A DNA stretch of 38,914 nucleotides, from the NCBI GenBank assembly GCA_002753615.1, contig PEAO01000015.1, forward strand, positions 1 to 38,914. The letters are read 5' to 3'. The stretch is from Magnetococcales bacterium DCbin2. Its GTDB lineage: Bacteria; Pseudomonadota; Magnetococcia; Magnetococcales; UBA8363. The translations under genes and the position numbers were made by a program. Shown here one piece after another: positions 1 to 38,914 of this stretch; position 1 is the first letter of the stretch; each line of letters begins with the position of its first letter. Below the pieces are notes generated by a model. The model saw nothing but the letters and a program-made list of their open reading frames with translations, did not search any database and was not told where the DNA came from.

Positions 1-17
1 AAAAATCAAAAGAAAAA

Positions 18-60
18 TCAAAACCCTGGGGGCAATCCCCCAGACCCCTTTTTTCTTTTA
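18..60. repeat. Palindromic repeat element, copy 1 (terminator-like)
   Basis: The core CTGGGGG-CAAT-CCCCCAG is a perfect 7-bp stem followed by a T/C-rich tail. Near-identical units occur at 27605-27636 (opposite orientation) and 27731-27770. A GC-rich stem followed by a T-run looks like a rho-independent terminator, and three copies in one window mark a dispersed family. The gene it would serve lies outside the left edge. Confidence 0.75.
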
Positions 61-245
61 ATAATTTATCTTTTCCGAGGCGTTTGGACGTGCCAATTTC
101 AAATGCGATTGCCCTGAGGGCAGTGGTCGTTTCAATGGCAAAGGCTGTTGCTTGCCTGTATCATTAGGGAGACGGGGTTCGTAAAAAGCGTTTGGGCCAT
201 GTTTGGTCTCAAGGGGAAAACTTATTTTAGTTTGGGGAGAATGCC

Positions 246-815
246 ATGCACGATTACCAGGGGGGCCACAGGTTCCGACTTCTCCTGTTTTTGCTGGTGA
301 TCTTCTCCCTTGCAGGATGCAAGGGAGAAGTCACCGTGTCCGATCTTGAGGTCAGAAACGGAGTCGCTTACCTCAAAGGAGGTTTCGACCCTTATTCCGG
401 CTCCGTCAGGGATTATTATAAAAACGCCGACGACACCAACAACAAGCTTATGTTGGAAGGGACCTACTCACGGGGATTGAAAACCGATGTCTGGACGACG
501 TATGGTTGGAATGGAGAAAAGTCTACCGTCAAGTATGAGGGGGGGCTGGAGGAGGGGACGGCGGAGGAGTATTTTCCCGATGGCAAGATGAAGCGGACGA
601 TTGCCTATTCTAAAGGTCGGCGTAATGGGATGAGCATCGACTATGACACCCAGGGGACCAAGATCCACCAATTTTACTATCGCAATGGCTTTATCGAGCC
701 GCCACCGAGTACGCGCAAGGAGGGGTCACGTCAAGCAGAGGTGGACGATGGTCATGATAAAATGTATGGCAAAAAACAAATCACCATGATCGATTACATC
801 ATGGGGTTGTTCTGA
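246..815 (+). CDS. Lipoprotein with MORN-like (YwqK-type) repeats
   Basis: This 189-residue protein starts with a basic-hydrophobic signal segment ending in a lipobox, SLAG-Cys25, so it is probably an acylated lipoprotein. After the lipobox, short degenerate units of the form 'Y..G...G....Y..dG..k....Y..G...G' (roughly residues 60-145) resemble MORN-like repeats of the YwqK antitoxin family. These fold as beta-hairpins and often mediate protein or lipid contacts. The start at 246 is supported by GGGGAGA five bases upstream. No partner toxin is visible beside it. The C-terminal 40 residues are charged and match nothing I recognise. The lipoprotein call is solid and the repeat family is a reasonable inference. 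Confidence 0.75.
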   Translation: MHDYQGGHRFRLLLFLLVIFSLAGCKGEVTVSDLEVRNGVAYLKGGFDPYSGSVRDYYKNADDTNNKLMLEGTYSRGLKTDVWTTYGWNGEKSTVKYEGGLEEGTAEEYFPDGKMKRTIAYSKGRRNGMSIDYDTQGTKIHQFYYRNGFIEPPPSTRKEGSRQAEVDDGHDKMYGKKQITMIDYIMGLF

Positions 816-929
816 TATCGCCTGAGCAGAGTTGCCATTGATCTTACCCCGGATTCTGGCTACAATAGAGGCGATATGTGGGTGACAGTGGATATCCTTC
901 CACTGTCTCAAAAGCGTGAGAACAAAGCC

Positions 930-1193
930 ATGCCGAAGACTCGTCGTAAAAGCGTCCTTTCCGGCCTGGATGAACCCAGACCGGCACTGATGAACATGGT
1001 TCGCAAATATGGGGCGGGGTTGCTCATCCTGCTCTCCCTTGGCATTCTGGCAACCCAGTTCTTCGGAGGGTCTTCCGACGTTGCCCACAAACAAACTTTC
1101 ATCCCCCTGGAAATCCCTCCTCCCGTCCAATCGGTCGCGGAAACGCAACCTGTCAACCAAAACACCCCTCCCATCCCCGACGATCAAGAGTGA
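930..1193 (+). CDS. Small single-pass membrane protein, unknown function
   Basis: An 87-residue product if the ATG at 930 is used; an in-frame ATG at 876 would add 18 residues but has poorer context. It has a basic cytoplasmic N-terminus, one hydrophobic segment at about residues 28-46, then a proline-rich tail of about 40 residues, giving an N-in single-span topology. It lies between the lipoprotein gene and the convergent HD-GYP regulator, whose stop is only 34 bp away. I recognise no family. The membrane segment and compatible spacing argue that it is real, but short length keeps confidence moderate. Confidence 0.5.
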   Translation: MPKTRRKSVLSGLDEPRPALMNMVRKYGAGLLILLSLGILATQFFGGSSDVAHKQTFIPLEIPPPVQSVAETQPVNQNTPPIPDDQE

Positions 1194-1226
1194 TGACCGG
1201 TTCCCTGTCTCCTGCCTGTACCGCCG

Positions 1227-2822
1227 CTATATCGTGCGACTGGAAAGAACTTCTTTGATGGTAACATCACCCCGGAGTTCGGCACGGTGACGGTGTGTTC
1301 TTAAAAACGCATCGACAATCGTAGGATCAAAATGGCTACCCGATCCCCGACGAATTTCTGCAAGGGCATCGGCCACTGGCCATGCTTTTTTGTACGGACG
1401 CGCACTGACCAAGGCATCAAAAACATCCACCACCGACACGATCCGGGCTGCCAAAGGGATTTCTTCACCCTTAAGACCGCTGGGATAACCCGTACCATCC
1501 CAACGCTCATGATGGGAAAGGGCTACCTGAAGCGCAACCTTGAAATTGCCATCCTCCGAAAGGATCGTGGCACCAATGCCCGGATGCGACTTGATCACCT
1601 CAAACTCATCATCGGTCAATTTTCCAGGCTTGAGCAAGACCGCATCGGGAATGCCAATCTTGCCGATATCATGCATCATGCTTGCCTGCCCCATCTCCAA
1701 GGCAACCTCCTCGGAACACCCTAATTCCAAAGCAGTTTCGATGGTTTGCCGCGCTAGCCGTTTGACGTGATCGCCCGTTTCGGTATCTTTGAACTCAGCT
1801 GCCACCGCCAACATGCGCATTGCCCTGCGGTTGGCCCCCTCCAATTCATCGTACAACCGAAAATTTTCCAAAGCACTGGCACACTGAATGGCAAATACTT
1901 CCATCAGATAACGCCCATTATCTGTTAAATAAGAAAGATTATCCAAAACAATGACACCAATGGGTTTGTGATGAACCAGTAACGGCAACATCACCTGCCC
2001 CGGCGCAATCACGACCGGGCTACAACCTGTTGCGGTCACCTTGTCGATCCCTGCCAACACAATCTTTGCCCATGGTTGCTCCAGCGCATTCCACTCCGAA
2101 GTGGCGCGAATCTTAAGGTCACCTTTTTCCAAGGTCGCGATAAACCCTTGAATCGCCCCGTGATCCCTATTTTCATGCGGCAAAACATGACACGCCGTTT
2201 GGCAAAGACGGATCACTTGCGACAACGCATCCTTGAAGAAACCCTGAATTTCGTTCACCGGATGGAGATACATCCCCGGTGCCGCCTTGAGAACCATTTC
2301 CAAACCTTGACGATTGGTTTCAATCAATTTCAGATCGCGATAGGATTTTAGAGCGGAACGGACCGTGGTATACAGCTTGATGGAGGTGAGTTCGGTTTTG
2401 TCCTTGTAATCATCGATGTCATAATTGTCGATGACAAACCGTTCTGGGGCATGTCCCGGTTGACCCGTGCGGATGATCAAGCGGATGGTTCGGTCTTTGA
2501 TCTCCTCACGGATGGTTTTGACCAGCCTGAGGCCTGCATCATCGGTTTCCATGACGACATCGATGAGTGCCACGGCGATTTCCATCTCGCTGTGATAAAT
2601 ATGCAGGGCCTCCTTGGCACTGCCGGCGCAAAGCAAGCGGACAGGACGCCCTGAGAAATGAAAATCTTTGAGACTGATCCGAGTGACCGCCAATATGTCT
2701 GGATCATCATCAACAACCAATATTGTCCAGGGATCACCCCGGCTCTCCACGGGCATCTCTTCTGGGGGGAATGAGACGAAATTCTGAGGTGGGGGCGCTA
2801 TGGATTTGCGAATAATCTTCAT
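1227..2822 (-). CDS. HD-GYP response regulator (REC-DUF3369-HD-GYP)
   Basis: This 531-residue two-component output protein is predicted to hydrolyse cyclic-di-GMP. An N-terminal receiver domain (about 32-150) has the acidic pair in VVDDD (38-40), phosphoacceptor Asp88 in ALIDVVM, and Lys142. A central GAF-like DUF3369 region follows (about 165-325). The C-terminal HD-GYP domain (about 335-515) keeps the metal-binding HD (His384-Asp385), the HHERWDGTGYP motif (437-447) and the downstream VVDVFDAL helix. All hallmark residues are present, so phosphodiesterase activity is likely. Its start codon overlaps the stop of the upstream sensor kinase (ATGA, 4 bp), which implies translational coupling and a cognate pair. 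DUF3369 with REC and HD-GYP is a known architecture. Confidence 0.95.
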   Translation of the reverse strand: MKIIRKSIAPPPQNFVSFPPEEMPVESRGDPWTILVVDDDPDILAVTRISLKDFHFSGRPVRLLCAGSAKEALHIYHSEMEIAVALIDVVMETDDAGLRLVKTIREEIKDRTIRLIIRTGQPGHAPERFVIDNYDIDDYKDKTELTSIKLYTTVRSALKSYRDLKLIETNRQGLEMVLKAAPGMYLHPVNEIQGFFKDALSQVIRLCQTACHVLPHENRDHGAIQGFIATLEKGDLKIRATSEWNALEQPWAKIVLAGIDKVTATGCSPVVIAPGQVMLPLLVHHKPIGVIVLDNLSYLTDNGRYLMEVFAIQCASALENFRLYDELEGANRRAMRMLAVAAEFKDTETGDHVKRLARQTIETALELGCSEEVALEMGQASMMHDIGKIGIPDAVLLKPGKLTDDEFEVIKSHPGIGATILSEDGNFKVALQVALSHHERWDGTGYPSGLKGEEIPLAARIVSVVDVFDALVSARPYKKAWPVADALAEIRRGSGSHFDPTIVDAFLRTHRHRAELRGDVTIKEVLSSRTI

Positions 2823-5752
2823 GCGCTCACACCTACTGGAAAAGAAATATGAAACTGTACCCCATGCCCCGGCGCACTGACGCAGGAAATGGTACCATTT
2901 AACTGGGATGTGACAATATTATAACACAAATAAAGACCCAAACCACTCCCGCCATGACTTCTTCCGGTGGTAAAGAATGGTTCAAAGGCCATGTTTCGCA
3001 CCGATTCTTCCATTCCACACCCATCATCGGAATAATTCAAAACCATCCGATCCTCCTGAAGAAAAGCGGCGATCACAATGGTTCCATCGAAACTTTCATC
3101 CTTGAAGCCATAGGTCAGGCTGTTGATGATAAAATTGGTCAGGATTTGTTCCAACGCCCCTGGCCAACCGAACACGTTCAAGCCTGGCTCGACCTGGACA
3201 TGAATGGAGACACGGGTCTTCTTGATCGGATTGTGCAAGGAACGGATGACATCCTCGACGACTTCGCGTACCGCAAATAACCGCTGAATATCGGAGCTTT
3301 GATCCACCGATGTCCGTTTAAAACTGGCAACCAACGTCCCGGCACGGGAAATATTGGCCAAGGCCAATTCCGAAGCATCACGAATCGTACTCATGACGCC
3401 ATGGATTTCCTCCTCGGTCACCTCATCACGCTCCAGCAAGGTTTCCATGGACCTCACCGCTTCGGCAACCAAAGAGAAGGCGGTGACCGCAACACCAATC
3501 GGAGTATTGATTTCATGGGCAAACCCAGCCACCAACCGCCCCAGTGAAGCCATTTTTTCACTTTTGACCAATTCACCCCGCGTATGTTCCAGTTCATCAA
3601 TCTTAGCTTTCAACTCCCGCGTCCGTTCCATCACCCGAATATCCAGGGTACTCAACAAATCGGCCAGGGCGTTTTCCAAGTTTTTACGCTGGGTAATATC
3701 TTCTTTCACCGCCATGAAATACCGAACATTCCCATGTTCATTGCGGATGGGCGATATGGAAGCATCTTCCCAAAACAGTTCGCCGTTCTTCCGGCGGTTG
3801 TACAATTCTCCGTGCCAAATGTCGCCCGCCAAAATCGTTTTCCATAAATAGCGATAAGCCGCCGCCGACATTTCCCCAGACTTAAAAATACTTGGACTCT
3901 TTCCCAAAAGTTCATCGGCCTCATAGCCCGAAACCCGACAACACGAAGGGTTGACATATTCGATACGGCCCTTGGTATCGGTGATGACGACACTGATGGG
4001 ACTTTGTTCCAGGGCTTGGGAAAGATAACGCAATTTGCGTTCACTGATCTTTCTGTCAATGATGCCGGCCAGAGTCTGGGCAACGGTTTCCAGAAAACGG
4101 ATCTCCCCGACATCTCGCACATGACCGGGTTGCAGGTACAGATTGATCACCCCCAACAGTCGTTCCCCCAACAGAATCGGAACGCAATAATGCCCATGGG
4201 GTGCCATGTTTTCAAATTGAATGGTATGGGCATCATCCACTGCACTGGAGAACACCAACTGCCGAAGCAAGGCGGCCCGTCCACAATGACACTGCCCAGG
4301 TGAGACCTCCCGGCAGAGCAGTCTGATTTTCTCAGAAAGCCCCTGATCCACCAACATCTCCAGTTTGTTGGTTTGATGGTTCATCAAGAAAATGGCCCCT
4401 TTATATTGTAACGCCAACCACGGAACCGCCAGAATGATCTGTAAGGATCGGGTCAGTTTTTCCTGGAGGGAAAGAGATTTTAAAGCGACTTCCAGGATAC
4501 TGTTGATCGCAATGCGCGACATAAAATCACGATGGTTTTTTTCAGCATTTTTCTTTCTTTTGTCGATATTGCGAATAATGGCCGCAAAATATTGCCGTCC
4601 CGCCAGTGACCAAGTTGACAGGGTTATTTCTAGAGTGATTAATCGACCCTCTTTATGGACCCCTTGAACCTCAAGGGATTCCCCCCGATGACGGGTGGTT
4701 CCGGTCGCGACGGCGGTGGCATATCCACTCAAATGTGCCGGGATTGTTTTCTCAGGAATCAGCAACGCCACCGATTTGCCGAGCATTTCCTTTTCCTGGT
4801 AGCCAAAAAGTCGTTCCGCACTCTGGTTCCAGGAACTGATCAGCCCATTTTCGTCGGCAGAAATAATGGCATCGACTGCCGATTGCGTCAGTGATCGGAA
4901 ACGATTTTCCTCTTCTTCCAGTTCCTTCTTTCCCGCATTCAAAGACGATTGCGCAGAGTCCAGCGCGATACCCAATTGATCGAAAGCCCGATAGAGTCGT
5001 TTGAGTTCAATGAGTGAGGTTGTTTCTTCCAGGGGTTTCCATTTTCCGGTCGCGACAACCCGTTCCATGGCCTCAGCACCGGTCGCCAACGGAATGAGTA
5101 CCTGTTTTTTAAGTGCCCACCATAACAGCAGACAGGCCATCCCGACCCAGCCCATACTGCAATCATAGAGCGTATTATAAGGCTTTATCTCATCGTTCGT
5201 TGCCGATTTGGGAAGGTAAATAAAGGTCGCTGCGACAACAGGGTCCAACCCCAGAGGGGCGGTTCCCGAACGGGAAACACCCGGATCGGGGGCAACATCC
5301 ATGCCTTCATGACAATTCAGGCAGGGCGTTGAAAAACGGACGGGAAGGGCCAAGAGATACCAATCGGCCCCGTCCCGCGTGATCCATCTTCCAGATCCCT
5401 GGAGGGGGGGGGTGGTTGCAAGATTTTTGAGGAGATCAAGTTCAGGTTCCAACGGGAAGTTCAGAGGATTGATCGGTTCCAGGCTTAAATCTTTGATGAC
5501 ATAATTTAAAATTTTGTTATCATTAAAATTCTTCGTCGCACTGCACCACGGTTTGGCGGTTTTTTCGGCGTCATGACCCCAAGGCGATCGGGCGCGGTAG
5601 TGAAAAACAAGATCCAGGATTTGGTCGGCTTGCATTTGAAAATGCCGCAACTGGTCCTGGCTGAAGCGTTCGTACACCCAAGCGAAGCTACAAACCAATG
5701 TTGCAACGCCAAGGGCCGCAATCCAACGGAAGAGCTGTGTCGTTAATGACAT
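2819..5752 (-). CDS. Membrane sensor histidine kinase with c-heme Tll0287-like sensor, PAS-GAF-PAS
   Basis: This is a 977-residue sensor kinase. TM1 (about 8-27) and TM2 (about 196-216) flank a periplasmic DUF3365/Tll0287-like domain containing Cys144-Leu-Asn-Cys147-His148, a CxxCH covalent c-type heme site. Inside the cell come a linker helix, a PAS domain (about 285-398), a GAF domain with a CHCGRA motif (about 420-570), a second PAS (about 575-690) and a coiled coil. The dimerisation helix carries phospho-acceptor His746 in FAHEINTP. The HATPase domain (about 850-975) has the N-box NFIINSL, the G1 box DDGCGM and the G2 box GGSGLGL. It overlaps the HD-GYP regulator by 4 bp. The heme motif suggests redox, O2 or NO sensing; the ligand is inferred only. 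Confidence 0.93.
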   Translation of the reverse strand: MSLTTQLFRWIAALGVATLVCSFAWVYERFSQDQLRHFQMQADQILDLVFHYRARSPWGHDAEKTAKPWCSATKNFNDNKILNYVIKDLSLEPINPLNFPLEPELDLLKNLATTPPLQGSGRWITRDGADWYLLALPVRFSTPCLNCHEGMDVAPDPGVSRSGTAPLGLDPVVAATFIYLPKSATNDEIKPYNTLYDCSMGWVGMACLLLWWALKKQVLIPLATGAEAMERVVATGKWKPLEETTSLIELKRLYRAFDQLGIALDSAQSSLNAGKKELEEEENRFRSLTQSAVDAIISADENGLISSWNQSAERLFGYQEKEMLGKSVALLIPEKTIPAHLSGYATAVATGTTRHRGESLEVQGVHKEGRLITLEITLSTWSLAGRQYFAAIIRNIDKRKKNAEKNHRDFMSRIAINSILEVALKSLSLQEKLTRSLQIILAVPWLALQYKGAIFLMNHQTNKLEMLVDQGLSEKIRLLCREVSPGQCHCGRAALLRQLVFSSAVDDAHTIQFENMAPHGHYCVPILLGERLLGVINLYLQPGHVRDVGEIRFLETVAQTLAGIIDRKISERKLRYLSQALEQSPISVVITDTKGRIEYVNPSCCRVSGYEADELLGKSPSIFKSGEMSAAAYRYLWKTILAGDIWHGELYNRRKNGELFWEDASISPIRNEHGNVRYFMAVKEDITQRKNLENALADLLSTLDIRVMERTRELKAKIDELEHTRGELVKSEKMASLGRLVAGFAHEINTPIGVAVTAFSLVAEAVRSMETLLERDEVTEEEIHGVMSTIRDASELALANISRAGTLVASFKRTSVDQSSDIQRLFAVREVVEDVIRSLHNPIKKTRVSIHVQVEPGLNVFGWPGALEQILTNFIINSLTYGFKDESFDGTIVIAAFLQEDRMVLNYSDDGCGMEESVRNMAFEPFFTTGRSHGGSGLGLYLCYNIVTSQLNGTISCVSAPGHGVQFHISFPVGVSA

Positions 5753-5960
5753 CTGAACCCGATTCCTAGTCCCCCCCGGGAAAAATTTACATTTTGTTAC
5801 AGTCCTATCCCATTGAACATCATTGGCGTCCCTTTTTCAACATAATTATTTTTCCAAACAGTTTCTCCGTACTTCTTTCGCCCCCAGATGCCAGTTGGAG
5901 AAAATGGGAATCAATCTATTGCAGTATGGGCATTCGATGGGGGGTAGTCATGTGTCACTT

Positions 5961-6350
5961 CTAACAAAGTGTTTTTACCATGGCGACTACCTGCACAGCG
6001 ATTTGCAGTGCTTCTAAGGCATCCATCCGATCAGGTTCCATGACATCTCCAGGATAGCGAATTTCCACGGCATAACCGTTCATAACTCCCAATCCCTCTT
6101 CAAAACGCGCCAATTCTGGCAGAAGTGGGGAAACGAGGTCGAACAAAGCCAGAAGATCATGGGTTCTGCCGAAGTCTGTTCCATGAAAAGTCAACAGGCC
6201 CTTCAAAGCTTTTTCCACAGCCTGCTGGGCATGAAAGCAGGGGGTATCCGTCGGACCATCAATGAGAGCCAGGACGCTGTGCGCCGTAATGAGATCATGT
6301 TCGGCCTTCTTGAGCCATTCCCGACAATAATCACGGTTACGTCCGTTCAT
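5961..6350 (-). CDS. HEPN-domain protein, partner of adjacent nucleotidyltransferase
   Basis: This 129-residue all-helical protein has the HEPN signature: an N-terminal WLKKAEHDL helix, the CFHAQQAVEKALKGLL helix, and a THDLL segment followed by a RYPGD loop. The start at 6350 is preferred because GGAAGG lies just upstream; it begins 14 bp inside the end of the nucleotidyltransferase gene. HEPN/MNT pairs form toxin-antitoxin modules in which the nucleotidyltransferase modifies or neutralises a HEPN RNase. I do not see the HepT-type Rx4HxY active motif, so this copy may belong to the non-toxic or substrate-binding branch (PF05168). Confidence 0.87.
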   Translation of the reverse strand: MNGRNRDYCREWLKKAEHDLITAHSVLALIDGPTDTPCFHAQQAVEKALKGLLTFHGTDFGRTHDLLALFDLVSPLLPELARFEEGLGVMNGYAVEIRYPGDVMEPDRMDALEALQIAVQVVAMVKTLC

Positions 6351-6681
6351 AGAGAACCTTCCCGGAGTGCAGGGCATTCGTAATAATATGATTGACTGTA
6401 CCCATCCAATGGTTCACTTCTTCCGGGGTATAAACTAGGATATCCATGGGACATGGTGAAGGTCGGAAAAGCATACGAATCGGCAACGCCCGTTTATATC
6501 TCGGCAAGGACGATGGCATCACCACCAATAAATCGAGATCGCTATCTGGCCCCGGATTGCCCGAGGCGTAGGAGCCGAACAGAATAATCTTGCTCGGATT
6601 GAAATGCTCGACGATGGTGTGGACTACTTTTGAAATGGTATCGGGTGTCATCAAACCATAGCGTTTTTGGTTCATTGTCAC
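6337..6681 (-). CDS. MNT-type nucleotidyltransferase (MntA-like)
   Basis: This 114-residue minimal nucleotidyltransferase carries the exact GSx10DxD active-site signature, GSYASG...DSDLDLL (about residues 36-52), and a later Asp in MDILVY as a third acid. In MNT/HEPN modules this enzyme transfers nucleotides to the HEPN partner or its RNA. It sits upstream of and overlaps the HEPN gene, and its own start overlaps the stop of the 213-residue unknown gene (ATGA), so the pair is embedded in a longer operon. An ATG at 6675 is an alternative start. Confidence 0.9.
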   Translation of the reverse strand: MTMNQKRYGLMTPDTISKVVHTIVEHFNPSKIILFGSYASGNPGPDSDLDLLVVMPSSLPRYKRALPIRMLFRPSPCPMDILVYTPEEVNHWMGTVNHIITNALHSGKVLYERT

Positions 6682-7316
6682 GTCCAGTTTCCAGAGAACG
6701 CTTCGTCATCCAGCAGGCCGGTAAGACGATCCACACCCATGGTGGGCGTGCGACCGGCCCAATGATGAACCCGGACGCGGCATTCCTCAAACACACGATC
6801 CATATAAAAAGATAACGCCACGGCGATTTCCAGCAAATTTAAGTCCTGGGTAAAATCACCGTGGACCCGCCAAGTGACGTGTTGGGCAACGCTTAGAAAA
6901 CCCTCTTCCCGATAATTGTCCAGAATTGTTTGAAAAAAATCCATGTCGATCATGATTTGCCGCCAAGTAGGCATCCGTTTTCCAAGGTTGGCGGAATAGA
7001 TGGGTTGTACTGTCTGCAACAGCGGATAGGCACGTTCTGTCGCCACTTCTCTGAGTGCCCAATACCACAACATGGCATGGATGGAGACACGGTAGCGCAG
7101 AAAGATGTGTCGTTTTTTCAGGGAAAACCACGGCAATTGCAACAAGGGATCTTCCATTTCCTCGGGAAGGAATCTCAGGGAGGTTGCAATTTGGGTGATG
7201 AGTTCCTTGGATGCGGATAGGGGTTGCGGCTTGATATTATTTTGCCAAGCCTGTTCCAAGGCCATCGCTTCATCCTGGAATGGGGAAATTTCCATCGCAA
7301 GTGTGTCCCGAATCAT
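6678..7316 (-). CDS. Conserved-looking hypothetical helical protein
   Basis: A soluble protein of about 213 residues, rich in aromatics and helix formers, with no signal peptide, membrane segment or motif that I recognise. The start could be 7316 or 7295; a longer extension to 7373 would run deep into the upstream SpmAB-like gene and is unlikely. The stop overlaps the start of the MNT gene by 4 bp, and the gene begins just after the SpmAB stop, so it is transcribed with both. Position might suggest a link with the MNT/HEPN pair, but nothing in the sequence demonstrates this. Confidence 0.65.
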   Translation of the reverse strand: MIRDTLAMEISPFQDEAMALEQAWQNNIKPQPLSASKELITQIATSLRFLPEEMEDPLLQLPWFSLKKRHIFLRYRVSIHAMLWYWALREVATERAYPLLQTVQPIYSANLGKRMPTWRQIMIDMDFFQTILDNYREEGFLSVAQHVTWRVHGDFTQDLNLLEIAVALSFYMDRVFEECRVRVHHWAGRTPTMGVDRLTGLLDDEAFSGNWT

Positions 7317-7320
7317 CCTT

Positions 7321-8610
7321 TTATGGAAACAGCCAAGTACAAATAGCCACCGAAGCGATGACGGCGGCCACATCGGCGACCAGGGCCGCGATCAGAGTAT
7401 GACGCATTTTATTGACCCCCACCGCACCAAAATAGACGGCCAGGACATAAAAAGTGGTTTCGGAGGATCCCTGGATGGTGGAGACCAGCATTCCGGTATA
7501 ACTGTCAGGACCGATGGCGGGATCCTGAAGCAATGAGGCCATGAGTCCATAGGCTCCCGAACCGGACAGGGGGCGTAGCAACGCCATAGGCAAGGCCTCG
7601 GCGGGAAGCCCCCAGGGAGCCGTCCATGGTGCGATGAACGCCACCAGGGCATCCATAGCCAGACTGGCGCGAAACATTCCGATGGCGACCAAAATGGCGA
7701 CCAGATAGGGGATGATGCGTACAGCGACATCAAACCCTTCCCGTGCCCCCTCGACAAACGCCTCATACACCGCCACCCGGCGTATGATTCCAAACAAGAG
7801 TATACTCACCATCAAACCCGGGATGACCCAGGGCGAAATCGAACGGCCAAACAGGATCGTCAGGGGGATCAATCCGGCAAATCCCACCAAGGCCATGGTG
7901 GAAACCCAGGGGGGATAACCTTGATCATCCTCCAAAGGGTCATCCGGCCCCGATGACGCGATGGATGCCGATGGTGCGGCAACGACCTGGGAACCATTTG
8001 ACGGGATGGGAAAAAACCGTTGCAACCCTTTGACCGCAACGATGGCAACAAACGTAGAAAAAAACGTGGCAAACAGGGTGGTCGGGAGGATGGCAGCGGG
8101 ATCTTGGGAATGGACCGAAGCCCGCAAGGCGATTACCGTTGTAGGAAGCAGAGTCACCGAGGAGGTATTGATGGCCAAAAACAAGGCCATGGCATTGGTG
8201 GCGGTCCCTTTGGTGGTGTTGAGGCGATCCAATTCTTGCATGGCGCGGATGCCAAACGGGGTGGCGGCATTGCCCAGGCCCATGGCGTTGGCCGACATGT
8301 TCATGATCATGGCCCCCATGGCGGGATGTTCGGCGGGGACATCGGGGAAAAGGCGCACCATCAACGGACGGATCAACCGCGCCAAAAGGAGCAACACCCC
8401 CCCTTTTTCCGCCACCTTCATCAAACCAAGGAACAGGGTCATCACTCCAATGAGTCCCAAAGCCAGGGTAACGGAGGCGGTCGCACTTTCCACCATGGCC
8501 GTGGTCAAGAGTTCCATGGGGCCTGTGCCATTTTCCGCGACCCAGCCCCACTGGCGATAGCCAGCGGTGAGGAAAGAAACCAGCACCAATACCAAAAACA
8601 GGGTATTCAT
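7321..8610 (-). CDS. SpmA-SpmB fusion, nucleoside-recognition (Gate) domain membrane protein
   Basis: This 429-residue polytopic inner-membrane protein has two homologous Gate/nucleoside-recognition halves. The first (about 40-190) contains the conserved MNMSANAMGLGNAATPFG and NTSSVTLLPTT stretches of SpmA. The second (about 235-425) contains the SpmB-like LRPLSGSGAYGLMASLL and GSSETTFYVLAVYFGAVG stretches. Bacillus has these as two spore-maturation genes; fused forms occur in non-sporulating Gram-negatives, where the substrate is unknown. It overlaps the MEMO-AMMECR1 gene by 4 bp (ATGA), implying co-translation. Confidence 0.9.
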   Translation of the reverse strand: MNTLFLVLVLVSFLTAGYRQWGWVAENGTGPMELLTTAMVESATASVTLALGLIGVMTLFLGLMKVAEKGGVLLLLARLIRPLMVRLFPDVPAEHPAMGAMIMNMSANAMGLGNAATPFGIRAMQELDRLNTTKGTATNAMALFLAINTSSVTLLPTTVIALRASVHSQDPAAILPTTLFATFFSTFVAIVAVKGLQRFFPIPSNGSQVVAAPSASIASSGPDDPLEDDQGYPPWVSTMALVGFAGLIPLTILFGRSISPWVIPGLMVSILLFGIIRRVAVYEAFVEGAREGFDVAVRIIPYLVAILVAIGMFRASLAMDALVAFIAPWTAPWGLPAEALPMALLRPLSGSGAYGLMASLLQDPAIGPDSYTGMLVSTIQGSSETTFYVLAVYFGAVGVNKMRHTLIAALVADVAAVIASVAICTWLFP

Positions 8611-10193
8611 GAATCGGATGCACCATCACCGTTGGAATGGGTCGGGAGACGCAGTGGTGCGGTGTAGGTTTGTGAGGTAAATACCTCAAAGGTTGCCCCC
8701 TGACGCCAAGCATCGGGAGGCAATCCCGCCTTTTGCGCCAAATGGTTCAAGGTTTCCTCCCGACTCCACCCTTGTTCCACCGCCACCTCGGGGAGGAAAA
8801 CCGCCCTTCGTCCCTGTTTACTCAACACCACCCCCTGACGCCCCACCTCAAAATTTTCCCAGGAGGCAATCGGACGCATCGGGCTTAACACACTCACCTC
8901 CAGTTCCATCCCATCGAGTTCGGAACTTGCGACCGGTTTAAAGCGACTGTCCCGGAGGGCGGCATGGGCGGCATTTTCCATGACCGCCTTGTACAGAGGC
9001 TGCACCGGCTGAAGTTGACCGATGCAACCGCGCAACCGTCCGCTCCGTTTCAGGGTGACGAATGCCCCAGAGGGTTCGCCGAAGCGTTCTTGTAATTCTT
9101 CCAGATCGGCCCCTTCTTCCAAAGTTTTGACAGCCCCCTGGCTCTGAACCGCCGCCATCACCGCAGTGATGGCCAGGGTGTGTAACCGTTTCATGTCATT
9201 TTTGGAAAGAACGCCCATTTCTGGTCCCATCTCCGCTAGGTTTTGGGTTGCATGAAAAGTCATGGCGACATAGCTTACCGAATGGGAAAAATCGCCGTTT
9301 TCCGAACCACTGGTCCGGTATTGCACCAGTCGGGGTTCAACCGGATGGCTGATGAGATTTAGCAGCACCATCACCGGACCAAACGCGCAGGCGGTAATGC
9401 CCGATTGTTGTTTATAATCCAGGAACCCTTGGGGATCGCGACTGAGAATTTTGGCCACTGCCCCCATGTCCAATGTTTTCAGATTATCGGCGATTTTGGC
9501 ATCTACGGGGAAAGGTTGATAGTTGAAATGATTGCCATAGTGGGTAAAATCGCCGGAGATGACGAGCAACGTTTTGTCGTCGCACAGGGGGCGCAAGGCT
9601 TCCGCCGCCTGGGCAAATCCCATGGCATCCATCTGCCCCACCAGGAGTGGCAGCAGTTGGAAACCCTGGGCCAGTACCGTTTGTAACAGCGGCAATTGAA
9701 TTTCGATACTGTGTTCCTGGTCATGGACTCCAGGGATGGTGTGAAACATGGGGTGGTTGGCCAACCGCGCCATGGCCCCGGCATCCAAGGGGATTTCCCC
9801 CAGGGGGGTACGAAAATGGGTCGCACGGGGCAAAACCAACCCCATGAAGCTTTTTTGGTGCGATGGTCCCAGGACGATCACCCGCTTGAAGGTTGCCCCT
9901 TTCAGGGGTTGGAGTCCCGCCAGGGCCGTTTCGCCGCTGAAACGATACCCGGCGTGGGGGAGGATGACCGCCCGTATGGGGGGTGATCCGGCTGCTTCGG
10001 TGACAGGTTTTGATCGGCCCTGCAACGTTGCGATCAACGTGGACAGTTCATCCGGTTGACCCGGATACCACGTCCCCGCCAACGCCGGCGGGCGGACCCG
10101 ACGTTCCACCCCCTGACTGGATCCTGTGATGATTGTCGCCATAAGGAACACTCCACAGATGATTGAAATGTTTTTCCACCCGTTCACCGCCAT
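8607..10193 (-). CDS. Exported MEMO (AmmeMemoRadiSam B)-AMMECR1 (AmmeMemoRadiSam A) fusion
   Basis: A 528-residue fusion. A hydrophobic N-terminal segment (about 7-27) looks like a signal peptide. The MEMO domain (about 33-310) keeps the putative metal ligands: His in LPHAGYRFSG, His in EHSIEIQLP and Cys in TACAFGP, plus the GDFTHYG stretch. The AMMECR1 domain (about 350-515) has the diagnostic LRGCIGQLQP motif, and ELEVSVLSP and VFLPEVA strands. MEMO is related to extradiol dioxygenases. These families usually accompany a radical-SAM protein, but none is in this window. The start at 10193 follows GGGGGAG. It overlaps SpmAB downstream by 4 bp. The signal peptide is unusual for these normally cytosolic domains. 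Confidence 0.92.
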   Translation of the reverse strand: MAVNGWKNISIICGVFLMATIITGSSQGVERRVRPPALAGTWYPGQPDELSTLIATLQGRSKPVTEAAGSPPIRAVILPHAGYRFSGETALAGLQPLKGATFKRVIVLGPSHQKSFMGLVLPRATHFRTPLGEIPLDAGAMARLANHPMFHTIPGVHDQEHSIEIQLPLLQTVLAQGFQLLPLLVGQMDAMGFAQAAEALRPLCDDKTLLVISGDFTHYGNHFNYQPFPVDAKIADNLKTLDMGAVAKILSRDPQGFLDYKQQSGITACAFGPVMVLLNLISHPVEPRLVQYRTSGSENGDFSHSVSYVAMTFHATQNLAEMGPEMGVLSKNDMKRLHTLAITAVMAAVQSQGAVKTLEEGADLEELQERFGEPSGAFVTLKRSGRLRGCIGQLQPVQPLYKAVMENAAHAALRDSRFKPVASSELDGMELEVSVLSPMRPIASWENFEVGRQGVVLSKQGRRAVFLPEVAVEQGWSREETLNHLAQKAGLPPDAWRQGATFEVFTSQTYTAPLRLPTHSNGDGASDS

Positions 10194-10215
10194 CTCCCCC
10201 GATCAACACGTCAAC

Positions 10216-10413
10216 TTACTGAATGGACTGAGCCTTTTCCATGGCCCGCATAATATGCGCCTTTGCGGCGTTCAAACGGGAACGGATCAGCGCGGCATCT
10301 TTGACTCCCCCGCGAGCATCCAGGGTGGACGCCTCCAGTTCATTGAGAATCAGCTTGGCCTTGCCCACCTGTTCCAGGAGTTCCTGTGCTGTTTTGGAGG
10401 GTGTTTTAGACAT
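10216..10413 (-). CDS. Small helical protein, first gene of MEMO operon
   Basis: A 65-residue, charged, coiled-coil-like protein (ELLEQVGKAKLILNELEAS...) with no membrane segment. The ATG at 10413 has AGG seven bases upstream. It ends 22 bp before the MEMO-AMMECR1 start in the same orientation, so it is likely the leading gene of the operon down to the HEPN gene. I do not recognise the family. Confidence 0.65.
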   Translation of the reverse strand: MSKTPSKTAQELLEQVGKAKLILNELEASTLDARGGVKDAALIRSRLNAAKAHIMRAMEKAQSIQ

Positions 10414-10556
10414 AAAAAAACCTGAAAAAAATCATGATCGAACCGTTTCTATTCTAAAGTCAAAACCGGGGTATGGAAACACTTTTTTGGTTTAAATTAT
10501 GCAGCACTGTCCTGGAACCTTCCCAATCGTTTGCCAATAATCGCAATGGACATCCC

Positions 10557-12566
10557 ATGGACAAAACCAGACTTGCGCAACTCTTCCAGCACGCCTCCCA
10601 GATTCATCGCGCCGGTGATCCCGCATCCGCCGAACCTATTTACCAGGAAATCATCCAGTTTTACCCCGATTTTGCCGACATTTGGCATCTTTGGGGTATC
10701 GCCGCCCAGGAAATGGGACATCATGAACAAGCCGTGGAACGTTTTGTCCGCGCCATCGGCATCGGTGGTGAACAAGCCGACAGTCTCCACTGTCTCGGTC
10801 GTTCCTATCAGGCCCTAGGTCGCCTTACCTCGGCTTTAAACTGCCTGAACCAAGCCCTGGAAAAATCTCCCGGCAATCCACACATCATGGCCAGCCTCGG
10901 CCTTTTGGCACAAGAGGAAAAAGCGTTTCAACGTGCCGAATCCTGGTATCTACAAGCCCTTTCCATTCAGGAAACATTTCCTCAGATTCATTTTAATCTT
11001 GGAACGCTTTGTCGGGAACAATCTCGGAATACCGAAGCCAAACACCATTTTCAACGGGCATTGGCTTTGGATCCTGGTCATTGGAAGGCCCATTTCAACC
11101 TTGGGTTGATCGCCCAACTTGACAACCAAACCCAGCAGGCCATCGACTACTATGAACAAGCCCTGCGATTAAAACCCGATTATTGGCGTGCCCACTGGGC
11201 GATGCTCCTGGTATTGCCTACCTGTTTTTCTGCCGAAGAAGAGATCATCCCCGCCCGAAATCGTTGGTTGGCGGGGGTGGAAGAGCTATCCCAAAATTTT
11301 CATCCGCAACAGGCCAAAGATTTGGAAGAAACCCGTCATGCCTGCGAATCCACCACCAATTTTCACCTGCACTATCAGGGACAAAACGATCTTTCAGCCC
11401 AAATAGCCCAGGGTCGGCTCATGACCCGGATAGCCCATTTGGTTTTTCCAGGCTATGACCAACCCCTCTCCTGCACAATCCCAAAAGCTGGGGAGAAGAT
11501 TCATGTGGCCTTTGTCTCCTCTTTTTTGCACGGCCATTCCATTTTCAAAACCCATTCGGGTTTTATCATTCATATGGACCACAAGCTATTTTTTGTGAGC
11601 GTATTTTATACCGGCACCATCCAGGATGAATCCCTCAAGCGTGTTCGGGAAGGGTCGGATGCTTTTCACGCCATCGGGGCACAGAGTCACCTTCTCATCG
11701 AGGCGATCCGTGTCGCCCGACCCGATATCCTGATCTATACCGATTTGGGGATGGATCCGATGTTGAATCTGGTATCCGCGTTGCGACTGGCCCCCATTCA
11801 GATCAATGCGGGTGGTCATCCCATCACCTCAGGGTTGGCCAATATGGACTATTTTCTCTCCAGCGATGCCATGGAACTCCCCCACGCCCAAGCGCATTAC
11901 AGCGAAACCCTTATTCGCCTGCCCAACTTGGCGCACTGCTATCCAACGCCCCGTTTCGAGAGGGCCGAACCCCCTGCCGGAAGCGAACGTCTTCCCGGCG
12001 ATGTTATTTATTGCAACCTGCAAAATTTGATCAAACTGCTACCCCGACATGACGGAATTTATCCCGCCATCGCCCGGGAAATTCCCAATGCCCGGTTTTG
12101 GTTTATTGTCCCGGGAGAAAACTTGGGGACAACCTTCCGAACACGCCTGGAACGGGCCTTTGGCAACCTTGGGCTGGACTATGAAACCCATTGCCGTTTT
12201 TTCCCTCCCTTGGGCCATTATCAATTTTTTGGATTGATCCAAGCGGCGGATATCATCCTCGATGGGATTGCCTGGTCGGGGAATAACTCCAGCATGGAGG
12301 CACTTGCTTTCGATAAACCCATTGTCACCCTGCCAGGGGAGACGTTTCGCAGCCGCCATACCTATGGCATTCTCACCCATTTGGGGATCACCGCCACCCA
12401 AGCACAGGATCTTGATCACTTCATCGCCATCGCCATCCGCCTGGGGAAGGACATCGCATTTCGCACCGAGGTTTCCCGAACCGTCGCTGCGGAAAAACAC
12501 CGTCTCTACAACGATCAGGAACCGGTCCGAGGTCTGGAAAAAGCATTGGTCGCGTTGGTGGGCTAG
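10557..12566 (+). CDS. TPR protein with O-GlcNAc transferase (SPINDLY)-like C-terminus
   Basis: A 669-residue protein. About six TPR units fill residues 5-240, with the repeated 'A...Y..AL...P....AHFNLG' pattern. After a linker (about 240-330), the C-terminal half resembles the GT41 OGT catalytic region. It has a sugar-nucleotide-binding-like segment with FWFIVPGE and a C-terminal DGIAWSGNNSSMEALAFDKPIVTLPG stretch, matching the 'T..EAL..G.PVVTL.G..F..R' motif of bacterial OGT/SPINDLY proteins. It may glycosylate proteins. The start at 10557 begins the first TPR cleanly; an upstream in-frame ATG at 10473 would add a tail without homology-like features. It is divergent from the MEMO operon. 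Confidence 0.85.
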   Translation: MDKTRLAQLFQHASQIHRAGDPASAEPIYQEIIQFYPDFADIWHLWGIAAQEMGHHEQAVERFVRAIGIGGEQADSLHCLGRSYQALGRLTSALNCLNQALEKSPGNPHIMASLGLLAQEEKAFQRAESWYLQALSIQETFPQIHFNLGTLCREQSRNTEAKHHFQRALALDPGHWKAHFNLGLIAQLDNQTQQAIDYYEQALRLKPDYWRAHWAMLLVLPTCFSAEEEIIPARNRWLAGVEELSQNFHPQQAKDLEETRHACESTTNFHLHYQGQNDLSAQIAQGRLMTRIAHLVFPGYDQPLSCTIPKAGEKIHVAFVSSFLHGHSIFKTHSGFIIHMDHKLFFVSVFYTGTIQDESLKRVREGSDAFHAIGAQSHLLIEAIRVARPDILIYTDLGMDPMLNLVSALRLAPIQINAGGHPITSGLANMDYFLSSDAMELPHAQAHYSETLIRLPNLAHCYPTPRFERAEPPAGSERLPGDVIYCNLQNLIKLLPRHDGIYPAIAREIPNARFWFIVPGENLGTTFRTRLERAFGNLGLDYETHCRFFPPLGHYQFFGLIQAADIILDGIAWSGNNSSMEALAFDKPIVTLPGETFRSRHTYGILTHLGITATQAQDLDHFIAIAIRLGKDIAFRTEVSRTVAAEKHRLYNDQEPVRGLEKALVALVG

Positions 12567-12992
12567 ACCCATTTTTTTCAATTTTTTTCAACGGCCAACC
12601 TCTTGATGGCATAAGCCAATTTGTCAATAGTCGTTCAGTATGGTACGCTACGACTGGGTAGCCTTGAGTATGCTGATGGGAGGCTGTTGACAGTTCTGTG
12701 GATATTCCAGACATTTGCGGGAATAAAAATTGTAACTATTAAATATTTTCAATGCTTTGCGCTAAAATATGAACGAGTAGCATTGTCGGGTTTTGGCATT
12801 ACTCGGAAAACGCTGTGAGGCCATAATTCTATAAACATATTCTTAAGGAGTGCGGAATGTTGGTGATGAAAGCGTCGTCAAAAAAGATGTGACATGCATT
12901 TAGAAACGTGACAACACCCTTCCTTGTGGGGTATTACGTGTGCCTAGTTGGCTCTGTTGCACTGGATAGGCACGACTGAAAGAAATTTAACC
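12567..12992. other. Intergenic region before the HExxH/SIR2 locus
   Basis: This 426-bp stretch has no convincing long gene. T-runs follow the OGT stop at 12567-12590 without a clear stem. A perfect TTGACA (12687-12692) has no matching -10 at 16-18 bp. The segment 12740-12900 is AT-richer and contains a mini-ORF with a strong Shine-Dalgarno (12857-12892). Promoter elements for the downstream locus probably lie here, but I cannot place them securely. Confidence 0.5.
12857..12892 (+). CDS. Possible 11-codon leader peptide
   Basis: The ATG at 12857 is preceded by AAGGAG at an ideal six-base spacing, and the reading frame MLVMKASSKKM stops after 11 codons. The ribosome-binding site is one of the strongest in the window. 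It could be a leader peptide for the downstream small ORF and HExxH gene, the remains of a decayed gene, or chance. Confidence 0.25.
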   Translation: MLVMKASSKKM

Positions 12993-13259
12993 ATGTGGAA
13001 ATTCAGCTACATTAATCTTGCAGTTCAACAACAACATCACGTTGGGGAACGGGATACCCGCTCTCTTGATATTAATGTCAAATCATCCACCGGCCACAGT
13101 ACCAAAGAATTGCAGACCGGTGGCACAAACACCGCTCCCCATGGCTCTTCGATGGGTTGTGTCGATACGGGAGACAATGCTGGGTTGAACGGGACTGCAC
13201 CGAAATACAACCGGTTGCAAGTAGATCCTGAGACCAAACAAACCCGTTTTGTCGAATAG
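12993..13259 (+). CDS. Small Gly/Asn/Thr-rich protein upstream of HExxH gene
   Basis: An 88-residue product from the ATG at 12993. The composition is rich in Gly, Thr, Asn, Ser and His, with no signal peptide, membrane span or known motif; it looks poorly structured. It precedes the 704-residue HExxH protein by only 27 bp in the same orientation. Position suggests a small partner, for example a substrate, inhibitor or sensor, for the peptidase-like protein. This is inference. The ribosome-binding site (GAAAGAAA) is weak, so coding status is uncertain. Confidence 0.45.
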   Translation: MWKFSYINLAVQQQHHVGERDTRSLDINVKSSTGHSTKELQTGGTNTAPHGSSMGCVDTGDNAGLNGTAPKYNRLQVDPETKQTRFVE

Positions 13260-13286
13260 CCTTCTTGGGTATGGGAAACTCAGCTC

Positions 13287-15401
13287 ATGAGAATGGCCAG
13301 TGAACCTGTTTTCCTCGCCCGGTGTTTGCTAGATGATGAAGAGTCCCAGAAACTACAAATTAACATAAGCAAGGATCTGACCGAAATTGTTTCGGGTTGG
13401 ACCCCAACTACCAGAGTCTCTCCAATCTGGGAACTTTTTCATGGAGGAGAACTGGAGAATTCAAATTGCCAGTTATCCATTGAGAACGGGTTCTATCTAT
13501 GCCTTCTTTGCCAAGTTTCGCCCCTGGTCCTGGTTGACAGTCTCCCTAGCTTAAGAAATACCGCGCAATTCTATATCGGACTTGGACTCTTCAATCTCAT
13601 TGTTACCGTTCAAGAGGAACGTGACGCGCGGGTTATAGAAGCGTGGTGCAACCAGCAGGAATTTTCTTGGGAAATATGGCAGATTGTCAATTGCCAAATC
13701 ATTCATGAAAAAAGATCATCTCCGAAGTGCCGGAACTTTCGTTGGGGGCCTACGTTTCCAGAAGGGGCCTTCGCTTCCGATCATCACGGAAGTGTGACTT
13801 TTTCTCTCCGAGAATATGTCACGCTCATGGCCCAGGCTCAGGCCCGATGTCGGCAGGCAACTCCGGGCTTTTCCTATGTTTTCGATGCAGTTGATGACTA
13901 TATTACCCAGGAGCTAAACTCTCATTTCCAGAGGCAAGCCGACAAACGCAAACATGAAGGTGTCTCCCATGTTCAGGCACTCCTTGTTTCCATCAATTCC
14001 GGGTTATCACGATTGACATCCCAGGCCTATTCCGGGTCAACGCCAATCTCCCTGACCGAATCGCACTATTGGTATCACTCTCTTCTGGGCATTGGCTCAG
14101 CCAACATTGCGCTGTTCTATCTGTCATGTTTCGTCGGAGATATTTTTAACCGGATCAACATACCAGGGCTTTTGGTCATCTGCGAAAGTATCAATGACAA
14201 TGAAATTTCCTGCCTGGGACTAACAGGTTGTTCCCAAGTTCCACATCTGATGAGCGAAGCGGATAGTAGCCCGATATTTACCAATGACAATCTGGAAAAA
14301 CTACAACAATTTGCCAAAACCCGAAACCTTGATGTACAAGAAGAATGGATACGAGCGAAAAGAAGTCTTGTGCCATCATTCTCTTCAAATAACGACGATC
14401 AACTTCAAAATCCGGATAAGCCTATTTATCCCATAACTTTTTTTAGTGGACGAGATGGATTCCGTAACCATCTGCTAAACCTGAGTGCCCCTTTAAACTC
14501 GGTTGGTGGCTGTAATTCCCTAAAATGGAGCCTTTTGACTATTACGCACGAAATTTGTCACTCCTTCATGTCTCCGATTATGGCTCTCATTTATCCCAAT
14601 CCTGGGCATTCTAAAGGGTCCATGAGCCTGAGTAGGCTCCTTCTCTCCCCGAGACCAAAGAACCTCCTCGACGCTTTGAGACAGCTAATGTTGAGAGTAC
14701 TGAACGCTCAGGACTTGGTTTATCAAAACCCCCGTGATCCAAACGCAGGGAGAAACATCAATCGGGACACCACCGATGATCAGATCCTGTTGATAGCAAC
14801 AAGATGGCACCGGGGTATCGAAGAACTTATGGTTCATCTCCTCGATTATCTTTACTTTTACCGAAGCGATTCTAAAGAATATGTTTATGGGATTTGGTCA
14901 ACTTGGAGTGTAATGCCCCATGTAAAAGATCGGGTAGAAGACTATGTGTTACGTACCATGACCGCTGTTCTCTCAAGCTATTGTTTTATAGACGATTCTG
15001 CTGTGGCTATGGAATCAACAAAAACAGATGTTTTGAAACACTTAAATGACTTGAAAGAAATGGAATTTCTCGATCAACACCAGTCACTTTTAACCGTAGC
15101 CATCGATTATATTCAAAACGAATGGGATCCCAAGATCCGTAACCAATTGATTGCATCAGTCCCTCTGATTAAAATAGCGCATGGTTTTCTTTTTTCCCGA
15201 GGCCTCCGAGAAGAATTCTGTAATGATACTCAAGAAACTTTTGAAAAGGGAATACTGAAAACATTAGCAATTAGCGATCCCCTGGCGTTTGTCCGAGAAC
15301 ATCAACAAAAGGAACAGTCTAAAGAAAGAGAATCCACTTGGCTGTTGTCCATTTTGTCACTTTGTTATTCAAAGATATCCATGACCGACAACCGCTTCTA
15401 G
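13287..15401 (+). CDS. Large protein with HExxH metallopeptidase-like motif, unknown family
   Basis: A 704-residue soluble protein that I cannot assign to a named family. The strongest signal is THEICHSF, with His421, Glu422 and His425 forming a classic HExxH zinc site in a hydrophobic helix (LLTITHEICHSFMSPIM). A later helix, GIEELMVHLLDY (Glu512/Glu513, His517), could provide the third ligand of a gluzincin-type site. The N-terminal about 250 residues are mixed alpha/beta, and a cysteine-containing segment (FYLCLLCQV) lies near residue 70. The stop is only 17 bp before the SIR2-family gene, so the two are almost certainly co-transcribed. Base composition is AT-richer than the flanking OGT and LplT-Aas genes, consistent with transfer. 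Likely role: sensor or processing protease in a defence module (inference). Confidence 0.8.
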   Translation: MRMASEPVFLARCLLDDEESQKLQINISKDLTEIVSGWTPTTRVSPIWELFHGGELENSNCQLSIENGFYLCLLCQVSPLVLVDSLPSLRNTAQFYIGLGLFNLIVTVQEERDARVIEAWCNQQEFSWEIWQIVNCQIIHEKRSSPKCRNFRWGPTFPEGAFASDHHGSVTFSLREYVTLMAQAQARCRQATPGFSYVFDAVDDYITQELNSHFQRQADKRKHEGVSHVQALLVSINSGLSRLTSQAYSGSTPISLTESHYWYHSLLGIGSANIALFYLSCFVGDIFNRINIPGLLVICESINDNEISCLGLTGCSQVPHLMSEADSSPIFTNDNLEKLQQFAKTRNLDVQEEWIRAKRSLVPSFSSNNDDQLQNPDKPIYPITFFSGRDGFRNHLLNLSAPLNSVGGCNSLKWSLLTITHEICHSFMSPIMALIYPNPGHSKGSMSLSRLLLSPRPKNLLDALRQLMLRVLNAQDLVYQNPRDPNAGRNINRDTTDDQILLIATRWHRGIEELMVHLLDYLYFYRSDSKEYVYGIWSTWSVMPHVKDRVEDYVLRTMTAVLSSYCFIDDSAVAMESTKTDVLKHLNDLKEMEFLDQHQSLLTVAIDYIQNEWDPKIRNQLIASVPLIKIAHGFLFSRGLREEFCNDTQETFEKGILKTLAISDPLAFVREHQQKEQSKERESTWLLSILSLCYSKISMTDNRF

Positions 15402-15418
15402 ACCGCGAGGAGATGAAC

Positions 15419-16345
15419 ATGCCCGTTGACATGAATCTCAGTGGCTACTGGCAATACCCTGACAATGTTATTCAATACCTGGGGAATCAACTCTACGAAG
15501 GTCGTCTGGCGATCATACTGGGGGCCGGACTCTCTGCCGGTGTTGGATTGCCAGACTGGAAGACATTGGTCGAAAATATGCTACAGAGCGGAAATACTGT
15601 CCTCAATACAGTCGAACCCATGGAGGCGCAAATCGAACGTTTCGGACTGACTCATTTTAAGAATGATCCTCCTGGATTTTTAAACCTAGTCCATCAATAT
15701 CTCTACTCTAAAAAAGGCCGTCTGGTGGATATCGGCTTTGGCCGTTTAAGCCGACAGCCTCTTCTCAGGGCCATCGGTGCCTTGGTCATGGCTTCCAGCC
15801 GTGGTCATGCCAATCAGATTATTACTCTGAATTTCGATAATATACTGGAGACCTATCTGCAATATTACGGTGTTACGGTCAATACAGTGTTTCGTCCCAA
15901 CCAATGGGTAGGCCGACATGATGTCACCGTGTTGCATCCCCATGGTTTCCTCCCTCAGAACTCCAAGCAACCACGCAGTAATGAGCTGATTTTTGATCAG
16001 ACCTCCTTTCTAAAAGCTATTGGGAATCCTGACCATCCATGGAATCAGCGGATTCAGTCCATTATCCGTACTCATACCTGCCTATGGATTGGGTTGTCCG
16101 GTAATGATCTACATCTTCAGCATTGGGCTCTCAACGCTAAGGATCACCATGCCGCCAGAGAGGATGACAGTGCCCAGTATCACGTTGTCTGGTTTACAAC
16201 CGATCAAACGAAAAAGGATGATCCCCTGTATACAGATGGAAAACGGATCTTTCCCTTCATTGTCGCAGACTGGCAGAATGATCTTCCCAAACGGTTGCTT
16301 GAAATCTGTCAATATGCGGCCCAACTCAGACACGCCATCCCATGA
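15419..16345 (+). CDS. SIR2-family protein, putative NAD-consuming effector
   Basis: A protein of about 308 residues with the SIR2-like fold of defence effectors. The nucleotide-binding GAGLSAG (Gly35 onward) follows a hydrophobic strand, LNFDN (Asn138-Asp140) matches the T/L-N-Y/F-D motif, and HPHG (catalytic-type His175, Gly176) is present. IGLSGNDLHL near residue 225 matches the later conserved G-S/Y-D strand. Such proteins in Thoeris, SIR2-HerA and SIR2-Ago systems hydrolyse NAD+ and cause abortive infection. The start at 15419 is chosen because GAGGAG lies six bases upstream; ATG 15413 touches that site. It sits 17 bp after the HExxH gene, an association I do not recognise from described systems. 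Confidence 0.88.
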   Translation: MPVDMNLSGYWQYPDNVIQYLGNQLYEGRLAIILGAGLSAGVGLPDWKTLVENMLQSGNTVLNTVEPMEAQIERFGLTHFKNDPPGFLNLVHQYLYSKKGRLVDIGFGRLSRQPLLRAIGALVMASSRGHANQIITLNFDNILETYLQYYGVTVNTVFRPNQWVGRHDVTVLHPHGFLPQNSKQPRSNELIFDQTSFLKAIGNPDHPWNQRIQSIIRTHTCLWIGLSGNDLHLQHWALNAKDHHAAREDDSAQYHVVWFTTDQTKKDDPLYTDGKRIFPFIVADWQNDLPKRLLEICQYAAQLRHAIP

Positions 16346-16436
16346 GCGATCCTTCCTAGTCAAAACACGACCCGTTTACGCTTCCACAGAGCATACATAT
16401 TGACCGGCATTTCCCCTCTCGTTGAAACCTCACCCC

Positions 16437-19400
16437 CTATCCAACGGCCAACCCTTTGATGGCACCATAATCCAATTTTCCCGTTCCCAACAGTGGAACC
16501 TTATCCACAACCAAGATTTTTTTTGGAACCGCCAATTCTGGGATCCCTTGGCGTCTGGCCTCCTCCAACCATTCGTTCCGATTGGCCTTCGGGCAATCGG
16601 TTACCAAAACCAATTGTTCCCCCTTTTTGTCATCCGCCACCGCGGTCACCGCATGGGTATAACCCGGCCATAAAGCGGTCGCCTGATTTTCCACCGCCGT
16701 CAGAGAGATCATCTCGCCGGCCAACTTGGCAAACCGTTTGACCCGTCCGATGATGGTGACATACCCCTGAGGATCGACCGAAACGATATCGCCTGTATCA
16801 TACCAGCCATCGGCAGGCGGTTCCAAAACGCCAGGGGCTTCGGCACGCCAATATCCTTTCATGATATTGGGGCCGGAGACCACCAATTGTCCGCCATTTT
16901 CAATCCCCACAACGGGATCCAAACGGTAACTGATCCCCGGCAAAAACCGCCCCACCGTGCCGGGAGAATAATGCATCGCCGTATTGGTCGCCAACGCCGG
17001 TGATGTCTCGGTCGCACCATAGCCCTCAAAAATGCGCAAGCCAAAACGGTCCATCCACAACCGGCGCGTATCTTCCTTAACCTTTTCCGCCCCCGCAAAC
17101 ACATAGCGGACGCTGTAATAATCATAAGGGTTCGATACCCGCGCATAGCCTCTGAGGAAGGTGTCGGTCCCAAACATGATGGTGGCGTTGGTGTCGTACA
17201 CCATCTCCGGGACAATGCGATAATGGAGCGGTGATGGATAGAGAAACGATTTGATCCCCGACAAAACCGGCAACAACAACCCCGCCGTCAAACCAAACGA
17301 ATGGAAGATGGGCAGTGCGTTAAAAATAATATCGGTCGGATTATAATCGATCCGCGCACTGAGTTGGCGGCAGTTGGCCAGCAGATTGCGGTGGCTCAAC
17401 ACCACCCCCTTGGGAACCCCTTCGGAACCGGAGGTGAAGAGTACCACCGCCGTCGCATCGGCATCACCTCGCGCCGCTTGGGACCAGAGATCCACCCTTC
17501 CGCGCCCCCATCCCAGTAGTTTGTCCATTTTTCCCAAATTTTTGGCAATATCTTCCAGATAACGAAAATCGACAATCGCCCCCAATTCGGTAATGACCGG
17601 CTCCAGACGGGCCATGGCGACAAAACGGCGGGAGGTCAGAACCGTTTTGACCTGGGCGGTCAAACAGGCAGAGCGCATGTTGTTCAACCCAGCAGAAAAA
17701 TTAAGCATGGCCGGTACCAGACCTGCCGCCTGCAAACCAAAGAATGCCGATACTCCCGCCACCGAATTGGGCATCAACAACCCCACCACTGTCCCCGGTT
17801 TGCCAAATCCCCGAAAACGGCTTGCCAACACCCGACTGACCGTGATCAAACGGTCGTAGGTCATGGGGTGCCGCTGCACATCCTCCAACACATGAAAATC
17901 ACCGCCATAGAGGTTACGTGCTTCCAGCAAGGCATGATCCAAAGTTTGATCCCAGGTACTGGTGGCAAAGATCATCCCGCTCAGGAGATCGTACAACTGT
18001 TGCCCCAAAAGTTGGCGACGTTGCCGCCCTTTGATTTGGCTATCCACCTCAAACCGTCTGGGGGGGAGCATGGTCAAGGTGATTTTGGGAAACCAACGCA
18101 ACCGCACCTTCCCCTTCAACCGGGAGAACACCGTAAATTGTGCCCCATCGATGCGGATGGGGACGAGGACGGCATCGGCGCGATCGGCGATCAGCCCTGG
18201 CCCTTCATAGATTTTCATCAACGCCCCGGTCACCGTAATCCGCCCTTCGGGGAAGATGACGCAACGGTGCCCCTCCCGGACCCGTTTGGCCAATGATTTA
18301 ATAGCAAACGGACTGGTGGGATCCAGGGGAAAGGCATCGATCAGGGAAAGAAAGGGACGGACCCACCATTTTCCCGCCATATGGGTATGGATGGCGAAGG
18401 TTGGCTTTCCCGGCATGTAGGTGGCCAAAAGTGCGGCGTCCAGGAAAGAGACATGATTGACCACGATCACCGCCCGTTCACGCACCAACTCCCAGTTATC
18501 CCAACCCTTGAGTTCTACCCGATACAGCAGGGCAAACAAACGGGCCAGCAAGGTTTTGATCAAGGCATCGGGCAACAATTTGCAGATATAGACCGCCACC
18601 ATCAGGTTGGCGATGGCCATGGCGAGAAAGATACCAGGAATGGAAAATCCCAAGGCGAGCAACCCCACGGTGGCCAGGGCAGAGACCACCATGAACAAGG
18701 CATTCATGATGTTGTTGCCGGCGATCACCTGGGAGCGGTTTTCTTCACCACTCCAGGATTGCATGATGGCATAAAGAGGGACGATATAGATGCCGGCGGC
18801 GACTGCTAATCCCAGGAGATCCCCCAGGAGACGCCAGTTGGCACCGGAACTGAGGAAGGTTGCGACCCCAATGAGTTCTCCCACCACCACCCGTTGGCTG
18901 GCGGCGACAAGATCGATGGAAAACAAGGCCATCCCCAGGGCACCCAGAGGGACATACTGTGCGCTTACTTCTCCGGCCAACAGGCGGTTGCACAGGAGGG
19001 AGCCGACGCCGATCCCCACGGAGAACACCGTCAGGAACAGCACCACCACCTCTTCGTTACCGCCGATGATATCTTTGGCAAAGGTGGGAAATTGTGTCAG
19101 ATAGGTGGCCCCGACGAGCCAAAACCAGGAGATGCCGAGGATGGCCAAGAACACTTCACGCCGTTTGGCCGCTTGGCGGACGATGGACCAGGTACTGGTG
19201 AAAAAATTGGTTTCGATGATCAATGCGGGGGCGGCGGCGGCGGCGTGGGGGATCAGACGGCTGGCAGCCCATCCTGCTACGGCGATAATCATGATGGCGG
19301 CCATGATGATTTCAACGCCGTTTTCCTTGAGGACGATGAGACCACTGGCGATGGTTCCCAAGAGGATGGCCAGGAAAGTACCCGCCTCGACGAAGGCGTT

Positions 19401-19841
19401 GCCGGCGATCAATTCATCCTTGGCCAGATGGTCGGGGAGGATGGCGTATTTTACCGGACCGAAAAAGGCGGATTGCCCCCCCATCAAAAACAGCACGGCC
19501 ATGAGAAACCAAAGGCTATTCAGGACAAATCCCAGACAGGCCAACCCCATAATGATGATTTCGGCCAGTTTGATCCGTTGAATCAGCAGCGATTTTTCCG
19601 ACTTGTCGGCCCATTGCCCGGCGAATGCGGAAAACAGAAAGAAGGGGAGGATGAACAATCCCCCCGCTAGGCTCACCAACATCCGCCCATCCATGTGCGC
19701 TTCGGAGGCGATGCGATAGGTGATCAACATCACCAAGGCATTTTTGAAGACATTATCGTTGAGGGCACCCAAAAACTGGGTGACAAACAACGGCCCCAAA
19801 CGTTTGCTTTTCAATAATTCCAAATTTCCGCCATGGCTCAT
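16437..19841 (-). CDS. MFS transporter-acyltransferase-acyl-ACP synthetase fusion (LplT-Aas type)
   Basis: A 1134-residue tri-domain protein. Residues 1-410 form a 12-TM MFS lysophospholipid flippase (LplT-like). Residues about 430-620 form a PlsC-type acyltransferase with the NHVSFLD (HX4D) and FPEGRIT motifs. Residues about 640-1134 form an AMP-binding acyl-ACP synthetase with TSGSEGVPKG, YGATETSP and YDTGD motifs. E. coli has these as lplT (397 aa) plus aas (719 aa); here they are one polypeptide of about their summed length. The role is import and re-acylation of lysophosphatidylethanolamine at the inner membrane. The start at 19841 is supported by GGAGC. It is a housekeeping gene lying between two SIR2 loci. 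Confidence 0.93.
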   Translation of the reverse strand: MSHGGNLELLKSKRLGPLFVTQFLGALNDNVFKNALVMLITYRIASEAHMDGRMLVSLAGGLFILPFFLFSAFAGQWADKSEKSLLIQRIKLAEIIIMGLACLGFVLNSLWFLMAVLFLMGGQSAFFGPVKYAILPDHLAKDELIAGNAFVEAGTFLAILLGTIASGLIVLKENGVEIIMAAIMIIAVAGWAASRLIPHAAAAAPALIIETNFFTSTWSIVRQAAKRREVFLAILGISWFWLVGATYLTQFPTFAKDIIGGNEEVVVLFLTVFSVGIGVGSLLCNRLLAGEVSAQYVPLGALGMALFSIDLVAASQRVVVGELIGVATFLSSGANWRLLGDLLGLAVAAGIYIVPLYAIMQSWSGEENRSQVIAGNNIMNALFMVVSALATVGLLALGFSIPGIFLAMAIANLMVAVYICKLLPDALIKTLLARLFALLYRVELKGWDNWELVRERAVIVVNHVSFLDAALLATYMPGKPTFAIHTHMAGKWWVRPFLSLIDAFPLDPTSPFAIKSLAKRVREGHRCVIFPEGRITVTGALMKIYEGPGLIADRADAVLVPIRIDGAQFTVFSRLKGKVRLRWFPKITLTMLPPRRFEVDSQIKGRQRRQLLGQQLYDLLSGMIFATSTWDQTLDHALLEARNLYGGDFHVLEDVQRHPMTYDRLITVSRVLASRFRGFGKPGTVVGLLMPNSVAGVSAFFGLQAAGLVPAMLNFSAGLNNMRSACLTAQVKTVLTSRRFVAMARLEPVITELGAIVDFRYLEDIAKNLGKMDKLLGWGRGRVDLWSQAARGDADATAVVLFTSGSEGVPKGVVLSHRNLLANCRQLSARIDYNPTDIIFNALPIFHSFGLTAGLLLPVLSGIKSFLYPSPLHYRIVPEMVYDTNATIMFGTDTFLRGYARVSNPYDYYSVRYVFAGAEKVKEDTRRLWMDRFGLRIFEGYGATETSPALATNTAMHYSPGTVGRFLPGISYRLDPVVGIENGGQLVVSGPNIMKGYWRAEAPGVLEPPADGWYDTGDIVSVDPQGYVTIIGRVKRFAKLAGEMISLTAVENQATALWPGYTHAVTAVADDKKGEQLVLVTDCPKANRNEWLEEARRQGIPELAVPKKILVVDKVPLLGTGKLDYGAIKGLAVG

Positions 19842-20244
19842 GAAACGCTCCTGAAAGATCTGGAAAACGGTTCAATACAGAGTATCATTATGACCCCCAG
19901 GATAGCTATGAGTTAAGAAACGGGCGTGGTGGCGTAATTGTGCCATTTTTTGCGTGACATGTCAGTCGGAAAATTCCAAAACTTGGCACGATCCATCACC
20001 GCCCTGGAGAGACGTTTTGACTCAGAGAAACAATCCTGTTATCAAAACGATACTGTATTTACCGAATTGGAATCCTACAGAATATATTTGACATGTGAAA
20101 ATGATTTCCGTATAGTTTTTAGATGTATTATTTTTATCCTACTGAAATGATTGAAAAATGTTGATACTGCGAGAATCTTGGGGGATATCTGTCGTTTGAT
20201 CCTTGGATATACAACAATAAATTAAAATATAAAAGAAGATAATC
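19842..20244. other. AT-rich intergenic region carrying promoter of SIR2-DUF262 operon
   Basis: This 403-bp region lies between the divergent LplT-Aas and SIR2-like genes. Base composition shifts to AT-rich from about 20030. A near-perfect sigma70 promoter (20088-20116) points into the SIR2 gene, leaving a 5' leader of about 120 nt. An open frame at 19938-20150 overlaps this promoter and is probably not a gene. Confidence 0.6.
20088..20116 (+). promoter_or_regulatory. Near-consensus sigma70 promoter for SIR2-DUF262 operon
   Basis: TTGACA (20088-20093) matches the -35 consensus exactly. A 17-bp spacer leads to TATAGT (20111-20116), five of six for the -10. Predicted transcription starts near 20123, about 120 bases before the SIR2-like start codon. 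Confidence 0.65.
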
Positions 20245-21261
20245 ATGCCACAACTATGCCTTATTCTTGGAAACGGCTTCACCGTAGACATGCTTGGCCA
20301 CTTTCGTCAAACAGACAACATTGATGTCTTGAATCTTTTCCGATTGGGATCCGAAGTGCCCTGGCCAGTTGACAAAAAACCTGGTTTCCTGTCTTATAAA
20401 CATTGTCCGAACTTATGGAACCTTGGGGTTACCCCAAATATTTCCCAAAAAGATGCTTCACTTATTATTGAAAATATTATTTCTGTCCAAAACGCCCTGC
20501 TCTCTAATAGAGAAGCCAGTAATTTGATTGCAAACAGAAGAAATTCAAGCCCAATTTATGTTGGAGCTTACAATGAATTGACCGCATATCTTAAACATTT
20601 ATTCATCTATTATGACAATAAATTGTCAAAGGTGATTGCGCAAGGAAGCCCTTGGCGTTGGATAGAATACATTAAGAGAGTTATCGGTCAGTACGATGAG
20701 ATCACGATCATAACTTATAATTATGATATATGGCTAGAACGCCTATTGAAAGCTGCAAGTATCGATTTCAAGATTGCACTTATGGAAAATTTAAGCAATA
20801 AAATAACGATTCTAAAGCCACATGGCTCTATTGGATTTGTTCATAAAGATAAGTTGCCGTTAGATAGTTTCAACATCGAGAAAAATTATCTGTCGGGTGA
20901 TGCAGAGATTGGTGATTTCCGTATGGAATACGACGATCTACAAAATTATTATGCCGTTACCGCTTTGATACCGCCATCGGGCGAGTCAAAAAGGATAGGC
21001 AATCAGTGGGCCAAAAGTATCCGTGACGAGGGAAGAAATATTCTATCCCGATTTGGTACAGGGGACGATATCATCATCTGCGGTTTGTCCTATTGGCACG
21101 TTGACCGCGCAGAACTTGACGAGCTTTTGCTGACATGTGATTCCAACGTCCAAGTTTCCATGATCAATCCAAACCCATCTCCAACATTGAATGCTGTTCT
21201 CTCCAGTATCTTTGATAATTATTTTTTATATACATCGGCAAACATTCTGGAGCATTTGTAA
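20245..21261 (+). CDS. SIR2-like (AbiH-like) putative effector
   Basis: A 338-residue protein with a SIR2-like Rossmann layout. It opens with a strand into LILGNGFT (Gly9-Asn10-Gly11-Phe12), then has TYNYD (Asn159-Asp161) and KPHGS (His193-Gly194), and ends with IIICGLSYWHVD. The GNGF entry replaces the usual GAGxS and is reminiscent of AbiH-type abortive-infection proteins. It is only remotely similar to the SIR2-family protein at 15419. The stop codon directly abuts the start of the DUF262 gene, so the two are coupled. Codon use is clearly AT-richer than in LplT-Aas or the ABC operon, suggesting horizontal acquisition. NAD hydrolysis is inferred from family. Confidence 0.82.
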   Translation: MPQLCLILGNGFTVDMLGHFRQTDNIDVLNLFRLGSEVPWPVDKKPGFLSYKHCPNLWNLGVTPNISQKDASLIIENIISVQNALLSNREASNLIANRRNSSPIYVGAYNELTAYLKHLFIYYDNKLSKVIAQGSPWRWIEYIKRVIGQYDEITIITYNYDIWLERLLKAASIDFKIALMENLSNKITILKPHGSIGFVHKDKLPLDSFNIEKNYLSGDAEIGDFRMEYDDLQNYYAVTALIPPSGESKRIGNQWAKSIRDEGRNILSRFGTGDDIIICGLSYWHVDRAELDELLLTCDSNVQVSMINPNPSPTLNAVLSSIFDNYFLYTSANILEHL

Positions 21262-22326
21262 ATGACAAAATTTCTTGACAGATTGACAAACGCCATAACG
21301 GTTGCCAGTTTTTGGGAAGGATTTGTGCTTAAGAAGTATAACTTAAACCCAAAATATCAAAGGAAAAGCGTTTGGGACGATGAGAAACAGTCGTTTTTTA
21401 TCGATAGTATCCTTAAAAATTTCCCAATACCACCCATATTTCTACATCAAAGAATCGATGACAAAACCGGCAAGACATCCTTTGATGTAATCGATGGGAA
21501 ACAACGATTGACATCCATCAAAAGATTTATTGATGGTGAAATCAAAATTTCGAATGAATTTGGCGAAGAACCTTTTAGCGACCCGCAATTATACGGAAAA
21601 TATTTTGGGGATCTTGATTCCAAGGAATTGCTCCCCTATAAACAAAAATTTTGGCGTTATCACATCCCTGTCGAATATATTGATGCTTCCGATCAAAACA
21701 TCGTTGAGGCCATTTTTGACCGACTCAACAGAAACGGTGAACCCCTGAAAAAGCAAGAACTGAGAAACGCACAATACCATAGTACAGAGTTGTTATCGAC
21801 CATCGAAAAACTCTCAGAACATCCCCTGTTTAAAAGTCGTTTCACAGAACAAATGTGCAATAGAATGGAGAATATGGAGTTTATTTCCGAACTATTATTT
21901 GTGACTCTTGAAAATGGAATTTTCGATGCAAAACAAGATGTTATAGATGGTTTTTATAAAAAATACAATAAACATGAAAACTTGGATAGGCTGAAATCAG
22001 CTTTACCATTATTTAACAAATCAACCGATCTCATGGCATCAATCGATTTGGACTATGAAAAATATAGAATATCCGGCATCAGCCATCTCTATGGTTTGTG
22101 GTGCTTTTCTTGGTATTGTGTAAACAATAAAACATCAGTTAGTGTTAATAGTATTAAGAAAAAGCTTAACAGTTTCTTTGATAAATTTTCACAAAGAGAA
22201 TCCGAAGACAGCTCCGTCGCTGAGTATAAATACACATTAAGTGCCAATACCAAATCCAAATCCCAAAGAGAAAATAGATTGCGGTGCCTTCTAGGGGTCT
22301 GTGGTATCATTATAAATGGAAAATAG
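21262..22326 (+). CDS. DUF262 protein (GmrSD N-terminal-like), probable sensor/NTPase of SIR2 pair
   Basis: A 354-residue protein. Residues about 15-200 carry DUF262 hallmarks: NPKYQRKSVW (29-38), DGKQRLTS (Asp78-Ser85, the variant of the ParB-like DGQQR NTP-binding motif), and FDRLNRNGEPLKKQELRNA. DUF262 domains drive GmrSD, BrxU and SspE, where they bind or hydrolyse nucleotides and gate an attached HNH nuclease. Here no DUF1524/HNH region follows; the C-terminal about 150 residues are helical and end in a lysine-rich tail. I infer that the neighbouring SIR2 protein replaces the nuclease as effector. GGAG lies nine bases before the ATG. Confidence 0.88.
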   Translation: MTKFLDRLTNAITVASFWEGFVLKKYNLNPKYQRKSVWDDEKQSFFIDSILKNFPIPPIFLHQRIDDKTGKTSFDVIDGKQRLTSIKRFIDGEIKISNEFGEEPFSDPQLYGKYFGDLDSKELLPYKQKFWRYHIPVEYIDASDQNIVEAIFDRLNRNGEPLKKQELRNAQYHSTELLSTIEKLSEHPLFKSRFTEQMCNRMENMEFISELLFVTLENGIFDAKQDVIDGFYKKYNKHENLDRLKSALPLFNKSTDLMASIDLDYEKYRISGISHLYGLWCFSWYCVNNKTSVSVNSIKKKLNSFFDKFSQRESEDSSVAEYKYTLSANTKSKSQRENRLRCLLGVCGIIINGK

Positions 22327-22700
22327 AGTACTCCCGGTATCATGGCAATTGTTTTAATGGTAACACCCCTTTGCAATCCATGGGGATCCTCTAGATTGTG
22401 CCCCAACGCTTTTGTAAAGAAACGAAAAAAAATTTGCCTTGCCCACCGTCTATGCTGTAGGGTTGCCTGAAGTGCGATAACTTTTTTGGACCTGCGCCGA
22501 TGGTGCAACCACGGTCATTACCGATGGCCAGATCATTATACGCAAGCGATAACTGCCCGTGTCTTGATCGCTTGGCAAAAAAATATCCCCACCCCTTGCA
22601 AACAACGCACACCGGTCCTATCTGACTCAAACCGTTGGTCTGGGGTGTTTGGGGATTGTTGGGAGTTTGGGTTTCTTTGAATGGATAGGAGAGTTGAATC
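22327..22700. other. Intergenic region between defence block and ABC operon
   Basis: These 374 bp contain no supported gene; the open frames on the minus strand have no recognisable domain and partly shadow the ABC gene. Composition returns from AT-rich to neighbourhood level at about 22480, which plausibly marks the right edge of the acquired segment. Near the right end, GGAGAG serves the GTG start at 22701. Confidence 0.5.
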
Positions 22701-23627
22701 GTGATCGATGTCAAAGGTCTGACCCGACAATACGGCGGTATCGCCGTCGTGGATGATGTATCCTTCCACATCGAACGGGGCGAAGTCGTCGGTCTGCTGG
22801 GACATAACGGGGCCGGCAAAACAACCATCATGCGGATGATCACCGGATTTTTGGAACCGACACACGGTCGTATCACCATCGATGGTCTGGAAGTTGGAAC
22901 CGCGACCCGAGAAATTCAAAAGAAAATCGGCTATCTACCGGAAAATTGCCCCCTCTGGCCAGAAATGACCGTGGTGGATTTTCTCGATTTTCAAGCCACT
23001 CTCCACGGCCTCTCCGAAGACGACCGGCCACCAGCCCTGCGCGAAACTATCGCTCGCACCGGACTCAAAGAGAAAGCCCTCGCCCCCATTCATACCCTCT
23101 CCCGTGGCTATCGCCAACGGGTCGGTGTCGCCCAGGCGATCCTGCACCATCCTAAAATTGTCATCCTCGACGAACCCACCAACGGCCTCGACCCCACCCA
23201 AATTCGCCAGATGCGCACTCTCATCGGCGAACTGGCCAAGGAGGCGACCGTCATCGTCTCTACCCATATCCTCCAGGAGGTCCAGGCCATCTGCGCCCGA
23301 GTCCTCATCCTGCGGGCGGGACGGCTGGTGGGTTCGTCCCGCCTGGATACCCTGGAATCGGATGCACGTCTGGTGGTCACCATCGACCGTGATGAAAAAC
23401 AACTGCTGCAAACCATCCCTGGCGTTTCCGCCGTCCGAAAAATCAGCACCCCACCGGGCCGTTTTGGCTACATTCTTAACGCATCGTTCGACACCGCACC
23501 TTTGGTGGCGCAAAAACTGGCTGAGAAACAAGTGCAATTGTTTGCCCTGCAACCGGAAAAACAAGACCTGGAAACCATGTTTGCCGAAGCCAATGACATT
23601 CATGCACCCGCAGGAGAGGCGTCATGA
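22701..23627 (+). CDS. ABC transporter ATP-binding protein (GldA/CcmA-like)
   Basis: A 308-residue ABC ATPase starting at GTG with GGAGAG upstream. It has the Walker A motif GHNGAGKTT (about 34-42), the Q-loop region YLPEN, the signature LSRGYRQRV, the Walker B ILDEPTNGLDP, and the H-loop STHIL. The C-terminal 80 residues are the usual regulatory extension of drug/gliding-type exporters. The stop overlaps the permease start (ATGA), fixing the pair. It probably energises the fused GldFG-like protein; the substrate is unknown. Confidence 0.95.
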   Translation: MIDVKGLTRQYGGIAVVDDVSFHIERGEVVGLLGHNGAGKTTIMRMITGFLEPTHGRITIDGLEVGTATREIQKKIGYLPENCPLWPEMTVVDFLDFQATLHGLSEDDRPPALRETIARTGLKEKALAPIHTLSRGYRQRVGVAQAILHHPKIVILDEPTNGLDPTQIRQMRTLIGELAKEATVIVSTHILQEVQAICARVLILRAGRLVGSSRLDTLESDARLVVTIDRDEKQLLQTIPGVSAVRKISTPPGRFGYILNASFDTAPLVAQKLAEKQVQLFALQPEKQDLETMFAEANDIHAPAGEAS

Positions 23628-26530
23628 AAGAGTTTCAACGGATCGCACAAAAAGAATTTTCACTGTTTTTCGCCTCCCCCGCAGCCATGCTGTTTTTGGG
23701 GGCGTTTCTCGCCATCACCCTGTTTGTCTTTTTCTGGGTGGAAACCTTTTTTGCCCGGAATATCGCCGATGTCCGGCCCCTGTTTTCCTGGATGCCGATT
23801 CTGATGATCTTTCTCGTCGCCGCCCTGACCATGCGCTCCTGGTCGGAAGAACGACGTTCCGGCTCCCTGGAAACCCTCCTCACCAGCCCCGTCAGCCCCC
23901 TCACCCTGGTGTTGGGAAAATTTGCCGCCGGCATGGCTTTGGTCGGGGTGGCCCTGGCGTTGACCCTTCCCCTCCCCATGACCGTTTCCATTCTTGGCCC
24001 CATGGATTGGGGTCCGGTCATCGGTGGTTATCTGGCAACTCTCTTTCTCGCCGCCGCCTACGTCAGTATTGGTCTGTTTACCAGTGCCCGCACCGATAAC
24101 CCTATCGTCGCCCTCATCCTCACCACCCTGGTGTGCAGCGCGTTTTACTTGGTGGGTTCTCCCACCCTGACCAACCTGTTCGACCATTCCATGGCCAATT
24201 TTCTCTCCCTCCTGGGGACCGGATCCCGCTTTGAATCCATCACCCGGGGTATCCTTGATTTCCGTGACCTCTATTATTATGCCGCCATCGTCGGCATCTT
24301 CCTCACCTTGAATCTTTATTCCCTGGAAAAATTGCGGTGGCAGGATAATCCCGATACCCCCATTCACAAACAACGGGGTCTGCTCACAGGGTTGGTGCTG
24401 GCCAATCTGGTGGTGGGCAACATCTGGCTGGCCCCCATCGGCTGGGGACGCATCGATATGACCCAGGGGGCGATTTATTCCCTCTCTCCCGCCACCGCCG
24501 CCTATCTGGAGCGGATTCGGGAGCCTTTGCTCATCCGGGGCTATTTTTCCGCCAAAACCCATCCGCTGTTGGCCCCTCTCGTCCCCAGGCTCAAGGATCT
24601 CCTGCAAGAATACGCCGTCGCCGGACATGATCAAATACGGGTAGAGTTTGTCGATCCCCAACAGGATACCGCCCTGGAAGAGGAGGCGGCCTCCCGCTTC
24701 GGCATCCGTCCGGTGCCGTTCCAAATGGCCAACCGCTATCAATCTTCGGTGGTCAACGCCTACTTCGATCTGGTCATCGCCTATGGCGACCAGTATGAAG
24801 TTTTGGGATATCGTGACCTGATCGAAATCAAGGCGGGGAGTGAACAGGATCTGGCGGTGGAACTGAAAAATCCCGAATATGCCATCACCGGGGCCATTCG
24901 TAAAACATTGACCGCCTATCAGGGGGGCGGCAACCCTTTTGAATCTTTTGATCGCGCCATCACGTTCAACGGCTATATGTCGGCGGATGATAAACTTCCC
25001 AAAAGTCTGGTCGATTTTAAGGGGGAATTAAAATCATTCCTGGATGAACTGGCCGTGAAGTCTCAGGGTCACCTCACCGTAAAATTTTCCGATCCCGAAG
25101 CCAATGGTGGTCAATTGGGGAGTGAACTGGAAAAACGGTTTGGTTTTGGACCGCAGATTGCCAGCCTGTTCGATCCCAAACCCTTTTGGTTCTACATGGT
25201 CCTGGAATCGGGTACCGACACCATCCAGGTTCCCCTTCCCCAGGAGTTGACCAAACCGGCGTTGAGCAAATCGGTCGAGGCGGCGATCAAACGCTTGGCT
25301 CCGGGCTTTTTAAAAACCGTCACCATGGTGCTTCCCGAACGCTCGTTCAATCCCGGAATGCCGGGCAAGGAGTATACCCGCGTTAAGGAGATTCTTGGGG
25401 GTAACGCCCGTATCAACGAAAACAATCTGATGACGGGCCAAGTTCCCGAAGAGACCGATCTTCTCATGGTCCTCGGCCCGAAGGAATTGAAAGAAGAGCA
25501 ACTTTTTGCCATCGACCAATTTCTGATGCAAGGGGGCAGCGTCGTGCTGGCCGCCTCCCCATATGATGTCACTGTGGGGCGAAGCTTGACCGCTACCAAG
25601 GTGGATACGGGTTTGAAAGATTGGTTGGCCCACATGGGGATCACCTTGGAGGAGACCATGGTATTGGATGCGCAGAATGATGCCCTGCCGATCCCCGTCC
25701 AACGCCAGTTGGGACCGATCACTGTCCAGGAAATTCGGATGCTGCCGTATGGATTTTTTGCCGACGTTCGGCAAGACGGCCTCAACCGGGAGATTCCCAT
25801 CACCTCCGGTCTCGGTCAATTGACCGTCAACTGGCCTTCCCCCATCACGGTGGATCCCCAGAAGAACAAAGAGCGCAAAGTGATCACACTCCTGACCTCT
25901 TCTGAAAAATCATGGGTATCGGACGATCTGGATGTCGTTCCCAATTATCAGGCATTCCCCGAACTTGGGTTTGCCACCGACGATCCCCCCAAACCCAGGG
26001 TATTGGCCACCCTGGTCGAAGGGCGGTTTGATTCTTTCTTCAAGGGGAAACCATCGCCTCTCCTGAAAGCGGAAAAAGAGGAGAAGGACAAGGATGCTCC
26101 CAAAGATTCGCCCCAGAATTCGCCTCAAAATTCGGAAGACCCGGCCAAAGCGGAATCCAAGAAAACCATCGCCGGGGTGATTGATCGCTCTGGAGAATCG
26201 GCCCGGATCATTCTCATTGCCAGTGAAGGGTTTTCCGAAGACAACATTTTAGATCTTGCCTCTCAGGGGATGGGGACGGTCTATTCCAAACCATTGGAGT
26301 TTCTACAAAATGCCGTTGACTGGTCGTTGGAGGATCGTGGTTTGTTGAGCATCCGTTCCCGGGGTCATTTCAGCAGGACTCTGGAGCAGATGGAGCAATC
26401 CCAGCGGATGGCTTTGGAGTATCTCCATTATGGCATTGCGGTTTTGGGGTTGATGTCGGTTTGGTTTTGGCGACGCCGGGCCAGACTCCAAGAACATGCC
26501 CGTTACCAGTCTATTTTGAGCGGAGGTTGA
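23624..26530 (+). CDS. Fused GldF-GldG-like ABC permease/auxiliary protein
   Basis: A 968-residue protein. Residues 1-240 form a six-TM ABC-2 permease (GldF-like), with the conserved EERRSGSLETLLTSPVS loop. A further TM (about 262-285) leads into a large extracytoplasmic GldG/ABC_transp_aux domain (about 290-900), containing IRGYFSAK near its start and LGPKELKEEQLFAIDQFLMQGGSVVL in the middle. A Glu/Lys/Pro-rich linker (about 820-850) and a C-terminal TM (about 935-952) follow. Bacteroidetes encode gldF and gldG separately; proteobacterial homologues are often fused, usually with a DUF4340 partner as here. Probably involved in envelope or exopolymer transport rather than gliding. Confidence 0.92.
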   Translation: MKEFQRIAQKEFSLFFASPAAMLFLGAFLAITLFVFFWVETFFARNIADVRPLFSWMPILMIFLVAALTMRSWSEERRSGSLETLLTSPVSPLTLVLGKFAAGMALVGVALALTLPLPMTVSILGPMDWGPVIGGYLATLFLAAAYVSIGLFTSARTDNPIVALILTTLVCSAFYLVGSPTLTNLFDHSMANFLSLLGTGSRFESITRGILDFRDLYYYAAIVGIFLTLNLYSLEKLRWQDNPDTPIHKQRGLLTGLVLANLVVGNIWLAPIGWGRIDMTQGAIYSLSPATAAYLERIREPLLIRGYFSAKTHPLLAPLVPRLKDLLQEYAVAGHDQIRVEFVDPQQDTALEEEAASRFGIRPVPFQMANRYQSSVVNAYFDLVIAYGDQYEVLGYRDLIEIKAGSEQDLAVELKNPEYAITGAIRKTLTAYQGGGNPFESFDRAITFNGYMSADDKLPKSLVDFKGELKSFLDELAVKSQGHLTVKFSDPEANGGQLGSELEKRFGFGPQIASLFDPKPFWFYMVLESGTDTIQVPLPQELTKPALSKSVEAAIKRLAPGFLKTVTMVLPERSFNPGMPGKEYTRVKEILGGNARINENNLMTGQVPEETDLLMVLGPKELKEEQLFAIDQFLMQGGSVVLAASPYDVTVGRSLTATKVDTGLKDWLAHMGITLEETMVLDAQNDALPIPVQRQLGPITVQEIRMLPYGFFADVRQDGLNREIPITSGLGQLTVNWPSPITVDPQKNKERKVITLLTSSEKSWVSDDLDVVPNYQAFPELGFATDDPPKPRVLATLVEGRFDSFFKGKPSPLLKAEKEEKDKDAPKDSPQNSPQNSEDPAKAESKKTIAGVIDRSGESARIILIASEGFSEDNILDLASQGMGTVYSKPLEFLQNAVDWSLEDRGLLSIRSRGHFSRTLEQMEQSQRMALEYLHYGIAVLGLMSVWFWRRRARLQEHARYQSILSGG

Positions 26531-26534
26531 ATCC

Positions 26535-27584
26535 ATGGAAAAGCACATCCGCATTTTGACCATTGTCCTGGCGATCCAAGTGATTTTGGCTTTGGTCCTG
26601 GTCTTTTTTGGTCCTGGTCTCAGCACCCAGGGACCCGATATTGGGTTGGTCGCCTTCAAGGGGGCCGACATCGATGGGGTCTCCATCGCTGGCGGCGCAG
26701 GGGAATCCATCACCCTGGCCAAGAAGGATGGCCATTGGATTCTCCCCGATCACAAGGGGTTTCCCGCCAACGGTCCCCAGGTGGATAGCTTATTGGAGGG
26801 TTTATCCCATTTGAAGCACGGATTGCCGGTTGCCACTACCGCCTCGGCGCAAACTCGGTTCAAGGTGGCGGAGAAAGAGTTTGAACGCAAAATTGTCCTC
26901 AGTCAGAATGGGACTTCCAAGGTGGTCCTTTATTTGGGAACCTCTCCTGGTTTGCGCCAGGTTCATGCGCGACTCGAAGGTTCGGAAGCGACGTTATCGG
27001 TAGCATTTGCCAATCATCAGGCACCGGTCAAGGTGGATGAGTGGATGGACAAATCCATTCTGGCCATTCCCCTGGAAGAGATTGCAACCATGACGTTTGC
27101 GGGGTTGACGGTGACACGTCAAGAGCCAGCCCCTCCAGCCGAAAAGAAGGATGTCAAACCGGAAGCGACCAACGCTCCCACCCCGCCAGCGGAGCAGGTC
27201 TCCTGGACGTTGCAACCGTTGGCTTCTGGGGAGACGGCCAATATGGAAGAATTGGCCAAACTGGCCCGCGCCGTTGCCCATTTAAGTGCCGACGGTTTGG
27301 AAGAAGCGGTCGGTGACAATGCCACCGCCATGGATAAGCCCCTTTTGGAACTCACCGTCAAACGGAAGAATGGGTCCGAGACGGTTTTTAAATTTGCCAA
27401 GGTTGAAAAAACAAACCTATCGCTTGTGAAATTTTCGGGGAGGGATGAGATTTTTCGGATTGCCAACGCCGTTGGCGACATGTTTTTAAAGAACGCCCGA
27501 AAGGAGAGTCTTATCGTTGCCCCCAAGAAAGTTGAGGCCCCCAAAGAGGAGGGCTTCAAGGCGGCACCCCTTCCTACCCCCTAA
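26535..27584 (+). CDS. DUF4340-domain protein of GldFG-like ABC operon
   Basis: A 349-residue protein with an N-terminal signal anchor (about 6-27) and a long extracytoplasmic region. The pattern LAKKDGHWILPDHKGFPANGPQVDSLLEGL, with its dominant W and P positions, is the DUF4340 signature. A Pro/Ala/Glu-rich linker (about 195-220) separates two halves. It starts four bp after the permease stop with GGAGG upstream and closes the operon. Its role is presumed to be a periplasmic accessory to the ABC complex. Confidence 0.88.
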   Translation: MEKHIRILTIVLAIQVILALVLVFFGPGLSTQGPDIGLVAFKGADIDGVSIAGGAGESITLAKKDGHWILPDHKGFPANGPQVDSLLEGLSHLKHGLPVATTASAQTRFKVAEKEFERKIVLSQNGTSKVVLYLGTSPGLRQVHARLEGSEATLSVAFANHQAPVKVDEWMDKSILAIPLEEIATMTFAGLTVTRQEPAPPAEKKDVKPEATNAPTPPAEQVSWTLQPLASGETANMEELAKLARAVAHLSADGLEEAVGDNATAMDKPLLELTVKRKNGSETVFKFAKVEKTNLSLVKFSGRDEIFRIANAVGDMFLKNARKESLIVAPKKVEAPKEEGFKAAPLPTP

Positions 27585-27604
27585 GAAATTATTGAAAGAA
27601 AAAA

Positions 27605-27636
27605 GGGGTCTGGGGGATTGCCCCCAGGGTTTTGAC
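27605..27636 (-). repeat. Palindromic repeat element, copy 2 (terminator-like)
   Basis: Reverse-complement copy of the element at 18-60, with core CTGGGGG-ATTG-CCCCCAG. It lies 20 bp after the DUF4340 stop and 160 bp from the S41 peptidase stop, between convergent genes. Stem plus flanking A/T runs suggest bidirectional termination. Confidence 0.75.
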
Positions 27637-27714
27637 TTTGAATTTAAATAAAGAGTTTCATTCTTCGTTTTTGATTTTGTTTTTGACCTTATTTAAATTC
27701 AAAAACGAAGAATG
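27637..27714. repeat. Two interleaved perfect inverted repeats
   Basis: Arm pair 1 is 27637-27651 with 27689-27703 (15 bp, perfect). Arm pair 2 is 27659-27672 with 27701-27714 (14 bp, perfect). Their order is left1-left2-right1-right2 and the right arms share three bases, so both stems cannot form fully at once; the transcript could switch between stems or form a pseudoknot-like fold. The whole lies between two flanking palindromic elements. Confidence 0.7.
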
Positions 27715-27730
27715 GAGCTTTTTTTTAAAA

Positions 27731-27770
27731 GTCAAAACCCTGGGGGGAATCCCCCCCACCCCCCTTTTCT
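27731..27770 (+). repeat. Palindromic repeat element, copy 3 (diverged)
   Basis: Same orientation as copy 1, with longer and less regular G and C runs. GTCAAAACCCTGGGGG (27731-27746) is the reverse complement of the end of copy 2, apart from one extra G in the run that follows. It precedes a T-rich tract and the S41 peptidase stop on the opposite strand. Confidence 0.65.
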
Positions 27771-27799
27771 TTTTTTAATTCATTGAATGTCAACACGCC

Positions 27800-29152
27800 C
27801 TAGATGCCTGACCTGTCATAAGGATTTGTTGGACTGAAAATTGATGGACGGTTCGGATATTTTCGGGTTGGCGAAACGGTTGTCGTCCTTGATCTCATAA
27901 TCGCAGAGATCACCTCTTTGGTGTCGAATAATTGCGGTGGCGGGATGTAAATATTGGGATCCTTTGCGGCTGATTTGCAGGTCGAACCATCCGCGCCGAA
28001 GAGTTTCAGATTTGAAAGCCTTAAATGCCCGCCGTTGGATAATGGGAAATCCTTTTGTGACAGACATTTACCGTATGTTTTAGCCCCTACGAGGAACGTG
28101 TTTCCTGCGGAATCGGCCATGGTTTGGGCGAACACTTCGCCGGCACTTGCGGTATGCGGACCGACCAGAATCGAGATGGGACGGTTGAGAATTTTTTTGC
28201 CAGGGATACTATAATAATATTGGCTATCGCCTGTTTTATCCAAGGTTTTTGCCATAAGTCTGTCCTGGGGAATGAAGAGAGAGGCTGTATCGAGGGCTTC
28301 GTGGTAATCCCCACCCAAACAATATCTGAGATCCAAAAACAGGTGGTGCGTCGTGTGGGTTATGGCCAATATGGCCGCTTCCAGTGCATCACGGGTTTGG
28401 TGGGATGTGAACTTCAGGATTCTGATATAGAACACCGGATGCTGAGGACTGATAACGACATGGTTGACTTCAACGGGTGCGGGAAAGAAGTCTCTTTGGT
28501 GCAACGGAAGAGTCATTTCTTGATTGGAAGCGGGATGAATGAATGAAAACTGGACGGACATGTTGTGAAGGAAGGCGTTATCAATCTGTGCGGCAACGTG
28601 ATCCACAGTGAAGTCAGAGATTTTTTTTCCCTGAATGGCACGCAAGAACTGGGCATCCTCCAAGCCATCGTGAAAGGCTGCCCCCCCTTTGGCGGGTACC
28701 ATGAGTATGTTGTTTTTCCATGGAAGCAGCAATGTTCCCATGGCGCGTGTGGTCTCTTTTTCTAGCAGAGGTGTGATGGATTTGGGCTGGGGTGGGATGT
28801 AGGAGGCGTAACGATCCAGCGATTGGAGGAAAAGATTCAGGTTTTCTATGGTGAGGGGGTCCTCTGTGAGGTGGGAAGGAAACCGTTGGAAGAAGCGTTG
28901 CGCAATGGATTCCCCCGCTGGGATCGTGATTAAATGGCGATCGATGCGTGTGATCAGTTCGAGGGAAGGAATATCCACATTTTGTGAACGGGGGCGTGGG
29001 GGTGTTTCCGAGAAGAAGGTCAGCCCCATGGGGGTTCCCATCGCAGGGGGGACGATCCCAAAAAACATCAAAAAGATGATCAAAAATAGGCCAAAGAGAA
29101 CCATGACCATGGGAATCCATGGGGGATGACCCCCATGGATTCCCGTCATCAT
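27800..29152 (-). CDS. S41-family (CtpA-like) peptidase, membrane-anchored
   Basis: A protein of about 450 residues with an N-terminal membrane anchor (about 16-36), a PDZ-like region (about 135-220) and a tail-specific protease domain. The catalytic Ser336 sits in HTASAGE and Lys362 in TYGKCLSQ, so the Ser/Lys dyad is intact. LFLDLRYCLGGDYHEA corresponds to the conserved 'D.R.N.GG' strand. It probably cleaves C-termini of envelope proteins. The start is uncertain: ATG 29152 lacks a clear Shine-Dalgarno, TTG 29170 is in frame, and a perfect hairpin occupies 29111-29144 inside the early coding region. It is the last gene of a four-gene minus-strand series after two lipoproteins. Confidence 0.85.
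   Translation of the reverse strand: MMTGIHGGHPPWIPMVMVLFGLFLIIFLMFFGIVPPAMGTPMGLTFFSETPPRPRSQNVDIPSLELITRIDRHLITIPAGESIAQRFFQRFPSHLTEDPLTIENLNLFLQSLDRYASYIPPQPKSITPLLEKETTRAMGTLLLPWKNNILMVPAKGGAAFHDGLEDAQFLRAIQGKKISDFTVDHVAAQIDNAFLHNMSVQFSFIHPASNQEMTLPLHQRDFFPAPVEVNHVVISPQHPVFYIRILKFTSHQTRDALEAAILAITHTTHHLFLDLRYCLGGDYHEALDTASLFIPQDRLMAKTLDKTGDSQYYYSIPGKKILNRPISILVGPHTASAGEVFAQTMADSAGNTFLVGAKTYGKCLSQKDFPLSNGGHLRLSNLKLFGADGSTCKSAAKDPNIYIPPPQLFDTKEVISAIMRSRTTTVSPTRKYPNRPSIFSPTNPYDRSGI
29111..29144. repeat. Perfect 15-bp inverted repeat in 5' end of S41 gene
   Basis: Arms 29111-29125 and 29130-29144 are perfectly complementary with a four-base spacer (ATGA on the plus strand). In the S41 mRNA this would form a strong hairpin just after the candidate start codons, and might affect translation or mRNA stability. 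The encoded peptide GGHPPWIP is unremarkable. Confidence 0.6.
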
Positions 29153-29214
29153 TGGACTTTGAACGTGCAATGGATTGCTCTATGACCCGTAAGACTTATC
29201 CAATGGTGCGATCT

Positions 29215-29781
29215 TTATTGGGTTGGATCACGAACGAAAAGGGATTCTCCGCGTTCGCGCAGGATGGCATATTCACGGCGTAGCTGATCAAGCTGTTTTT
29301 CCAATAATTGGATCGTTTCTGGATTTGTGGAACCGGCGTCGCTGTTTTGGAGGGCAGAGGTTTTGTCATTGATTTGTTGCCGCATGGAAGCCAGTTTTTT
29401 GGCCAGTTCCCCCTTTTCCGAGGCTTTGAGATGTTTTTGTTTTTCCATGTTTTGGATTTTTTTGCGCAAATCGGCAAGATTGTCGGAGGTCGTTTGAACC
29501 TGGTCTCTCAGATCTTGCAACATCTCTTCCTGGCTGTGGATGTTTGATTCATAGAGTGCATTTTCTTGGTGGAGCTGGTTTTCCTGTTGTTTTAGCATCT
29601 GAAGCCGATCACGGCGTTGTTGTTCACGAAGATCGTAATCTCCGCCACTTTCGCCTTGGAGTCCACCGAGCAGTCCCCCCTGTCGCGGGTCATTATAGGG
29701 GTTGGGTCCAGAGGCACATCCTGGCAACAGCATTGTGAGCAGACCCAAGAGCAAGAGCGGGATCGAGAGATTTTTTTTCAT
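29215..29781 (-). CDS. Coiled-coil lipoprotein
   Basis: A 188-residue protein with a signal peptide and lipobox LLPGC (Cys22), a short Gly-rich linker, then a long, highly charged coiled coil (about 50-180) dominated by Gln, Glu, Lys and Leu. The start at 29781 has AGGA eleven bases upstream. It lies 60 bp after the glycine-zipper lipoprotein gene and 62 bp before the S41 peptidase gene. It resembles a periplasmic tether or spacer; function unknown. Confidence 0.8.
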   Translation of the reverse strand: MKKNLSIPLLLLGLLTMLLPGCASGPNPYNDPRQGGLLGGLQGESGGDYDLREQQRRDRLQMLKQQENQLHQENALYESNIHSQEEMLQDLRDQVQTTSDNLADLRKKIQNMEKQKHLKASEKGELAKKLASMRQQINDKTSALQNSDAGSTNPETIQLLEKQLDQLRREYAILRERGESLFVRDPTQ

Positions 29782-29841
29782 AGGAAAATGGTCCTGGCTT
29801 GATGGATAACGGGGTGTGACAAAGAGTGCAAGGGCTGGGTA

Positions 29842-30525
29842 TCAACGCCACGCACTGGACATTTCCGCCAATTGCCGATCTTCCTGACCAATGGCATTGA
29901 TTGCGGTGCGCAATTGGGCCATTTCTTGTTGCATGAGGTCTAGTTTTTCACGAGAAACGGAAGCGTCGTGGATCTTTTCTTTTTTGTTCATGCCGGTTTT
30001 GTAGGCATAGACCTCTTTTTTGGCTTGAAGTTCGTCGTCCAAGGCGGCGATGGTCTTATTGAGGTTGTCACGTTGTTTGGTAATGCTGGCCAAGTGATTT
30101 TGGAGATCTTGTTGATTCAACTGCCCCTGTTTTCTTTGTCGTTGCAGGGTTGCGGATTCGGCTGCGATGCGCGCGACGGTTTGTTGGAGTTCTCCCTGAT
30201 AATTTTGGGCGAAAACGCGGTATTCGTTGGTTTGGGCAATTTGTTGATCTAGGTTTTCCTCTTTGGCGATGCGCTGTTGTTTCATTTGTGCGACTTGATC
30301 TCCGACGATACTCCCGGCCAACAAGCCGACGATACCGCCAATGAGTGCCCCTTTACCCCGATCATTATGAGACAATGCCGCCCCGGTTATCGCACCGATG
30401 ACGGCTCCCGCCCCTGCCCCTTGTGCCGTGGTTGCCGTTCGGTCACTCATTTGTGAACCGGTGGCACATCCAGAAAGGATCAATGAAAACACCATGCAAC
30501 TGACAAGCGTTTTGGATTGAGACAT
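29842..30525 (-). CDS. Glycine-zipper lipoprotein with coiled coil
   Basis: A 227-residue protein with lipobox LSGC (Cys20). Residues about 36-78 form a glycine zipper (GAGAGAVIGAITGAALS...GALIGGIVGLLAGSIVG), typical of SlyB-like/YMGG outer-membrane lipoproteins. A charged coiled coil follows to the C-terminus. CGGAG precedes the ATG at 30525. The gene starts 22 bp after the kinase-like gene, so the two are likely co-transcribed; both end in coiled-coil regions predicted to face the periplasm. Confidence 0.85.
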   Translation of the reverse strand: MSQSKTLVSCMVFSLILSGCATGSQMSDRTATTAQGAGAGAVIGAITGAALSHNDRGKGALIGGIVGLLAGSIVGDQVAQMKQQRIAKEENLDQQIAQTNEYRVFAQNYQGELQQTVARIAAESATLQRQRKQGQLNQQDLQNHLASITKQRDNLNKTIAALDDELQAKKEVYAYKTGMNKKEKIHDASVSREKLDLMQQEMAQLRTAINAIGQEDRQLAEMSSAWR

Positions 30526-30547
30526 GCGTTTGACTCCGTTGTGAACG

Positions 30548-32050
30548 TTATGGATAGGTCGCTAGTACTGATTTAAAATTATCGATAATGCTTGATTCCC
30601 AAGAGTTGGATTGTAGCGTGTCGCAGTGTTGTACATGGGTTTCCAGGAGTTTGATCCTCAAGGATACTTTTGGATCACCTCCCTCTTTCTCCAAGTAATC
30701 TTGGTTGGCTTGAGTCACATCTCCGGGTGAGAAAGCGCATAAATATTCTATCCCATTTTTATAGGCGACCAAAAATTGGTCGAGCCTCTCTTTTTCTTTT
30801 TGTAATAGTTCTTCATCTTCTTTGATGTTTATATTATATCTTGTTGATATAGCAGCCAAATCAATACTATTTTTTAGTCTTTTAGCTGCGGTATTTACCC
30901 GGAGTACGGCTTCGCCAACATCTTTTGATGATTTTAATGTCGCGGAAATGGTATTGCGAATTTTTGTCTGTAGATTGATATATTGTTGTTCGGAGTATCT
31001 TCTTTCGAGGAAGATAGCCCCCAATAACATGAGAAATGCCAAAGCCAGCATGAAGCGGTTTCGCCGTAGGAATGTGAGGGGTTTATCGATGGGTTCCACT
31101 GGGAACGGGGGTGGTTCTGGTGGGTTGGGCAGGGCTTTTTTGGGACGGCGTATGGGTAAATTGTGGAGGGTTTGGGTGAACGCTTCGACCCATTCCTGGG
31201 GGGTAGGGCATTGGGTGGGGTTGTGGGTGCCCAGGACCATGAGGCGATCAAACAAACTGATTAATTCAGGAGACAGTGCGTCATAGAGGGGGGCATTTCT
31301 GGGTGGTCGGACGAGGCTGCGATTACGGCGATGGTAGGGGGTCAAACCGTTCATGGTGCGATGATCCAGGGTATTGACGTGGCCTTTGCCGCGCCATTGT
31401 CCCTGGAAAGGGTGATGGCCCTGCATGAGCAGTTTGAAAAGGGTGATCCCCAGGCTGAAAGCGTCCCATGTTTGTAGCTTACGATATTTTTTATCGGAAG
31501 GGAGAGAGGCCCAAAGGCTAGCGGCGTCACTTTCCCGGTCTGACAGATTGTCCACCCCAAGCCAGACCAACTGTCCTTTTGAGGATAACATGAGGTTATC
31601 TTCGATGATTTCGTGCGAAAATATTTCTTTATGGTGTAAATCGACCATGGCCTGGGCCAAGTGTAAACCGGCCTCGTGACAGGAACGCCAATGGTTATCT
31701 TGTTTTGATTTGAGTAGTTTGGAACCAGAGTGGTGGAGGCTTGAGAGTGGGACCAGGCTATAGAATGCCGCCATGGTAAAACCGCAAAAACGTTTTTGTT
31801 CATCGTAAAGGAGGGCTTTGGGCCAGGAAAATTCAAATGTTGTTTCGGAGTGGTCCCGTTCTTCGTTTCCCAGTTCCAGGAAACGTTTGCATTGATTTTC
31901 AATGGCCGCACAATCTTCAAAGATGACTTTGGCGATCACATCGCCACGGGAGGCGATCTTATAGATCCCCTTTTTGGAGCCATGTTCAATGGGGTCGTCA
32001 TCAAAAATAAATATTGGATATCCATTCTGGTCGTATCGTTCTATCGACAT
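30548..32050 (-). CDS. Transmembrane protein-kinase-like protein, probable pseudokinase
   Basis: A 500-residue protein with a kinase fold (about 20-290), Pro-rich juxtamembrane linker, one TM (about 332-348) and a coiled-coil C-terminal region. The beta3 lysine is kept (Lys41 in IAKVI), as is subdomain IX WDAFSLGITLFKLL (Asp196) and GHHPF, as in YegI-like kinases. The catalytic loop is SHEIIEDN (145-152): aligned on Asn152, the catalytic Asp is Glu147 and the Lys is Ile149. The DFG equivalent reads LGVDN (164-168). I therefore call it a probable pseudokinase. The start is ATG 32050 with GAGGG eight bases upstream; TTG 32065 overlaps that site. It leads the lipoprotein/S41 series and is divergent from the 838-residue gene. 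Confidence 0.75.
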   Translation of the reverse strand: MSIERYDQNGYPIFIFDDDPIEHGSKKGIYKIASRGDVIAKVIFEDCAAIENQCKRFLELGNEERDHSETTFEFSWPKALLYDEQKRFCGFTMAAFYSLVPLSSLHHSGSKLLKSKQDNHWRSCHEAGLHLAQAMVDLHHKEIFSHEIIEDNLMLSSKGQLVWLGVDNLSDRESDAASLWASLPSDKKYRKLQTWDAFSLGITLFKLLMQGHHPFQGQWRGKGHVNTLDHRTMNGLTPYHRRNRSLVRPPRNAPLYDALSPELISLFDRLMVLGTHNPTQCPTPQEWVEAFTQTLHNLPIRRPKKALPNPPEPPPFPVEPIDKPLTFLRRNRFMLALAFLMLLGAIFLERRYSEQQYINLQTKIRNTISATLKSSKDVGEAVLRVNTAAKRLKNSIDLAAISTRYNINIKEDEELLQKEKERLDQFLVAYKNGIEYLCAFSPGDVTQANQDYLEKEGGDPKVSLRIKLLETHVQHCDTLQSNSWESSIIDNFKSVLATYP

Positions 32051-32119
32051 GGTGGAAACCCTCAAAGTTGGTAGCGGATGAATGAAGGAGAGATGATTGT
32101 TACGATCATCATGGAGTCG

Positions 32120-32148
32120 TTGACAAAAAAATATGGCGCGTTCAAAAT
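32120..32148 (+). promoter_or_regulatory. Candidate promoter for 838/801-residue gene pair
   Basis: TTGACA (32120-32125) is an exact -35. A 17-bp spacer leads to CAAAAT (32143-32148), four of six for -10. It lies in the 279-bp divergent region between the pseudokinase and the degenerate-NTPase gene and would give a leader of about 180 nt. Confidence 0.35.
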
Positions 32149-32329
32149 AGACAAAATAGTCTTATAAAATGTCAAAAGTCAGAATATATTTACCAATCTG
32201 ATTCCTAGGTTCACCTTGTAAAGATACGTTTTTGCATCATTGATCCATGATTTGCAAGGATTTGTCAGGTGTGGAGTGATAAAAACGGATGGTGATCATT
32301 TTTTCGATCAACAATTGTGACAGGATTGG

Positions 32330-34846
32330 ATGTGGGTCATGACGCAAGAAGATGAAAGTCCTAAGGACACGGAGGGTGTGGGTCCCAAGTCGCCAGAACC
32401 CACCCAGACCCAGGCTACGAAGTTTCAGACGGGCGCGAAGGAGGAGGGGGATTTGGGTGCTGACTCGCCAAGGGGTCAAGACCAAGAACCTAACGGAGAG
32501 AAACCACCAGAATCGCCCAGTGGGTCGAGGCAGGAAGGGGAGAAAAAAGAGAAAAATACGCAGGATATCAATTCAGGGGATTACAGCAGGAATACTCAAT
32601 TTCAGCAAAGAATCAAAGCTGATTTTGTCTTCTTGCAAAATAAATTAGGGGCCGAAACAGCCGACAATGAACCGGATGCCAAGCAAAAGGCATTGCGTGA
32701 TCATCTGAGTCCATTGGATTTTGGACTTTTGAATCCCGACTGGTCACCCAAAGATTTGGCAAAAATGATGAAATCGATTGCCGAAGAACGCCTGTTGATC
32801 TTGTCGTCATCGGACCAAGGGCGGTCTTTGGATGTTGCGCGTAGAATTCTATCTGGCATTCATCGGGTTTCAGCATACGAGGTTAATTTTTATTCTATCA
32901 ACCGATCCAATTATAATTTGAACGATTTATTGGATCTTGATTATGGTGACAAGGATTCATGTAAAGCGTTGGTCGTGGATAATCATACCGACCCGAATTT
33001 TGTCGGTACCATTTATATGGATAATTTAACCAACGTTGATCAGATCAAGAAAAAATTAAAAGATGGCAATCGTTTTATTCTGTGTCGCGTGCATCCCAAT
33101 CATTTGGAAACCGTAGTTCATAGTGGAAAAAAGATATACATCAATATTTTTGATCTTGATGCCCATGAAACAACAGAGGCACGGCAGTTTTCCGAAGTAA
33201 TCATCAGTCCAAAGCAGAGTCAATCCAAGTCCGACAATCGATTACAAAAGATTGTAGGTTCAGAAACCATGAATCGGGAAATATGTAGAACTGTGTGTTA
33301 TATCGCAGTGCAATTTCCCAATTTATCATTCGAGGAGTTTCAGAGTTTAGTCGCTTCGTTGCTGCCGGATGGTGATATTCCAACCCCGCAGGAAACTTAT
33401 GCAACGCTCCAATGGCCTTCCGAGGGGAAGTCTTATCAAAAGGGGTGGGAGCAGAACATGGAGTCCTATATCAATCATTGCCAGCTTGAATGGAAGCACA
33501 GCAATGGTTTGCGTTTCATGGGTTTCAAAGAGTCTGATTTGGAATTGGAATTTCGGCACTATTTCAATAATGATCAACCGGTTTTTCTGCATAACCTATT
33601 TGCAATCATTCGTCAGCGTCGCCTTCTTCTGGATTTTTCATCCGAGACCGTTGCCGATCATCTGATTCGGATCTACCGCGAACGGATTGCCGCCACTGCG
33701 GCGATCCCGGTCGTCAATCAGTGGCTGATCGATGTACTGCCCACTCGTGATTCAGGCCAGCAGATTTGGGGGCGTTTCAACCAATTGTTAAAGGAATTGA
33801 ATCAGCATCATTTGGAGTCATCCGTCGATTACTTACTCCGATATTTGTCCAAGGAGGCCCCCTATCAGGGGATATTACTGCATTATATCAAGCAATTTGG
33901 GCATTCTGCCAAGATTGATGCAAAAGTGTGGTTTGTTGAATTGCTCAAGGGGTCATCCGATTCATTGCAGGCTGAAGCGTACAATGGGCTGCTCGCCTAT
34001 TTAAAGGGGAATCCCAATAAAATATTTGAGAATTGTCACTATATTTCTTCCCTTGTCCCGGCATTTCATCAGGGTGATGTCGAGATGAGCGTTGTCCAAA
34101 GAATGTTGAGTCAGATTATTTTTGATTTTTCTGCGGCGGTTGTCTTTGGAACCCCGGTTGGGAAGTATGGTCAGAAAACCCTTGGAATTTGTTTTTTCTC
34201 CCGAAAAGATACTGCCGAAAATGAGTTATTGACACTCCTTTCTGGTTGGTTGCTCATGGCGGAATATCATTTCCGTTCGATGGAGAAAGAAGAGCGAATC
34301 AGTCATATCCTGTTATTTCTTGGTTTGGTTGTCGATAGATATGATATTGAGGACGAAATAGATCAATTCATAATTTTTATAGTCTCTCTCATCGAAGAGG
34401 ATGAGACGCATTCTATTTTGAAAGCGATTGATCACCACCAACCCCAGATTGAAAAATCAAATATCTATCTACAGATGTTTGCGTCTGTCCTAGATGTTAC
34501 CAAGGGAAATCCATCATTAATACTGCGTTTTTGTATAGCCGTGATTGTCTATAAATGGTTCCTCATGATCCATGGGTTGGAAAGCTCGGGTTCAAATCTG
34601 TCGAATCAGGCTGAAGTTTTGGAAAAATTTAATCAAATGCTCCATCACATGGTATCGCAGGCCAAGAAAGAGGTTGTACCACTGCGGAATTGGCCTGTGA
34701 CCATGATGAGGGCCATATTTTCAATTATTCAATCCTATCGCCGCATTCCGGTGAATGCGGTGGATTCTGAAAAATTCAGGCAAATGGCGGTACGCGAAAA
34801 ACTTGTCAAACGTCTTATCGCCCATATCAGAGGGGCGATGTCCTAA
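32330..34846 (+). CDS. Large STAND-like protein with degenerate P-loop and INSGDY N-terminal motif
   Basis: An 838-residue protein (or 835 from ATG 32339). Residues 1-75 are disordered, rich in Glu, Pro, Ser and Gly. INSGDYSRNTQ follows at 80-90, a motif shared with the TIR protein. A Rossmann-like NTPase region (about 135-330) has LLILSSSDQGRS (155-166), aligning with hhhh-GxxxxGK[ST] but with Ser159 for Gly and Arg165 for Lys. A Walker-B-like strand ALVVDN (Asp217) and FILCRV follow. The remainder (about 360-838) is helical and superhelix-like. This resembles inactivated STAND NTPases of conflict systems, where a helical sensor array detects a signal. It is 21 bp upstream of the multi-SPFH gene. 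Coding status is certain; the family call is moderate. Confidence 0.7.
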   Translation: MWVMTQEDESPKDTEGVGPKSPEPTQTQATKFQTGAKEEGDLGADSPRGQDQEPNGEKPPESPSGSRQEGEKKEKNTQDINSGDYSRNTQFQQRIKADFVFLQNKLGAETADNEPDAKQKALRDHLSPLDFGLLNPDWSPKDLAKMMKSIAEERLLILSSSDQGRSLDVARRILSGIHRVSAYEVNFYSINRSNYNLNDLLDLDYGDKDSCKALVVDNHTDPNFVGTIYMDNLTNVDQIKKKLKDGNRFILCRVHPNHLETVVHSGKKIYINIFDLDAHETTEARQFSEVIISPKQSQSKSDNRLQKIVGSETMNREICRTVCYIAVQFPNLSFEEFQSLVASLLPDGDIPTPQETYATLQWPSEGKSYQKGWEQNMESYINHCQLEWKHSNGLRFMGFKESDLELEFRHYFNNDQPVFLHNLFAIIRQRRLLLDFSSETVADHLIRIYRERIAATAAIPVVNQWLIDVLPTRDSGQQIWGRFNQLLKELNQHHLESSVDYLLRYLSKEAPYQGILLHYIKQFGHSAKIDAKVWFVELLKGSSDSLQAEAYNGLLAYLKGNPNKIFENCHYISSLVPAFHQGDVEMSVVQRMLSQIIFDFSAAVVFGTPVGKYGQKTLGICFFSRKDTAENELLTLLSGWLLMAEYHFRSMEKEERISHILLFLGLVVDRYDIEDEIDQFIIFIVSLIEEDETHSILKAIDHHQPQIEKSNIYLQMFASVLDVTKGNPSLILRFCIAVIVYKWFLMIHGLESSGSNLSNQAEVLEKFNQMLHHMVSQAKKEVVPLRNWPVTMMRAIFSIIQSYRRIPVNAVDSEKFRQMAVREKLVKRLIAHIRGAMS

Positions 34847-34867
34847 TTCTGGCGGGGGATTTTTATC

Positions 34868-37273
34868 ATGATGCTTGAACACCAGATTGGTTCTGTTTTC
34901 AAAAAAGTTTCCAGTCCACCATCGGGTCGTTTGGAACCAAATTGGCGTTTGCTCTATTATAACCCAAAAACAAAGAAAACTTTTACCCCATCTTGGTGGA
35001 ATAGAATAAGAACACCAGAAGTTGAATATTACATTGTCAAAGATGTTTCCGGGTTTACGGATGCTGCGCAGCACCCTGGTCTACAGCTTAAACTCAATGA
35101 TTTTCCCCGCGACCGACTCTTGAGTGTTGTCGTCAGGTATCAGGCCTATTGCATTCCCCATCAGGAATCATCTTTTATAAGCCAATTACAAGATCGCAAT
35201 AATCCCGGCCCTTCATTGGATCTGTTGATTGTGCAATGGATCAGAAGCGTCATTGCCGGAAGAGAAGAATATTATATTAACGGATTCTTCCAATACCAAA
35301 ATGATATGCAAGTGCGTGTCGAAGAAAGGGCTAAGGATTTTGGAATCGCTTTGAAGGTTTATATCAATCCAGAAAAATTTGATCATATTCAAAACACCCA
35401 AAAATTGACGATCGATGACCACGCTGTCGAAGTCCCCGGCTATCCTGTACCGCAGAGGGTAAGTATGAACCTTTCTCTGCAATTAATCCCGGAGAGAAAA
35501 ATCTATGCACTGGTTGAAAATCATCGCATACCCAGTCTTTCGGATTTGATCAAACAGACGGTGTCTCGCGGTGTTCTGGAAAGATATAAACCCTATGATT
35601 TTTTCTCAGACTATCATTCTGGGAAATTGAAAGAATATTTGCAACGGTTATTACTGGAAGCGTTGGCGGAAAGGGGATGGCATGTTGCCAATTGGAGTTT
35701 GACTTTCCTTGAGAAACGGCCTGTCAAAAAATTTGATGATACGCTGACCGCAGTGGTTACCATCAGTCTTCAATTTCCCAAGCCGATTGAGGTTCATAAC
35801 CAAGCGCACGCCCATCTCCAAGATTATGCCAGATATCGGCTGGGGGGGGCACCCGATTTGCAAGAATGGTTTGCCAAAACAATGGATAAAACCATTAAAA
35901 GCGTTTTGATCGATAAACCCTATGAAGAGGTGTTGGCCGGGTTCGATGAAATTAAAGAGCATATCATCCGAGATATGGAGGTGGAAGCCAAAGAGATCGG
36001 TTTCACACTGAAGCCGTTGATGAGTAAAACCGAACTTGGCCCTGAAAAATTATTGGTAGGGTTTGTTCTGGAGCAGCACCAGGCAGAGTTTCAAACCAAT
36101 ACGATGGGGGTTCCGGCCAGCCTTGGTTTCTATATCAACGGACGGCTCCGCAAGCTTGGGGCCGTCAAACATTTGCTGAAATTGGAAGTGAACGAGCCGG
36201 GAATCATTGATAAAACGATGACCGATAAGGTGGTTGAGAGGATTCGAGGGTATCTTCTTGGATTGAATCCTGAAAAGTTTTATATGGAGTTTGAGCAAGC
36301 CAAACAGGAACACGACCGATCGGTCCGCGAAAATTTGCACACCATCATCCAGTCAACACTGGAAAAGTTTGATGCCACAGATCTTGAAATCAGAATACTC
36401 CCGGGGAATACCCACATCACCGAAAAATTGATGACATTGATCGCTGTCCACAGACGGTTCACGGTGAATATATTCCCCCATCAGGGGGAATATCACATTC
36501 CTATTGAAGGTGAATTCCGGGTCAATGGTGTTAACGAAGGGGGGTGGAGTGACTTTCTGCAACGGGATTTCGATTTAGATGCCGTTGGTGCGCAATTATG
36601 TAGCCATATTGCAGCCTCTTTTTCGCAATTCACCGAGGCACAACTTTTGGATGCACTCAAATCTTTGAATAAGTTTCAGCGGAACCTCTGTGAACTGACA
36701 GCCCTTCATTTGAGAAAATTCTATGGCATCGAAGTCGAAGTATTTAATATCAAAAAGCTTCCATCCTATAGCGAAGATTTGAACATTAAGATACAGAAAC
36801 GCAAACGTGACTCCCTTTATGATAAGCGTATTGAACTGATTAATCTACAGGGACAAAAGGATAATCTGGATCGTGAGGCTTTTCTTATTGCACACCGGGA
36901 AAAGTTGAATAATGAAGCCGCACATGTTGAGCTTTACGACAAGAAACTGAAGCAATTGATCGATGAATCAGAAGATTTTACACGGGAGGAATTGGATGCC
37001 AAGGTGTTCAAAGGCGATCGAGATTCCATCTCGCCAACATATTCCGAGTTGCAAACGGGTCTACTCGACTCCGATAAACAATTGGCCGATCAAGTGTCCC
37101 AACCACCACGCGATGATCTCGATACCCCGGAATTGAAAATGTTTCCATGGGACGTTCTGGATGATTCCGCAGCCACGCTCAGGGAAGAAATTGCGCGTAA
37201 ACAAGGCAATGCTCACAATTCCAAAAACGAGAAGAACGACGACGAAAATATTTATGAGGGAGAAACCCTATAA
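34868..37273 (+). CDS. Protein with about five tandem SPFH/band-7-like modules
   Basis: An 801-residue soluble protein without a membrane span. I see five repeats of about 95-100 residues, at about 72-168, 195-285, 290-388, 415-512 and 528-632. Each has beta-strands ('v.v.v.....'), an amphipathic helix (for example WIRSVIA, QTVSRGVLERY, KTIKSVLIDKPYEEV, VERIRGYLLGLNPEKF), then 'l...i......GI.l.v.i', as in DFGIALKVYI, EIGFTLKPLM and FYGIEVEVFNI. This is the SPFH/stomatin pattern. A coiled coil (about 640-705) and acidic, probably disordered tail follow. SPFH proteins oligomerise into membrane-linked rings or cages; five in one chain without an anchor would be unusual. It is co-directional with the degenerate NTPase gene and convergent with the TIR gene. 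Confidence 0.6.
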   Translation: MMLEHQIGSVFKKVSSPPSGRLEPNWRLLYYNPKTKKTFTPSWWNRIRTPEVEYYIVKDVSGFTDAAQHPGLQLKLNDFPRDRLLSVVVRYQAYCIPHQESSFISQLQDRNNPGPSLDLLIVQWIRSVIAGREEYYINGFFQYQNDMQVRVEERAKDFGIALKVYINPEKFDHIQNTQKLTIDDHAVEVPGYPVPQRVSMNLSLQLIPERKIYALVENHRIPSLSDLIKQTVSRGVLERYKPYDFFSDYHSGKLKEYLQRLLLEALAERGWHVANWSLTFLEKRPVKKFDDTLTAVVTISLQFPKPIEVHNQAHAHLQDYARYRLGGAPDLQEWFAKTMDKTIKSVLIDKPYEEVLAGFDEIKEHIIRDMEVEAKEIGFTLKPLMSKTELGPEKLLVGFVLEQHQAEFQTNTMGVPASLGFYINGRLRKLGAVKHLLKLEVNEPGIIDKTMTDKVVERIRGYLLGLNPEKFYMEFEQAKQEHDRSVRENLHTIIQSTLEKFDATDLEIRILPGNTHITEKLMTLIAVHRRFTVNIFPHQGEYHIPIEGEFRVNGVNEGGWSDFLQRDFDLDAVGAQLCSHIAASFSQFTEAQLLDALKSLNKFQRNLCELTALHLRKFYGIEVEVFNIKKLPSYSEDLNIKIQKRKRDSLYDKRIELINLQGQKDNLDREAFLIAHREKLNNEAAHVELYDKKLKQLIDESEDFTREELDAKVFKGDRDSISPTYSELQTGLLDSDKQLADQVSQPPRDDLDTPELKMFPWDVLDDSAATLREEIARKQGNAHNSKNEKNDDENIYEGETL

Positions 37274-37290
37274 TTGGGAAGTCCGTGGGA

Positions 37291-37325
37291 GGGAGAATAA
37301 GAAATTTGGAATTTCTTACTCTCCC
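37291..37325. terminator. Bidirectional terminator-like hairpin between convergent genes
   Basis: Arms 37291-37306 and 37310-37325 pair over 16 bp with a single mismatch and a three-base loop. The hairpin starts 18 bp after the multi-SPFH stop and includes the TIR stop codon on the other strand, so it can end both convergent transcripts. There is no long T-run, so rho-independent strength is uncertain. Confidence 0.6.
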
Positions 37326-37846
37326 TGACGGCAGGCTTCCAACAATTTCTTATATTCCTCCAGTGCATTGGCCCGAAGGTCGATTTGCTTGTATTGGGCC
37401 AGCATATCTGGCAGTTTGCAACTTTGATATAAAACAGGGATAAATCGGCGTGTGCGATTGGCGGGATCACGAAACATGGCTGCCCCCCGTTCTACCTGGG
37501 TCCACTCTGACTGGAGATACTGAGGCGAGAAAATGGCTAAAAAGATCCGGGATTTTTCCAGTCCATTTTCAATGGCTGCGGGAATAGGATCTCCAGGTTT
37601 GAGTATCCACTCGTCAAACCAGATTTTCAAGCCGTCGGCCAAAAGTTTTTCGGCCAACGGTTGTGCAAACTTTCGATCCTGGCTGGAATAACTGATAAAA
37701 ACATCATAACCTTCTGAGGGAGACCAACCTGTCGGTGGACGGCAAACGGGATGGGGCTGTTCTGGTGCAACGCCAGGATGGTGATGAACGGTCACCTTTT
37801 TCTGAATGTTATTGCAATAGTCCCCAGAATTGATGGTTTGCGTCAT
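37316..37846 (-). CDS. TIR-domain protein with INSGDY N-terminal motif, putative NADase effector
   Basis: A 176-residue protein. Residues 5-15 read INSGDYCNNIQ, matching the motif in the 838-residue protein. A His/Pro-rich linker (20-45) leads to a TIR domain (about 46-170): YDVFISYSSQD in strand A, a BB loop at FDEWILKPGDPI, SRIFLAIFSPQYLQSEW, and Glu119 in WTQVE at the catalytic-Glu position of NAD-cleaving TIRs. All landmarks are intact. Bacterial TIRs cleave NAD+ or make cyclic-ADPR signals when clustered by a receptor. The shared motif suggests the neighbouring NTPase-like protein is that receptor (inference). Its own promoter lies to the right. Confidence 0.93.
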   Translation of the reverse strand: MTQTINSGDYCNNIQKKVTVHHHPGVAPEQPHPVCRPPTGWSPSEGYDVFISYSSQDRKFAQPLAEKLLADGLKIWFDEWILKPGDPIPAAIENGLEKSRIFLAIFSPQYLQSEWTQVERGAAMFRDPANRTRRFIPVLYQSCKLPDMLAQYKQIDLRANALEEYKKLLEACRQGE

Positions 37847-37897
37847 GAAAATCCCCCCGATATTTTGCTATACGGAACAGCCTTACTTGCCAGCGCG

Positions 37898-37926
37898 AGT
37901 ATAAATGAGTGCGATTTATAATACAA
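37898..37926 (-). promoter_or_regulatory. Candidate sigma70 promoter for TIR gene
   Basis: On the minus strand, TATACT (37898-37903) matches five of six -10 bases and TTGTAT (37921-37926) three of six -35 bases, with a 17-bp spacer. It gives a leader of about 45 nt before the ATG at 37846, which has a G-rich ribosome-binding site. Confidence 0.45.
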
Positions 37927-37993
37927 TACGAATGATGTGGACGACACGAGTTATGGTTTTTCCAGATCCATCGCAGACACCCTCGCACGGTGT

Positions 37994-38644
37994 TTATCGG
38001 GTCAATCGGATCGGTCCTTCGTAGATGGCCAGGGTGGAGATTTGTTTGATGGAGAGCATGGGGCCACCCAGGCCGGCATAATCAAGCTTGCTGTCGCCGG
38101 AATTTTCTTTTTTATCCAGGTTGCCATAGTCCATTTTGCGCATGACCGCCCCATCGAGTTTGGCCTTGCGTAGGTCGGTTTGCCGGATGGCGGCGCGGGA
38201 GAAATCGGCCCCCTGGAGTCTGGCACCGTACAGGTTGGCGAGGCTCAGTTGCGATGCGGTGAGGCGGGTGTTTTGCAACCAAGCGTATTGCAATCGCGCC
38301 ATGCTTAAATCGGCGTTGGTCAGATTGGCCCCTGAGAGATCGGCACTGTTGAGTGAGGCCCGCGCCAGATGGGCGCGGGTCAGGTTGGCCATCACCAGAT
38401 TGGCATCTTTAAGGTTGGCGCGCCACAGGTTGGCACCCGTCAGATTGGCCTCCCGAAGATTGGCGGCACGTAAATCGGCTTCGGCCAGATAAACCCCCGA
38501 AAGATCGGCCTCCGATAAATCACATTGGCGGCATTGATTGGTCTGGACCAGTTTGGTCAGATCATCGGCCCGAAATGCCCAGGAATCTCCGCCAAACCAT
38601 CCCAGTGTCCCGATGATGGTTGCCATTCCGATGATCCGTTTCAT
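37994..38644 (-). CDS. Exported pentapeptide-repeat protein
   Basis: A protein of about 216 residues from ATG 38644, which has GGAGGAGA just upstream; a longer frame to 38725 is less likely. A signal-peptide-like segment covers residues 1-24. CRQC-DLSEADLSG (about residue 36 onward) introduces some 20-25 tandem A(D/N)LxxA pentapeptides, which fold as a right-handed quadrilateral beta-helix. A short non-repetitive tail ends the protein. Pentapeptide proteins include DNA-gyrase mimics, but an exported one with CxxC at the start is more likely an envelope protein; its role is unknown. Confidence 0.87.
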   Translation of the reverse strand: MKRIIGMATIIGTLGWFGGDSWAFRADDLTKLVQTNQCRQCDLSEADLSGVYLAEADLRAANLREANLTGANLWRANLKDANLVMANLTRAHLARASLNSADLSGANLTNADLSMARLQYAWLQNTRLTASQLSLANLYGARLQGADFSRAAIRQTDLRKAKLDGAVMRKMDYGNLDKKENSGDSKLDYAGLGGPMLSIKQISTLAIYEGPIRLTR

Positions 38645-38882
38645 GGTCTCCTCCGCAATAAAACTGAGCTGTTCAGATCGACGGGGTGATCCCACGATCC
38701 CAAGGACAAAAGAAAAGTGCTGCATCCCTTCATCTTGTCATGTCCCAGGGAGAAGGGTCACTGTGTACCTGGAGAATTTGTCGGCAATGGGGCGTTCTGG
38801 GTGAATGAAAAAATGGAAAAGGGGACATTTTGATGGGTTCGTTATGGGGAGGGGAGAGATAAAAAAATTCCGTGGGCGTTTT

Positions 38883-38911
38883 CCCCCCCCCCCCCCACAG
38901 GGGGGGGGGGG
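38883..38911. repeat. C-run/G-run at window end
   Basis: Fourteen consecutive C, then ACA, then twelve consecutive G form a hairpin-like terminus at the extreme right of the window. No gene lies between it and the pentapeptide gene start. It could be a genuine strong stem or a sequencing/assembly artefact at a contig end. Confidence 0.5.
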
Positions 38912-38914
38912 CGG

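What the first reader, a model, noticed from the sequence alone, without database searches (positions are those of the whole stretch)
32567..37834. Shared INSGDYxxNxQ motif links a TIR protein to a degenerate STAND-like protein
The TIR protein (residues 5-15; 37802-37834) and the 838-residue protein (residues 80-90; 32567-32599) both carry INSGDY, then N at +3 and Q at +5, i.e. 8 of 11 positions identical, in otherwise unrelated and low-complexity N-termini. The genes are on opposite strands with the multi-SPFH gene between them. In bacterial immunity, receptor and effector often share a short N-terminal adaptor (effector-associated domains or amyloid-type signalling motifs). I propose that this motif is the receptor-effector docking element, possibly new.
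Basis: partly seen in the sequence, partly recalled or inferred. Interest (0 to 1): 0.82.

Follow-up and report, generated by a model that had tools for sequence, protein, structure and literature searches.

The report
Matching tags on neighbouring defence-like proteins
Two neighbouring genes of a Magnetococcales-type bacterium, one for a TIR-domain protein and one for a receptor-like protein, carry the same short tag near their front ends, and a distant copy of the same gene pair carries a different tag that again matches, which suggests that the tag is how the receptor finds its effector.

Summary
The motif is really there and is longer than reported: TQxINSGDYxxNxQ, 10 of 14. An 8/11 match means little by itself (0.95 pairs per shuffled window); 10/14 is rare (53 of 2761 shuffled windows). 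The 11-residue pattern occurs in 1 of 398 genomes searched in the phylum, this one, twice. In a sister species (G026) both copies have lost GDY and the pair is not significant.

The strongest evidence is a distant copy of the module in another genome (G145), found through the SPFH-like gene, not the motif. TIR-like, receptor and SPFH-like genes lie on one strand. TIR and receptor again share an N-terminal motif at the corresponding place, but another one: NIIQ[K/R]GxAT. It is the best of 91 N-terminal pairs there; cross-lineage pairs do not match.

The receptor model resembles STAND/AAA+ ATPases; no homologue shows a Walker A motif. Best reading: a locus-specific receptor-effector pairing tag, in the manner of bacterial amyloid-signalling (BASS) pairs. 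Amyloid character is not shown; 0 of 21 peptide comparisons were significant.

The parts
37316..37846 (-). TIR-domain protein, 176 aa; predicted effector
   Evidence: Pfam TIR_2 111.1 bits against a cut-off of 28; best PDB match AbTIR NAD(+) hydrolase, E 1.2e-15
37802..37843 (-). TIR copy of the tag, TQTINSGDYCNNIQ (residues 2-15)
37340..37702 (-). TIR domain
37490..37492 (-). Glu119, aligned with the Glu of the WTNYE stretch of AbTIR (its catalytic role there is recalled)
   Evidence: alignment printed
32330..34846 (+). 838-aa STAND/AAA+-like protein without a Walker A motif; predicted receptor
32558..32599 (+). receptor copy of the tag, TQDINSGDYSRNTQ (residues 77-90), at the end of a low-complexity N-terminus
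   Evidence: low complexity read by eye
32663..33739 (+). modelled part (residues 112-470): alpha/beta core, helices, beta-hairpin between helices like a winged helix
   Evidence: model pLDDT 66.1, pTM 0.46; Foldseek and VIA-align matches
34868..37273 (+). 801-aa SPFH/Band 7-like protein, partner of the receptor gene in all four genomes found
   Evidence: Band_7 15.2 bits, under the cut-off of 23.6; G145 homologue 20.1 bits; 4 of 398 genomes have the protein
30548..32065 (-). 505-aa kinase-like protein with a membrane-like segment (read by eye), divergent from the receptor gene; kept in G026 and G034
   Evidence: Pkinase E 0.0085, under cut-off; homologues 87% and 29% identical

Best explanation
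The tag is a short homotypic pairing element between a receptor and its effector. The 838-aa protein (a STAND/AAA+-like fold without Walker A, next to an SPFH-like and in three of four genomes a kinase-like protein) would change state on sensing an invader or envelope stress and expose its N-terminal tag. It would gather TIR proteins by tag-tag contact, so that clustered TIR domains become active and consume NAD+ or make a signal molecule. The tag diverges quickly but stays matched within a locus, so that each lineage has its own specificity. Shown: the shared tag, its recurrence with another sequence in a distant copy of the module, the TIR domain with its aligned glutamate, the lack of a Walker A motif, the receptor-SPFH pairing in four genomes. 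Indicated by a model of moderate confidence: the STAND/AAA+-like fold. Inferred: physical contact, clustering, NADase activity, role in defence, amyloid-type (cross-beta) contact.
For: Tag match 10/14 in the window. G145, found by SPFH homology and not by motif, has TIR-like, receptor and SPFH-like genes on one strand. Its TIR and receptor share NIIQ[K/R]GxAT within a 28-residue ungapped match (9 of 28 identical), best of 91 N-terminal pairs (p 0.0012; p 0.003 in the restricted test). The place corresponds: before the NTPase-like domain in the receptor, at the N-terminus of the TIR protein. The seven cross-lineage combinations score 20-31, p 0.15-0.97. Each tag pattern was found in 1 of 398 genomes, twice, once per partner. 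Third codon positions are the least alike between the copies (window: 12, 11 and 6 of 14; G145: 14, 17 and 11 of 28), so the likeness is of protein rather than of freshly copied DNA. The G145 TIR protein is 30% identical to the window's.
Against: In G026 the pair is weak: MSP 32, p 0.057, rank 5 of 36; and the G026 TIR matches the window's receptor better (40, p 0.004) than its own. The tag is not specially conserved: 4 of 14 residues differ in each protein between G000 and G026, against 13.6% in the rest of the TIR protein; in the receptor 16.7% outside the tag, though the stretches just before (35.6%) and after (35.0%) the tag changed more. dN/dS of the receptor's first 115 codons is 0.96 and of the TIR extension 0.46. 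D and Y changed in both G026 copies to different residues, so no covariation is seen there. Only two matched lineages are known. With full-length G145 proteins 40 of 3000 shuffles reach the match. G034 has no TIR gene in the 18 kb read, and a search of its genome with its N-terminal peptide found only itself. No physical evidence.
Confidence: 0.57

Rival explanations
1. Chance. N-termini rich in N, S, G, D and Q give short matches, and a reader scanning many windows will find some; the G145 match is a second coincidence.
For: 8/11 matches are expected about once per window. The window's 10/14 has an expectation of about 0.02 per window, not negligible over many windows. G026's pair is not significant, and at the G026 and G034 loci other pairs reach p 0.003-0.006 among 36. 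The tag region shows little constraint.
Against: The G145 locus was reached through SPFH similarity, and its TIR-receptor pair is first of 91 N-terminal pairs, at the corresponding place in both proteins.
Confidence: 0.23
2. Relic homology. TIR and receptor tags descend from one former fused or duplicated N-terminus, or were exchanged by gene conversion, and are now decaying without function.
For: GDY was lost in both G026 proteins, and in the TIR protein the tag changed faster than the rest.
Against: Third positions are the least alike in both lineages, which does not suit a fresh copy; two lineages with different tags and dissimilar TIR proteins would each need a copying event.
Confidence: 0.12
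3. Both proteins bind a common third party (for example the SPFH-like protein or the membrane) through the same short linear motif, and not each other.
For: The SPFH-like gene is beside the receptor gene in 4 of 4 genomes and the TIR gene is in the same cluster in 3 of 4.
Against: Different tags in different lineages would need the third party to co-diverge. This is weak evidence: in G145 the TIR-SPFH match (MSP 30, full length) is low, but receptor-SPFH is fifth of 91 N-terminal pairs (p 0.042).
Confidence: 0.08

Closest known systems
Bacterial amyloid signalling sequences (BASS) pairing NLR proteins with effectors
   Same: Short motif at the N-terminus of an NLR protein, repeated in an effector encoded next to it; BASS motifs also occur, less often, with TIR domains (PMC7889193, passages). 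Some pairs were found by local alignment of neighbouring proteins, as here (PMC8086366, passages).
   Different: The receptor shows no Walker A motif, the module contains an SPFH-like protein, the effector is TIR and not Bell, and no significant likeness to three published amyloid-signalling peptides was found (0 of 21 tests at p < 0.05). BASS profiles were not available and the BASS paper is not held.
Effector-associated domains (EADs) of NTP-dependent conflict systems
   Same: Homotypic adaptor on a core component and, often by an adjacent gene, on an effector (PMC7159879, passages).
   Different: Here it is a tag of 14-28 residues; no Pfam family matched the tag region at E up to 1.
Avs/AVAST STAND proteins
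   Same: Avs4 is the top Foldseek match of the receptor model (E 7.7e-5); an AVAST5 filament is ninth (E 2.3e-3).
   Different: Low TM-scores (0.19-0.31 by query length in the ten best rows), no Walker A, effector in a separate gene, no PADLOC hit for the receptor.
AbTIR-type and Thoeris-type bacterial TIR proteins
   Same: Best PDB match is AbTIR, with the glutamate aligned; the G145 TIR weakly matches ThsB_TIR (20.8 bits, cut-off 21.2).
   Different: No ThsA hit among the four window and three G145 proteins scanned; the tag is not seen in the 16 of 18 other TIR loci whose N-termini one search printed.

Membership tests
BASS / amyloid-signalling pair | Matching short motif in receptor N-terminus and in a nearby effector | tested here: met
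   Window and G145; weak in G026
BASS / amyloid-signalling pair | Match to one of the BASS1-10 profiles | not testable with these tools
   Profiles not on hand; three published peptides (one BASS3, one BASS3-like, one fungal sigma) gave no p < 0.05 in 21 comparisons
BASS / amyloid-signalling pair | Cross-beta aggregation of the motif | not testable with these tools
   Needs peptides; AmyloGram and PASTA2 are reported not suited to such motifs (PMC8086366, passages)
BASS / amyloid-signalling pair | Receptor is an NLR with a recognisable NTPase | tested here: inconclusive
   STAND/AAA+-like predicted fold, no Pfam NTPase hit at E up to 1, no Walker A in 4 homologues
STAND NTPase (Avs, Apaf-1, CED-4 type) | Walker A GxxxxGK[ST] | tested here: not met
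   Loop after the first strand reads SSSDQGRSL (G000, G026), AGPDQECLR (G034), QCSVAEIAM (G145); read by eye
STAND NTPase (Avs, Apaf-1, CED-4 type) | alpha/beta NTPase core followed by helices and a winged helix | tested here: inconclusive
   Seen in a model of pLDDT 66; Foldseek's five hits with E up to 0.001 are Avs4 (two chains), SAMD9, CED-4 and ORC, with Clp ATPases close behind; VIA-align's rows are mostly AAA+ over model residues 8-168
EAD adaptor | Known EAD domain | tested here: inconclusive
   No Pfam hit in the tag region at E up to 1; that Pfam holds EAD models is recalled
TIR domain | Pfam TIR_2 above cut-off | tested here: met
   111.1 bits against 28 for the window protein; the G145 protein is just below (26.8 bits, E 8e-6)
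SPFH / Band 7 | Pfam Band_7 above cut-off | tested here: not met
   15.2 (window), 20.1 (G145) and 12 bits (G034) against 23.6; one weak internal repeat (hhalign probability 16.6, E 0.0015)
Thoeris | ThsA partner | tested here: inconclusive
   No ThsA hit, but only 4 window proteins and 3 of G145 were scanned

The most novel reading that the evidence does not exclude
A so far unnamed receptor-effector module of Magnetococcales: a STAND-like protein that has lost its Walker A motif, an SPFH-like scaffold and an interchangeable TIR effector, joined by a fast-changing, lineage-specific homotypic tag; dissimilar TIR proteins are taken up and 'addressed' by acquiring the matching tag.
Probability: 0.4. 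Interest if true: 0.72.

Novelty: new variant of a known kind. Interest (0 to 1): 0.56.

Why it matters
If true, it adds a lineage for which my searches found no such report (0 papers with 'magnetococc' and 'amyloid signaling'; 0 with 'magnetococcales' and 'tir domain'; open-access library only). It would show the tag scheme working on a receptor that probably cannot hydrolyse ATP, and link it to an SPFH-like protein. It also suggests a simple way to find partners: the best-matching N-termini within a locus may point to receptor and effector even where no known motif is present.

Tried and rejected
INSGDYxxNxQ as a conserved motif: rejected. Only this genome carries it among 398 searched; a regular-expression scan for looser forms over the 40 loci then held, in frames of 90 or more codons, met only the window's own copies. 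Two viral contigs carry the pattern, one in a 131-codon frame without likeness to these proteins by eye, one in a 34-codon frame. A third place in this genome with the six-residue DNA pattern (C33) gave no such reading in a frame of 90 or more codons.

A DNA repeat or recent duplication: not favoured; third positions are the least alike.

A known family for the receptor by sequence: no hit above a cut-off in Pfam or NCBIfam, no PADLOC hit at E up to 1, and none in PDB sequences at E up to 10. Sub-threshold hits, taken as noise: FSH1 (E 0.09), TDE2712 family (0.062), VMAP-M1 for the G034 homologue (0.32). No Avs or CED-4 row is among the 50 shown by VIA-align; that excludes nothing.

'Multi-SPFH': of ten block comparisons only one shows a repeat beyond the overlap of the blocks (B1 with B3, 63 columns, probability 16.6, E 0.0015).

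More copies: the one genome-contig scan gave only the G026 and G034 loci; none in viral contigs (SPFH alignment) or plasmids (G145 SPFH protein). A search of the G034 genome with its N-terminal peptide found only itself; among 36 N-terminal pairs at the G034 locus none of the five best involves the receptor.

One search is void: my pattern was one base short and missed even the window, so it says nothing.

Literature: the BASS paper (Dyrka et al. 2020) is not held; I know it only as cited. PMC8086366, PMC7889193, PMC7159879, PMC7885112, PMC10907252 and PMC12881547 were seen as passages only. Other papers were seen in search listings only.

Full report
WHAT IS THERE. The window is contig C11 of a genome of 3.36 Mb in 201 contigs, 78% complete. 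The two named relatives found by protein similarity are titled Magnetococcales MAGs. The TIR protein (37316-37846, -) and the 838-aa protein (32330-34846, +) carry INSGDYCNNIQ and INSGDYSRNTQ at the stated places. TQ upstream also matches, so the shared stretch is TQxINSGDYxxNxQ, 10 of 14.

CHANCE. Among 276 pairs of 24 window proteins two have an 11-residue stretch with 8 identities, and 20 shuffled windows had 0.95 such pairs on average; so 8/11 is about what chance gives. Ten of 14 is rarer: 53 of 2761 shuffled windows, and 12 of 449,207 shuffles of the two proteins. The length was fixed after seeing the match. With whole proteins the raw score is only joint third of 276; with the first 150 residues of each protein TIR-receptor is first of 276 (p 1.4e-5), the next pair having p 0.00094 (p from a Gumbel fit to 60 shuffles per pair).

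SISTER SPECIES. G026 has the same gene order with 83% (receptor), 86% (SPFH-like) and 85-86% (TIR) identity. Its tags read IDSGAHSRNTQ and INSGNGCYNTQ: GDY is gone in both, while TQ.I.SG....N.Q is common to all four. The pair is weak there (p 0.057; rank 5 of 36, p 0.084). Four of 14 tag residues differ in each protein. In the TIR protein that is more than in the rest (13.6%). In the receptor it is more than in the rest as a whole (16.7%) but less than in the stretches just before and after it (35.6%, 35.0%). dN/dS is 0.96 for the receptor's first 115 codons, 0.46 for the TIR extension, 0.26-0.40 for the four module genes, 0.15-0.20 for three neighbours. So literal conservation is not the argument for function here.

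DISTANT COPY. An SPFH profile of three sequences found a further genome, G145. There TIR-like (240 aa), receptor (922 aa) and SPFH-like (799 aa) frames follow each other on one strand, TIR and receptor 13 bases apart with first-start reading. The receptor is 17-20% identical to the others over the alignment. The TIR protein is only 30% identical to the window's and scores just below two cut-offs: TIR_2 26.8 bits (28), ThsB_TIR 20.8 bits (21.2). MAKKNIIQRGQATAPGSVVIQAGGAVRV of its N-terminus matches LGNNNIIQKGTATGDRPQIFQASKNINI of the receptor, 9 of 28 identical. The place in the receptor corresponds to that in the window: between the low-complexity N-terminus and the NTPase-like domain. It is first of 91 N-terminal pairs (p 0.0012; the next has 0.012). 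With full-length proteins 40 of 3000 shuffles reach it.

COGNATE AGAINST NON-COGNATE. Of 12 combinations of three TIR N-termini and four receptor N-regions, window x window scores 51 (0 of 4000 shuffles) and G145 x G145 45 (p 0.003). Within the window/G026 lineage the others are: window TIR x G026 receptor 32 (p 0.050), G026 TIR x window receptor 40 (p 0.004), G026 x G026 32 (p 0.057); so in this lineage the cognate G026 pair is not the best for its TIR. The remaining seven, all across lineages, score 20-31 with p 0.15-0.97. Each tag pattern was found in 1 of 398 genomes, twice, once per partner; the patterns were drawn from those sequences, so this shows rarity, not an independent find.

G034. 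A fourth genome has receptor (25%), SPFH-like (31%) and kinase-like (29% identity) genes, and by eye two lipoprotein-like genes and an S41 peptidase, but no TIR gene in the 18 kb read. So TIR looks like an optional partner and receptor plus SPFH-like protein like the core: the latter was found in 4 of 398 genomes, the receptor in the same 4 among 48 of the order.

THE RECEPTOR. No family matched by sequence above a cut-off. The model of residues 112-470 (pLDDT 66.1, pTM 0.46) has an alpha/beta core, a helical part and a beta-hairpin between helices like a winged helix. Foldseek's five hits with E up to 0.001 are Avs4 (two chains), SAMD9, ORC and CED-4; ClpAP, Apaf-1 and AVAST5 follow. TM-scores are low. 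VIA-align gives mostly AAA+ proteins, best Z 10.9 with 146 residues at 3.6 A over model residues 9-166; SAMD9 spans the model at Z 9.3 but 12.3 A. I call it STAND/AAA+-like. None of four homologues shows a Walker A motif (read by eye).

THE EFFECTOR. The best PDB match is AbTIR, an NAD+ hydrolase; its WTNYE aligns with WTQVE of the window. That this glutamate is catalytic is recalled. The G145 protein has HWINFE at the like place.

MECHANISM. Most likely the receptor exposes its N-terminal tag on activation and collects TIR proteins by like-with-like contact, as proposed for BASS and EAD systems (PMC7889193, PMC8086366, PMC7159879, passages). Whether the contact is cross-beta is open: against three published amyloid-signalling peptides 0 of 21 comparisons reached p < 0.05. 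The likeness of GDYxxNxQ to GDGNVQ of the Frankia BASS3 peptide (printed) is by eye only. The SPFH-like protein may tie the complex to the membrane (inference from the family; Band_7 scores are below cut-off).

VERDICT. Observation confirmed and extended. Interpretation partly right: a pairing element, matched within a lineage, not a conserved motif. Two matched lineages are few and the sister pair is weak; I put the pairing reading at 0.57.

Noticed in passing
L052 6839-11721 and L053 6209-12045: TIR proteins of G053 and G057 stand in a row with a MoxR-like AAA ATPase gene and a long further gene, resembling a MoxR-centred conflict system with a TIR effector; named by eye.
   Followed up: no
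window 30548-37846 against 29215-30525 and 37994-38725: The four module genes have dN/dS 0.26-0.40 between G000 and G026, three neighbours 0.15-0.20: the module evolves faster than these neighbours.
   Followed up: partly
window 27800-32065: The kinase-like gene (29% identity) and, by eye, an S41 peptidase and two lipoprotein/glycine-zipper genes keep company with the receptor-SPFH pair also in G034; none is recognisable by eye in the 20 kb of G145 read.
   Followed up: partly
window 20245-21261: 338-aa protein with a weak SIR2_2 hit (E 0.0054, under cut-off), about 11 kb from the receptor gene.
   Followed up: no
window 37994-38725: Pentapeptide-repeat protein beside the TIR gene, kept beside it in G026.
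   Followed up: no

What the first reader, a model, noticed from the sequence alone, without database searches (positions are those of the whole stretch)
34868..37273. Candidate poly-SPFH protein: five band-7-like modules in one chain
Five successive segments of about 95-100 residues each end in a long amphipathic helix followed by 'GI-x-hydrophobic' and a beta-strand, the SPFH layout. Known SPFH proteins carry one such domain and make rings by oligomerisation. A soluble pentamer-in-one-chain with coiled coil and acidic tail would be a distinct scaffold, here placed in a TIR-containing locus.
Basis: inference. Interest (0 to 1): 0.72.

Follow-up and report, generated by a model that had tools for sequence, protein, structure and literature searches.

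The report
Five-module SPFH scaffold beside NLR-like protein
A Magnetococcales bacterium encodes a soluble protein in which the ring-forming SPFH fold, normally present once per chain, appears to be repeated five times; it is inherited only together with an NLR-like protein whose N-terminal tag matches a tag on a neighbouring TIR enzyme, which suggests an unreported immune-type scaffold.

Summary
The 801-aa ORF is real, conserved and probably a poly-SPFH protein. A model built from four homologues shows five β-β-α-α-α-α-β modules, a long helix and an acidic tail. PDB hits with that model are almost all SPFH (HflK/C, prohibitin, stomatin, flotillin, vault). Independently, profile comparison finds four matches to the SPFH helix-strand core; column shuffles never give a comparable set. 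Modules 1 and 3 are secure, 5 is moderate, 4 is weak, and 2 rests on the model. There is no membrane segment.

The gene lies 21 nt behind an 838-aa protein found in exactly the same four of 399 Pseudomonadota genomes. That partner is NLR-like: a degenerate, P-loop-less STAND/AAA+ domain (top fold hit Avs4) behind a disordered N-terminus. A short motif there matches the N-terminus of the neighbouring TIR protein. A second locus has a different TIR and a different, equally matched motif. Three loci also carry a pseudokinase and lipoproteins.

Best reading: a scaffold for an inactive-STAND receptor that signals to a TIR effector by amyloid-like templating. The architecture is well supported; the function is inferred.

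The parts
34868..37273 (+). Poly-SPFH protein, 801 aa, no transmembrane segment
   Evidence: ORF; homologues; fold; hydropathy maximum 0.9
34868..35062 (+). N-terminal beta-rich region (residues 1-65), possibly SPFH1-like, unassigned
   Evidence: strands at 11-58 in low-confidence model
35063..35371 (+). SPFH module 1 (residues 66-168)
   Evidence: model; hhalign score 27.7 vs shuffle max 19.2
35396..35707 (+). SPFH module 2 (residues 177-280)
   Evidence: best-modelled module (pLDDT about 64-89); not detected by profile (12.6 vs shuffle max 18.9)
35732..36031 (+). SPFH module 3 (residues 289-388)
   Evidence: model; hhalign 38.1 vs shuffle max 17.4; Pfam Band_7 stretch 323-381
36059..36403 (+). 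SPFH module 4 (residues 398-512), longest, weakest
   Evidence: model at low confidence; hhalign 18.9 vs shuffle max 20.8
36449..36757 (+). SPFH module 5 (residues 528-630)
   Evidence: model; hhalign 20.5 alone (shuffle max 19.7), 28.7 with the following helix
36767..36967 (+). Long helix (634-700), in the position of the coiled coil that follows SPFH2 in HflK/C and prohibitins
   Evidence: DSSP of model; profile match runs from module 5 into it
37004..37270 (+). Disordered acidic C-terminal tail (713-801, net charge -11)
   Evidence: pLDDT < 50 for most of it; charge count
32330..34846 (+). Partner: 838-aa NLR-like protein, disordered N-terminus, degenerate STAND domain, C-terminal region helical by inference
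   Evidence: found in the same four genomes as the SPFH gene, always directly upstream; fold
32804..32827 (+). Degenerate Walker A (SSSDQGRS, residues 159-166) of the partner
   Evidence: alignment A2: no P-loop Lys at the aligned position in any of the four homologues
32558..32599 (+). Partner copy of the shared motif TQDINSGDYSRNTQ
   Evidence: local alignment with TIR N-terminus, p about 0.001 by shuffling; best of 242 other open frames
37802..37843 (-). TIR copy of the shared motif TQTINSGDYCNNIQ
37316..37846 (-). TIR-domain protein, 176 aa; SEWTQVE holds the putative catalytic Glu
   Evidence: Pfam TIR_2 E 6e-32; catalytic assignment from general knowledge of TIR NADases
30548..32065 (-). 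Membrane-spanning pseudokinase-like protein, divergent from the partner; HEIIEDN in place of HRDxxxxN
   Evidence: Pkinase E 0.0085; of 48 Magnetococcia genomes only in three, each beside this system
29842..30525 (-). Glycine-zipper lipoprotein, conserved in the G034 cassette
   Evidence: Pfam; 30% identity to L006 copy
29215..29781 (-). Coiled-coil lipoprotein, conserved in the G034 cassette
   Evidence: 32% identity to L006 copy
27800..29170 (-). S41-family protease with N-terminal hydrophobic segment, conserved in the G034 cassette
   Evidence: Peptidase_S41 E 9e-23; 32% identity to L006 copy; hydropathy

Best explanation
The gene encodes a soluble, probably cytoplasmic scaffold made of five tandem SPFH cores (the ~105-residue alpha/beta stomatin-type core), followed by the coiled-coil helix and an acidic tail. 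It works as an obligate partner of the NLR-like protein encoded just upstream, which has an inactive STAND domain. I propose that the SPFH modules pack laterally as SPFH subunits do in HflK/C and prohibitin rings, so that one chain supplies an arc and a few chains close a ring or dome. This assembly holds the inactive-STAND receptor, which cannot drive its own assembly by ATP, in a poised or clustered state. On a trigger, possibly relayed by the linked membrane pseudokinase, lipoproteins and S41 protease, the receptors' N-terminal motifs come together, nucleate an amyloid-like fibre, template the matching motif on the TIR protein, and so oligomerise and activate the TIR NADase, giving abortive defence. 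Supported here: SPFH repeats (four or five), lack of a membrane anchor, strict co-inheritance with the partner, the STAND-like fold without P-loop, and the pair-specific motif shared with the TIR. Inferred: ring or dome assembly, amyloid templating, NAD depletion, the trigger and an antiviral purpose.
For: SPFH repeats. Two-gene unit: SPFH and partner found in exactly the same 4 of 399 genomes, adjacent and co-oriented in all four, 21 nt apart in the window. Partner fold: best hit Avs4 (E 1.7e-4, prob 1.00), also EfAvs5, the rest almost all AAA+; Walker A degenerate in all four. Motif pairing: window TIR/partner p about 0.001 and L007 TIR/partner p about 0.002, but mismatched pairs (window TIR with L007 partner and the reverse) p about 0.55-0.59; in each locus the partner is the best-scoring other open frame. 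The two TIR proteins are divergent (25% over 106 aa, 176 vs 240 aa, different positions), so effector and motif appear to have changed together. Precedents: amyloid motifs shared by adjacent NLR and effector genes, occasionally TIR (PMC7889193); inactive STAND proteins and Band7 superstructure domains in bacterial conflict systems (PMC7159879).
Against: Only four members are known, from one order, so alignments are shallow and the models have moderate confidence (pLDDT about 61). Whole-chain geometry is unresolved (pTM 0.30). Modules 2 and 4 are not independently recognised by profile. The G034 locus has SPFH, partner and the envelope genes but no TIR or recognised matching effector nearby, so the TIR is not universal. 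The L005 motif pair is weaker (p about 0.09). No experiment shows defence, and the shared motifs were not tested for amyloid formation or against the BASS models.
Confidence: 0.5

Rival explanations
1. Envelope scaffold, not immunity: the poly-SPFH protein and its partner organise a membrane or envelope maintenance complex with the pseudokinase, two lipoproteins and the S41 protease, by analogy with HflK/C-FtsH or SPFH-NfeD units; the TIR gene is a neighbour of convenience.
For: Pseudokinase, both lipoproteins and (window, G034) the S41 protease are conserved near the pair at 27-32% identity between two families although gene order is rearranged; the pseudokinase occurs only beside this system; G034 lacks the TIR.
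Against: G145 keeps partner, SPFH and a TIR but none of the envelope genes in about 28 kb examined. TIR present in three of four with motif matched to its own partner. The SPFH protein has no membrane segment. The partner resembles Avs4.
Confidence: 0.22
2. The SPFH protein is the sensor or negative regulator rather than the assembly platform: its modules bind membrane or phage structures, or hold the receptor off until displaced.
For: Obligate pairing with an ATPase-dead receptor means recognition or switching must come from somewhere; nonsynonymous changes are fairly common between close homologues (113 vs 94 synonymous codon changes).
Against: No specific sequence evidence; SPFH domains elsewhere mainly assemble and scaffold.
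Confidence: 0.18
3. Vault-like column instead of lateral arc: modules stack along the chain and many chains pack side by side into a barrel.
For: Linkers between modules are about 8-15 residues; the major vault protein, which stacks repeats below an SPFH-like shoulder, is among the fold hits (9bw5).
Against: Vault repeats are not SPFH; the model cannot distinguish geometry (pTM 0.30).
Confidence: 0.1
4. Only three or so true SPFH cores; the other repeats are unrelated alpha/beta segments that look periodic in a weak model.
For: Profiles recognise modules 1, 3 and 5 but not 2, and 4 only weakly.
Against: The same element order occurs five times with spacing 109-130 aa; most module-module pairings align near register although weakly; module 2 has the best model confidence and almost every fold hit is SPFH.
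Confidence: 0.12

Closest known systems
HflK/HflC, prohibitin, stomatin (SPFH/Band 7 superfamily)
   Same: alpha/beta SPFH core and following long helix; profile and fold matches
   Different: five cores in one chain instead of one, no membrane anchor, acidic tail, too divergent to pass the Band_7 cut-off; the 66 ordinary SPFH hits in 21 related genomes all appear as single-domain ORFs
Major vault protein
   Same: soluble multi-repeat chain related to SPFH; weak fold hit
   Different: MVP has one SPFH-like shoulder plus repeats of another fold (general knowledge); no sequence match in the PDB search
Avs / STAND NTPases (for the partner)
   Same: best fold match is Avs4, also EfAvs5; STAND-type core followed by a long C-terminal region
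   Different: P-loop destroyed in all four; no fused nuclease or SIR2; effector supplied in trans
iSTAND ternary conflict systems (PMC7159879)
   Same: inactive STAND component; TIR and superstructure-forming domains in the same system type
   Different: no MoxR or vWA genes seen in the loci; scaffold is a separate five-SPFH protein
Bacterial amyloid signalling (BASS) NLR-effector pairs (PMC7889193)
   Same: short motif shared by the N-terminus of an NLR-like protein and an adjacent effector
   Different: motif not shown to belong to BASS1-10; receptor is ATPase-dead; extra SPFH scaffold; motif at the N-terminus of a TIR

Membership tests
SPFH / Band 7 superfamily | SPFH fold | tested here: met
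   PDB and viral fold searches return almost only SPFH; profile matches above shuffles
SPFH / Band 7 superfamily | passes the curated Band_7 score | tested here: not met
   best 23.4 bits against 23.6
SPFH / Band 7 superfamily | N-terminal membrane anchor | tested here: not met
   maximum 19-residue hydropathy 0.9 in the window, at most 1.28 in homologues
SPFH / Band 7 superfamily | coiled-coil helix directly after the SPFH domain | tested here: met
   67-residue helix 634-700 after module 5 in the model; heptads not analysed
SPFH / Band 7 superfamily | ring or dome oligomer | not testable with these tools
   needs biochemistry or EM
STAND NTPases (partner) | AAA+/STAND fold | tested here: met
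   Avs4 top hit, AAA+ proteins follow; model moderate, pLDDT 61
STAND NTPases (partner) | intact Walker A | tested here: not met
   SSSDQGRS, AGPDQECLRD, QCSVAEIAMQ at the aligned position
BASS amyloid signalling pairs | same motif in adjacent receptor and effector genes | tested here: met
   two loci, pair-specific; third pair weak
BASS amyloid signalling pairs | match to a BASS1-10 model, amyloid formation | not tested
   models not on hand; no experiment
iSTAND ternary systems | MoxR ATPase plus vWA protein | tested here: not met
   none recognised among the neighbouring genes scanned or read in the window, L005, L006, L007
Thoeris | ThsA next to ThsB TIR | tested here: not met
   TIRs resemble ThsB weakly but no ThsA hit among the neighbours scanned

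The most novel reading that the evidence does not exclude
A previously undescribed signalosome: a single-chain SPFH arc closes into a cytosolic ring or dome that takes over the oligomerising role that ATP normally plays in NLRs, assembling an ATPase-dead STAND receptor whose amyloid-like motif seeds a cognate TIR effector.
Probability: 0.25. Interest if true: 0.85.

Novelty: new variant of a known kind. Interest (0 to 1): 0.62.

Why it matters
SPFH proteins are scaffolds that reach their rings by bringing together many one-domain subunits. A natural chain with five cores would show how SPFH units pack and offers a small, soluble, tractable scaffold. Its strict pairing with an NLR-like receptor that has lost its ATPase would give one testable answer to how inactive STAND proteins assemble, and would tie SPFH scaffolds to TIR signalling in bacteria. 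In the held literature, searches for tandem or multiple SPFH domains returned only two papers; one describes the normal SPFH1-SPFH2 pair of erlins and the other concerns ERLIN2 disease.

Tried and rejected
Direct sequence searches of the PDB with one sequence or the profile gave nothing for the SPFH protein. For the partner they gave only chance-like hits to glucocorticoid receptor. NCBIfam, PHROGs and PADLOC gave no credible model match for either large protein; a stray Cas11e hit on one partner homologue was judged chance. Self-comparison of the profile found no significant internal repeat: the modules are too diverged and the alignment too shallow, so the repeat is seen through SPFH and the model instead. 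A narrow sequence HMM of the SPFH core did not separate single sequences from shuffles clearly. No relatives on viral contigs, on plasmids, or beyond Magnetococcia in the 399 sampled Pseudomonadota genomes. A hit to the partner in G083 (E 0.0027 for one genome, 399 searched) was treated as chance. The other TIR in G034 has no N-terminal extension and was rejected as the missing effector. Other Magnetococcia TIR proteins inspected lack the motif. The CAGE complex was considered and dropped: its paper never mentions SPFH.

Full report
Setting. The window is one whole contig (C11) of a draft genome about 78% complete. Its nearest relative is a Magnetococcales metagenome-assembled genome, JADGCQ010000054, and kin groups place it in the class sampled (48 genomes). 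The ORF 34868-37273 (+) has 801 codons and three homologues: G026/L005 (86%), G034/L006 (31%) and G145/L007 (about 20%). A profile search of 399 Pseudomonadota genomes found only these four. No relatives were found on viral contigs or plasmids.

Is it SPFH? Three lines agree. (1) Pfam: Band_7 is the only family hit by all four homologues (best E 7e-5; the window copy 0.023, at 323-381; the L006 copy at 609-695), always under the curated cut-off. (2) Profile-profile alignment of the four homologues against 53 SPFH proteins from Magnetococcia gave, unprompted, four separate matches on the same core region: residues 302-393, 573-710, 83-158 and 439-541 (scores 37.0, 28.7, 25.9, 18.9). In 60 column-shuffled or reversed controls the best score averaged 17.3 (SD 3.1, max 28.1), the second-best never passed 20.1 and the third never passed 17.1. 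Taken one by one, modules 1 (27.7) and 3 (38.1) are clear of their shuffles, module 5 (20.5) is just above, module 4 (18.9) is inside the tail and module 2 (12.6) is undetected. (3) The AlphaFold2 model (four sequences, mean pLDDT 60.6, pTM 0.30) shows the order β-β-α-α-α-α-β five times, then a 67-residue helix and a disordered tail. Of its first 45 PDB matches nearly all are SPFH proteins, including the 106-residue stomatin core 8gn9 at TMt 0.74 and 3.2 Å; the viral library gives Band 7 proteins as well. The model is not good enough to fix how the modules are arranged.

Anatomy. Modules at residues 66-168, 177-280, 289-388, 398-512 and 528-630, spacing 111, 112, 109 and 130 aa; a β-rich N-terminus; helix 634-700; tail 713-801 with net charge -11; no membrane-spanning stretch. 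Each module corresponds to the α/β core (SPFH2-like) of stomatin and HflK/C, and module 5 plus the helix reproduces the usual SPFH2 to coiled-coil order.

The partner. The gene 21 nt upstream encodes 838 aa. Its homologues are found in exactly the same four genomes and directly precede the SPFH gene in all four. Residues 105-405 model as an α/β domain (pLDDT 61, pTM 0.50) whose best PDB match is the phage-sensing STAND protein Avs4 (E 1.7e-4), with EfAvs5 and many AAA+ proteins following. The Walker A position reads SSSDQGRS here and is unrecognisable in the distant homologues, so this is an inactive STAND-like protein. That the rest is helical repeats is inference from sequence.

The TIR link. 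A 176-aa TIR protein (TIR_2 E 6e-32) lies convergently downstream. Its 45-residue N-terminal extension carries TQTINSGDYCNNIQ, matching TQDINSGDYSRNTQ in the disordered N-terminus of the partner (shuffle p about 0.001). In L007 a different, 240-aa TIR protein is encoded upstream on the same strand and carries NIIQRGQATAPGSVVIQAGGAVRV, matching NIIQKGTATGDRPQIFQASKNINI of its own partner (p about 0.002). Mismatched pairs show nothing (p about 0.55-0.59). In each locus the partner is the best-scoring other open frame. The window copies differ at 13 of 42 bases, so this is not a fresh DNA duplication. The absolute score is modest: a wrong-frame ORF in another locus reached 49 against 51. Pair-specific motifs in adjacent receptor and effector genes are the signature by which bacterial amyloid signalling was recognised (PMC7889193); membership in a named BASS family was not tested.

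The wider cassette. A pseudokinase-like membrane protein, a glycine-zipper lipoprotein and a second lipoprotein adjoin the pair in the window, L005 and L006, and an S41 protease does so in the window and L006; they are 27-32% identical between window and L006 despite rearrangement (L005 is cut by the end of its contig). Among 48 Magnetococcia genomes the pseudokinase is found only beside this system. G145 has partner, SPFH and TIR without them in the stretch examined. The core is therefore partner plus SPFH; TIR (three of four) and the envelope genes (three of four) are attachments that may supply output and input.

Mechanism. Shown: architecture, co-inheritance, lost P-loop, paired motifs. 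Inferred: SPFH modules assemble the receptor, the motifs polymerise and recruit TIR, and TIR consumes NAD. The main rival is an envelope scaffold with TIR as bystander; the paired motifs and G145 argue against it, while the TIR-less G034 locus argues for it.

Known or new. Band7 domains are already described as superstructure-forming parts of bacterial conflict systems, and inactive STAND proteins define the iSTAND systems (PMC7159879), but those need MoxR and vWA genes that were not seen here. Searches of the held literature for tandem, double or multiple SPFH domains returned only two papers, one on the normal SPFH1/SPFH2 pair of erlins and one on ERLIN2 disease. I therefore rate it a new variant of a known kind: known fold, new architecture, new combination.

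Noticed in passing
window 37802-37843 (-) and 32558-32599 (+): Short motif shared by the TIR protein and the NLR-like protein; L007 has a different but also paired motif, as if effector and tag were exchanged together.
   Followed up: yes
window 27800-32065 (-): S41 protease, two lipoproteins and a membrane pseudokinase, conserved with G034 (L006) although rearranged; the pseudokinase is found only next to this system in 48 Magnetococcia genomes.
   Followed up: partly
window 21262-22326 (+): GmrSD_N (DUF262) protein, a type IV restriction-like gene, on the same contig; possible defence-island context.
   Followed up: no
window 8607-10193 (-); L006 1-873: A Memo-like protein (fused to AMMECR1 in the window) lies within some tens of kb of the system in both G000 and G034, hinting at a shared chromosomal neighbourhood.
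   Followed up: no
L053: Another Magnetococcia TIR protein (G053) is followed by a MoxR-like ATPase with an intact P-loop, possibly a different conflict system.
   Followed up: no
window 37994-38725 (-): Pentapeptide-repeat protein beside the TIR gene, 97% conserved in L005 (more than the system genes).
   Followed up: no
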